NCBI GenBank assembly: GCA_019054805.1
Contig: JAHQIY010000014.1
Span: 1,426,001 to 1,490,000 of the forward strand
Direction: 5' to 3'
Length of the DNA: 64,000 bases
Source: Brachionus manjavacas
Taxonomy: Eukaryota > Rotifera > Eurotatoria > Ploima > Brachionidae
Both the position numbers and the translations under genes were made by a program. How positions within the stretch are numbered: the first letter of the stretch is position 1; the number at the start of each line of letters is the position of its first letter. Of the stretch, positions 1 to 64,000 are shown in pieces. The notes under the pieces were generated by a model, which ran no database searches, was not told the DNA's origin, and saw only the letters and a program-made list of their open reading frames with translations.

Positions 1-1580
1 TTCAAGTAATTAACCATGGCTTTAAATTAAATTAATTGCTAACAATTTACTTTGATTATGTAAACATGACCTAAAAATAAACCAATTTTGTCATGTTCCT
101 TGACTAATTCTAGTCCCTAAATGACAAATTAAATTTATTTGCTAAAAGATATTTCATTACTTAATCAAAACCTAAAGAACGTGATTTATAGAAAAAAATT
201 TAGCGTTCAATTGAAGAAAATTTATCCATTTTATTAAATTGTCAAGTCCCTGTGACAAACAAAGTCTTAAAATATTGCTAAGCTTTCGTCTTGACCACTA
301 ATCAAGCTAAAATCAAAATTTTTTATACAAAATATCATTGTGAATTTTAGAACAGATATTTTAAAACTTGATAACTTTTACTGTATCACCTATCAAGCAT
401 TCGTAAAAGTTCTAAAAAAATGCACACACATTAAAAAATTCCTAGATTACTTTGCATGGCATTTAAGAAGCAAAAGTTCAATGTATGAGCTGATTTAATT
501 TAAAGAATCAATTTTGGACTTAAAGAAAATAAGTTTTGAATTTTAAATATTTGTTTTGGGTTTTTTTTATTCTAAAATTCACAATGCCCCGAAAATTCTT
601 ATTAATTTATTTGAATTAACAAAATTTGTTATTCAATTGAATTTTTACTTTTTGAAAACACAATTTTTTGTTTATTTATACTCATTTGGTAAAACATATG
701 AGCAAAAATTGTGAATGGTAATTATGCCTTAAATAGAAATTGCTTTTGGTCATGAAAAAAAGAAGATTAAATTGTAAGCCAGAGTTTTATTTGGTTACTG
801 TCTATGCTTATGAAAATAAAGGCATAGAATTGAAAAAAAATGCTCTTATATTTGTATTGGTATGCTAAATAATTTATATATAGATAATTTAGAAAAGAGC
901 TAAGACACGAAGCGAGAGATATATTTGCTTAAGCTAGCAACAAAAAAATCCAGATAAGGGTGTAACTGCTCAAATTCAAACGATTGTAAATTTATTTAAA
1001 TATTTGAAGCGAATTTATATTTTAAAAAAAGGAAACTAGGTAAATTTTCTCATTATTAATTTTAATATTTAGACTTGGCCATTAATCTTATTTACTTTAG
1101 CTTATGGGTTTTAGAATAACAAATGCATAAAAGACTGAACTTTTAAGAAACTAAATTAGTTTATTTAGTTTTAGTTTTTAATCGTGCCTAAATTGAACAC
1201 CCAATTTTAAACAGGAGAAAAATTAAAGTAAGTTTAAGTTAAAAAGAAATGAATTGAATTGGACTTTCTAAAAAATCACTAAATTTAATATTACAATATA
1301 AAAAATAAATGATTAATATAATTGAGTATTTGCTCAAAAATTCTTTAAAAGTCTCTTCTCTAGCAACCATATTTTGGTTTTCAACCTTTATTAAACTCTA
1401 ATTTTCTGGTATTTCAGCCAAAATGGGTTTGGCTAAAATTTTGATAAAAATTCCTTTAACCAAAGGTAGCTAGTGAAAAATGAAAGCTTTCAATTTTCTT
1501 GCTTATCTTAACCATAATTAGTTACAGTTTTTTATTAACTTAATAAAATTCCAAACAAAATATTGTATATGAAAATATTT
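1..1580. other. AT-rich intergenic sequence, no gene seen
   Basis: I see no open frame of useful length, no splice-compatible homologous peptide and no RNA gene here. The sequence is AT-rich with short A and T runs. Nothing can be assigned. Confidence 0.6.
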
Positions 1581-2000
1581 TTATATCTTTGACTGTTCGT
1601 TACATTTGAGGTTATTTGTACATCGGACACCTAGGTCCCTTTCGGATCTTGTTTCGGCCATCTTGTGTCTTGAGTCATCTTGGTCTAGCATTGTATATTC
1701 AGCAAACACCTTATCATTATTTCTAATGTACGATTTAGTTATGTGCATGGTTTTACATTTCGGTAGGCTGAAAATCATTTTCCACATTTTCGACCACTCA
1801 ACTACTTTACCTTTGTTTGCTTGCAATTGAAGTTTATCTTTGATGTTCCTTATGATTGCAATTATCTTACAATCATCTACAAATAGTCTCGAAGGGTGAC
1901 TAATAACTTCAGGCATGTCGTTTATGTATATGATGAACAATAAGGAACCTAGCACTGAACCCTGAGGAACCCCACTTTTCACTTCCTACCAGGGCGACAC
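1581..2000 (-). mobile_element. LINE reverse transcriptase fragment
   Basis: The minus strand encodes about 133 residues of a non-LTR reverse transcriptase. It opens with the SGVPQGSVLG block that precedes the catalytic region, followed by FVDD where active enzymes have F/YADD, and then the downstream region ending near DLGV. An in-frame TAG lies just before this segment (about position 1990) and no endonuclease or upstream RT domain is recognisable beyond it, so this is a truncated copy. The altered catalytic motif (A to V) also argues that it is dead. It lies downstream of, and on the same strand as, the CXorf65-like gene but has no evident relation to it. Confidence 0.8.
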
Positions 2001-2255
2001 GTTGTCTTCTCCCGGTTCTTGATTTTGTGTCTCAGTAATGATGTTGACAGCTTCAAGTAAGTAGATTTGCTTCGCATGAATTTTTTGGAAAAAAACCGTG
2101 TTGAGAGGCCAAATTAATAACTTATTACTAATTTTTATTGGTGAAAAATTAAAATATTATCAAATAAAATAGTAATAAAATATTAAAAATAAATTTTTTT
2201 ATTAGTTTAAAACTTAAAATAATTCCTGAAAATATAATTTAATAAATTTTTAAAG

Positions 2256-2897
2256 TTAAATCAAAGTTCCGCGTCTACTACACTTTAATATCGCGGATTC
2301 GTTCATCATTTTAATCCTGTTAGTGGTTTTCTGATCATTCTTTATTACCAACTTGTTCATTTTATTCTTTGTGTATTCAGAAACCTTCTTTAGAAATTCT
2401 TTTGTCAAAATTTCACTCTGGTATAGAAGTGCTTGAATTTTGTCTGTTTTATGATTACGAAATTCCGATGTTGTCACTGCAACAAGGATATAAGTTTGAC
2501 GAGGATTGAGTTTTTGCGAGCAAAAGTCATTCATGTTTTCCCTTAAATTGATCATGTTCCCATGTACATCCACAATATCTATGACTTGTCCTTCCTGAAT
2601 TAATTTTCTGCAATTTTTTCTAAAATAATCAAAAACATTTTGTACCTAAAGAAATTTAAGATGAAAAAATTTCTTTATTCTAGCATCTAGCTTCACCTGG
2701 CTATCAATGTTAAAGATTAATTCTAAGTCATCACCGTACTTTAATTTGGCAAATTTTCCAATTATTGGTTCATCTTTCTTATGAACGTACAAAACCTCGT
2801 CATCACCGTATGCGGCATTTAATTCGGAGATAATCGAACTTGCTCGTGAAGTTCTGCATTTCGCGACATTTTCTAAACTGCGTCTATTTTTCGTCAT
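2256..2897 (-). CDS. CXorf65-like protein (two exons)
   Basis: Two exons join cleanly in phase 0: 2697-2897 and 2256-2645, separated by a 51-bp GT..AG intron. The product is 196 residues. A basic N-terminus leads to a segment with the pattern KYGDDLELIFN, then a helix-rich stretch (VFDYFRKNC), then VIDIVDVHGNMINL and a YILVAV strand. This order (a strand with GDD, a helix with Cys, and a strand with a D-x-x-G turn) resembles the small uncharacterised CXorf65 family (Pfam Il2rg-like), whose function is unknown. The C-terminus is Lys-rich and probably disordered. The ATG is the first Met after an upstream AT-rich region. The family match is from memory of a short pattern and is moderate; that the frame is coding is better supported because the splice junction restores one continuous frame. 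Confidence 0.6.
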
Positions 2898-3873
2898 CTT
2901 TTTGATTTGAAATCTAAATATTTTTAAAAAAATGCTAAATAATGACTTTTTTTTTTAATAAAAAACTAAAATTAAATATTTGTCTTTATATTTTTAAGAG
3001 AATTTTATAATCACGAGTAATTTGAGAATTAAGTGTTTATTATATCATTAAATGTACGGTACTAGAATAATATTAATGTGTCAAAAAATTTTAATTTAAA
3101 ATAGTTTTATTAAATATTGTTTGGTTCCAACACTTTTTTGATTCTAAAAGCATTATTAAATCAAAAAAAGTTTTTTGGCCTCTCTTAACTACTTTTAAAA
3201 GTAAAATTTTATTCAAAAGTAAAGATCAAGATTTAAATTTTTTTTAAAATCAATTAAAAAGAAGTCCGGATGCATTTGTTGAATTATTACTTTTTCGTTT
3301 TATTTTTTGATCAAAAATTTCATTCTTAAAGATTCAATTTAAGCAAATAACTATAACTTTTTTTAAAAGTTCGATTCGGAAATTTTAGAAAGCATTGACA
3401 TAAAAATGGTCAGTTTTGAAATTTACATTTGATTACTGATTATATTTTTAATCAAAAAATTACTAAGAGTCAAAAAGAGTTCAAAAAAATTTGGCGAATA
3501 ATTAAAATAATTATGTCTCTAAATTATTCATTAAATTTGATAGATTTAATTTTATTTAGACAATTTTTTTTTCAATTTTATATTTTTAAAAATTTAAGCA
3601 AATTAATTTTAAAAAAAAATTGCTTTTTTGAATCAATTTTAATAAATATGGAAAAGATCTAATAAAATTTTCTTACAAAATATTTTATTTGAACTAATAA
3701 AGTTATTTTGAAAATGATTAGGAAATTCTTTTGATTCTAAGAAGTACTTGAAAATTAAATTAAAAAAAAATCTAATAAAACACTTTATTAAATTTTAGCG
3801 ATTTTTTTAAAAATAATAAACTTGATCTAAAATAAGTTCATATTTAAATAGAATTTTTTTGTAGAAAAAATAA
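2898..3873. other. AT-rich spacer between CXorf65-like gene and ABCD3
   Basis: About 1 kb of strongly AT-rich sequence. The one longer plus-strand frame (3429-3662) is composed almost only of Lys, Ile, Phe, Leu and Asn codons and looks like chance in AT-rich DNA. No gene is supported. Confidence 0.6.
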
Positions 3874-6684
3874 TTATGAACCAAATTCTTCAGTATCTTT
3901 GTCAATCGGAAGGTATTCAAAGCTTCCTTGACCATCCATGCGCAGATAATACTTGAAAATAAATTAATAAAAACTTGTCTAGGAGAAAATTATAAATGTT
4001 ACTTCATGGTATTTCCAAAGTGATTTTCTGTGCGAAACAGTGAAAAGTGTAATTCCAACCGATTTGCAGAATTCATACATATTACCTTCAACATCAACAC
4101 TTACCGCACTAGTGCACTCATCTAAAATAGCAAATTGGGGCTTATGGTAAAACAAACGAGCCATCTTTAAGGGTAAAAAAATTGAAAATCCAAAAAATGT
4201 CTTAATCTTAATTTTACGGCAATTCTTTGTTTTTCTCCGCCAGAAAGAACATCTATCCAATCTTGAACGCTATTCCATCCGCCTTCCCTTTCCAAAAGAT
4301 AACTCAATTTAACTATGTCTAAAAGTTTGACTAAATCAGTGTCTTTAATATGCTTATGCTTCATGTCTTCGACAGTATCTGGGTAAATGACTTGATCTCT
4401 CAGTGAACCAATGGTCATGTATGGTTTTTGGGGAATATAAAACAGCTTGCCTTTTTCGGGTTTGGTAACAGTTCCGCCAAACAAAGGCCATAGTTCGCCT
4501 AGAGTTCGAAATAAGCTGCTTTTTCCGCATCCGTTTGGGCCACAAACAAGAACATTTACTCCAGATCTAACTTCAAAAGACAACTCTTTGATCAACACAT
4601 CACCATTCGGAGTCATTAATGGAACTTTTTCAAATCTTAAAAAAAAAGTTGCTAAATTTTTCTATTCTATTCTAAATCTTCAACTAAATACCTAATAATA
4701 TTATCCTGATAGATTATTTCTCCGCTATTAGGTTTAAGCTCAACTGTCTGGGCTTCTTTCCCAGATTCATTATCATGTTTTATCATTGTTCGCTTGTATT
4801 GTCCTCTATTTAAGTCATCAATCACATTTATTATTTGAGTTACACGTTCAGTAAAACCAGCTAGTCTGGTCATCTCACGGCCAGCTAACGATATTCTTCC
4901 AAGTGCTTCAGCTAATTTTACCAACATTCTACCACTACGATAATAATTTTCAAGTCTAATGTTGTATTTTTCTTTAGCTAATTGATTATCATTTTTCATA
5001 AACGGCATTGATACTACATTGTAGCCAATAAATGTAGCAAAATCTAATTTAAAATTTTGATTATTTTTGATTGTGTTTTTAATTTAAAAAAAAATACATT
5101 TAGCAACAATGTTGTCAATAAATCCCATGGAAAATCTGAAAGTAATAAAATTTCTTAAATGATTCTCCAGTCTATTGTAGCTGCTCATTAAATTTATTTC
5201 TTCACGTTTGTGGCCTTGGTAGAAGGCAACCTCTTCGCTGTTTGTAATTAACCTGGCATTCATGTGCCGGAATTCTCCTTCATTGTGCTGCTCTTTCACA
5301 GTCATCTGAGCAACTGGTTTACGAAGCATGGTAAGAAAAACACCCGAAACAAATAGATAACCTAACATCATTGCCGGACCCTGAGCTCCAATTGCTGCAG
5401 TTAGCTTAACTGAATATATTCCGACATCCAAAATAGGCTGATATAATTAAGAATTAATTGAATATTATTTTTTTATAATTTAAATTTTACTTTGCTTAAA
5501 TTTGAGTATAATTCAGTAAATGAATTACAAAATCTTTCGACATCCTGAGTTAATAATTGATCAGCGTTGGCAATGCGGTTGTCCAAATTATTCATTTTGT
5601 AGTAGGTCAGATTTCTTTTAAATTTTTAGCTAATTTTTTTAAATTATTTTTTTTATTTCAAAAAATTACCTTAAGTATTTGGAGTAGAGAAATTTTGTCA
5701 ACCGAGTCCTAAATCTTAGTTTTAATTCATCGATACCATACTTCAATTTTTTTTAATAAAAATTTTTGCAGATTAATTTTATTTGATTTACTTTTAATAA
5801 ATTATTGATCAAGGAAATCTAATTTTAATGATTTTTTTTAAATTTTTTTATTAATTTTTTTCTATATCAAGACTTACAAATGGCATTGCAGACACATACT
5901 TTGCCAAATGACCAATAAAATTATTCAAATTGCCAGATATAATAGAGCTTAGATTTAATTAATTATTAAAAATGTAATAAAAAAATAGTTTTTGTAAAAT
6001 TCAGTTCAAAAGAGCAGAAAAAAATTTTAAAAATTTTCTATTAATTCTTTCGCAGAACTAATTAAGATTTTTTCTGTTTCTTTACACTGAATTTCGCAAA
6101 ACCTAAAAATATATTCATACCTTTCAATCGAGGTTCCAATCATTATCATAAAAACATCTGCGTATGTTCGAGCAATTAGAGATACAGCGACCAGTATCAG
6201 ATATCCAACCTAAAGATTTAGATTTTTCAAAATCAATTTTATCATTGATGACAGGATCAAAGTTTTACTTCGGCAGAAAACCAGCGTGGAATTATTATTT
6301 TCAATAATCGTTTCAAATTTCTTATGGAAAAAATATTATCAATGGTTATTTTGATAAAAGATCATACCTAAAAAAGTGTTTATCAACAGCAACTTTTTCT
6401 TTTTTCTCATTTTTCTAATTGAAACATTTCACTTTTTTTCAAATATTTTATTTAATGAAATAAATCTTACTTTTTTAAATAAGACTGAACTGTCGCTTTT
6501 TTGGTGCTTGGCAAGCCTAAAATTTAAACGTGGTCAAACAAGCTAAACATGGGCTCAATTACCTTCGATTTCTGTAGTTAATTATTTTCATCGAAGACCA
6601 GTAGGCAAAAACCATTGATGAAGCCAGCATAATGGCATTTCTTCTCATCAGAGGATTTTGTAAGAACTTACTAAAAGCTGACAT
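3874..6684 (-). CDS. ABCD3: Peroxisomal ABC half-transporter ABCD3 (PMP70), 14 exons
   Basis: A half-size ABC transporter of the peroxisomal membrane that imports long- and branched-chain acyl-CoAs. Fourteen short exons can be joined, from the ATG at 6682-6684 (MSAFSKFL, as in vertebrate ABCD3) to the TAA at 3874-3876. Exon 3 carries the VAVDK.FF segment. The transmembrane domain holds the loop signature [10 protein letters not shown], then SAIIGAQGP-type and NSEEVAFY blocks. The nucleotide-binding domain has Walker [10 protein letters not shown], the signature LSGGEKQR, Walker [13 protein letters not shown] and the switch region [13 protein letters not shown]. The protein ends DTEEFGS, like human. 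Late exon boundaries read from the sequence include 4692-5043, 4218-4635, 4003-4164 and 3874-3951. Introns are mostly about 50 bp; one near 6 kb is lengthened by a MITE. All motifs are intact, so it should be functional. Length is about 650 residues, normal for ABCD half-transporters. Confidence 0.95.
5990..6102. mobile_element. Short MITE in an ABCD3 intron
   Basis: An element of about 110 bp with imperfect terminal inverted repeats. The left end reads GTTTTTGTAAAATTCAGTTC, and the right end, reverse-complemented, reads GGTTTTGCGAAATTCAGTG. Both arms continue into a similar A-rich stretch containing GCAGAAAAA or ACAGAAAAA. The flanks aaaaaata and taaaaata match at 7 of 8 positions, as expected for an aged 8-bp target duplication. 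The termini resemble those of the larger MITE in the first iRhom gene at 8666-8979. It has no coding capacity. Confidence 0.55.
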
Positions 6685-7124
6685 TTCTAAGCTTTAAATG
6701 AAAAACTATTTCACAAATGATTAGACACTCGAAGTATTTGTCTCTTTTAAACTGAATGGCATATAAAAATTTAATTTATTATAAATTATCTCACAAAATA
6801 AAATTAAAATAGTTGCCTATATATGTGGAAGCTTACATAATTTTTGCTTTTTAAACTTTACTTTTATTTAGAATTTTGAGCCTTGGAAAGATATTAAAAT
6901 TAAAAACTAAGAGTGCTAATTTGTCTCAATTGAATTCAATTGAGAGCTTTAAATTGAATTTTATTTTAATTGAAATTTGAAAAAAAAAATTAAAAAAAGT
7001 TAAGTTAGAATAAAAAATTTTAATTATTTTCTTTGACAACCTAATAAAATGCTCTTTTTTAAAAACAATGTAGTAGAAAGCGCTGATAAGCTTTTAAAAA
7101 TTTATTTCTAAAATAATTAGGAAA
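6685..7124. other. Head-to-head intergenic region ABCD3 / iRhom A
   Basis: About 440 bp between two divergently transcribed genes. It presumably contains both promoters, but I see no motif strong enough to annotate. The sequence is AT-rich with A runs. Confidence 0.5.
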
Positions 7125-10100
7125 ATGAGTAACGATGATCAAAGTGTGGAAATTGAAATTTTACAGGAATCGATCCCTTTTTTTCCCATGGTTGATAATC
7201 CGATCACATCAACCATTAGTGGTGATAGAGGATGGAATCTTGTGCGTAGAGAGATTAGCAGACAATTCAGTAATAATCAGGCGAACAAAAATTGGAAAAT
7301 TTTGGTAAACAAATCGATGCAGAAATTTTTCGGTGTTGATTGGGATTGTGAAACTCAATTGAATCTGCCAGTAAATACCAACAAAAACCTAGTGGAATGG
7401 AATCAACGAGAATTTAAAATCTTAAAAAACAAAAATTTCCTTGGAGGCAAACTAAAATTTGAGGCTTTCAAAGATTACATCGAAAATATTGATGAAGAAT
7501 TATTAGATAATGCAGATAATTACGCCTATTACAGAAAAACAAGAACAGTTTTGCCGAAGAGCAGAGAGGAAAAATTAACTAATTTATTGGGACGCAGTCT
7601 AAGCAGTCCATTCAAAGTAAAATTTAAGAAATAAATTAAATTTTTTGGTAGATTTTTGCTTAGAAATTAAATTCTGATGAGTCAAATAATGTAAAATTGC
7701 TTGAATTAATTTTTTTTAATTGATTTTTTAAAGAAAGAATCAAAAAGTGAGACCGAATTTGATAAAATTCGAATAGAAAGATTAGAGGAAGAAGACAGAC
7801 ATGTAGAATACAACATTGAAGGTCCATGTGATGCTTTTACGCATGCATGCACTAAAAGGGTTCCTGGAATGGGATTTTTTGGTCGTCTATTTGACTACAC
7901 TTTTGATCCGAGCAAAGACTCGGACCTTTATTCACAATTAATAAATACAACTATAAATCACAGGGCTTATTTTACTTATTGGTAATAATAGTTTGATTTT
8001 TTTGGTTTTTTTTTTGAATTTTTAATTTCTCTAAAAGGATTACTTTTGTCCAAATTTTAATATTTTTTGGATCCTTGATAGCATATGGAATTGCACCCAT
8101 TGGCTTCACTTCGACTAAAAAAGAAAATTTGGTCGCAACAATAATATTAGAAAAGCAATTAATGAATTATGAAGTGAAAGATAACTTTTGGATTGGTCCA
8201 TCAGCCATTGATCTGGTTCATCTTGGTGCAAAATATGCTCCATGTATGAGAAACGATTCGGAGATTTACAAGAGAATTGAGCAAGATCGGTTAATTGAAA
8301 AAGAAACTGCTTGCTGTGTCCGGTACGATCGAGGAGGATGTGTTCAAACATTTGAGAGTAAATGTCTAGTAAAAATTCTATTTTTTTTTTTTATTTTTTT
8401 ATTAAAACTTTAAATAAGAATATGTCATCGAGATGGGATAAATGGAAGAATGGAAGTGAAATTTCGATCAAAAGAAAGCGAACTTCTGGTAGTGTTTGTG
8501 GTCAAGATCCTGAGTAAGATTTCTAATTTTATTCTATTTAAACAGGTAAAAAATTTACCGTCATATCAATGATTAAAAAATTTTAAAAAAGAAATTGATT
8601 TTCATTTATAAAGGTTAAACATGGTCCGGGGTAGGGCCTGGTTTAGAGATTCAAGTATGTTAGGTTCTTTGAAGTACAGTACAAAAGAATAGAACAAAGT
8701 TTAAAATTAGTTCTGTAAATGTAGTATTGTGCAGCATTCAAAGTTGCATCAACTGTAAAAGGCTGCAAATAGTGTGCAAAATCTCTGCAAAATGCACTAC
8801 GCTTGATTAAATTGAAATTTAATTTCTGCTAAACTCTGAAAATTTATCAGACTCAGATATTTGATGCAACTTTTAATCTTGCATTATGTTGCATTTACAG
8901 AACTAAATTTAAACCTTTAGAAAAAAACTTTTTTAAATTTTTTTCTTTTCTTTTAATCATTTTGTACTGAATTTCACAAAACCAGTATGTTGTAGATTAG
9001 AGAACTAAGATTAAAATATGTTTAAATTAAAATTAATAATCAAATTTTTAATAAATTAAAATCTTTAATTTAATTATCCTTATGACGATTTTGTTTATTA
9101 ATTGAAAATTTAGTTTTTAATAAGACGGATTAATATGCATCCTTTTAAAAATAGTAAATAGCCAAAAAAAAAAAGATAACTAATTATTTTTGATGTTTTT
9201 TAAGTTTTTGTAGTGATCCGGATTCCAAAAATTGGATAGATGACATTACTCAGTGGCCGGTAAATTAATTTTGGCAAAAAAAGAAAAACAGATTTGAATT
9301 TTTTTATGATTGAAGATTTGCTCACAGCCTTCTTTAATAATTAATTCTTCAGTAGAAAAAAATCAACACATGTTTTGTGAAGTGATAGGTCGTCCGTGTT
9401 GTATTGGACTGCAAGGCCAATGTGTCATAACTACTCTAGAGCATTGTGACTTTATGAGAGGATATTTTCATGAGGAAGCTAGTTTGTGTTCCCAAGTTGA
9501 TTGCATGCAAGATGTGTGTGGTATGATGGACTTTCTTGATCCAAAAAGTCCCGACCAGGTCTATCGACTTTTCACATCAATATTCATTCATGCTGGGTAA
9601 TTAATAAACAATTAATAAAAATAAAAAATTTTAAATTTTCATTTATAAAGAATAATTCAGCTACTGATTTCGATATTTTTTCAATTTTTTATTTTGAGAG
9701 ATCTAGAAAATCTAGCTGGATGTCTTCGCATCGGTATAATTTATTCAGGCTCTGGAATACTAGGCAATCTAGCATCTGCTATTTTTTTGCCCTATCAAGC
9801 AGAGGTACATTTCAATTGATTGACTTTTTTTATTTCTTTTCTTAATTATTTTTTTTTAAATTAAAGGCAGGACCTGCTGCAAGTCATTTCGGCATTTTGG
9901 CATGCTCATTCATTGAGCTTTTTCAAATATGGTACTTTTTTTTCCAAAGTATTTATTCCAGATTTTAAATTAAAGTTTCAATTTAAGGAAGTTATATGAG
10001 AATCCATGGATTCCATTTTCTAAACTCATCTTGTTTATGATTTTGCTATTTATCATTGGTTTGTTGCCAATGATTGACAATTTTGCCAACATATTCGGCT

Positions 10101-10348
10101 TCTTTTCAGGTCTTATTCTTGGAACAATATTTTTTCCAAATGTTACCCGAAGAAAGTCGAAAATATATAAAAGAGTATTTTTGTTTTTTATTTCGATAGC
10201 CATTTTGGTTTTTTATATTGGTGTAATGGCTTCTCTTTTTTACTTCAAGCCTATAGCAAATTGTGAATGGTGTAAGTTCATTAGTTGTCCATTAGGTTCT
10301 AAATTTTGTCTTGATAGCGATTTTAATATAATAAGAATTTTTCAATAA
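7125..10348 (+). CDS. Inactive rhomboid protein iRhom, copy A (9 exons)
   Basis: iRhoms are ER/Golgi polytopic pseudoproteases that escort ADAM17/TACE and control EGFR-ligand trafficking in animals. Exons 7125-7616, 7734-7981, 8038-8368, 8419-8513, 9214-9259, 9316-9596, 9651-9804, 9867-9931 and 9988-10348 join in phase to give 690 residues. The cytosolic part contains the iRhom N-terminal block (KFFGVDWD). TM1 follows ([19 protein letters not shown]), then the Cys-rich luminal iRhom homology domain ([12 protein letters not shown], [29 protein letters not shown]), then the rhomboid core. The protease serine motif GxSG is replaced by GPAASH, and the TM6 position that is His in rhomboids is Asn (DNFANIFGF), so catalysis is not expected. 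The cytosolic region is shorter than in vertebrates. The 3' half is nearly identical to copy B, introns included. Confidence 0.93.
8666..8979. mobile_element. hAT-like MITE in iRhom A intron 4, with 8-bp target duplication
   Basis: A non-coding element of about 315 bp in the long intron of iRhom A. The left terminus GGTTCTTTGAAGTACAGTAC pairs with the right terminus (reverse complement GGTTTTGTGAAATTCAGTAC). A second, inner pair of arms follows: TTAGTTCTGTAAATG near 8706 and its complement near 8905. The element is flanked by agtatgtt on both sides. The paralogous intron of copy B has an uninterrupted agtatgttgtagat site at about 20816, which is the empty site. An 8-bp duplication with short inverted termini fits a hAT-type MITE. 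Confidence 0.7.
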
Positions 10349-10609
10349 AAATTTAATTGTTTTTCTTTTTCTTTTTCAGCTAAAAAATCAATGTACAAAA
10401 TATTGAAATGAAAATCGGTCTTTTTATTAGAGTATAATTATTTTTATTATATTTAAAGTAAAATTCAGCTTTTATTCGTTGAATATTTTGATTATCAAAT
10501 ATGAATAGTGATATATATTGTAAAAAGATAAAAATCTACTTAAAACTAAAATCTTGAAATTTCTTTATTGTACTAATTTATCATTAAAAGCTCTTAATAT
10601 TTAAAAAGT
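10349..10609. other. AT-rich spacer after iRhom A
   Basis: This stretch contains 3' untranslated-like AT-rich sequence only. No gene or element is recognisable. Confidence 0.5.
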
Positions 10610-11037
10610 CTTCATCCAGAGTTGATTTTTAAAGTCACCCATAACTGCTCACACCTAGTGTCAAGAAAACTAGGCTCTGATGAACTAAAGGCTTCTTAGT
10701 CCGACTTGATATAAAGGCAAACCCCTCCACCTCTCTTGTTACCAGTTCGGTCCTTCCGGAATATTTGATAGCCGTCCAACTCTACAACCGAGCTCTCGTC
10801 AAACCAGGTCTCCGTGATGCCTATAATGCTTGGCGCTGAACTAGCTGCTATTGACTTAAGTAAGTGCACTTTATTATTTAGGCTTGTAGCATTGGTGTAC
10901 CAAAAGCTGATACTTCCTGCATTAGTTGAATGTAGATTGACATTTAAGTTTTGCTGCGAGGAGCTGTTTAAGGAGGCAAGTACAGATGAGTGGCTTGTTA
11001 AACACGATGATGATGAAGGCGATGACTGTGAAGAGAC
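10610..11037 (-). mobile_element. LINE ORF2 fragment: start of the AP-endonuclease domain
   Basis: Translating the minus strand directly downstream of the ORF1-like frame gives the beginning of an apurinic-type endonuclease domain of a non-LTR retrotransposon: WYTNATSLNNKV, then IIGITETWFDESS, then GYQIFRKDRTGNKRGGGV. It stops in frame after LYIKSD, and only about 100 bases of related sequence follow, so the copy is 3'-truncated within the endonuclease. The typical ETWF and RRGGGV-like motifs make the family call secure. Base composition is visibly less AT-rich than the surrounding DNA, which suggests a relatively young insertion. Confidence 0.8.
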
Positions 11038-11670
11038 CTAGGAGCTAAAGATCGACTCATTTGAGCCTCTGTTTCTATATTCATGATTGGTAGGATACTC
11101 TGGAGTTGATCGAAATATTTCAATTGATCTCGTAGGATCAATGGAAAGTACGGAATTATCGTGGCTGTTAGACGAGCTCGATGAGAGAGTCAAATTTGTT
11201 TTGAGTGTTTTATTGCTGTTGCTAATATTTGTGTAAGTGATTTCTCTGTGTTTGGGGGGCAAGATTGTAGTTGGTATTATGATGTTATCCTCTTTACTCT
11301 TTTTTGTTTTTAATTCACGAGATCCTTTAGCCAGAAATATTACTTCTTCTTTCTCATTTTTCTCCCAAATTTTATTCCAATCAAGGGCTTGCCTTGGAGC
11401 AGTGTTAGCCTGCTCGTTACTTCGGTTTGACTGTTCTGAAATGATTTTTTCTTGATCTGAGCTAAGTTTTTCCAGTGTTTCTATTCTTGCAAGTTGAGCA
11501 ACATTCGTCTCTTCCAAGGTCTTCACTTTGTCTACGAGTGTTTTTACAGATGCCGCCAGTTCCTTGATGCAGTCTTGGTATTTCAGAGTTGCAGCAGATG
11601 GATTACCACAAGAGACTGGCCAGTTTCCACTTGTAAGAAGTTCTTTAAAGATCTTCGACTCAAATTTCAA
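11038..11670 (-). mobile_element. LINE ORF1-like coiled-coil protein
   Basis: An uninterrupted 210-codon frame. Residues of about 25-85 form a heptad-rich coiled coil (KELAASVKTLVDKVKTLEE and onward), followed by a charged linker and a Ser/Asn-rich tail (TLSSSSSNSHDN). It ends immediately before the endonuclease fragment on the same strand, the ORF1-ORF2 arrangement of non-LTR retrotransposons. No zinc knuckle or RRM is evident, so nucleic-acid binding is inferred from position and coiled coil only. It retains an open frame while ORF2 is truncated. Confidence 0.65.
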
Positions 11671-11694
11671 AATAACAAGTCTAAAAAAACATTA

Positions 11695-11724
11695 AATTAT
11701 TATTATTGACCCTCCTATAAGGAG
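11695..11724 (-). repeat. LINE 3' end: hairpin plus AAT repeats
   Basis: On the minus strand a short palindrome (CTCCTTATAGGAG, 11712-11724) is followed by an AATAATAAT tail. The same layout, with a near-identical palindrome (CTCCTTAAAGGAG), occurs at 44592-44630, so this looks like the 3' terminus of a second, 5'-truncated LINE lying just upstream of the ORF1 frame. Confidence 0.5.
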
Positions 11725-13010
11725 AAGTAAGAAGAAAAAAATAAAAAAGAGAAAAAATAAAAATGAAATTTTTTGTGTTTTTGTGTTTTTTTTTTTTAAA
11801 TGAAAAAATTATTACCTAAAAATAAAATTTTAAATTAAAAAAGCAACGTTAGTTCAAAAATAGGAAAAAGAATGAAAGTTAGAAAGCAACTTGGACCAAA
11901 ATTTAAGAATTTCTTTTATTTTGAATTAGCTCATTTAAGAGAATTCTGTAATGTAAAGATTTTAAATTGCAAAGACAACCAAATTGAATCAGATAAAACA
12001 TCATTACTAATCAGATTAATCTTAAGATTTTCTTAAATTTGGTTTATATTTGTTGTAATTTTTGAGGTTTTAATTTAAACTACTTAGAAATAAGTACCAA
12101 ACAATGACTCATTAATATCAAAGGGATTCTAATGGAAAGCAGAGATTCAAATTTTCTTTTTAGCTTAGTCTTCAAAAATTAAAAGTATCAATATCTAAGA
12201 AAAAAAAATGATCTAAAATAAAATTCCATCCCCTTTAAATTAATAAGTGAGATAAGAGCTAATTTGTATCCAAAATTTAGACTCATAATTTTCTTTATAA
12301 AGGGTTCGCTTATTGCAGTTTTCAAAAAAATTTATCGAAGATTTCCGAATTTTAGCTTGATTAAAATGAAACCAGCACCTGTAAAATTTTGCATTTTCAA
12401 ATTTATGCTTAAAGCCTGAATCATGGCAAGTTCAAAATTTTTAAGTGTCTCTTTTACGATGACCATTTTATTATTGAAAAAAAAAATCATTCTGTTCATC
12501 CTTGTAAAGGCTTTAATGAAGGTTTTTTCCATAGTGGCAGTATTCTTTTATATCAATTTATCTATTTAATTTATACGTTAATCTTTTAAAGCTTTATCAA
12601 AAGTTAAATTAGAAAAGCCTGCTTTGTTTGAGTACTCAAGTTTTGATTAATTTAAAAGACATTTTAAATTTAAATTTTTTATGAGCTAAGATTATTTGAG
12701 CAGTAAATAAAATTATCTTACCCTAAAAAAAAAATTTAAAAAGCAGTAAAATTAATTAATGTGCAGGAATAAAAAATAAAAGTGATAATAACCTTAAGTT
12801 ATCCGCTAATAGAATGAAATGAACAGAAACTATACTTAATTGAACCCAATAAAATGTATTTTGATCAGTTAATTGAATTATTAAACCCAATAAAATGAAT
12901 CTTGATCAGTAAATTGATTTATTAGTTAATAGTCTAATTTTTTTCGGCCCTATCTATTTAAATGTCTTTCTTTTTCCGTTGTAAATAAATTCGAATCTCG
13001 AATCATTTGA
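11725..13010. other. AT-rich sequence with a short tandem duplication
   Basis: No gene is supported. Around 12845-12924 a unit of roughly 43 bp containing cccaataaaatg and ttgatcag occurs twice in tandem with several differences. A 66-codon minus-strand frame at 12332-12532 has no recognisable features and is probably chance. Confidence 0.5.
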
Positions 13011-13649
13011 TCATTATCATTCAATTCTGTTTTCTATGTGGAAAATGACATTAACTCTGATAATTGGAAGAAAAGTCAATGCAATTGTCCAGCATTTTTA
13101 AAAAGAAACATGTGCAAACATATATATAAGTCTTTGATTGGAACTATTCTAGATTATTCTTTTCCTTGTCTTAACTCTCTTTCAGAAACTAATATCAAAA
13201 GGTTAGAAGTAATCCAAAATTCAGCAGTTCGTTCTATACTAAAACTAAGATATGATACTCCCTCCAACATATTACATAATGAGGCATATAATAAACTTAA
13301 ACTACTAACAGTCTCAAATCGACTTTTTGAGTTGAGTGAGAGATATGTTAGGGCAGGATTGAGCCATTCTGTTCCATTAACTGTTAGACTGGTGGAAGAA
13401 TATAACAGAGGTTTCGAATCAAGATACATCGAGTACCCAACTCCATTGTGTAATTGCTACCTAACTATTTCTTCTTTTTTTCCTGAATCATCAAATAATT
13501 AAAATATGTATTCTGTTACTCTCTATCAAAATTTATCTAATTTTAATTTTAATATTTATCTACTTTTTAAGTTATATTAATTTAACTTTATTTTTTTCTT
13601 ACTTTTTATTTTTATTTCATTTTATTTAACTTTATTTTAATTTTTTATT

Positions 13650-13684
<35 letters not shown>

Positions 13685-14085
13685 CTGAAGGAGCTCTAGC
13701 TCGGTACAGATATACAAATAAATAAATAAATAATAAACATATAATTGCAATTGCAGCAATGAAACACATAGTTACGATACCAATTGCAGCCAAACAAGTG
13801 TTGATTGATGGTAAAAAACCAAAAGGGCGTCCTCCGTTAGCCAAAAATGCAATGGTTTATCAGCCTAAAGATATTATAATGTCACAAGCAACAACAAGTA
13901 CCCCAGCAAAGAGTAAACCAACCGCTAAGCCTGCTCGCAAACGAAAACAGACTGAAGTTACTGAAAATACTGATAAAAATAAAAAGCCAAAGATCAGTAA
14001 TAAAAAGCCTAAAATAGGTGAAAATCAGGTAAGTGATTTAATTCTTAAAGCTAAAAGAGGACGTGGTAGACCTCGCAAAAATTAA
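13011..14085 (+). pseudogene. SWIM zinc-finger/AT-hook protein tail (MULE-type transposase C-terminus), split by a LINE
   Basis: Positions 13011-13124 encode NWKKSQCNCPAFLKRNMCKHI, a SWIM zinc-finger CxCxnCxH pattern as found near the C-terminus of MULE transposases and related host genes. The matching continuation resumes at about 13744 (IAIAAMKHIVTIPIAAKQV) and runs to the stop at 14085. It contains two AT-hook-like motifs (KPKGRPPL and KRGRGRPRKN) and a Lys-rich linker. A 610-bp 5'-truncated LINE sits between, flanked by a 9-bp duplication aaacatata (13116-13124 and 13735-13743). Ignoring the insertion, the reading frame is continuous across the target site. No N-terminal transposase domain is visible upstream: a stop occurs at 13008-13010, so this is a remnant or the last exon of a larger gene. 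Confidence 0.75.
13125..13734 (+). mobile_element. 5'-truncated LINE inserted in the SWIM gene
   Basis: The insert encodes the C-terminal tail of a LINE reverse-transcriptase protein (IKRLEVIQNSAVRSILKLRYDTPS and following, to about 13500). A pyrimidine-rich 3' UTR with a long T run (13645-13680), a palindrome GAGCTCTAGCTC (13691-13702) and an AAATA-repeat tail come next. A 9-bp target duplication brackets it. The flanking gene frame resumes exactly, so the boundaries are well defined. Confidence 0.85.
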
Positions 14086-15684
14086 TACTACTACTACATC
14101 TTACACTTCTTTTTTATTTAAATGTTACTTGATTTAAAAGCTTTTTCTTTGAATAAAAAATACTTTTTCTGTTCAATAAAATTTATTTTTACTACCGCTT
14201 TTATTTTTTTTCTCACCGTTATAACTATTTTTTGGGTCCTATTAATTATTTATTTTCTGCTCATATAATTTAATATCCGTTTAATATTATTTACTGCTCA
14301 ATTAATACTCGTCCATTTTTTTTTAGCTATATCTTTTAGTTTTTTAGTTTATAAATAAAATATTTAAAAAAAAATAACTAATTTTAACATTAATCTCTGA
14401 AGTTATAGTCTTCGGTGCGCAACGAATGAGGTTTAGACAATGAGAAAGTAAAAATCCTTTCTGAACTCATTGTTCTTTTTGATAATTAGAATAAAGATTT
14501 TAATTAATCAGTAGTTTAATTAATAATTTAAGAATAAAAATATTTCCCTACTCTTCAGTATACTTATACAATTCCTTTCTTCGCTCCAAATCCGGTCTGT
14601 TTTTTAATAAAATCATTTAAATAACCAAAAAGGGCAAAAAAGAGTAGGATCAAATAAAATAAAATTCTGTTTAGGTACAAAGAAATTAAAAATGAAAATT
14701 GTTTTTTAAAAATTTGAATTTTTTTGATATCTCATTGTCTGTCCATGCAACGATGCCTAATAACAGGTTTCTTAACTTTAATTTTCGAGAAAAATGCATT
14801 CTGCTGGAAACTTTCTATTTTGATAAAGATCATGAAATTATAATGTTTGGTGTAAATGAGTTTTACGAGTTATGAAGGCATTATCAAAATACCATCGTTT
14901 AGTAATAAAATGTTCATGCCAATCGGTGAAATAAATACTAAAATACAATTATCATTCTGTATGCAATAGGAAAAAGGGCTCATTATTTATTGTGCCATTA
15001 AATCATTAATTAGAATGTTGTTTACGTTTATCTCGTTATTAGGCTTCGATATGTTTATGTGGTATCTTTAACTATTCTTTATTTGTTATAAATGGCTTCC
15101 AAAATTCAGCTAGTTCTTTAATATATTTTTTCATCAAAGGCTGATAATATTTGTTTTGTGCGCCTCGACAAGATGATTTTCATGATGTGCTGAGAGTTGA
15201 GTTACTTATTTGGAATGGTCTAAACAATCAACCTCAAAACTTGGAAATCTCCGAATTTTAGTTTTGGTAACTTTTATAAACTTATAAAATTTATCCATAT
15301 CCTTTATAAATTAAACTGCTAAACAATCAATAAACAAAAATTCAATTTGATGACCTAAAATCTAAGTTTAAAAATTTTCTAGAGCCAAAAAATAGTTTGA
15401 TTTTATTAATGAAATTATCCAAAAAATTTAAGAGTCGTTTAAAAGAAAGACTGCTACATCACAAGACTATGCCATAATTCATTTTGCTAATAAAATTTTT
15501 AAACCTCAATTTGAAAATTTTAACAACATCAAAATACTTCTGCTGGTACAATTATCAATCAAAATTGAAATAATTCAAAAAATTCTTTGAGTTTCCAGTC
15601 ACAAAGAAAACTATGAAAATTTATAGATGATATATTTATTGAATTATTAAATGATTTTTTTACTATTCAAATAATTTTTGGCAA
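14086..15684. other. AT-rich spacer, no gene
   Basis: No supported gene in 1.6 kb. On the minus strand near 15080-15180 an open stretch of 35 codons (ending EFWKPFITNKE) precedes a stop and could be a transposon scrap, but I cannot name it. Two short inverted segments containing gacaatgaga occur near 14436 and 14745 and might be old TIRs. Confidence 0.4.
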
Positions 15685-15685
15685 T

Positions 15686-17345
15686 GTGAAATTTTAGTAC
15701 AAAAATTAAAGTTCAAAAAAGAAAAACGTTTTAATTTTTTTTCTAACGGATGACAAATTTAAATCGAGACGATTTTTAAGTATCAATTGCAATGCTATTT
15801 TAAATTTTTTAAATCTCTTTCTATTTTGTAAATTTAATTTTAAATACGAAAAAAAAAAATCATTCAATTTGAATTAAAAATGACCAAAATAAATTCATCT
15901 AAAGAAGAGGCCCTAAGAATTCGAGTGTACGCTTTTTTTAACGAAAATAGATCACTTGGAAAGATTTTCACTGTGAGGCATTTTATTGCAGAATAAATTC
16001 CAAGGAGTACTGTTTACCGAATTTTAAAACGTAGTGAATATTTTTCACCAGAAAGGAAACAAGGATCTGGTCAAACACCGAAAAAGATGACTAAAGTACA
16101 ACTCAATAAGCTAAAAAAAGCTTTTGATCACAAAGAAAAAATCAGTCAGCGTCAAGCAGCCAAAAAGTTTGATATAAGCCTGCAAATGGTATCAAAATTG
16201 TTGAAGAAGCTTAAAATAACACCTAGAAAAAAGATGAAGATCCCTGACCGAACCGAAACGAAAATAAAAGTAGCTAGAGTTAAATGTAGAAATTTGTATT
16301 TAAAAAATCCAAATATTTCCTGGATTTTAGACGATGAATCCTATTTCACTCTCAGTCATGGTAAAATTAATGGAAATGATATATTTTACTCAAGGAACAT
16401 TGCTGAAACACCAGCAAGTACAAAATATACCCCTGTTAAGAAATTTGAGAAAATATACCCCTGTTAAGAAGAGCAGAAATTACTTGTTTGGTTGGTCATT
16501 TCTGAGAGGAGTATTTTGGCGCCAATCATACGAAAAAGTGGAATTTCAGTCGACCAAACTGTCTATTTAGACTTTATAAAGCGTCGAGTCATTCCTTTTA
16601 TTAAAAAGCATCATTCAAACGGCAACTATAAGTTATGGCCCGACTTGGCGAGCTTTCATTATGCCAATACAGTGGTTAACTACTTGATTGACCATAATAT
16701 CAGATTTGTGCAAAAATGAGAAAACCCTGCAAATGTGCCAGAAGTACGACCAATTGAAGATTTTTGGTCCATTTTAAAGGGGAAAGTGTATGAGAATGGC
16801 TGGAGTGCAAAAAACTTAGAACTAAGGAATAAAATATGACTTTGTACAAGAAATATGGACCAAAATCTCGTATAGGACCTTTTAGCCTCTACATTAAAAC
16901 GACTCAATAATATTCGAAGAAATGGACTTATTAAAAAATTCTGCAAAATAATTGCACACTTGATTGGAATACTTTTTAATGGGATGCAAAATGCAGAAAA
17001 TTGCATAGTATTTTCGAGACTTATTTTACCGCATTAAGCAAATTTGCTTATAATTAAGCATTTTACAGAACTGAATTATCTCTTTTAGTAAAAAAGTTAT
17101 TCTAGTTTTTCTGAATTGAAATGATCGATTTGAAACGAAATTCACAACCCCTTAAAAAAAGATAAAAGTATAAATAAAAACTAGAATAAAAATGCTGTAT
17201 TCTCTCAAAATTTCTTTTTATTTTGATAAATATTAAAGGATTTATGACCTTTTAAAGTTCGTCTCGATTTTATTTTGTCACCCGTTAGAAAGAAAATTAA
17301 AACGTTTTTCTTTTTTGAACTATAATTTTTGTACTAAAATTTCAC
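15686..17345. mobile_element. Tc1/mariner-superfamily transposon with about 88-bp TIRs
   Basis: The left arm from 15686 (GTGAAATTTTAGTACAAAAA) and the right arm ending at 17345 are reverse complements for about 88 bp, with few differences, up to the block TCGAGACGA. Between them lies a degenerate DDE transposase reading plus-strand. The right flank shows TA next to the terminus; the left flank does not, so the TA duplication is only half preserved. Total length is about 1.66 kb, slightly above the usual 1.3 kb because of the long TIRs. Confidence 0.88.
15880..17035 (+). pseudogene. Mariner-type DD37E transposase, inactivated
   Basis: The frame starts at the ATG at 15880. A helix-turn-helix region follows (ISQRQAAKKFDISLQMVSKLLKK), then the first catalytic block WILDDESYF, the second LWPDLASFHYA, and a third PIEDFWSILKGKVYENGW. 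Counting from the second Asp to the Glu of PIED gives 37 intervening positions, that is DD37E spacing as in the mosquito-type lineage of the IS630-Tc1-mariner superfamily. In-frame stops occur after FIAE (about 15995), at 16465-16467, at 16717-16719 and in the region after NLELRNKI. The stop at 16465 lies in a 24-nt partial tandem duplication of the kytpvkk segment. The element cannot move on its own. Confidence 0.88.
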
Positions 17346-17346
17346 G

Positions 17347-17823
17347 TAACCATAATTTTAAAGATAATAATAAGCAAAAATTTAATAAAAAAAGTTTTAT
17401 TACTGTTTATTTTTTTCAATTGATTTTAATAATTACATTCACAATTCAAAATTTATTTAGACGCTTGATTTAAGGCGAACATTAATTCACTTCTTTCTCA
17501 ATAGAAAGACTTATATTTTTTATTCTATAATTTTCCTATTAATTTAAAAAGTACTTAATAGCCCTATAACTAGACAAAAAGTAGCTTGAGTAAATTTAAA
17601 ATCCAAGAAAATTTTAAACAATCCGATCACATAAATAAGGTCTTTTTTAGAGCTGATACACTGAATAAACAATTGAGCATGAATTTACACTAAAACTTTC
17701 ACAATAAACTTAATTAGTCCATGATTTAATCCATTTCAGACGATTTTAAGTCAGATTCTTCATATTTAAGAAATATGGTAACATTTCCAAAGTTATTAGT
17801 AGCTACTTATAAAAAGTCGAAAC
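17347..17823. other. AT-rich spacer
   Basis: This stretch contains no recognisable gene, repeat or RNA. Confidence 0.5.
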
Positions 17824-18366
17824 TTGGCTCTACAAATGGAGACTAAAAATTGCTTTAACTCTCAAGTAAAGTTTATCCGGTCTAGATGTCAAGATAGACT
17901 AAATATTATCAAAATTCTGTCACATAAATCATGCAAACTCAATGGTAAAACTTTAGTAGGGGTTTATAATGCTCTCATGGGTTCAATTAAAGATTATAGT
18001 TTTTTTATTAACCTAGTCTCAAAAAAAAATATCCAAAGGTTACAAGTACTTCAAAATATCTCAATCAAGTCTGTTGACCATCTTCCCTTTGACACCCCGT
18101 CGGAAATTTTCTATAATTTTCTTGAAGAAATTAAACTAGATACAATCAAGTTAAGGCCAGTAAAACTGATTATTAGATACTTAAAAAGTCACAAAAATAC
18201 TTTAATAACGAGCCTTTCGAAAGAATACGTTGATGTATTTGTTGAAAATTCAAAAACTTTAAAATTCCCTTGTCACTTGTCTCAAATATTTTGCAGCAGG
18301 AGACAGTCCAAAGCTTGTAACTTTTCTAAAATTTATTTGTCATTTGTTCTTTTTGAAATTATTTAA
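17824..18366 (+). mobile_element. LINE reverse-transcriptase C-terminal fragment
   Basis: A 180-codon frame resembling the region after the catalytic core of LINE ORF2 proteins: KNCFNSQVKFIRSRCQDRLNIIK, then LVGVYNALMGSIKDYS, then IQRLQVLQNISIKS. The last block parallels IKRLEVIQNSAVRS of the LINE in the SWIM gene, so both belong to the same broad clade, at considerable distance. There is no YADD motif and no endonuclease, so it is a 5'-truncated copy. The downstream sequence is AT-rich without a clear tail. Confidence 0.75.
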
Positions 18367-19295
18367 ACTCTAACTCTATTTAAAAATTTTTCTATCAGTG
18401 GCGAAAAGAGTTTGATTACTCGGAGTCTTTTAAAAATTTATAGAATAAACTATTAAAAAAAAAATAAATTGTAATTAATGAGTTGATTCAAGAATGAAGC
18501 AAAGATGAAAATACTAAGTTTTTCATGATTGAGTCATTTTTTAATGTTCTGAAGAGAAAAAATGAAGATATCCTGGTTTTAATCCAAAAAATTTTTCCTG
18601 CATAAAAATGAGATGATTCATAGATGAAACATTCATGAAGTCATCGATTTTAGCATGACTGGGTTTCAGTTTTATTCTATTAAAAACTTATGCTTCAAAA
18701 ATTAAATTTAAATTTAAACAAAAAGTTCAAATTAACTGCAAATTTTATTATAAAACAAATCAAAAATCTTATTTGAATTTAAATTAAATTAATTTTTTAG
18801 AATATGAATTTGACTCAAACTTCGACTTCAAAGTTCAAATAAAAAGCAAAAAAAAGACTCTAGGTTTAATTTTCTATAAAAAAATTCAAAAAATATAAAC
18901 ATATTAAAAGTTTTTTTACATTAATATTTATTATTTGAATTTTTTGGACAAAAATTTCAAAGTTTAATAAGTTAATTAATAAAAAAAAAAAGTTTTATTT
19001 ATTAAAAATTAAAAATAGTAATTTTTCCTAATAAAATATTATTGTATTTATTTGGTCCAAGAGATTGAAAGCACTTGACTTCAAGCAACTTAAATTTTTG
19101 AATAAACAAACTGGTTTTTGAAGATGAACTGGTCTACTAGGCCTAGCTCTTCTAATTTCTAGATTATTAAAATTGTTAAGTTAGTAAAGACAAAATTTGA
19201 ATTTCGGTTTATAAAAGGCTACTACTTACTCAATTATTAATTTGATGTTGATTAGAGATTTAAAAATCCGTTGATAAGCATAAAATATTTTTGAT
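18367..19295. other. AT-rich region upstream of iRhom B
   Basis: About 930 bp without a gene. It precedes the second iRhom start codon and may hold its promoter; no motif is distinctive enough to annotate. Confidence 0.5.
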
Positions 19296-22200
19296 ATGAA
19301 TTACGAGGACCAAGAGATAGAGATTGAAATTGAAAGAGAAAAAGAGAATGCACTTCCCTTTCCATCTGTTGTTGCACCAATCACTGTCACAAATCTAGAC
19401 CAAGACAAACCATTGCAAGAGGCTGAGAACAAAAATGTTGAAAGATGGAAAAGTTTGGTTCAAGCTTCGAAAATATTTTTTGGAATCGACACTAAAACTG
19501 AGCCTGAATCAAATTCGCCAATTTACACAAACAAAACGTTGGTTAATTGGAACGAGAGAACTCTAAAAGTCCTAAAGAATAAGAGAATATTCGGCGGAAA
19601 AATAAAAGAATCTGCACTGAAGCAATTCATAGAGGAAATCGATGAAAATTTGCTAGATGAAGGTGATTCGTATAGATATTTTAAGATTACAAATAGAGTT
19701 TTGCCAAAAAGGCGTCAAGATAATTTGACAAGTTTTTTAGGAAATAAATTAGGATTTGTTTTTCAGGTAATTTCTTAATAACAAATTTAATAAGATTAAA
19801 TGTGACGAAATTAATAATTAAGAAACCAAAAGATGTTCACCAAAATATCCAAGTAAAGTTAAAAATTAAAGAAATTCCTTTACTAGATTCTAAATTTATA
19901 AGGCTGAAAGATTTGTTCCTGTTGATGAGGACTTGCCTGATTTTAGAAAAGACGAACAAACAGAAGCAGAAGGCAACGTTGAAGGACCATGGGATGCTTT
20001 TACAAATGCTTGTGCAAACAGAAGGATTCCTGGTATGGGATTTTTTGGTCGTCTATTTGACTACACTTTTGATCCGAGCAAAGACTCGGACCTTTATTCA
20101 CAATTAATAAATACAACTATAAATCACAGGGCTTATTTTACTTATTGGTAATAATACTTTGATTTTTTTGAATTTTTTTTGATTTTTAATATTTTCTAAA
20201 AGGGTTACTTTTGTGCAAATTTTAATTTTTTTTGGGTCCTTAATAGCATATGGACTTGCACCCATTGGCTTTACTTCTACTTTTAAAGAAAAATATGTGA
20301 CTACAATTAATTTAGAAAAACAATTATTGAATTATGAAGTGAAAGAAAACTTTTGGATTGGTCCGTCTGCCAAAGATCTGGTTCATCTGGGTGCAAAATA
20401 CGCCCCATGTATGAGAAACGATTCGGATATTTACAAGAGAATTGAGCAAGATCGATTGATTGAAAGAGAAACTGCTTGTTGTATAAGAAATGATAAGGGT
20501 GGATGTGTACAGACAACACAAGAAAAATGCTCAGTATTTCTACTTTAAAACTTCAATAAACTTTTTAGCTAATTTTTACTGTTTGTAGAAATTGTTTTCA
20601 AAATGGGATAAATGGAAGAATGGAAGTGAAATTTCGATCAAAAGAAAGCGAACTTCTGGTAGTGTTTGTGGTCAAGATCCTGAGTAAGATTTGTATTATA
20701 ATTTTATTTCATTTTAAACAGGTAAAATATTAAGCCGTCATTTAAATAAAAAAATTTGATTTTCATTTATAAAGATTAAACGGGGTCGAGGGCAGAGCCC
20801 TGGTTTAGAGATTCGAGTATGTTGTAGATTAGAGAACTAAAATTAAAATTAATAATTAAATTTTTAAAAAATTAAAATCTTTAATTTAATTATCCTTATG
20901 AAGATTTTGTTTATTTGTTGACAATTTAGTTATTAATAAGACGGATTAATATGCATCCTTTTAAAACAAACTCTGAAGATTTATCAGACTCAGATATTTG
21001 ATGCAACTTTTAATCTTGCATTATGTTGCATTTACAGAACTAAATTTAAACCTTTAGAAAAAAACTTATTCAATTTTTTTAAATTTTTTTCTTTTCTTTT
21101 TATCATTTTGTACTGAATTTCACAAAACCAGTATGTTGTAGATTAGAGAACTAAGATTAAAATATGTTTAAATTAAAATTAATAATTAAATTTTTAATAA
21201 ATTAAAATCTTTAATTTAATTATCCTTATGACGATTTTGTTTATTAATTGACAATTTAGTTTTTAATAAGACGGATTAATATGCATCCTTTTAAAAATAG
21301 AAAAAAGCCAAAAAAAAGATAACTAATTATTTTTGATGTTTTTTAAGTTTTTGTAGCGATCCGGATTCCAAAAATTGGATAGATGACATTACTCAGTGGC
21401 CGGTAAATTAATTTTGGCAAAAAAAGAAAAAAAGATTTGAATTTTTTTATGCCTGAAGATTTGCTCACAGCCTTCTTTGATAATAAATTCTTCAGTAGAA
21501 AAAAATCAACACATGTTTTGTGAAGTGATAGGTCGTCCGTGTTGCATTGGACTGCAAGGCCAATGTGTCATAACTACTCTAGAGCATTGTGACTTTATGA
21601 GAGGATATTTTCATGAGGAAGCCAGTTTGTGTTCCCAAGTTGATTGCATGCAAGATGTGTGTGGTATGATGGACTTTCTTGATCCAAAAAGTCCCGACCA
21701 GGTCTATCGACTTTTCACATCAATATTCATTCATGCTGGGTAATTAATAAACAATTAATAAAAATAAAAAATTTTAAATTTTCATTTATAAAGAATAATT
21801 CAGCTACTGATTTCGATATTTTTTCAATTTTTTATTTTGAGAGATCTAGAAAATCTAGCTGGATGTCTTCGCATCGGTATAATTTATTCAGGCTCTGGAA
21901 TACTAGGAAATCTAGCATCTGCTATTTTTTTGCCCTATCAAGCAGAGGTACATTTGAATTGATTGACTTTTTTTATTTCTTTTCTTAATTATTTTTTTTT
22001 AAATTAAAGGCAGGACCTGCTGCAAGTCATTTCGGCATTTTGGCATGCTCATTCATTGAGCTTTTTCAAATATGGTACTTTTTTTCCAAAGTATTTATTC
22101 CAGATTTTAAATTAAAGTTTCAATTTAAGGAAGTTATATGAGAATCCATGGATTCCATTTTCTAAACTCATCTTGTTTATGATTTTGCTATTTATCATTG

Positions 22201-22490
22201 GTTTGTTGCCAATGATTGACAATTTTGCCAACATATTCGGCTTCATTTCAGGTCTTATTCTTGGAACAATATTTTTTCCAAATGTAACTCTTAATGGAAA
22301 AATAAAACTAAAAAGAGTGTTTATTATTAGCTTATCAATTTTTGGCTTAATTATCTATGTAGGTTCACTAGTGAGTCTGTTTTACCTTAAGCCTTTAAAC
22401 AATTGTGAATGGTGCAAATTTATCAGTTGTCCTTTAGGACGAGAATTTTGTCTTGAAATGGATTTTAATGTAATAAGAGTAAATCAGTAA
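19296..22490 (+). CDS. Inactive rhomboid protein iRhom, copy B (10 exons)
   Basis: Paralogue of the gene at 7125. Exons 19296-19766, 19823-19852, 19903-20147, 20203-20533, 20589-20683, 21357-21402, 21459-21739, 21794-21947, then two exons to 22490, give a continuous 692-residue frame. It has one extra 30-bp exon compared with copy A. The N-terminal region ([13 protein letters not shown] and following), the TM1-proximal loop ([12 protein letters not shown]) and the last about 70 residues differ from copy A. Exons 21357 to the first part of the last exon, with their introns, are almost identical to it. The same catalytic replacements are present (GPAASH; Asn at the TM6 His position). It faces thymidylate synthase tail-to-tail 204 bp away. 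Both copies look intact and probably expressed. Confidence 0.92.
20968..21137. mobile_element. Right half of the hAT-like MITE, in iRhom B intron
   Basis: This segment matches only the right part of the MITE in iRhom A (from aaactctgaa onward to the terminus ending ttcacaaaacc). It lacks the left terminus. It is preceded by a copy of the intron sequence that in copy A lies downstream of the MITE, and is followed by a second copy of that same sequence. The arrangement marks a recombination junction rather than an independent insertion. Confidence 0.75.
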
Positions 22491-22694
22491 AAAAAATGAT
22501 CTTTTTTGAAAGGACATTCCTTTTTATATTATTTTTGAACTGAGTATTAAATTTTTTAAAGTTTTTTTATCTGATTTTTAAACGATTTTAATTGATTATT
22601 ATATTTATAAAAAAAATATTCAAATTTATTCTGTGTTTAGTTTTAAAAAAAAAATTGATCATTTTTATAAATAAAAATTTAAATCCTAATTTAT

Positions 22695-23655
<961 letters not shown>

Positions 23656-25103
23656 TTGAAGCAAATAGTGGATTACAAAGTGATTGAAGAAAGTAGAAAT
23701 CAAAAGAGGCAGAAGATCTGTCTTGGCTTTTAAAAATAGTCTCGTAGTTCTTTTAAATACATTTACATTTATAAGTTTTGTTTTGTTTTTTAGATAATGT
23801 AAATTCAAATATGGATTAAATTAATTCAATTTTAATAATTTTTTTATATTTAACTAAAATTATTTATATGAAAAATAAACTTTGAGATCAAAAAATTATA
23901 CAATTTTGCTGAATATGATTTTTTAATCAAAAAAATTTCCATGGTTGACCATCGCCAATCATTTAAAAAGTTTCAGACTTTGGCAGGTTTGTTGAGTCAA
24001 TATTTTGCAAAAATTCCAGACATCAATTTCCTGTAAAAAAGGCTCACGTTCGAGCCAGTGTTAGCTAATTTCTCATTTTTTTGGTGACAAGTTTAATGGA
24101 ATTTTAAAAATAATTACTTGACTCTATTTTAAGGCGTAGTTTTATATCATTGACAAATTTGGTGTTAAATGGAAAAGAATAAAATAATTATGCTGTTGTC
24201 ATATTATCTATAAAATTCATCAATTCTTTTTAAAGGAAAAGGCATATGTTAAAGAGGAGAAAAGTAAACATTTTTCCTTACCTGTGAGCCCTAAATTGAA
24301 CCTATTTTGAAACCAAATTGATTTCTGAATGATTTTTAAAAATTAAAATTAAGTTTTTATTAAAATTAAAATATAAAATTTCCTTATTATTTTAAAATAA
24401 AATCTTCGTCAATAGTTCAAAACAATATAATAATATGTGACCGATCATAATGTAATAAATGATTACATATTATGTGGAGATTAATATTATTTGGTCTCTA
24501 CAAATACTTAAATGATCCCCTCAAATGAATAAAAATGTTTACGAAATCGATTTATTGTCGACTGATTTTAATCAATTTTTTATCATCATTATTATTTTTA
24601 TTCCAATTTAAAGCAATTTATATTCAAAAATAATCTTTATTTTCAACTAAATGATTTTTACTTTTTAGTTTTGTGGTCTCTTTATTGAAAAACATTACTT
24701 TTATTTTAAAGAATTTTAAAAATTTAATTTTTTTTTATATTTTTAAAAAAATAAAACAATTTTAAACAATCGATTAAAAAAAATTAATACACCAAGCTAC
24801 AAATCAGACGAATCATCATCAAGCGAAGATGAAATACCAAAAATAGCTTTTATACAAATCCCTATCAATGTTTGAAAGCGAAATAAGATAATTTACCAGA
24901 GACATTGGCGATAAAAAACAATACTTTTTTTTTAAATCAAACAAGCAAATGTTGATATAAACAATTAAAAAATCCATAAAAGTATTTTTTAAATTGAAAT
25001 TCACTTAAAAATATGAATCAAAATTTAAATTATTAAAATTAATTTTATTGAGTATATATGATGAATTTAATTGAGAAAAAATTATTTACAAAAAAATTTA
25101 AAT
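23656..25103. other. Intergenic region TYMS / PRIM1
   Basis: AT-rich, with no supported gene. Near 24450-24480 a short imperfect inverted repeat is seen (cataatgtaat..attacatattatg). A minus-strand peptide ending DDDSSDL before a stop at about 24797 looks exon-like but lacks credible upstream exons. Confidence 0.45.
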
Positions 25104-26692
25104 CTAAAAATCGCCTTCCATTCCCTTCAAATCTTAAGGTAAGCAATTAAATTAAACAAAAAAAAATTGTAAATTTAATACCACTTTGTTTCAAATTAAT
25201 TCCTTTCCATGTAGACTCTAATTTCTGAATAAACTTTTCAAATACATCCATATAAGCTTTCATATCTGTTTTTTTGTAATCTTTGATTTTTTTGTCTATA
25301 TTTATCATATCACTACGCTCCAATTGAGCACACAATTCATCAATAACCGGAACATTTAGTGGATCAAAAAATTCCGACTTTTCAGCTTCAATCGGGACAC
25401 AAACTCGTCCTGTTTTAGGATGAACACAAAATGGGCTCTTCAACAAATGATTAAGACCTTTGGTAACTTCAATATCTAACCGAGGATAGCAGTATTGGAA
25501 CATAATTTCATCAGTCAAATTTTGACTCAACTTAACTTTTTTACTCTAGGAAGAAAAAAAAATATTCAGAAAAAATAATTCAAAAAATGAGTAATTACAG
25601 TAAATTTTTGAAAATGGCTTTGAAAAATTTTCCATCTTTCGTTTGAAGTCTTTCCAACTCTCATTTTATCTCCAAATTCATCTCGACGTAAAAAAAAAAA
25701 ATAGAAATTAATAAAATTTTAAAAAATATCACTTATATTCTGCAGGTAAAATTGATAAAAATTTTGTCAACTTATTATCATCTCCCAGAAAATTTTGCTT
25801 GTTACAGGTATAATCCTCAAAGCCTTTGGATATAATTTTTGATGCTCGCCTAATCAATAAATTAATATTTAAATTCCTAAAATTGATTTTTTTAACCTCA
25901 AAGATGGATGCAGGTTATATCCTAAATTGACCTTTTTAGTGACGTTTTCACCACCTTTAACCACTGTCAAATACTCCGCAATAGCATATCTAGCTTGTGA
26001 AGTTAGCTTTCTGGCAGTTTCATCCGCAATCCAGCAGTGGATACCTCTTCGACCGGAGTAAATCCAAAGACGATGTTCAAAGCCAAAATCATCTAAAAGA
26101 AAAATTATTCTTTTACCAAAATTAGCTTTAATACCTTCAAGAGCTTTGTCTAAAATTTTTATAGCAAAATGCATCAATGGCCAACACTTATTGCAAATTC
26201 CTGATCCACTACAGCAGTATCTTACATCATCATAATCAGTGATATCAATGTCAAAGACAAGTTCTCTTTCCTCAACTGTTAGTACTCCCTGAGTCCAATT
26301 TTTCGAATCTTTGGGCTAAAAAAAATGAATGATATTTCTTCAGAAATTTTAAAATCTACAATTTGGTTATAGATTCCGCCTATATCAATTTTGTAGGGAC
26401 ATTTTCTGAGAAGTTCTTTTTCGAACTCATTATAATCACTAAATGTCTGATAACGAAGATAAATGTCGTCTTTTAGTGTGAAACTAAATTCTCGACGGTG
26501 AAAATTTTCTTTTTGGACTAAGAAAAATATTAATTTTTAATTTTTAGAATTTCAAAATTTAAAAAAAAAATAAATTTATTCACTTTCACTATAGCCTAGC
26601 CATTTGCACATATTGTATATTGGAAATAATCGTTTGTAGTAAATTGGCAACAAATTGGCCAAAGTATTGTCATCAATTGTATTTTCTGGCAT
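25104..26692 (-). CDS. PRIM1: DNA primase small (catalytic) subunit PRIM1
   Basis: Catalytic subunit of the polymerase alpha-primase complex, which makes RNA primers in the nucleus. The ATG is at 26690-26692 and the TAG at 25104-25106. Exon 1 (26584-26692) encodes LLPIYYKRLFP. Then come HRREFSFTLKDDIY and PYKIDIGGIY. The metal-binding block is DIDITDYDDVR, and the zinc-binding segment CCSGSGICNKCW. Nucleotide-contact blocks are FGFEHRLWIYSGRRGIHCW and LVKGGENV-type, followed by RLDIEVTKGLNHLLKSPF and VHPKTGRVCVPI. A 29-bp last exon (25104-25132) supplies DLKGMEGDF, like the vertebrate end. The frame can also be read through a 48-bp intron between ALEG and DDFGF, where GTATTA..TTTTAG must be removed to match the family. 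All catalytic Asp residues are present. PRIM1 and TYMS are on the same strand 1.4 kb apart. Confidence 0.95.
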
Positions 26693-28368
26693 TTTATTTA
26701 ATTTATTTTAAATTTTTATTTTTTATTTGAATTTAAGCAATAACCTAGACCTTTTTTAAATTCAAATTCAAAATTTTGTTACTCTAATCTTTATTTCTAA
26801 GATTTTTTTTAATAACTCTCTAAAATTTTTAGTTTTTCTCTAAAAATGCTGATCTTTGCTTCTTTGGTGATTGTTTCTAGTTTGTAGATGTTCCCAGCTT
26901 GCTTGATCTAGCCATATAAAATACTTGAAATACTTGAAGTTATTTGCCTATTTAATTTTTTCAATTTAATTCCAAAATAGGAATTCTTTGGATTAAGGTT
27001 TAGTTGATTAGACAAATCTTAAACTTTTTTCGTGTTAATTTTTAGACCAACACGTTGTACATTTTTGTAAAGTCTAACAATCATTGAATTAAATTTTCAG
27101 CTTTCAATGCCATGAAATTCTTGAAAGAAAGAAGAAGATAGCACAATAGCATTAATCTTTATTAATCTGAAAAACAATTCAGACTACGATTTACGTACTA
27201 ATCTATTAAATTTTTCTTAAGAAAAAAGCGTTTATGTCATTTACAAAAAAAGCTAGATAACTCAAAGTTTCTAAAATCTAACATTTATTTATTTATTTAA
27301 TAAATAATTTGAGGTAAACCTCAGGCCACACAGAATGGAACTAAGTCCTTCTTTTCAGCCTAGCGATTGAAAAAAAATAAATATCAAAAAAGTACAAAAT
27401 TGAGTAAAATACATCAAAAAAAATAAAAATTATTGACAGATATTTATTAAATAATTGGAGTTTTTATCGGATAAAAAGATCATTTAATAAAAAAAAAAGG
27501 TGAAAAAAATGAAAAAAAAAAATAAAAAAAATTTGTGATTTAGCAGTTTAAAGGGTCAGTTATTACTCTTTTGACTAAACACGTTCTTAAATTATTCATA
27601 AAGTGAGCGAAATTTCGGATTTAGTTCGTACGTATTAGTTGAATATCATTCTAAATCTTTGATTAATTGCTGATGTTCTACTCACTTCAAGAGGAATTTA
27701 AAATCTAACAGACAAACATCTCTAGCATTACCAAGGAAAATACTCGAAGTAGTCTATTTTTGATGATTTTGGCTGATTTCTCTGGAATCAATTATCTTTA
27801 AATTGCAACCTAACATTTTTTAATTATCATCAAATTATCTTTTATAACATGCTGATTTAACATTTCATTTATTTATTATTTTTATGCTGTGAATTTTAGT
27901 GGTTCAAGCTAGTGATCATTATACTTTGTCCAGAATTTGAAATAAAAATCTTTCCTCAAAACTTTTCTTTATTTTAAACTTAAGGTTCCACTCATTTTTA
28001 TAAAATAGTGATTCCTGAATAATTTGATAACAATTTTTTTGGAATTAAAAGATTAGGACAAGATTGATTGAACACACTTATTTGTTCTTTTTGCTTCTTA
28101 TCAAAAGATTTAAAAAATTTTACTACAGCAGTTTATTTTTAAAAATATGTCAATTTAAAATTTCAATTTTTTTTAATTCTAAATCAAAAAGCTTAGTTGA
28201 AAAAAAAAAGTTCAGATATAAAATCTGATTTTAATCTAATGAAATATAAAATAATTTTTTGGTTTAAAAAAATACTAAAAATTTGTTATGTTATAACCAT
28301 TTAGCATCAAATTTTGAAATTTAAATAAATCGTTTTATTTTGGATTATATTATTTTAAAAAAATAGAA
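26693..28368. other. Divergent intergenic region PRIM1 / BRCA2
   Basis: About 1.7 kb between two divergently transcribed genes for DNA replication and repair. Apart from a LINE 3' tail at 27282-27370, I see only AT-rich sequence. No promoter motif is clear. Confidence 0.5.
27282..27370 (-). repeat. LINE 3' end (hairpin plus AAATA tail)
   Basis: Read on the minus strand: a short less AT-rich segment (GAAGGACTTAGTTCC and following), the palindrome TGAGGTTTACCTCA (27310-27323) and then an AAATAAATAAAT tail. The same layout is seen at other LINE ends in this window. No coding part is recognisable, so this is a very short 5'-truncated copy. Confidence 0.55.
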
Positions 28369-31300
28369 ATGGACCATAAAAATAGAGTAAGATTAAACTG
28401 TCTGCTTCAATTAATATTTTAATCTGAAAAAAATTAAGTTGGATGTATCTACATCAGGTTTTCAGACAGCTAGTGGTAAAACTTTGCATTACAAAAGAGA
28501 TAAAGTGATCGAGATTGAGGATAAAACAAATGATATGGATAGTTGTCAATCAATAGTGGCTACATCAGGTTTTCAGACAGCTAGTGGTAAAACTTTGCAT
28601 TACAAAAGAGATAAAGTGATCGAGATTGAGGATAAAACAAATGATATGGATAGTTGTCAATCAATAGTGGCTACATCAGGTTTTCAGACAGCTAGTGGTA
28701 AAACGCTGTTGTATAATAAAGAAAAAATGATAGAATTAGAAATGGATGACAAAAAAAATAACGAAATTAAATCAAATCTGGCACAGTCAGGTTTTCAGAC
28801 AGCTGGTGGTAAAACTTTACCCTACAATAAAGATAGTATTATCAAATTTGAGAACGAAGACAAAAAGGAAAATACAAACAAAGACATTGAACCATCAGGA
28901 TTCGAGACTGCTAGCGGAAAGTCACTTTTATTCAACAAAAATAAAATAATAAAAGTTCAAAGCGATGATGAAACTACAGATTTTTTATCAGTAAATTTAG
29001 AAAGAGATTTAGAAACGAGTATATCAGATGATTCGAAAGAAAATTTTAAACCCGCTTTTGGTTTAAAACCAACTGGTAACAGAATGTTGGATGGAAAAAA
29101 ATTTAAAAGGCCACAATTGATTGATAAGACTAAGATGAGTAAATATTTGAATTCATCATCTAATGAATCCAATAAGACAGACATTGATGAAAGTATTATT
29201 GAGTCAGAAAGTTTATCAGAGTCACAATTATCTATCGAGAATATGAATTATCATATGTTCAAACCTATTGGGAATATCCCAATACCTTATTGTGTAATAA
29301 AAGATTTGCATTTTGTTCAAAATGGACAATTAAATTTAAGCATAGTTAAGCCAACTTTTGAATTTAAACAATCTGAAGCATTTTATCCAAAAGAACCCCG
29401 TGGTTCATTGATGTCGTGGCACCAAAAACGTTTAATAGCGGTGGAAACGCTTGAAAAACGGCTTGAATCCAAGAAAAAAGTTAATTTACGGCCCAGTGAT
29501 AGATCAAAACCAGGATTCTTTTTAGGACAAAAAAATTTGGCAAAACAATCAAAAGAAATTCTAAAAATATCAAATCTTAAGATTGACTTGGTAATTTTGA
29601 AATTAAAAAAAAAAAGGCGTCTGTCTAGTAAACAGAAGATCCCGGGTTCGATTCCCGGCGGTGCCTTTAATTTTTGTAAAAAAATTGTTTATTTTTAAAT
29701 CAAAGACAGACCCTGGTGAGTCGGTTAAAAAAGTTGACCTAAACCACTTAGACGAGTTTAAGTTTAATGTAACTGATTTTGGTGACATTTATGAAATATT
29801 CAAAAAAAATGGATTTGTTCAAACACCAGATGATGGCTGTCTAATTCCAGATGAGAACTTACAAATTGGATTGAATGAATTATATTCGTAATTAATTTAA
29901 TAAAAAAAAAAAAATAAAATATTTAATTTTCTCGTAGCTGTTTTTTGGATTCAAATGGAGTGGATAGCAGATTAGTCAATCAAGACTGGTTTAAAAATCA
30001 CTTAAAATGGATATTATGGAAACTTAAATCGTATGATGAAAAATTAATGAAATATTTTGAAAATTTGTAATTTTTTTAATTAAATATTTTTTAGAATATT
30101 TTATTTTCTTAATTTTTTTTTAGAAATTTAACACCTTTTAATATAATGAATCAAATTAAATATAGATATGACATTGAAATTGGACAAGCGAAACGATCTT
30201 CGATCAAAAAAATAATCGAAAAAGATGATACATCATTGAACAAGATTTTAATTTTATTTTTGAGTAAAATATTTAAATCATCTAGTTCATTAACAGTATT
30301 TTTTCAGAATTTTTATTTTTTTAATTTAACTTTTGTTTAAAACTAGTTTGTGGAATTATGTGATGGATGGTACCCGATTAAAGCTCAGTTTGATGCACAT
30401 TTAAGTGACTATCTGAAACGTGGTCGAATAAAGTTAGGAGACAAATTGGTGATCTTTAGTCCTGAATTAATCGGATGTCCGAAAGACGGCTGTTCGCCTC
30501 TCGAAGCACCGGAAGAAATGTACTTAAAGCTTAGCGTCAATTCAACCCGTAAAGCTAAATATTTTACCAAACTTGGATTTTTAAAACCTCAGAGACCATT
30601 GATTGTTTCCATAAACTCAATCAAAGCTAATTCAGTCGTGGGGGCTTTAGATGTTTTAATAGAAAGAATATATCCAATAATTGTAAGCTAATTTAGGATT
30701 CTAAATTATCAGTGAAACTTTTTTTAGTTTATGGAGAAAAAATTGGATGGCTCAAAGGTTTATAGGAACCAAAAGCAAGAAGATATGCTTCTTTATTCTA
30801 AAATGATTGATCTTGAAGAATCTGAATCTTTGGTAAATAAAGAGAATAGATCAGATAATTTTGAGAAAAAAAACTCTCAAATTAGAAATGTCAGTCAAAT
30901 TTTAAAGATTAGAATTCGCGATTTTAATTCCACAGACCAAGCTTGTATTTACTAAAAAAAATAATAAAGAAATTTAATTTATTAAATTCAATTCAAGCAT
31001 GTTTAGTAACGTTTTGGCAAAATGCAAATGATGTCTACGATAAAATTAGCGAAGGCGAACGTCTTTTAGTGTTTAATCTGACAGCTAGTAGTCACAAGTA
31101 GGCTCATTTAATACTCAAATCTCATCAATTATATTAGATCAATAAAGTATTAAAGAAATGTGATGCAAGATGGTTCAAATATATCCCTGGGAACGAACAG
31201 AATGACTTTTTACAAAAAATTAAACTCGATCAATTTGATTAAAAGCTCTAGACAGGTAATTATTTTGAGACATGTAAATTAATTTTTTTTTGTTGACTAG

Positions 31301-32656
31301 GATTATTGAATTAATCACAATTTTTTTCAAAATTTAATTTAATAATGTTCTTGATATTTTTTCAATTTACGTCACTAGGAAAATCCTAAAATTGTTTTTT
31401 TTAAAGTACTTTTTAGATCAAGTTTTATATATCAATAGAAAAGACAAATTGATATTTAATTAAATAAAATATTTTGGATGAAAATGACAAATTTGCTTTT
31501 TTTACGAATTCCATAAAATTTTTCCTAATTACTTAGCAAAAATATAAAAACACTGATCAGTTGCATCAAATTTTTAAAATTTAAAAAAATACTGTAATAT
31601 TTTACTTTAAAGTTATTTTTAAAAATTTAGATTATCAAAAATTTTCAGGAATGAAAATTTATTTTAGTTTGTAGAAAAGATGTTTCATGATTTTTAAATA
31701 AAATGATTAAGACTTTTTTAGTCATGAAAATTGATAATTTATTTTTTTAAATCAAGTTGAGCAAATTCAATGATATATTTGAAGGCAAAATAGACAATGT
31801 ATTTAATGAAATAGACACATGCGGCATTGTAATCAGACATTCATCTAATAACTATAATAATCTTGTGTACTTAACTGATTTGAGTGATACAAATTCAATT
31901 ATATGCATTAATTTTCCCAGATCTTCTGAGGTAAAGTTTATCCAAATTTTTTTGAAATAATTAAATTTTTTAATTTAAGTTTTACGGATTCAAAGATGTC
32001 CTCAAACTTCATAACTGTGTTGCTTGTTTGAACCTAAGGAATAATCGCAAGAGAGAAAATTTAAAGTATCCAAGTCTGATGGCTACCGAAATAACCATAT
32101 TTACTCAAAAAATAAATTTATACAAATATCTTGCAAGTTTTTATTCTTCGCTAAGCGAAAAATTAACTAAACCAGTAATTAGACAAAATTATAAAAAAAA
32201 ATTTTTAAATTTTTATTAAAGGAAATCAAACAAAAGCTGTTTGATTTGAATAATGAAATAGATAAACCAGTAAAAGGTGGAAAGACGATTATTTATGAAA
32301 ATTCTTCCAACAAACCAAGCAATTTTAAATTGAATACATCAAAGGACAATAAATTGGCGTCAATAATAGAAGCAGCTGAAACTCTCCCAATTGACACTAA
32401 AACTGGTATTAGACAACCAGGTCTCAGAAATAAGACAAAATTTTTTAGCCCTGTTCTTAATAGAACAAATGAGAGCCAGCATAAAAGTCAGCTTAAGCGA
32501 CGCTCAGACACTTTTGCCTATTCGAGCATGAGTTTCGATGACGAGGACTCTTTTATCTCAAATTGCGATCTAGAATCGTTGTGTAATTCTAGCTCTACTC
32601 TTAATGTATCTATGGTCATGTCCGAATCGATAGCTAAGCGAATTAAAAAAAGCTAA
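28369..32656 (+). CDS. BRCA2: BRCA2, compact form with five BRC repeats (12 exons)
   Basis: Loads RAD51 on single-stranded DNA in homologous recombination. Exons 28369-28386, 28439-29590, 29706-29887, 29938-30066, 30124-30295, 30347-30682, 30728-30944, 30998-31087, 31170-31255, 31757-31930, 31980-32174 and 32222-32656 sum to 3186 bp, a continuous 1061-residue frame. Five BRC repeats follow the start (SGFQTASGKTL twice identical, SGFQTASGKTLL, SGFQTAGGKTLP, SGFETASGKSLL). The DNA-binding helical domain has DDGCLIPDENLQ, LKWILWKLKSYD and IKYRYDIEIGQAKRSSIKKI. OB1 has DGWYPIKAQFD and NSTRKAKYFTKLGF. OB2 has KIRIRDF and GERLLVFNLTA, and OB3 has YLTDLSD. Compared with vertebrates it lacks a long N-terminus and almost all of the Tower insertion: about 40 residues replace about 125. 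A first coding exon of six codons is inferred from a clean 52-bp intron. Confidence 0.94.
28451..28672 (+). repeat. Exact 111-bp tandem duplication (BRC repeats 1 and 2)
   Basis: Units 28451-28561 and 28562-28672 are identical base for base and encode the same 37 residues. The third BRC unit starts at 28673 and shares the first 31 bases (acatcaggttttcagacagc and onward through ggtaaaac), then diverges. The duplication preserves the reading frame. Confidence 0.95.
29613..29665 (+). pseudogene. tRNA-Thr(AGU) 3' fragment in a BRCA2 intron
   Basis: Contains an anticodon arm (TCTGT-CTAGTAA-ACAGA, anticodon AGT), a variable loop, a T arm (CCCGGGTTCGATTCCCGG) and the 3' acceptor strand GGTGCC. The 5' acceptor strand GGCACC and nearly all of the D arm are missing: the similarity begins in the D-arm 3' region (aaaggcg) next to an A run. 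So it is a 5'-truncated tRNA of about 53 nt, not a functional gene. It sits inside the intron 29591-29705, which at 115 bp is about twice the local norm, so the fragment accounts for the extra length. Confidence 0.85.
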
Positions 32657-34697
32657 TTTAGTGTAGATAAATTACTAAAATTTAATTTAAACATTTAATG
32701 TATACTTTTTCATTTGTAGCAATAAATTCTTTTTTATACTTGAGTTTTTGTTTTGAAATGAATTGAAATAAAAAATTGAATTTATCGTTATCTAGTGTAA
32801 ATTTCAATCGAGCACATCAATATTGGATAAGTTAAAAAAAATTTTTTTAAAGGAAATAATAAAAACACCTGAAATTGATTCAATTTGAAAAAAAAATATT
32901 TCATTTTCCAAAATATTTTTTTTGGGAATATAGAGGTCAATTATTAATGGAGTTATCTTTCACCAAAAGTTAAATCAGCAAAATAAAGCTTTTAAAAAAG
33001 ACAAGACGAATATTACAGCACTTTATGATTTACGAGAATGGTGGATAATCTGTTGTTTTAGGTTTTCAAAATGGTTCAGATTTTTACAATTGAGCATACT
33101 CAGTATAAGCTTTAAAATAAAATAAACTTACTTTTTTGCTTATTTCAACTTTACAATTTTTTAAACAGAATTTATTTTTAGTGTCATTGAGAATATACCA
33201 GACTCTTGAATTAAGATAAATGTAAAAAATGCTGCAAGATTAGATTTTTATAAAAAAAAGTGGATTTAATTATTATTAATTTATCGGGATTCAGTTTAAT
33301 TAGGAAAAAATAAAAATATGTACTTTTAATATTCATTTTCATCTTCAATCTCAAAAAAAATTACGAAATATAATAAAATTTGTCGATTTATTATTTTTTA
33401 ACTAAAATTACTAAAAAAATGATGCTAAATTTTCATAACTTTTATTATTGAATATAAATTTTCGATTAATATATAATTTTAATTAAAAAACTAGAAACTA
33501 GAACCAGCTAGAAACAAAATTAAAAAAAAGAGTATACCTTGAGGTTGATTTTCAGGAATGATTGGATCAAAATAATAATTTTAGTGTAAAAGGGTTTCTT
33601 TCGCGACATGTTGGACATTCCGTCTACCTTCTGTCCCTTGGTATTCTTTTCCTCGATCTTCTTAGCCCTTTTCACATTCGCAGCATTTGTAGTGGGGACA
33701 TTAAAAATAAAAATTCTCCAATCTTTCAAAGGCTAATAATTTTAGAAAACCATAGAGATTATGAAAAAAAAGGCAAACAAAATGAAATTAAAAAAATTAT
33801 CAAAGGATATTAAAACTTACACTTATCTGTATAAAAACTGTTATAAATCACAAAAGGCCTGGAGAAATTTTTTAGATTGAATTTTATACCTTGCCTAACA
33901 AACTATTTGGCTGATTGAAAGATATTTTATTAAAACATTTTTATTTTACCTTTAAAAGGACTGAATAAATGAAATAAATAGCTTTTGGTCATGTTAAGTG
34001 AAAATGGTAATGCTAAAATATTTTTTAAAATTTTATTTATTTTTGATATCTTTGATAATTTTGATTCATCAAAATTTTAAAAAGTAATGTCAATACTAAT
34101 TTAAAATATTCATCTAAAATTGTTCAAAATAAATCTATATACTACTAATTTATAATTTATAAAAAAATTAATTGTTAGAAAATAAAATAAAATGATAAGT
34201 ATATTTTTCATGTTCACAATTTTGTTTTAATTATTACAAAAAATAATTCAAGGTTTCAATACTTTAATTAAAATGACTGATTTTTATTCTATTTTGAATA
34301 ATTTTGTGTTTCCTCAAGATAAGTCCGAATAGCTTTAGCCTTCCTTAAGACAACCCTTTTGCCACAAAACAATTTATAAGACAACTAAAATTTGGTTAAA
34401 AATTATTGATCTAATAAGACAAAAAAAATCAAATAAAAATTTAATAAACCATTGAAAATAATCAAAAAACTAATCAAAGTTAAATTCTTATATTTAAAAA
34501 AAAATCAATTTAAAAAATTTATTTCTATAAAAAAGGTTTATTTAATCTAGTGATGTTTAAATTTGATGGATTTTAAAAAATTTTAAAACTTTTCTTCAGA
34601 CCGAAAAATCATTAATAAAAAATCTCTTCTTCATTATTGAGAATTTTATTATCTAATTATTCCGCTCATCAAATTAGAGTCTTTTTTTAAATTAAAT
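32657..34697. other. Intergenic region BRCA2 / GPCR
   Basis: About 2 kb of AT-rich DNA. The only exon-like piece is at 33535-33735 (listed separately). Nothing else is supported. Confidence 0.5.
33535..33735 (-). CDS. Possible exon of unknown protein
   Basis: Within AT-rich surroundings this stretch is visibly less AT-rich. On the minus strand it encodes a hydrophilic, Lys-rich peptide (VPTTNAANVKRAKKIEEK, then GQKVDGMSNMSRKKPFY) with ordinary codon use, running into an Ile/Leu-rich stretch. I do not recognise it and found no convincing partner exons. It could be one exon of a small gene or a pseudogene remnant. The plus-strand frame over the same bases is hydrophobic and less plausible. Confidence 0.25.
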
Positions 34698-36466
34698 TTA
34701 ACCTATTAAAGCCATTAATCTAGGACTATTAGAAAAAGTTTTTCTTATTTTAGTTTTCATAGCTCTGCGTATTTCCACATTTGTACAGCAATAGACAATA
34801 GGATTCAGGGATGAATGACAAAAGCCTATCGAAATGCTAATTATATTAGCTAGTTCGAATAGATGTGATGAACTGAACATGGCGGCTATTTGCACTAGAG
34901 CATAAGGAAGCCAAAAAAGGTAAAATACGACTATTGGAATGATTGTTTTGCGTATAGCTTTGCTTTCCATAGATCCAGTGCCGCTTCTTTTAATGTTCCA
35001 CCTTTTGAATTTGTTGTCTTGTCTGATATTGTCATTCCACGACACAATAGTCACTTTGTTATAAGAAACTTGATCTTTCTCTATATTTTCAATGTTCAGC
35101 ATAGAAACTTTCAAAGTTTTGGCATTGAATGCCGTGCTTTCGGATTTTCGCAGAAATTTTCCGCTAAGATGGCTCAGAGAGAACGAAAAACGCTTTGAAC
35201 TAGAAAGGTTGGAATTTTTTTCGATCGAATTAGTCGATTTAGAAAATCGTCTACTCTGAATTAGCTTTGACTCTTCTTGGTTCAGCTCTTTGGACAAAGT
35301 TATCAGGCCATTTAATTTGAGGCGTAGCATTTGCTTGTTTTTAATTATTTTATAGATTATAAAATAGCAATAGGTGGTGAGTATCAGGCACACAAGGCCA
35401 ACTGTAATGAACAAAATTTTAAAACTAATATGAAAAAAACTAAAATAACTGAAGGTAATGTGTTGCTTTAGTTTGTTGGAGCAGCGCATAAAAATCACCG
35501 ATTTGCCAAGCCAATTCATGAGAGAATTTATAAGTGACAGTATTAGGGAAATTATTTGGGTGATGATGATTAGGAGAACAAATTTCTTGCGGTTGATGCG
35601 CCGATTTCTCTTGAACACCATCAACCGTTCTAGAGATATTAGAGTTAGGCTAAAAATTGAGGAAAGACAGGCCCATGATGACAAAAAAGTTATAATTGCA
35701 CACAAAACAGGTGGCAGGAATGTAGAGTCGTTTATGCTTACAAGCTCTCTGAATATTTGCAGTGGAGATATGATCAAGCAAAGACATAAATCAACAATTG
35801 ATAAATTTATTATTCCAATATATCTTTTATTTAAAAAAAAAATAAAAATTATTTTTTTTTTTTAAACATAAACTACTTGGATGATCGGAGTATTTTGTAG
35901 TCTATAATGGTAAAAATGAACCAAAAGTTGATAACTGTGCCGAAAATGGTGTTTATGGACAAGATGATTGAGAATAGCTGGCCAATTTTGTAGTCGTACT
36001 TTTTTAAATAAGACGATGTGTATTCATCGGCTTGAAAAATATTTAATTTAGAAGAAAATTAATTTATCATTTAACTTAAGTGTGTAATTAATGTTAAAAA
36101 AAAAACGGGAAGCTAAAAAAACCAAAGGTTTATTTAATTATTATCTATTTTATAAAAAAATCAATATTTTCAAATTAATTTACATCTTGAAGTTTTTTAA
36201 AAATTGATCTGATTATGTGAAAGTATTCTTGGAATAAAAAATTAAAAAAATGAACTCTAAGACTTAAATGTACTTTATTTATCTAATCAAACTTTGTTCG
36301 TTATCAAAATTAAAAATTTTATAACTTTTAATTAATTAATTGATAGAATAAAAAAATTTCAGCTTAAAAAATCATACGATTTTTAATCTAATAGATTCCA
36401 ACTCAGCCCTAGATCTAAACAAAAAATTGACTTACAAAATTCCAACAGATATCGGCATGAGAGCAT
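34698..36466 (-). CDS. Rhodopsin-like (class A) GPCR, orphan
   Basis: Exons 36436-36466, 35877-36030 and 34698-35823 join in phase to 436 residues. The first (31-bp) exon is inferred from a GTAAGT donor and frame agreement over a 405-bp intron. TM1 contains GTVINFWFIFTII, TM2 NLSIVDLCLCLIIS with the conserved Asp, and TM3 ends LTLISLERLMVFKRN, that is ERL in place of DRY. TM6 has FYLFWLPYALVQ, and TM7 SLNPIVYCCTN with an intact NPxxY. The third intracellular loop is long (about 110 residues), Ser/Thr/Lys-rich and a likely phosphorylation and G-protein contact site. The extracellular N-terminus is short (about 30 residues), which suits small ligands such as amines or short peptides. I cannot assign a ligand class; a peptide/amine-like orphan receptor is the fair call. 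Confidence 0.85.
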
Positions 36467-37146
36467 CCTTATCTGAGTATAAAGTTCGATTTTTTTATAT
36501 ATCTTTTTTTAGGGAAAATTGTCCAATTTCCGAAATTAAACAAATACAGGTATAAAATACTTACATTCCATATTTATGATTTGATTATAAAACAAATTTT
36601 GTGGAATTTATTTGATTATATTATTTCTTTGAAATTTTATAAAATTGGAGAAATAATTGTAAAAACAAAAATTTCCTCTAAATTTATGGCTTTATGATTT
36701 TCAGGGATTTTTGTTTGCTTCCTATATGTTTTCACAGTAATTACATTAATCTTATGTTCTTGATTGTGTCAGCTTAAAAAATTCAGATAAATAAATTTTA
36801 CAAAAATCCTTTAAATTTTACATAAATTTTATAATTTATTGATTTTTTGTCTTTTGAAGTTATTACCTGAGATGCACTATGTCATCTTTAATCACTATTA
36901 GCTTTAAGCAATTTTAATCAATCAATGATTTTTTTGGTTGAATTTTAAAAGATAATGTGATCTAATTTTTATGAATTTTGATAAGAATCATTTTAATTCA
37001 ATTAAAAAATAAAATGAATATTTCTGTTAAAATTATAAAATTTGGTTTCTAAAAACGCATTGTCTTATTTAAATTTACTTTTTTGCTTATAAAAATAAAA
37101 CCTAAATTAAAACATGTAAATTAAAGTAAAAGGGATCGAATTTAAA
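36467..37146. other. AT-rich spacer upstream of GPCR
   Basis: This stretch contains no gene. It would include the GPCR promoter if the inferred first exon is right. Confidence 0.45.
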
Positions 37147-37668
37147 TATTTTGGGATATAGAAAATAATTGGATTTTTTTTGCTAACACAACCCAATGAT
37201 AGAAAAACTCTTTTTGGAATAGAATTTTCTGCAAATTATGTTTGGGTTACCACTAATAGCATATTATGTGGATATCATGGATATCCTAATAATACTAGAG
37301 AAATGGATAATATCTTTCAATTTCTTCTATATCCAAGTTACAATACTAATCCCCCAAGACAAGTTCCTTTAGGACACATTGGTCTTTGGATCAATGGAGT
37401 TAGTGCATTTAATGCAGATGATGAAATGACTTACAACAATTTGGGAGTATGGAAAAGAAATGCTTATATTTGGGAAGGGATCTCTTCTGATTCATGTAAA
37501 CATCATCCAAATAGAAAAATAAGAATTTCATATGCACTTTTTAATCATCACCTTCCACAACATATTCCATTTCTAATGAAACTTCCTCGACTTCTTCAAA
37601 TCTTCGATTTCTTCTGCAATTTAATTTACAACATCAAAATTAATCTCAATCAAAAATTTAGTCTATAA
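37147..37668 (+). pseudogene. YHYH-domain protein remnant, copy 1
   Basis: Encodes FSANYVWVTTNS, then PRQVPLGHIGLWINGVSAFNADDEMTYNNLGVWKRNAYIWEGIS and DSCK. This is the N-terminal part of a YHYH-domain protein, the same blocks as in copy 3 at 56150. After DSC the expected GHPDxxxxYHYH segment is replaced by unrelated residues and the frame ends at 37668 without the GFAFDGFPIYGP block. It starts without a proper Met or signal peptide. It is therefore truncated at both ends. The family's biochemical function is not established. Confidence 0.75.
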
Positions 37669-37888
37669 TCATATTAATTGTAAAAAATAAGAATTTATTT
37701 TGAAACCTATTGACAATGAATAGGAGTTATCTGCTTTATGAAATATAAAATTTTTGTTATAAAAACAGGACGAATCTTTTTTTAAAAGTTTATTATTTTT
37801 AAACTGGTCAATTAAACACTAAAATAGAATTCTCAAATTTTTCAAAATATCCTTTAAGAAATTTCAAATGATCTAAAAATAAATCTAA

Positions 37889-38905
37889 TTAAAGATTTTT
37901 TCTTATTAAATCTTCTAATTTGATAGCATCAGCGGCAAATTTTCGAATGCCTTCACTCAACTTGTCCGATGCCATTTCGTCTTCATTGTGCATGTATCTA
38001 AATTTGGCTTCATTTAGACTTATTTTCTCATCGCCAACTTGTTTGGCTGTTTCTGCATTCAAATAGACATTAGGCTCACCGGGTAAATTGGACAACTCTT
38101 CGAGTAAAGACGGACTAATGGTTAACAAGTCACAACCACATAAGGCTTGAATTTCTTTTATGTTTCTAAATGAAGCGCCCATAACTTGAGTTTTGTATCC
38201 ATTCTTTTTGTAATAATTATAAATTTTTGTGACACTCTTGACCCCTGGATCCTCTAGCAGATCAAATTCTTTGATGCCTTTCTTTTGCACATGCCAGTCA
38301 TAAATACGGCCAACAAAAGGACTAATCAAGGTGACACCAGCTTCAGCGCATGCAACAGCTTGAGCAAACGAGAATAGAAGTGTTAAGTTACAGTGGATTC
38401 CGTGTTTTTCCTCTAATTCTTTGGCAGCTTGGATTCCCTCCCATGTTGAAGACAATTTTATCAAAATTCTTTCCTTAGAGACACCTGCTTGCTCGTATAA
38501 TTTGATAAAATTCAATGCTTTTTGAATTTGAGTCTCTTTGTCAAATGAAAGTCTGGCGTCAACTTCAGTGCTTACTCGGCCAGGCACTATTTTCAATATT
38601 TCAAGACCGAATAGGACAAACAATTTTTCCGAAGCAAGTGAAACCTGTTCATCAACATTGCTAAATTTTTTAATAATTTTATTTAAGTAAAAAATTATTC
38701 TTTTAATTTTTTACCTTGAATTTTTCTTGCCATATTCAATAGCTTGCTCTAGTAAGTGTTTATATTGAGGTTGTTGTGTCGCAGCTAGTAAGAGGGACGG
38801 GTTGGTGGTGGCATCGGTCGGCTTATATTTTTTCATAGCCTCAAAGTCACCCGTGTCCGCCACCACAACAGTATTTTGTTTGAATTTTTCCAAAAAGTTA
38901 GTCAT
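37889..38905 (-). CDS. TALDO1: Transaldolase (2 exons)
   Basis: A cytosolic enzyme of the non-oxidative pentose phosphate pathway that moves a dihydroxyacetone unit between sugar phosphates. Exons 38715-38905 and 37889-38660 join across a 54-bp intron to give 320 residues, against about 337 in human. Motifs are [14 protein letters not shown] with [10 protein letters not shown], then [14 protein letters not shown] and the Schiff-base lysine in [15 protein letters not shown]. After these come [36 protein letters not shown] and the C-terminal [12 protein letters not shown] helix. The start Met precedes [10 protein letters not shown], typical for the family. All catalytic residues (Asp, Lys, Glu) are visible. 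It stands alone between a YHYH remnant and tRNA-Lys, with no operon-like context. Confidence 0.97.
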
Positions 38906-39210
38906 CTTTAATTTAGGCTTATTAACCTGGAAACTTGGAGAATTTCTATTTTTATTTTAAACTTAATTTAGAAATTTTCTAAATTTATATGCTAAAATAT
39001 TTTGATGTAGCAAAATTAATGTAATTTTGGTGTACAGCCATGTCATGATTAGTAGCATTTTTTCTCCGAATTTTTGCAAAAATTTTATTTTTTTTCAAAT
39101 GTAATTTGTTTTTTCACAAGTTTAAGATAATATTTAGCCAAGCAATCTTTTTTGAACCAAAAATCAAAATGCTGATGAATCTAAAAAATAGAACCATTAA
39201 ATGAAGACAA
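38906..39210. other. Spacer transaldolase / tRNA-Lys
   Basis: About 300 bp of AT-rich sequence holding the upstream regions of both genes. No motif stands out. Confidence 0.45.
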
Positions 39211-39283
39211 GCCCGGTTAGCTCAGTCGGTAGAGCGTGAGACTTTTAATCTCAAGGCCAAGGGTTCGAGCCCCTTATCGGGCG
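39211..39283 (+). tRNA. tRNA-Lys (anticodon UUU)
   Basis: A full 73-nt cloverleaf. The acceptor strands are GCCCGGT and ATCGGGC (one G-T pair), with discriminator G. The D arm contains AGCTCAGTCGGTAGAGC. The anticodon arm TGAGA-CTTTTAA-TCTCA gives anticodon TTT, and the T arm is AGGGTTCGAGCCCCT-like. The internal A and B boxes of RNA polymerase III promoters are intact. A run of eight T residues starting at 39286 is the expected terminator. No CCA is encoded, as in eukaryotes, and there is no intron. Confidence 0.97.
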
Positions 39284-39285
39284 AA

Positions 39286-39293
39286 TTTTTTTT
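39286..39293 (+). terminator. Pol III oligo-T terminator of tRNA-Lys
   Basis: Eight T residues begin two bases after the tRNA 3' end, the standard RNA polymerase III stop signal. Confidence 0.75.
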
Positions 39294-39987
39294 CATAAAA
39301 AATCAAAAATGCTTTGTCATCATTTTTGAAATTTTATTTGAAAAAAGAGAAAAAATTTAAATTCAATTTTTTAACATTTAATCATCCTTTTTATTCATAG
39401 ATTAATACTTGTAGAGGTTATTATCTTTTTACCATTCTTAAAGTAAAAAGCTCCTTTCTTTTGAAATAAATGAAATTTGATTTGCTTTTAAAATTTCCGG
39501 TAAAATTAGAAGAATATAAAAAAAGCGGAAATAAATTGGACAATTATGAATTAGTTTTTTTAAGCTTAAATCTAGTTTAGATAATTTTATTAAAATTTTG
39601 GTTATTTACACTTAATTTAAATTTTCAAATTAATTTTTTTTAATAATTAGAAAAGAATTTTAAGATTCTAATTTCCACAAATATATATGCAAAATTACTT
39701 TTCAGATATACAAAAGTTGAATTGGAGAAAAATCTTCGTAATGTTAAAAGATTTTTATATGTGGTAACAAGGACTTTAAGTTTTGCCTCTCAAATGATTT
39801 AAGACAACTTTGTTTTTGTGTACTTTTTATGAAATAACAAAGTTGTTTAAAAGTCACAAGGCTCAAGTTATTTAATTCTTGAAAAAAAAAATGTCTAAAT
39901 CCGAACATTTTTTATTTCAAAAGTCCAAGTCGGGGCTTTAAAATTTTGAATACTGATGAAGAATTTTGAAGCCTTTTATGCTAAAAT
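39294..39987. other. AT-rich spacer
   Basis: No gene or repeat is identified between the tRNA and the palindrome at 39988. Confidence 0.45.
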
Positions 39988-40046
39988 TGCAAGAAAATTC
40001 TGAAATATGGCAAAAGCCTTTTGCCATATTTCAGAATTTTCTTGCA
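39988..40046. repeat. 59-bp near-perfect palindrome
   Basis: The 29-bp arms 39988-40016 and 40018-40046 are exact reverse complements around a single central base. Sequence similarity stops sharply at both outer ends. Directly to the right are three copies of an actcgga motif and then Ty3/gypsy reverse-transcriptase sequence, so the palindrome marks the edge of the element fragment. Confidence 0.95.
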
Positions 40047-40948
40047 CTCGGAACACTCGGAAAACACTCGGAGTGTTTTGTTTTCATTCAAGATGATGCC
40101 TTATGGACTCTGTAACGCCGGGACAACATTTCAAAGAATAATGGAATTAGTATTTACCTATTTGGAGAATTCAACAGCACATATAGACGATATCTTAACT
40201 CTCTCAAAAACGTTCGAGCAACACCTTTCCTATTTAGAAAAATTGTTCAAAAGACTCGTATAAGCAAACTTAAAGGTAAAAACATCGAAGTCTAAAATAG
40301 CAAGTTCTGAGTTACAAGATTGGCATGAGTATTTACGAGAATCATGTTGAGGCGATTCGCAAATACCCGAGACCAACTAACTCTAATAAAGTTAAAGAAT
40401 TTGTTGGCATTAAACAACTTAACGAAAAAGAATATTAGATTCAAATGGAGTAAAGAATGTGAGAATGCTTTCACTATACTAATCAATCTCTTGTGCGATA
40501 CAAAAATATTGACATTTCCGAGAAATCAATTCATAATTACAACCGATGTGTCGAATGTAGGAATCGGGGCGGTATTAAGTCAAAAAGACAAACATGGGAA
40601 CGAACGACCATTTTTTTACGCAAGTTGATCACTAATAAGCTTTATTAAGCTGGACGTAATTACAGCAAAATTGAGAGAGAATTGTTGGGAATAATTTATG
40701 CAGTTGAAAAATTCAAGTTCCATTTCTTCAGCACTGAATTTGTCATTTATACAGATCATAATCCTTTAACCTATTTAAAAAACATCACGCTATCATCAGC
40801 AAGATTAACGAGATGGCGTTTAAAACTAGCAGAATACAATTTTAAAATCATTTACAAGAAAGGAAAACAAAAAACAAATGCAGATGTATCATCAAGAATT
40901 GAGGGACAATATGAATACGTCGGAAAAGAGGATATAAAAGTTTCTTAA
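40047..40948 (+). mobile_element. Ty3/gypsy retrotransposon pol fragment (RT and RNase H)
   Basis: Fragments of pol in shifting frames. The RT part has FSFKMMPYGLCNAGTTFQRIM and then HIDDIL in place of the catalytic YxDD. A connection segment follows (FTILINLLCDTKILTFP). The RNase H part reads ITTDVSNVGIGAVLSQKD and, further on, LLGIIYAVEKFKFHFF and FVIYTDHNPLTYL. Several frameshifts and stops lie between (for example after FKRLV at 40263 and around 40630). No LTRs, integrase or gag are seen. It is a dead internal fragment. Confidence 0.85.
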
Positions 40949-41791
40949 GATTCGAGTTTTTTTTCAGAACTCTGGATGACTTCTGTAGTCTTTCTTTCGT
41001 TTAACGAGAGACTAAAATTAAGTCGCTCGGATATAAAGTAAAAAGAAAAAGTTAATTTTAATTTTTATATACTTTATTTCAAATACAAGCTATTGTATAA
41101 ATACAAAATTTAAGTTATATATACATCAAAAAATTAAACAAATACATGAAGTATTATTCTTCAACTTTTTAAAAACATAAAATTTAAAAATCATTTAAAA
41201 TGTAAGGATACATCTTCATTACCAAAGTATAAATTTTTTGATAAAAAGCCTATTCTAGCAAATTATTTTTAAATTTAAAGTCCAGATTTTTTTTTTGACT
41301 TTTAAACAACTCTGTGAAATAAAAAGTGTTTTTGATTAATGAATTAAGCCAATACTAATTATTTTAAATAAAAATAAAATAAAATTAGAACGCTTAAATT
41401 TTACTTCATTTATTTGAATTTTTTTTTAATTTTTTTGTTTTAAATTAATTTCCTGATGAATGTTTAATATTTTGAAATATTTTTTAATTTTATAAAAACC
41501 AGGGAAAACTTAATTATGGACAAGTTTAGAATTGCTGATCACATTTTTCATTTAGGTTTTTAATTAATTTAATACGATTAGTGATAATTTTAAACAATCA
41601 ATAGTAAATAAAATATTTAAAATATATAATAGAATAAAATGCTTTTTTAGAATATCTTATAAATAAAAAAAAGATCATATTTTTATTGTAACAGATGCTT
41701 AAAGAAGAATTTTCATATGGGGAGAACAAAATAAAATGTGTTTCATTTGATTAATTTTAAACAAATTTTGCAATATATTTAATTGATTTAA
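40949..41791. other. AT-rich spacer
   Basis: No supported gene. AT-rich, between the gypsy fragment and the next LINE tail. Confidence 0.45.
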
Positions 41792-42285
41792 ATCATAAAA
41801 GAGCTATTAAACGATGAGAATGACAGAGATTATATTAGTAATACTCTTGATTTACTAAATGAAATAGAGTATGAGAGCAGGATGGAACTGATAGGTAAAT
41901 GTAAATATTATGGGTATGTTACTCAGTTGGAATTTGAGACATCCAAGAAAAATAACATAGTTTTTGAAAAACTAAAAAAAGTGTTCAATAAGCAGGAGCG
42001 CCAAACAGAGAGCATTTATGGTCTTTTAAGATACGATAGGATAAATTAAACATGGAATTTCTATGTTATTATTTTACTCTAATTTGAATGTCTGAAAATA
42101 ATTGAACTATTTTTTTTTTTTTACTTAATTTTATTCATTTTTACTGATTTATTCAATTTTTTTTTTTTTAATTTTTTATCTGAGAAATTTTAAAAATACA
42201 ACGCCACCTTATTTTACGGGGCGTTGAGCAAGTGGTCGAATGATGGCCTCAGCCTAAGAGCATAATAAATAAATAAATAATAATA
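41792..42285 (+). mobile_element. Truncated LINE: last ORF codons, UTR and tail
   Basis: An open stretch of about 85 codons (ELLNDENDRDYISNTLDLLNE and onward to YGLLRYDRIN) ends at about 42049 in good codon context. It is followed by a T-rich UTR, a stem with arms CAACGCC and GGCGTTG (about 42200-42230) and a TAAATAAATAAA tail near 42268. The architecture is that of a LINE 3' end. The peptide itself is not one I recognise; it could be the C-terminus of ORF2 or of a separate ORF. Confidence 0.5.
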
Positions 42286-42410
42286 AATTAATTGATTTAA
42301 ATAGTTAGAAAATTTAGCTGTTCTCAGTTTTACTAGCAGAAAGAGGCCATCTGGAACACCTTTTCTAACCTTTTCAAACATGTCCTCCAATTATTTTAAT
42401 ATTAATAAAT

Positions 42411-43760
42411 ATGTTTATTAGTTACCTCATGCTAAAAAAAGATTCAACAAAGAGAAATGCTGATCTTAACAATATTCGCCCCGTTTCAATCTCTAATTGT
42501 TTGGCTCAAATCTTTGAAAAACTTTTTTTTTTAAACTCCCCAGACCTACTCAAGATACAGTACCAACCAGTTTGGTTTCAGAAAAAAAATGTCTTGTAAT
42601 CACACGGTTTTTGTGGTAAAAGAATCAATTTTAAATTATGTCCGAAAAAAAGTCTGGCTGAAAAATAGCCTCGCTTGATGCTGAAAAAGCATTTGATAAG
42701 TTACGGAGGGATGGTCTATTTTTTAAGCTTTTACCAAAAATAAATAAATGTTTCTGAATTTTATTGAAAAAGTATTATGATTCTGCAAATGCTGTAATCT
42801 CATTTTTCAAAAAATTTTTCTCTATGAATTTTCCTATCCAAAGTGGTGTTAAGCAGGGTGGAATCTTATCTCCATTCTTGTTTAATATATTTATTGATGA
42901 TTTAATTAATGAATGTTTAAGTAAAAATATCGGAGCTATGTATAAAAAGTTGAATGTAAGCAATATTGTTTATGCTGACGACTTAATACTAATCAGCCCA
43001 ATTGACTCTCATCTACAGTCTTTACTAAATATTTGTACAGACTTGGAGTCAAATTGGAATATGAAATTTAACCCTCTAAAATCCAATATAGTTGAATTCA
43101 CAATCAACTACTCGAAACAGAATTTTTCATTAATAATCAAGAGTTGAAAAAGGTTGATAGCATAGACTACCTTGGAGTTACAATCAGCTCTAGTCTCGAC
43201 TTCGATGTTACAGCTACAGAAAAGTTCAAAAAAGTTCAAAAAAAATTCTTTTCTATTTCCTACCTAGGTATGGAGCAAAAAAGTATAAGCCCAGATCTTA
43301 AATCTTTTATTTATAAAACCTACTGTCTTTCTAAATTTACTTATGGGCTAGGCATCTCAACTCTAAAAGTAGAAACTTTAAATTTCTTAAATACCTCACA
43401 GAACAACCTTATTAGAGCCATGTTAGGCTTGAACTATAGTTATCACATCTCTAATATTCTCAAGATTTTGGAAATTTTCAACTTTGAGCAACTCTATGCT
43501 TTTTCTAAACTCTCTTTTATCAGCAATCTTAAATATAATAGCCTCGCATCTTATATTTTTGAGTGTATGTGTCTCAACTTTCAATCATCTCCTAAATGTA
43601 CAATTAAATCCTTTGAACAAAATATTTACTTCAGTCAGAATTGAAAAAGGGACTTAACTCCAGCGATGGTTTATCAGATTCCATCGAATTGTGTCTTAAC
43701 TATGTAAAGTCTACGATCTTTAAAAATCTCCTTAAAAACCTTATCAGGTCTTCCTGATTA
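42411..43760 (+). mobile_element. LINE reverse transcriptase, degenerate
   Basis: Parts of an ORF2 reverse transcriptase in several frames: ADLNNIRPVSISNCLAQIFEKL, then SLDAEKAFDKL, then FPIQSGVKQGGILSPFLFNIFIDDL. The intact catalytic block is VYADDLILISP. Then come KVDSIDYLGVTISS and the thumb/C-terminal region to LIRS before 43760. Frameshifts occur near 42600-42680 and 43143, and there is an in-frame stop in the finger region (about 42756). The catalytic motif is intact but the frame is broken, so this copy is inactive. It is 5'-truncated, with no endonuclease. Confidence 0.88.
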
Positions 43761-43869
43761 AAGACTTGTTTTTTTTCTTTTTGGTCCTCTGTGCATGATT
43801 TAGCATTCTTTGAAGAATCTTTATTTCTGATATTTTTTTTACGGGTATAATATTCTTAAATAACAATAA

Positions 43870-44523
43870 AATGCAATTTAAAAACTAAAATACTGAATTA
43901 GGAACAAAATTAAAACATTTTAGTTTTTTTTTGTAATTAATGTCAATTACATTTGAATTGATCACTATTTTAATTTAGAAATACATTATTGATTGAAATG
44001 AAACTCTTATACAATAAAAAAAACCTAAATTATTTATTAATTAATCCTATAATGTTCAAAAAAATTGCCACTTTGAAATTTTTTATCTTTCATTTTTTGT
44101 TTATAAAATTAACACTTTTGATTTTATTTTTATATAAACCAATGTAGCCTTATCTCTAGTTCGATATAGTTAATCAAATAAATAAATAAATGAATTTTTA
44201 AAATAACTCGGGAATTAAAAAAAAATTCCTGTAATTGAAGAAATTCCAAATAACATATCTCAAGATCAGGCCTTTGAAGCTAATACTAAAGGAAAAACTA
44301 GAGGAAAAGGTAAAAGTTATTTTCCTTTCTGCAGTTTTTGCTCCTTGGAGGATGCTAAAAAATGCCTCGATAGAGAATTTAATTTTTTTGTCCTTAAAAA
44401 ATATATTCTGTTTTTATTTTTATTTTTTTGTTCCATTTAGATAATTAGTACTTTATATTTCTAATAAAAAGTAATGAATAAAAAATTTTGTTCCAAATTC
44501 AGTATTTTAGTTTTTTTTTGCAT
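43870..44523. mobile_element. Element with about 40-bp terminal inverted repeats
   Basis: The left arm 43870-43910 contains ACTAAAATACTGAATTAGGA and continues to acaaaatt. The right arm 44483-44523, reverse-complemented, contains ACTAAAATACTGAATTTGGA and the same continuation. Inside, a plus-strand stretch at 44216-44440 reads IPVIEEIPNNISQDQAFE, then TRGKGKSYFPFCSFCSLEDA. This could be a scrap of a transposase-associated protein. A LINE-like AAATA tail at 44176-44196 is also inside. Superfamily is uncertain. Confidence 0.45.
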
Positions 44524-44591
44524 AAAATAAACACAGGTAATAATTATATGCCTTTTTTTTTATTGTATTTGGTATCTTTAATTTTTTACTT

Positions 44592-44632
44592 CTCCTTAAA
44601 GGAGGTAAATTATAAATAAATAATAATAAGTG
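44592..44632 (+). repeat. LINE 3' end: hairpin plus AATAA tail
   Basis: The palindrome CTCCTTAAAGGAG (44592-44604) is followed by a TAAATAAATAATAATAA tail. It is nearly identical to the minus-strand end at 11695-11724. Confidence 0.5.
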
Positions 44633-45028
44633 CTTTTTGTGAAATCTAGCGAAAGTAAATTTGTTCATTGTTAAAATGGTTTAGTTATTCAAGATCTAAT
44701 TTAGATTCAAGAGTTAATAAATCATTTAATTTTAATCATTTTTTTCTATTCAATAACTATTTTTTTGATACTTAACTAAATAAATAAATAAAATTTAAAA
44801 AAAAATTAAAATTATTATTATTGAAATTTTATTTTCCAAAAAAAATCATTTAATCCAAGATTAAATATTACCAGCCCCAGAAACTAAGACACGTTTTTGA
44901 ATCAAGCACCCAAATTAATCTTGCCCATGTCTTAATTTGTGGTGCTGCGTAATCCAACGAGGGAATACGGTAGTTTGACTGAATTTTTATTTGATCAATA
45001 TGATGAATTTTCATTATAAAAAGTGGTA

Positions 45029-45500
45029 TCAGTGGCTACCACTTTTTATCAGTGGCAGGGGTATCAATGTTTTTCCCGAATTGGGTCCGGCGTTACCTGG
45101 AAAATATATCCTGGTAATATTTCGTCTGTTGTAAGGACTAACAAAAGAAGTATAAATAGGAGTTAAAGAGGAATCAGTGGAAATAAAGTAATCAAAAATA
45201 CCATTGGGATATTCTAGCGTTTTGCAATATCTTCCATTATATTCATCTAAATCACCATAACCAGCCTGATATTCATTCTGTTCTATAAAACTTGACAAAG
45301 CATATTGAGGAATTGAAGGTCCATTATATATTTGATCAAGAAAAGTTCCATCAGGAAGACTAGTTCTATCTGTAATACTTCTTATTATGTAGCTAGCCTC
45401 TATTCTTTTGATTGATCAGCTAGAATCATGGGGAGAAAAATATCCATAGAGACAGTAAATTGGAAAACCATCAAACGGTACCCTAAAGAAATTGAATAAT
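45029..45500 (-). pseudogene. YHYH-domain protein remnant, copy 2
   Basis: The minus strand carries the C-terminal half of the family: VPFDGFPIYCLYGYF, then SIKRIEASY, TDRTSLPDGTF, SSFIEQNEYQAGYGDLDEYN and GNAGPNSGK, ending at 45029. The frame is open except for one TGA (near 45418) where copy 3 has a Ser codon. An acceptor-like TTTCTTTAG precedes VPFDG at about 45481, so it may once have been a separate exon. The N-terminal half with the HP..YHYH block is not found upstream. It is a better preserved partner of copies 1 and 3. Confidence 0.75.
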
Positions 45501-48500
45501 GGCTTTTCAAATTGAAAATTAAAATTTATGCTGAAAAGGCATCGCCTGAGCCACCCAATTTTCAAACACCTAGTACATATCATTCCTTATTTCGATTCAG
45601 AAGTAAAATATAGAATTTTGAATTAAAGCAGTGTAATTCTACAATTAAAATCAGAATTGTTTAAAAGTCTTCAGTCAAGTCCAACTTTAATTTGGCACTT
45701 TTAATAATAAATACCCAGGTGTGGTATTTCATTGTGGTATTTTTTTTCAAAGACTTTGGAATGATATTGCCAAGTCTTTGAAAGAAACTTTCAATTTTTT
45801 TCATTGTAGTTCAGCTTTCTTTAAATTATATTTAAGAACATTAGAATTTACAGGGAAAATTATTCTAAGAAAAAATCATTAAAATTAAAGTTAAGATTGA
45901 TTTTCAATATTGAAAAATTTGAATTTTCAAAAAAATATCAAGACGACATGCTTATTTTTTGTACTAAATTAAATTTAAAAAGATCATTAAATAAAATTTA
46001 TTTGACAATTCTCATGAAATGAGGATTTCAATTTTTTTATTATTTTAGAAAAGTAAATGAAGATTTTTTTTTAATTTATTAATCGATCATGACGTAAATT
46101 TTTAAAATTTTAAAACTTCCCTTATAATCTGAAAATTATTTTTACAGAGATTACTCCAAAGATGGGAAAAAAATTGAAAGCTTCTTTCAAAAACTTGGCA
46201 AAATCATTCGAACCATTAAAAATTTTCATTTCAAAAAAAATAGTTGCCATGTGAAGATTTATTTGCCTCAAGATTAACTATGATAAATTTAGCTCTTGGC
46301 TTAAAATAAAAATTCATTTGAGAAAAAAGTTTTCGATTGTGTAGACGATTGCTTTATTTATCAAAATGTGATTTTTTTTAATATTCGTTCATAAAAAAAG
46401 TTCCGCCTGGGGTATAAACAATAAAGATTTTAAATTGAAAAAATCTTAATGTACTATTTCCTTTTAAGATTCATGATTTATGAACTTTTTTAAAAATTCA
46501 ATTAAATATTAAACATTTTTATATACTTCATCTTTATTTTATATTTAAAATATTAATAGAAAAAGTTTGGTCGATCTAGCTAAATTCGGTCATTATTTTT
46601 TTCTTTAATTGAAATTTCAAAAAAGCATTTTAGAATACCCGATGAAGCTCCACGAAAAATATTCTAATAGATCTTCTTGGTCGGATAAAGTTTTTAATAT
46701 GGTGCTCAGACTTTCAGTCAGTTTTTTTTATATGAATATTCGAAACAGCCTAAAAGCAGAATACTTTAACAAATTTGCAAAAATAGATCTAAACCATAAC
46801 CTGTTTACTATCAATAAGCATTCTTGATATTTATAAAAATGACCAAAGACATTTGATGCCAAAATTGAATCTAAAAATCTTACAGGTGATAGACGAATAA
46901 TAACTTGAAAAATTACGGGGAGTCAACATATTTTAAAAATTAAAAATTTTCAAAAATTAAATTTTTTTTAACTTATTTGTAAAAAAATATCAAAAAATGA
47001 TCCAGTTTTTCTTAAATTTAACATTTTTTTTTCAAAAAAAGATACATTTAATGTATCGACTGATAGAGCAATTTTTAAGCTTTATGGAAAAATATCTTTT
47101 AAGTTTTTTAATTTCCACTCTGTTTTTACTCAAAAATTACAATGACTCTTTTTTTATGTCAAAAAGGTTTTTTATAATTAGTAGTTTCAACAAATTTAGC
47201 TTTAAATGGGGATTTTATTGTTAAAAGCAGGCTTATTTCTAGAATAACTCAAAGCAAATGTAGCCTAATAAGGTAGAATCCAAAATTTTAAGTTTATTTT
47301 TTCCTATTAAAAACGATTTGAAAATTTTGATTTTGATTTAAAACTTGAAATTATGAGTAAATAATTGAAATTTCATTTTATTAGAAGCTTTTAAAAAATA
47401 ATGCAGTCGTAGTTTCTAGAAATTTGCGTGTAAATTTTTGAGTTTTGTTTATTATTTGTGCGTTAAAATAAAATTAAAGTTTTGTTTATTTTAGATAAAA
47501 TTAATCTAATATATTTTGAGCTTATTTTAAGCAATAATGTTGAAAAATTTGTTATTAAAATATATTAAAATCTCAAATCAGTTGCTATTTATCTTTTGGA
47601 GCAAGTTAAGGCTTATTTTTAGTCTAAAAAATTGAAAAAAAAATCATCAAATTCATAAAGTTATAAAAATTTTTGAATAAATTATCAACCATTATTAAAA
47701 GATAATAACAAACTTCGATTTACATATATTTAAATCAAAAATTTAATTTTTAAATATATTAATTAAAATTTAATTTAATTTCATTTGGCCTGAAATTGAT
47801 ATTCTTTAAATTTTGGCTGCGGAAATTGAAAAATTGAAAAATTAGATTGTTCAAAACAATCTTTTTTTCAATTTTATTCATGACATCGTATTTGATTCAA
47901 ATTGGGGAAAGATTCAAATGAAAATTTTTTAGAATTAAAATGAATATAAAATTACTTATCAAATATTTAAACTAGTTAAAGATTATTTTTATTAAAAATA
48001 GAATTTCAGTTCAAAAAATAATATTTCCGTGTTCTTTTTTATAAAAATGAATTTTTGAGATGTTTTTGCATTAAAGTAAAAAAATAAAAACAAAATCAAT
48101 TTATCAAGATTTTCGAATGAATATTTAAAGAAAATTATTCAAAATTCATGAATTATTTTGTAAATCAATCTCTTCACTTTCAATCATTTTCTCCATAATA
48201 TGAAAAGCATTTATTTAATTGAATTTAATCAAAATTTGTTGCTTTATTTGACCAAATATGTTCAAATAAATAGAACATACTAAATAAATAGATAAATAGA
48301 GATGTAAAATTTTGAAAAAAAATATTTGTTAATTATGAAAAACAAAAATAGTGATTCAATTTTTTATTATGTTTTTTCTAGGTGATACAAGTGCCTCAGA
48401 AATGTGACGAAAAATGTAAATTTAAAAAGATGAAAATAATTTTAGAAAAATCGATTGACTTAAATTTAATTTTTTATTTAATAGCTTGTTTTATTATGAT

Positions 48501-49141
48501 AAAAATAATTTAAGAAAAAAGACAAAAGGCTTCAGTTCATTAATTCTAAATCAATGTTTGGTTCTTTTAGAGAACATAAACTGATAAAATTGTCTTCAAT
48601 TTCTTTTAAAATAATAAATTTTCAGCAAGTTCGATTTACGAATTTATTTAAAGGTGCTAAAGAATATTTTTTTATAATTTTCTGTTTGCTTAACTACCGT
48701 TTATTTAAGCTTTTTGATAAAATTCATAGACGAAAAGAGTTTTACTTTTTCAAATCTAATCAGCAATAATATAATTAAAAAAAAAAGATATCCTAAACTT
48801 TGGTTTAGATAAAAGACAACCACTTTTTGATTAATCTTTTCCAGTTTATTTAATTTAGGGATGAGAAATTTACTTAAAACCAATTCAAACAATGATAAGC
48901 TAATTATCGAATCTATATGTTTTAATCTTAACATTTCTTTAATTCTCCTAATTTAGTCAAAAAAATTTAAATTTTGTTTGCTCGACTCACATCATATAGA
49001 TCACGAGCACGAATAATTTTTTCAAGTCTAAAGATATAAATAAGCTGACAAAAGAAAAAGTATTAAAATTCATAAAATAAGTATCAAAAAACGAAATTTA
49101 GAAAATAACGTTCTCAAAAAGCGTTCATAGCCTTGTTTAAA
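45501..49141. other. Gene-poor AT-rich region with an inverted pair
   Basis: About 3.6 kb without a supported gene. At 45745-45810 and 46160-46235 lie inverted related segments sharing gccaagt.tttgaaagaa.cttt. Their translation (WNDIAKSLKETFNFF; reverse NDFAKFLKEAFNFF) suggests two divergent LINE C-terminal scraps or the TIRs of a MITE. The open frames at 46609-46827, 46997-47224 and 48554-48934 are low-complexity and unconvincing. Confidence 0.45.
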
Positions 49142-50206
49142 ATGTTAATAGATCTTATAGTGTATGTGGTTAGTGTGTCTCTATTTTGCTATTTGGCGAA
49201 CCGGTTCTATTTCAGCGGGGCAAGATACAAATCGGAAAAGAAGCTGGACGGAAAAGTGGTCGTAGTGACTGGTTCAGACAGTGGTATTGGATTTGAGACA
49301 GCTTTGGACTTTGCCAAACGTGGGGCCCGAGTAATACTCGCGTGCCGCGACACAATTAGAGCTGAAAAAGCGGTAGGCACCATAATTCAGCAGACAGGCA
49401 ACAAACAAGTCGATTACGAATTCATTGACTTGGCAGATTTGGACACGGTGAGAAGTTTTGTCAAAAGTTTAAAACAAAAAATTGATAGATTAGATTTGCT
49501 CGTCAACAATGCCGGTGTCATGGCGTGTCCTTCGGAATGGCGAACTAAACAAGGCTATGAAATGCAATTTGGTGTAAACTACCTAGGACACTTTTTGCTT
49601 ACCAATCTCCTGCTTGACTTGATAAAAAAAACACCAAAAAGTCGCATCATTAGCGTTTCATCATGTCTTCACTACTGTAATCATTTTTTTTTAACTTTTT
49701 TTTTTAGTAAATTTTTGAAAATTAGATGGAAAAATAGAATGGGATTGCTTGGAAAAAGGTAAAGAAATCACACTAATTAATGGCTATTCCCAGAGCAAAT
49801 TAGCTGTGGTAATGTTCACCAAAGAATTAGCAAGAAGGCTGGATGGCACAAGTGTGACCGCAGTTTGTTTGCATCCGGGAGCAGTTAGAACAGGAGTATT
49901 ACTAAATTTTATATTAATTAATAATTAGTTATTCTTTTTATTAAGATTATTCGCTATACCGGTGAAAGCATGTGCCGGTTGTTTCCTCTTATAATAAGGG
50001 TATTTTATGTTTGCTATATGATTGTCACAAAAAGCACCATTGAGGGTTCTATGACTACAATTTATTGTGCTCTTGATGACGAGGTGCCCAAATACAATGG
50101 ATGCTATTTTAGTGACTGTGCTTTGAAATTGCCATCCAAAGCGGTTTTCAATGATCAGGATGTAAAGCGTCTGTGGGATTTGAGCGCCAAAATGACTGAT
50201 TTATAA
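49142..50206 (+). CDS. Retinol-dehydrogenase-like SDR, copy 1 (3 exons)
   Basis: A classical short-chain dehydrogenase of the RDH11-14/WWOX-like group, likely NADP-dependent and membrane-anchored. Exons 49142-49676, 49726-49895 and 49946-50206 give 321 residues. An N-terminal hydrophobic segment (LIDLIVYVVSVSLFCYL) precedes the Rossmann fold. Cofactor motif [18 protein letters not shown] (the Arg favours NADP(H)), D-x-D-L region [14 protein letters not shown], catalytic Ser in SVSSCLHY, and YSQSK for Tyr/Lys. C-terminal block [18 protein letters not shown] is shared by all three copies. The ATG at 49142 is preferred over an upstream TTG-containing extension. Substrate is not predictable; retinal or a lipid aldehyde is likely from the family. 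Confidence 0.9.
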
Positions 50207-50979
50207 TCAAAAAATTAAATATAATGACAATGCAAAAATATTTGATAGATTTTAATGAAAATGTTTTTAGCATTCGAATCGTTTTTTAGAGAATATAATT
50301 TTTTATTAATAAATTAATTTTGAAAAAAAATAAACATATTTAATTTTTTGTGTTATGATTAAAAAAAATTTAATCAGATTTAATTATTTTGCATAAATAG
50401 AGATAAATAAAAATTTAATAACTATATCAAGTTTATTGATTGCTGGGAAATACTTGATTTAAGTTTTAAAATTATATTTTTATTCAAATTTTTAGTAAAT
50501 ATAAAAATCGCAACATAAAATAAAAAAATTTAAAATTTTTGATTACTTTTTTATTATTCTTTGTTACATATTAAAATAAATCTACCCCTAAACAAAATAA
50601 ATCCAGCTATGATTCAACAAGATAAACAAAATAGAAAATTGTGTTATTAACTCGTGATTTTTCTGCTTAAAGAAGTATTATAAATTTTTCGTTAAACACT
50701 TAATCATTAACATAATATTCAAAAGCTAAAAGATATCTAAAAAATTTCTATAAACGAAATTTACCTTTAGAAAGATAACAATTAGGAAAAAAAATCTAGA
50801 TTGACAGTGATTAATGGCAAAAAATTCCTTAAAGAAAACAATTTCGATAAAGATAAAAATCCAAAAATTAATTAAAATTTTTGAAAAAATGTCAACTTTT
50901 ATTTGCGAAACATATTTTCTTTTATTAAGTATTCAATAATTAAGCATTAATTTAAAAAAATATTAAATCAAATTTTAAC
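50207..50979. other. Spacer between SDR copies 1 and 2
   Basis: AT-rich, with no gene visible. Confidence 0.5.
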
Positions 50980-52066
50980 ATGATATTTTTTATTTTTTTA
51001 TACGCATTAGGCACACTTGTCCTAGCCTATGCCTTAAATAAATTTTACTTCAGCGGGGCCAGATGCTATTCAAAAAACCGTCTTGATGGAAAAACAGCAA
51101 TAATCACAGGTTCAAATACAGGTATTGGCTACCAAACAGCACTAGACTTTGCTCAAAGAGGTGCCAGAGTAATCTTAGCTTGTCGTGATACAAAAAAAGC
51201 TGAAAAAGCTGCAAAACAAATCATGAATGCAACTGGTAACACGAATGTTCAGGCCGAGTACATTGATCTTGCTGATTTGGATACTGTGCAAGACTTTGCC
51301 AAAAATATGAAATCTAAATTGGTAAAACTAGACCTTCTGGTGAATAATGCAGGTTAAATTTAAACCATGATTTTTTTTAACAAAAACATAATAATTTTTT
51401 TTAGGAATAATGTTTTGTCCGAACTGGAGAACTAAGCAAGGTTTTGAAATGCAGTTCGGAGTGAATCATTTAGGACACTTTTTATTAACAAATTTACTTC
51501 TGGACCTAATTAAAAAAGCAGACAAAGCAAGAATTATTAATGTTTCATCGAGAGCTCATTACGGTCTATTATTTTTAAGTACTCAAAAAAAAAGAATTTT
51601 ATAATTAAATCAATTTTTTTATTTAGATTTACCAATTAATTGGAATGATATAAACTGGGAAAAAAGCTATAATACAATCAGGGCTTATTGCCAAAGTAAA
51701 ACAGCAAATATTCTATTTACCAAAGAACTTGCCAGTCGTCTTGAAGGCACTGGAATCACAGTTGTAGCATTGCATCCAGGCGCAGTCATTACTGAACTTA
51801 CTCGATATACTGGTCAGAGTATTTTATTTCTGATTCCAATTTTGTGGAAAATCCTTTACCCATTTATTAGGATATTATTGAAAACAGCTGAGGAAGGAGC
51901 TCAAACAACTATTTTTTGCGCAGTTGATGAATGTGTTCCGCAATACAATGGGTGCTATATGAGTGATTGTAGACCAAAGAAACCGTCCGAAGAGGCCAGA
52001 AGTCAAGAAAATGCCAAAAAAATGTGGGAAATCAGCTGTCAAATGGTTGGCATTAAAGTTTATTAA
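50980..52066 (+). CDS. Retinol-dehydrogenase-like SDR, copy 2 (3 exons)
   Basis: Exons 50980-51352, 51405-51563 and 51627-52066 join to 323 residues. N-terminal hydrophobic anchor ([17 protein letters not shown]), cofactor motif [12 protein letters not shown]-type [19 protein letters not shown] split by intron 1, Ser in [10 protein letters not shown], and Tyr/Lys in AYCQSK. C-terminal [18 protein letters not shown] parallels the other copies. Its first intron lies within NNAG|IMF, a position where copies 1 and 3 have none, and it is the most divergent of the three. All catalytic residues are present. It lies head-to-tail with copy 1. Confidence 0.9.
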
Positions 52067-53651
52067 TTGTTTAGTATTAATTCAAATTATATTAAATTAA
52101 ATTAGATTTTCTAAAAAAAATTTAAAATTTAAAGATTTTTTTTTAATGATTTTTAGTTTTATTTATTTAACATCAACCAAAGTTGATGAAAGAGAATAAT
52201 TCCTAAAAAAAATATATATCTTTTAAAAATAGGATTCATTATAATTTCCCCTTTAGAACTTTTGAGTGAATTTCAAGAGGGAAAGAGATTAATTTTTTTG
52301 AAATCAATAAAAATTCATCAAATAATTCTAAATAAAAAAATAAGTTTGTTGGTCTAGGGAATTTGGCCGGAATACCTTAGATTAACAAAGTAACACTGTA
52401 ACAATTTCGAAATAAAAATTATAATATGGCTCAGAAAAATAATATGCATCATAAAGAATGAATAGAATTAAATTTTATCTGATTACTCATTAACAACTGG
52501 TTTAGTCCGTTGTTGATTAGGTTTCTGAAAATGCATTCTTAAGGAAAATTTGATTACATTAAACATCTAACTAATACTGATCCTACTCAAACTGCTGAAA
52601 GTTGTCAGAAAGACCCAAAAAAATATAATTTAAGGAGCAATTAGTCCCAAAAATAGTTTTTTTCTGTTCTATTTGTGTCTTGATTAAATTAGAACATAAA
52701 TTAAATAAAAAAAATTAAAAGTTACAAAATAATCCAAGTTAAAGTTAAGATTAATTTTTCCGATTAATTTTAGATCTATCTAATTAATACAATTAATAAT
52801 TAATATTTTCAAAGAAAAATATTCTACACCGAGGAGACAAGACTCAAATTCAATTTTCTGCATTTAATTTTCCTCGTCATAACTAATTTCATGTAATTAA
52901 TAGAATTTGAATTTCGCTTTCAAAGTAGCATTTTTCAAAACGGAATTAGCATCAAGAAAAAATATCTAATATAAATTAATAAATTATTTTTATTATTATT
53001 TTAATGTCTATAAAAATTTTGAAGTCCAATCGACAATATTAAAAAAAAAAGACTAAATAAAAAATTTACAAAATGATTCAGTTTTTTAGAATATGATACA
53101 AAATTTTTTTTTACAATTTTTTTTTAATTAGTTAAGTTGATTTTCGAATTTAATTGAATTGGAAAAATATGAGCCAACACCACTTTATACACTACGAAAT
53201 AATGTAGACTTGAATATGGAATAAATTAAAGTTAATAAGTGATTGATTGAAAATGTAGAAGCTGAATGGCACAACATCCACAAAAATCAATTATCTTTTA
53301 ACTTTTTACAACATTATAAAAATTTAATTTATTAAATTAAAAAATTTATAAAAACTTCTTTGAAGGTTTAATATAATTTGGGAATTAAGTGCCATGTTTA
53401 TTTCTGATCGGAATGATCATATTTTTTAAAGATTATTGGAAGAAAAATTTGTTTCTATAGTTATTTGAAAAATTTATTACAAAATCTATTAACAAATCAA
53501 TCTTGAATTTTTTTTTTCGATTTAGGATGTGACAAGGGGCTTTCATGATTAAAACAAGTGTGCAAAAATCCTTTGATACCAAAAATTTGACAACTAAAAT
53601 CAGAGGCTTTAAATTTGTGCAACTTTTTTCCAAGAATTCTCAATCTTAAGC
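52067..53651. other. AT-rich spacer upstream of the CaaX gene
   Basis: About 1.6 kb with no supported gene, RNA or repeat. Confidence 0.5.
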
Positions 53652-54020
53652 ATGTATGGTCAAAGTTATCGGCAAAATATCAACGGTGAAATAGTTGAGG
53701 TCCGGTATCCGATTGAAATTCGTAAGGATAAATGCTCTATGTGCAAACAAAAGGGAGTTTTTATATGCGAGCATAATACTTCTATCCGGGACATGATTCA
53801 TTCAACATATGTCCAAGAAGGTCGCTTTTATTTGGACCCGCGAAAGCCCAAAAATAGCATTTCCAATGATAAAGAGAAAAATGGAAAATTCGAAAAAAAT
53901 AAAGTGATCCCGAGTGATAACATTATGACTCACAACAAAGTTGAGATACCAGTACCTAGTGAAGTCAATTCCGAAAAAAAAAATGACAAAAAAAACAGCT
54001 CTTGTTGTACAATTATTTAA
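53652..54020 (+). CDS. Small protein with Cys/His cluster and C-terminal CaaX box
   Basis: A single-exon frame of 122 residues that I do not recognise as a named family. Residues 1-25 contain NGEIVEVRYPIEIRKDK. A potential metal-binding cluster follows: C28-x2-C31-x7-C39-x-H41 (CSMCKQKGVFICEH). After that comes a conserved-looking RDMIHSTYVQEGRFYLDPRK. The last half is a charged, probably disordered Lys/Asn-rich linker. It ends SSCCTII: C119-T-I-I is a CaaX box, and the Cys before it could be palmitoylated, so membrane attachment by prenylation is predicted. Codon use is ordinary for this genome, which supports a real gene. It is convergent with SDR copy 3, whose stop lies 42 bp away, so their 3' UTRs probably overlap. 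Confidence 0.7.
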   Translation: MYGQSYRQNINGEIVEVRYPIEIRKDKCSMCKQKGVFICEHNTSIRDMIHSTYVQEGRFYLDPRKPKNSISNDKEKNGKFEKNKVIPSDNIMTHNKVEIPVPSEVNSEKKNDKKNSSCCTII

Positions 54021-54061
54021 GTAATTTAGATGATTTTTTCTAATAAATTTTATTAAAAATT

Positions 54062-55114
54062 TTACAAGCCAACTAACTTTTTGCTTATTTTCCAAAGTTT
54101 TTTACTATTTTGTTCATCAAATGTTTGCTTTGAAGGCTCTTTTGGACGACAATCACTAAAATAGCACCCATTAAGCTTAGGTACTTGGTCATCTATTGCA
54201 CAGTAAACAATAGACATAGCTCCTTCATAAGCGCTCTTTGTGAATATCATATAAATTAAATAAAAGATTTTTACAATAAGAGGAAATAATCTACAATAAC
54301 TTTCTCCAGTATTTCTAATTATCTGAAAATAAATAATTTAATAAAAAAAAATGATAAATAAATGTATTAACCTAACCTTTGTTCTTACAATTCCTGGGTG
54401 GACTGACACTACTGTAACACCGGTGTTATGAAGCTGTTTGGCAAGCTCTTTTGTAAACATTACCAGCGCAAGTTTACTTTTTGGATAGCCTTTAAGTTCA
54501 TCATTGTCTAGTTCAATTTTTGCCACTTAAATTAAATATTTAAAGTTAATTTGGGAAAATTAAAAAAAAAAAAGCAGACAATAATGTACACATGATGAAA
54601 CATTGATGATGCGACTTTTGGGTGTTTTTTTTATCAAATCAAGTAAGAGATTAGTTAATAAAAAATGTCCAAGGTAATTAACACCAAATTGCATGTCAAA
54701 GCCTTGCTTTGTTTTCCAACTATCAGGACAACCCATAACACCTGCGTTATTGACCAATATATCAAGTTGATCAATTTTAGATTGAATATTGCTTGAAAAA
54801 GCTTTAATTGAATCTAAATCAGACAAATCCATGAGCTCATAATCGACTTGTTTGTTGCCAGATTTTTGTTTAATTTTTCGAACAGCTTTTTCGGCTTTTA
54901 AGGAACTTCTGCATGCCAGTATAACTCGGGCTCCGCGTGCAGCAAAGTTCAAAGCTGTCTCAAATCCGATACCACTGTCAGAGCCAGTCACTATGGCTAC
55001 TTTTCCATTCAATTTTTTGTCCGATTTATATCGAACGCCCCTGAAATAGAGCCTATTTGCAAAGAAACAACATATAATTATACAAATAAGGTAAGTAGTT
55101 GTTTCTAAAATCAT
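54062..55114 (-). CDS. Retinol-dehydrogenase-like SDR, copy 3 (3 exons)
   Basis: Exons 54580-55114, 54377-54525 and 54062-54322 give 314 residues. It begins with a hydrophobic anchor ([19 protein letters not shown]), followed by cofactor motif TGSDSGIG and ACRSS in place of ACRD. Then come [20 protein letters not shown], the catalytic Ser in INVSSCVHY and Tyr/Lys as GYPKSK. The C-terminal block is [18 protein letters not shown]. Exon boundaries coincide with those of copy 1, to which it is closest, so the pair arose by duplication with inversion. It starts divergently from SPCS1, 330 bp away. Confidence 0.9.
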
Positions 55115-55444
55115 AATTTTTAAATGAAAATATTTTCTTTAAAGTTTTTTATATTTTTTTAAATAAAAATGGTGGTATGATCTTTTTCTTCAATAGATAA
55201 AAAACAAATATTTTAAAATACACTTTTTTCAGATAGATAAAATTTGATCATATTAAATTTGAATAGATAAGGGATTGTTATTTTTATTTTACATTTTTAA
55301 AAATCATTTGAACAAAAGTTAAGATTTTTTTGCTCAAAAATTTGAATTTTTATTTTAGATCTTAGGTTAGAAAAATGTTGACGTTTTATTTTAAAAAGAA
55401 TCCTAAATTAATTTATTATTTTCGATTTGAAAAAAAAATTAAAA
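55115..55444. other. Divergent promoter region SDR copy 3 / SPCS1
   Basis: 330 bp of AT-rich sequence between two divergent start codons. It presumably holds both promoters; no specific motif is assigned. Confidence 0.5.
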
Positions 55445-55875
55445 ATGGTCCTTAACAAGATACCCACATCAATTGTAAACTTGATAATAATATGAAAAAA
55501 TTAATAAAACAAAATTAAAAAAAAAGGATTTTGTCGGTCAAAAAAGAGCAGAACTTTTATTTCAAGTGATCATTGTAATATCAGCAGTAATTTTTTAGAC
55601 TTTTTTTGTATTTTTTTTACTAAATTTTTTTAAGATAATTGGATTTATCTACGGCTTTTTAGAGCAAAAATTTTCTTATACTTTGATAGCATTAGGAGTT
55701 GGAGTAACCATTAGCGCTCTTGTTAGTTTTCTTTTTAAGAGAAAAATTACATATTCCTAATTTTTTTCTTAAGACTGTTCTTCCACCATGGCCTGTTTGG
55801 AAAAAGCACCCGCTTAAATGGCAAGAAGCAAAAACAGAGGCAAAAACCGAAGAAAAAACAAAAATTAAAAGATGA
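55445..55875 (+). CDS. SPCS1: Signal peptidase complex subunit 1 (4 tiny exons)
   Basis: A small two-pass ER membrane subunit of the signal peptidase complex that helps discriminate signal peptides from membrane segments. Exons 55445-55474, 55527-55586, 55635-55721 and 55774-55875 (30, 60, 87 and 102 bp) sum to 279 bp, or 92 residues. The sequence runs DFVGQKRAELLFQ, hydrophobic TM1 VIIVISAIIGFIYGF, LEQKFSYT, TM2 LIALGVGVTISAL, then the hallmark LPPWPVWKKHPLKW and a charged Lys/Glu tail. The order and length match animal SPCS1 (about 102 residues). No single exon is long enough to stand out as an open frame, so the gene is easily missed. Introns are 48-52 bp. Confidence 0.92.
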
Positions 55876-56149
55876 AAGTGTTTAATATTATTTTAAAAAA
55901 ATAATAATCTTATTTATGTCAATAAAAATATCCTAAGTATAAAATAATTTAATCTTTTTTTTCCTATCATTAAAGCTATTTTGTTTGATTTAAATCCTGA
56001 GTAACAAAAAAAAAGATATCTAATAAGCTAAAAAATCTATTTTTTTAATTTATAATGAAATAATAATTTTAATTATTTGCTTTTCAAAATGCATTTGCCA
56101 ATCCAACCGAACCGAATAATAACCGAATAGACTAAAACAACTGGGTCAG
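55876..56149. other. Spacer after SPCS1
   Basis: AT-rich 3' region, with no feature. Confidence 0.4.
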
Positions 56150-57030
56150 GATATGTTGGGTTCAAAACATATGTTAACAAAATTTAATATTCTTCTAACT
56201 ATGTTTGGGTTAGCACAAGTAGCATACCAATTTTTCCAATAGGTCCTTCCAAATGATGCAACTGGCCTTGAATATACAATTAAATTTCCTCTAAAACCAA
56301 GTTACAATGCTGGTACTCTAAGATAAATTCCTATAGGACACATTGGCTTATGGATAAATGGAGAAACCGTATTTAATACAGATGATGGAATGACTTACAA
56401 CAATTTGGGAGTATGGAAAAGAAATGCTTACATTTGGGAAGGGATCTCTTTTGATTCATGTTAAGGACATCCAGACGGCTACCATCAGCATATCAGCTCA
56501 GGTGTTTGTACAATACTAGCTCGTCACATCATTCTCCTTTGATTGGCTTTGCTTTTGATGGGTTTCCAATTTACGGTCCCTATGGCCATTCATCTGCTAT
56601 TGATTCAAGCTCATCAATCAAAAGAATAGAGACTAGCTACAAACTAAGAACTATTTCAGATGAACTAGCCTCCCTAATGGAACAGTTCTTGATTCAACTT
56701 ATTATGGACCATCAATTGCTTCTTATAATTTATCTAGTTTTATAGAACAGAATGAATATCAGGCTGGTTATGGTGATTTAGATGAATAAAATTGAAGATA
56801 TTGCAAAACGCCTGAATATCCCGATGGCATTTATGCTTACTTTATTTCAACTGCTTCGTCTTTAACTCCTATTTATCCTTTTGTTGTTGGTCCTTACTAC
56901 AGAGAGAATATTTTACATGGTAACACCGGACCCAATTCGGGAAAATTATCAGCCACTGATGCCACTATTTACTATGAATACTCAGATTCATCTACTTCAA
57001 AAGCGATCCATCTAAATAGCAATTGAATTT
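56150..57030 (+). pseudogene. YHYH-domain protein remnant, copy 3
   Basis: Longest of the three copies, covering the whole domain but with numerous stops and frameshifts. Blocks in order: SNYVWVSTSS-like, IPIGHIGLWINGETVFN, GVWKRNAYIWEGIS, FDSC-stop-GHPDGYHQHISSGVC (the site of the YHYH motif, here YHQH), HHSPLIGFAFDGFPIYGPYGHS, SSIKRIETSYKLR, then in another frame EYQAGYGDLDE and NTGPNSGK. Stops at 56461-56463 and several later ones show decay. YHYH proteins are found in bacteria, algae and some invertebrates. Copies 1 and 2 align to its first and second halves. Confidence 0.8.
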
Positions 57031-57395
57031 TTAATTTTTATCTAGATTTACCATTTTACAGTGAGAAAGGCCTATTTAATGACCAGATTTGAATTAGAAT
57101 TTATGACTAAATTGAATTAAATCAATTTATTTATCTGATTCAAATATTTTTTTATTTTTAAAAATTATGAAGAAAATTTATTAAAAAATAAATTTTTGAC
57201 AATAAAATTAAATATTCTCTTTATAAATTTCAAAGCAAGCTATTAGGAGTCAAAAAAATCATTAAATCATAAATAAGAAAAAATTTAATAATTTATTAAC
57301 TTTTAAATCTAAATTTAAGTTTGGATAACTAAATAAATTAAAGAATAAATAACAAAAAAGAAGGAAACAAGATTTTTAAATTTTTAAACAAAAAA
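57031..57395. other. Spacer downstream of ZNFX1
   Basis: About 365 bp, AT-rich. It would include the ZNFX1 3' UTR. Nothing else is seen. Confidence 0.5.
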
Positions 57396-60300
57396 TCAAC
57401 GAAACAAAGCAGTAGGCCATGCTGGATGAGAAGCACCATCCATTTCACTTGCCAATTGATTGTCCGTAGCAATTTGATGATTTAGACCACCAATTTCAGC
57501 TTTACAATCAGGACATTTTGTTTTTTCCATTGCACCACCGCATTCACCAATACAATAAACATGACCATTTGGACACTTGTACCAGTGTCCGGGCGATAGA
57601 CCAATTGCTTGTACAATCATAGATTTTTCTTCTTTACTCAGCTCAGTTTTAAGCAACGGCGCCAATTCATTAAAACAATTTTTGACTTCATCTCTTACTT
57701 TATCAAATCTTATCACATTTTTTACGAGCAAATCTTCTAATCTCGATAAAATAGTCAATCCTTTTTGTGGTGAGTTTGGAGTTTTAAGAGCCAGATTAGT
57801 CATGCGCTCAAACTCCACAATATTGGCAACTCGATTCAACTCGGTGCTTATATCTCTTAACTTTTGTCCTTCTTTCAACATCAAAAGCTCATTTCCTTTT
57901 GTTTTCAATGAATCAAAAATTTTTTCAATTTCAAATTTGAAATGTTCGCTTTGGTCTGAGTATTCATTGAATCCGTTTTCCTGGACACTTTTTTGAATTT
58001 TTTTTATTCTCAAATAAATATTCCAAGTGTTTTGGATCGCAGCAAGAGAATTAAATGACAAATCTTGTCTCAGCACTCTGTTGATATTCTCAATTACAAA
58101 AATGTCCATAAATTTATTCTGTTTTGTTAATGAATACTCGTCTAGGTGTTTCCTTAATTCTTGGAAGATTTTTTTATTTTCGATTTTGTCTCCAAAATGT
58201 TTTAATTTTATTTCATTTATTGCTTTCAGTTGAGTTTTTATCACATTTGCATAACGCTTACTTTTTCTTATCGGAGTTTTACACTTTGGACACTGGGGCA
58301 GCTGAATTGAATTGGAAGAGGAGTTGTTGTTCTCATTTGAATATCTGGAATTAATCCAATGATCCATTCCGGATACTTCAACTACATGTGAACACTCTTC
58401 CAAATAAACAAATCGTGCATTTGGTTCGTCTTCATTGCCGAAAAATATTTCACCAACTTGATTTTGGTGACAAATGCGGCACAAAGGTGGACATTTTTCA
58501 CCACAAAGACCAATGCAATTATGTTTGCATTTTAGTTTTTTACAACATGGCTCATTGCACGGCTTTCGATCGCAGAGTTCATTACACAATTTTGTACACT
58601 TGGAATGTTGACATGATATTCGGCATTCTTCTTTACAATCAGCGCATGGTTCAGAGCATAGTTGCTTGCATTTTGAATGATAACATTCGTTTTCACATAT
58701 TTCCTTGCAAGGTTCGCATTGTTTAGAGCAAGGCACTGAGCATTTGTGACCACAGAAAAGCATTCGGTCACATTTTTGCACACAACTTTGATGCAAGAGC
58801 CCTCCTAGGCAAGATCCACATGTACCATTGCATCTATGACCACAATCAAGCATTTCATCACATGGTACTGCACATTTAGTTAAATAGGTCCATTTGGGAT
58901 CTGAGCAATTAACAACTACAGTTGATTTGTGAACACATGGTGAGGGCACATTTATTTTGGTAATACATTTACCACAATCAAGAATTTTACATTTTTATGC
59001 ATTTATGTCCACATGAAAGTATTTTCTCACAAATGAATGTACAATATTTTCTAATAGGCTCAGTGTCACAATTTATTTTGATCATATGGCCACACTCAAC
59101 TATTTCTTTATTTACCAAAACAGAACACTTATTACATTTGTGTTCAGTACTGCAAATTTGTTTGCACAAATGGCCACATCTTTCCATTTTTTTATCACAA
59201 TATTTTTTACACTCATAAATTGTGTGATCTTGGTCAAAGTTTCCATGACATTTGAGTGCACACACATGTCCACACTTGAGTCTAAAATTACATGGAAATA
59301 AACATCCACCATCGGGTCTTTTGTCAAAGTCATTTGGTTCAATAACTTCCAAGTCATTTTGAGGATGAGAACCACAAGTTAAACTTAACGAACGACCAAA
59401 GTGATTATTTGATTTAACATTTTCGACTATAGATTTCCAAATATCTTTTTTCTGATTCTGTTATGAATTCAAAATTTCCAATGACAAATAAACCATGTCT
59501 AGCTCTGGACAAAGCCACACAAACTCTATTTTTAATATTTAAAAATCCAATTTTGCCATTCAAATTTGAACGCACAAGAGATAGTAAAATAATGTCATTT
59601 TCTTCTCCTTGGTAATTGTCCACAGTACTTACTTTGATCAATTTAAGTCCCAAATTACGCAGTTTCTTTTTTATTTCACTAAATTGACCCAAGTACATTG
59701 TTAAAACAGTTATTTTGGACTGATCATATCCTTGTTTAGTCAAATAAAAGCTTAGCTTGGCCAAATATTCAGCTTCAAAGATGTTCGACTTTGTCGTACT
59801 GTCCGCAGTGAGTCTTTCTAGTTGATCATGGTCAATGAAATAGATGCTTTTCTTTAGTCCTCTAATAGCGGGATGTGAATTTACTGAAGGATCATTATTT
59901 ATTGTTTCCTCATAAAAGTGTTTCATCAGAACACTAATCTCTGGCCTCATCCTGTGTTGATTATTAAGCATGACTCGTTTGGTGTCATTGTTTATTAGTC
60001 TTTCGAACAAAGACACATCCAAGTGGTACTGAGTTGCCAATGTGTACACAGCTGGATTTGGTCTTAGTTGCACGTGATCACCAATGAGGATCAAATGTTC
60101 ACAATGCTTGGACAAAGCGCTCACTATATGAGCTTCAAACACTTCTGCTGCTTCTTCGACAATGACAATACGAGGTCCAATGTCTTTCAGAACCGAGTGG
60201 TACCGTGACGAACCGGTAGTTGTCATTGCAATTATGTAAGCATCTTGCATTATTGATCTATCTTCTTGCAAACGCAATTCTTGCATTTGGTTTATTGCAT

Positions 60301-63300
60301 TATTGAACTGATTGCTTAATTTTTTTATTTCTTCCTCTTGTTCATTTTTATATTTATTAACCCAGTGGAAATAAAGCAAGTATCTTTGAGTGTAATCAAG
60401 TCGCCAAATATTGGCACAATTTTCAATCAGATTCAAGTCAATGTTTGAATATTGAAACGAAGTTTTTGTGAAAATTTTTTCTAAAGTTGTTTCTAATTTT
60501 TCAAAATCAGCGTCTTGTACTTTTTTTCCTTTTTTTATTTTCCAGCTTCCATGTTTTGAATTGTTCTTTTGATTTCTGTATCTTTTAATCATATCATATA
60601 GTTCTTCTTTTTTCAATAGTTCCCTTGTATCGAGATTCAATTCTTTAATGGGTGTAATTTCATCAAAATTATCATCTAAAATTCTTTCTTTATTAAAATG
60701 ATCATCGTACTCTTTGAAATCGGGCTCAGCTGCATTTGGTTGCTCATTATTTTGAATAAATTCAAAAGATCCTTCTTCTTGGTCTTGGTCAGGGTTTAGA
60801 CCAGTTATAAATTGTCCATGTACTTCATCCGTCAATTCTAAATTTTCAAATAGCTCAAACAACTCCTCTTTGTCATAGTCAAGTAAACCAAGCCAATCAA
60901 TAAGATAAAAGTTTAGATCAATTTTTTTATTATTTTTTCCATAATTAATTATTAATTGCTCAAAATGCATTGGATTAATGTAATTTTTAAGTTTTTGAAT
61001 TGTTAAAATCGCTTGGCAATTAAAGATTAGATCCAATTTTATTGAAAGAGAAGCTATTTTTTCTTTTAAATCTGATATTATTCGATATTGATTTACAATA
61101 TTATAATAAATAGTTCTTTCAATTTGACGTTTGCTCTTTAAATTTCTTTTCAAATTTTTAAGTAAAAAAGGCTCCAAATTTTCGGATTTACACCGACCAC
61201 CAACACGAACAACGCCACTATCTAATTTGCATTCATTTATGCAATACTCCAAAAATTGATCCAATGCATGGTTCGTATAGCAAATCATTAGAATTGGCTT
61301 GTGCCTTTCATTCGGCTTGTTCCACCATGAGTGTTTGTTATCCAGCAGAAATTTGACAAGCTTAACGCCTAAAAAGGTTTTTCCAGTACCGGGTGGTCTT
61401 CAAAAAAAATATTTATTATTCAATAGCTTAAATTGATATTTAAATTTTAAGTATTTATTTTTTTTAAATTGAAAAAATATAAGACAATTAATTAGGCGAT
61501 GTTTTTTGAAATTGCAATACAAAATAAATAAATGCTACTAGTCAATGCATGCAATATCAATATTTAATCTATATATGCTTTAAGGAAAAATTGCAATATA
61601 GGAAAAATTGCAATCTCGATTTGCATTGACACAAAAATAGTCTTTAAAAATTAAATTAAAAATATCTAAGTTTCAATGTTTTTTCTACTCGAAATAATTT
61701 TTTACTTCAGGAATATTAAGTTCTGTGAAATGTTTAATGTTATTAGTAAATTTGTTTAAAATTAGGCTTATTACAAATTATTTCATTTTCTACATTAAGC
61801 TGTTTTGAAATGAAAATAAATATTATCTGATATTTCTAAGATCGAATTGAAACAAACTTCACAACAGCAGATATCATGTTGTATTATTTTTTCAATTTCT
61901 CCCCGTATTTGCAAAGGAATTATCGATGTTTTTTTATAAAAGCAAACTAATGATTTTTTTAAAAAGAGTTCATTCTCCTATTTTCTTCTTTTATCTAATA
62001 AATAAAACTAAAGAAAAAATTTTAAATTTAATGATTATAATAACTATTATTTAGATTTAGATATTTTTTTTAATTTTCATTTATTTAAAATTTTTTTAAC
62101 TAGAAGGAGCTAATTTTCGAAAGAATTTTTCAAAAAAAAGCTTCACAATCCCAGATATTGAATTCTATTCAAAATTAATTTTACAGCTTAACATCATAGA
62201 AATAGTTTATTCAGTTCCAAAAATGGAGTTTTTACTAAAACATAAACAAATACGGCGGTGTTATTATCTTAAATTTTTGGATAAAATAGTTCATTAAGTT
62301 TATTTTTGGAAAATTAACTTTTACGTAAAAAATTGCATTTTGGAAATCAAGAAAAAATCTAGAAAAATCATCACAGTAAATTTTATACTAAAAATATTTT
62401 CATTTTTGCATAATATAATTCTTTATTTTAATCATTGCAGCAAACATTCTAATACACTTAATATGAAAAAAGTAAAAAACATCAAATTTGTATTTAAAAA
62501 TTCATTTTAGATCGTTAATTTAGCAAGAAATTTTAACGAATTTAGAAATCATTCAAGTCAAACATGTTAAATTAAACTTGATTAAAACTTGAATGTAAAA
62601 CTAAATTTTGATCAGTAATTTTTTAATAAAAATTCTATAAAAAAGAAAGTCCTACTGATTAAAAGAATAAATTCAAGAAAATTTTACCCTTGTATCAGAG
62701 CCAACTTGTTTGTCAAGGCTAATTGTATAGCTTCATATTGAGATTGATCTAGACGCATTTGCTCAGCCGATGGCCAACTTTTAATATTTGAAATAAAACA
62801 CTCTTTAACATTGGTAATTTTTTTATCTTGGTTAACAAGTACTGTGAAATCAACACAAGCTTCTTTTAAATATTTTGGTAAAGGCATCATTGCATTCTGG
62901 CAATAAACTAAATTTTCTTTGAAAGGAAAACTTTCCTCGCCTTCTCTTTTAAAAGTTTTCAATGCCTTTAAAACATGCTTGTAGGACTCAAAAAACGCCG
63001 AAGTTTCCAGCATTATATAAGATTTGCCAAACTCTGGATAACTAATGACTTCGCCCGCTTCAAAATCAAATTTTACATTAAAGCAGCCTTTTTTTCTTAG
63101 CTCGTTCTCATCTCTTTCACAAACAATGCCAATCAAACACTCATTGAGAAAATAGTCTGAACTAAAACAAATCAGTGAACCATAAATCAAGCGTTTTGAT
63201 GTCTCCCAATTGATTGACTTGATCTTTTCATTATCTAACTGCATCACATAAACAATTCCTTGTCCACTTGTTGTCACATTTATACAAGACACATCAAAAT

Positions 63301-64000
63301 ATGTGTTCAAATATTGGATTTTTTTTATCTTAGTTATAATCTGTTTGGTAAGTTCGGCACCTTTTTTGTGCTTTTGGACAATTTCTTTGAATTCAGATAA
63401 GCCTTCGCGAAGAGGTCTCATAAAATCTTCCCTCAACAGTCTAAACTGAACATCCAAATAATGATGTACATCTTTGTAGCTTCCATTGGTGATGTTTCTT
63501 CTCAAAAATGTTTCTTGATTGTTCAAAATGTCATCCAAAGATGGAACTATGCTCATTGTTGTAAAGTCTTCGTCAGGTTCCTCATCTTCGTTCTCAATGT
63601 TTTTAAATGTTTTGTTTTTTCTTTTTAATAAATTATCTAAAATTTCTGTTTCCACTTTTTGAATATTGTCAAACAGTGATTTTAGTTCCTCATTTGGTAT
63701 TCTATTCAAGACCAGCAATTCGAGTCGATCTTTCATTGGGCCTATTGAATGAAGATTGTTTTCATTTACATTCAAAATTTCAATTAATAATTTCAGGGCC
63801 AGTCTTATCAAATTGATGTTGTAGCCAGAATGAGTTCTTTCGTTGACAGAATTGTACAATAATGTCTTGAAAAAATTTGAATCTGCTATTTTAGTAGATA
63901 GCTCTCTTAATTTAGTAGGCATAGAATTGCATTCGAATGACTTTACAAAAGAAAAAGTCAAATCATGAATAAGCTTTTCTCCCATTCGATCAGCATTTAG
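57396..64000 (-). CDS. ZNFX1: ZNFX1-like helicase with NFX1-type zinc fingers (partial; two apparent frameshifts)
   Basis: An SF1 helicase of the UPF1-like group acting in RNA surveillance, antiviral sensing and, in worms, small-RNA inheritance. The 5' end lies beyond the window. The upstream exon (62688 to the edge) ends in NKLALIQG, and a 1290-bp intron, unusually long here, interrupts Walker A (GPPGTGKT is completed at 61397). Helicase motifs: VVEEAAEVFEAH-type motif II (EEAA), GDHVQLRPNPAVY, NNQHRMRPEIS, VDNYQGEENDIILLSLVRS and VALSRARHGLFVIGN. Then come repeated NFX1-type C-x..CGH..C units (for example CGHVCALKCHG, CGHKCSVPCSKQCEPC). The C-terminus has WYKCPNGHVYCIGECGGAM and CPDCKAEIGG. 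The frame breaks at an A6 run (59446-59451) and an A5 run (58992-58996). One base fewer in each would restore a normal protein, so sequencing error or recent mutation are both possible. Confidence 0.9.
61398..62687 (-). other. Long ZNFX1 intron
   Basis: The 1290-bp intron is about 25 times the local norm. Donor GTAAAA and acceptor GAAG are seen, and the phase-2 junction rebuilds GPPGTGKT. The content is AT-rich; I see no transposon or RNA inside it. Confidence 0.7.

Follow-up and report, generated by a model that had tools for sequence, protein, structure and literature searches.

Tracts of interlocus (ectopic) gene conversion between tandem duplicates are usually homologous at both edges. 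Hartlerode et al. (2016; PMC5104497) cloned from mammalian cells a second kind of product, in which repair starts by homology and is finished by a join with the second end. All nine breakpoints cloned in that report carry microhomology or added bases, and one described clone has a single added base at its non-homologous breakpoint (PMC5104497). The pair of iRhom genes examined here, from the rotifer Brachionus manjavacas, shares with interlocus gene conversion several sharp tracts of near identity that cross the introns of diverged paralogs, but the main tract, in copy B, is non-homologous at its left edge. With the cloned products this tract shares a probable homologous start, an end at a non-homologous place, and a join with an added base; those products arose in a reporter cut by I-SceI, the sister chromatid serving as donor, whereas here the event is natural, the partners are tandem paralogs, and a MITE supplies the non-homologous stretch (PMC5104497). 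Judged from titles and the beginnings of abstracts, no natural paralog case of such an event was recognised in the literature searched, and the word iRhom is absent among the matches listed for iRhom duplication or rotifers.

The window, that is, the whole stretch of 64,000 nucleotides that was analysed, lies within a 2.44-Mb contig of an assembly of 114 Mb in 61 contigs; it contains no N and has a G+C content of 27%. It holds two intact gene copies in tandem, A and B (Table 1), for which the splice sites, and copy B as a whole, are gene models built here from genomic sequence alone. A preliminary description had named the pair iRhom, and the database matches of copy A bear this out: the best PDB match is 'Inactive rhomboid protein 1' (E 1.4e-142, covering A residues 205-660), the four PDB sequences matched at E up to 0.001 are all entries for iRhom1 or iRhom2, and Pfam Rhomboid is matched at residues 484-621 (4.7e-27). 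In the PDB comparison, the relationship extends over both the rhomboid and the extracellular parts. The two proteins are equal at 517 of 678 aligned residues. No third iRhom paralog that might serve as an outgroup occurs in the 114-Mb assembly, where A and B account for all 14 protein matches (E up to 0.001).

Three other features of the window were seen in passing. An open reading frame on the opposite strand, at 22695-23441 (-), is presumably thymidylate synthase-like; its end and that of iRhom copy B lie some 200 bp apart. The open reading frame 28415-29698 contains tandem units of the form SGFQTASGKTL... (repeat 28449-28866; self-match at an offset of 111 bp with 83% DNA identity), which we take to resemble the BRC repeats of BRCA2. 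An inverted gene pair at 49182-50119 and 54149-55074, with 69% DNA identity, presumably encodes short-chain dehydrogenase-like proteins.

Table 1. Positions of the two iRhom gene copies, the MITE, and the segments of copy B discussed in the text (window coordinates).
Feature	Position	Strand	Basis
iRhom gene copy A (donor)	7125-10348	+	Nine exons, 690 aa, spliced ORF without internal stops
Complete 321-bp MITE, intron 4 of A	8663-8983	.	Long terminal inverted repeats; flanking TSDs 8654-8662 and 8984-8992
iRhom gene copy B (acceptor)	19296-22490	+	Nine exons, 682 aa, spliced ORF without internal stops
122-bp island, same sequence as A 7869-7990	B 20035-20156	+	In exon 2, with 9 bases of intron 2
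90-bp island, same sequence as A 8433-8522	B 20603-20692	+	In exon 4, with 9 bases of intron 4
B's own MITE-free intron, first copy of the repeated 150 bp	20816-20966	+	Begins at the empty target site AGTATGTTG
Non-homologous junction CCTTTTAAAA / C / AAACTCTG	20966-20968	.	Comparison with A and MITE copies
Right half of A's MITE in B	20968-21129	+	Equals A 8831-8983 except 2 substitutions and 9 bp (TTATTCAAT) missing in A
Second copy of the repeated stretch, A-derived	21130-21296	+	2 differences from A
A-derived tract in B	20968-22285 (= A 8831-10143)	+	20 events in 1313 bp, permutation test, Ks 0.035

Certain patches apart, A and B are old duplicates: outside the shared patches 148.5 of 229.8 silent sites differ, or 0.65 raw differences per site. 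In exon 1, 207 of 465 aligned bases differ; exon 3 is intermediate, with a Ks of 0.67; and in exon 9 beyond the tract 74 of 206 bases differ (64% identity, Ks 1.7). Within the tract, which by the gene models runs from the end of intron 4 through exons 5-8 and introns 5-8 to base 156 of exon 9, the difference events comprise only 17 substitutions and 3 indels, and Ks was calculated over 233 codons. Introns 6 and 8 have zero substitutions, intron 8 having one 1-bp indel. Divergence far below that of the flanks, at introns and silent sites alike, is the pattern of interlocus gene conversion, and the tract is the largest exchanged patch of the pair. Selective conservation was rejected as its cause, given introns 6 and 8 without substitutions and the nearly identical silent sites.

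The mosaic also stands out when the differences are redistributed at random. The longest identical run is 284 bases, and shuffling the differences 2000 times gave at most 72; the best segment scores 1098, as against at most 83 after shuffling. The segment that scores 1098 also includes bases from A 8637, directly ahead of the MITE site. Uniform divergence along the pair, which the preliminary description had asked to be checked, is thus rejected by the exon and intron counts, the shuffles, and Ks (0.035 in the tract vs 0.67 in exon 3 and 1.7 in the rest of exon 9). That description had placed a nearly base-for-base match at about 20968-22284 in B and 8831 to about 10142 in A, coordinates that proved correct within about one base. 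Its word 'recent' for the transfer holds only relative to the pair (Ks 0.035 vs 0.65 raw); 17 substitutions have since accumulated in 1313 bases.

The MITE in intron 4 of A makes the history of the tract legible. It is flanked by AGTATGTTA at 8654 and AGTATGTTG at 8984, a 9-bp TSD with one mismatch. Related copies mostly measure 356-364 bp and have the ends GGTTTTGTGAA...TTCACAAAACC; the copy in A is about 40 bp shorter than most of them. This near-palindromic family has about a thousand recognisable ends genome-wide: with up to 2 mismatches allowed, its end pattern gave 499 and 504 matches, as against 0 and 0 for the reversed control. At 31 distinct other loci (34 listed minus three places fetched twice), 25 have TSDs of 8-10 bp when one mismatch is allowed, which is lenient for A+T-rich DNA, and 15 of these TSDs are exact; five of the remaining loci have no TSD by the rule of the script (L003/L012, L014, L015, L026, L028), and one has no left end. 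Terminal inverted repeats and TSDs of 8-10 bp characterise MULE-type MITEs, and the long terminal inverted repeats, the mostly 8-10 bp TSDs, the length of about 360 bp, and the hundreds of copies are all like those of such elements. By TSD length and long terminal inverted repeats, we take the family to be of the MULE type.

In B, the occurrence of AGTATGTTG at 20816 marks an empty MITE site. The intron ahead of this site differs from A at 19 of 124 positions. The intron sequence that follows it, which is B's own, aligns with A 8984-9150 (BLAST; 151 aligned bases, 7 mismatches, one gap), so that B 20966 corresponds to A 9150. The next base that would be homologous is A 9151, yet B from 20968 equals A from 8831, 8 bp beyond the middle of the MITE; the step back, given as about 320 bp in the preliminary description, measures 320 bp on A. 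Between the two stands a C where A has T; among 12 same-orientation MITE copies (an orientation group picked by hand), this base is T in 4, A in 8, and C in none. The bases at the place of TTATTCAAT, missing from A, are recognisable in all 12 of the same-orientation copies aligned. After the half MITE, AGTATGTTG recurs in B at 21130 and the repeated stretch begins again.

The non-homologous left join, inside a MITE that is complete only in A, is thus well supported by the comparison, as is the duplication of about 150 bp on either side of half a MITE; both agree with what had been described. The left edge is where the tract departs from a conversion tract with two homologous edges. One homologous edge together with one that carries an added base or microhomology is the signature of non-canonical, end-joining termination. 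B's own base after 20966 has been lost, and a short microhomology at the left join is conceivable.

The structure also argues for the direction of transfer. The half MITE in B came from A, because A holds an undisturbed MITE with its TSD and B has the empty site; a direction from A to B is well supported on these grounds. The donor is unchanged, A retaining the MITE, both TSDs, and an intact gene, as expected of a non-reciprocal exchange. Transfer from B to A was rejected on account of the full MITE with TSD kept in A. An independent insertion of a half MITE into B was likewise rejected, since the flank continues as A sequence; the half MITE of B is 98% identical to that of A and no more than 91% identical to the other copies scored. 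Simple tandem duplication inside B as the sole cause, already doubted in the preliminary description, fails because the first copy of the repeat continues B's own intron at the empty site; the first and second copies differ by 5 mismatches and one gap, and the second differs from A at only 2 positions.

A more elaborate duplication would give the same final structure. In it, a tandem duplication of about 12 kb joins 20966 to 8831 and creates a B/A hybrid gene, and recombination with B then deletes the spare 12 kb. Common types of event would presumably suffice; two of them are needed, however, and there is no leftover third copy among the 14 protein matches, each of which lies in A or B. We consider this history very unlikely.

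The structure was read from assembled sequence, and an assembly chimera was also weighed. Five sites at which A and B differ can be polarised, from other MITE copies or from B's first copy of the repeat (9041 and 9106 from the latter only). A has the newer state at four of them (the 9-bp loss at 8928, and 8955, 9041, and 9106) and B at one (8841). Because A carries the newer state at four of the five, the tract of B is not a copy of the assembled sequence of A, which counts against a chimera. Among the 20 differences of the tract from A are MITE bases missing in A but present in other copies. A chimera would also have had to join non-homologous sequence and, 1.3 kb further on, return without a seam, in a window free of N within a contig of 2.44 Mb. 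It is the least probable of the explanations we considered, and a highly improbable one.

The right edge of the tract is of another kind. Identity between A and B ends after TTTTTTCCAAATGT and one further base, in exon 9, at B 22285; the earlier placement of this edge inside the last exon was accurate. The 40 bases before the edge are identical, and beyond it the divergent remainder of exon 9 begins at once. In the protein of A the tract extends to about residue 622, adjoining the end of the Pfam Rhomboid match. The right edge lies at the end of exon-9 homology, as expected of an edge that depends on homology.

With somewhat better than even confidence, we favour ectopic homologous repair in which B was patched from A and homology served at just one of the two ends. 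A double-strand break would have arisen in intron 4 of B near 20966, and the right-hand end of B, processed back into the gene, would have invaded A within exons that are still similar. Synthesis would have run leftward on A, from about 10143 to 8831, passing A 9150, where annealing to the left end of B was possible, and entering the right half of the MITE of A, which is missing from B. The new strand would then have come off close to the centre of the MITE and been end-joined to B on the left, with one base added. This would leave a half MITE between two copies of about 150 bp, within an intron and without harm to the reading frame. We infer the break, the order of the steps, and the direction of copying from this product.

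The preliminary description had read the same structure as a backward template jump of about 320 bp. Spelled out in the manner of MMBIR, this would be replication of B to 20966, a 320 bp backward jump onto the MITE of A, rightward copying to 10143, and a homologous return. Such template switching would give an identical product, directional from A to B and with the 320 bp step that is measured on A. It needs two switches, the first of them without recognisable microhomology and with an added base, whereas one invasion and one join suffice for one-sided repair. The A to B direction and the non-homologous left edge of that reading stand; the jump itself does not follow from them, since leftward copying, overshoot, and end joining give the same sequence. 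We regard template switching as unlikely, if worth keeping in view. Three points weigh against one-sided repair in turn. About 150 bp of homology usable for annealing would have been passed over; the copying direction and a single origin of both edges are not readable from the sequence; and the divergence of the tract is uneven. The events within the tract crowd to the left, the best split falling at 9402 with 15 events up to it and 5 after it (p 0.058), which is no more than a hint that the right part was converted once again at a later date.

The first copy of the repeat is nearer to A than the preceding intron (p 0.008) and less near than the tract (p 0.005) in Fisher tests that counted it as 8 differences in 150, the joined A sequence having retained the first target-site copy (7 in 151 by BLAST). 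Because of this intermediate position, an older exchange within B 20816-20966 is suggested. In a further alternative, a two-step history, the full MITE and its downstream sequence would have been converted into one allele of B, and a MITE-free and a MITE-bearing allele of B (or sister) would later have been joined end to end. The 16 identical bases before the MITE site (A 8637-8652, B 20799-20814) are usable as a homologous left edge, and the 5 mismatches and gap between the two repeat copies in B are what diverged alleles might show. Two independent events are nonetheless required within the same 200 bp, and we consider this history quite unlikely. Apart from the chimera, all of these alternatives would yield the same sequence as one-sided repair of B from A but would need more events.

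Two further stretches of identity, absent from the preliminary description, lie to the left of the main tract, and both extend from an exon 9 bases into the next intron. At 122 and 90 bp they exceed the longest run, 36, in 2000 shuffles of the left part, and they are separate conversion patches, for which either direction is possible. With zero differences, they may be younger than the main tract. As the large tract and the two islands show, A and B have exchanged sequence several times.

It is also conceivable, if rather doubtful, that a MITE by which two paralogs differ is a barrier, diverting ordinary gene conversion towards end-joined patches. Copying would enter the palindrome, detach near its apex, and be unable to anneal. 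The MITE of A folds into a long imperfect hairpin (z-score -6.7, DNA-parameter fold of 8663-8985), and the join, 8 bp off the centre of the element, falls between the paired arms (8752-8861) of an RNA-parameter fold that counted only pairs more than 90 apart; in the DNA-parameter fold some of the inner bases are paired as well. About one third of the MITE lies between the arms, and the position of the join near the predicted hairpin apex is suggestive only. If the barrier reading is true, half-elements with flanking repeats would be footprints of failed conversion.

The event itself is of a known kind, and the locus offers a clear natural example of it, intronic and without visible harm to the gene. 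Owing to the MITE with its TSD, the case is unusually legible, in that the direction, both edges, and the mode of ending can be read from the sequence. For the two iRhom genes, patchwork conversion keeps the rhomboid domains alike, and the N-terminal parts and tails diverge.
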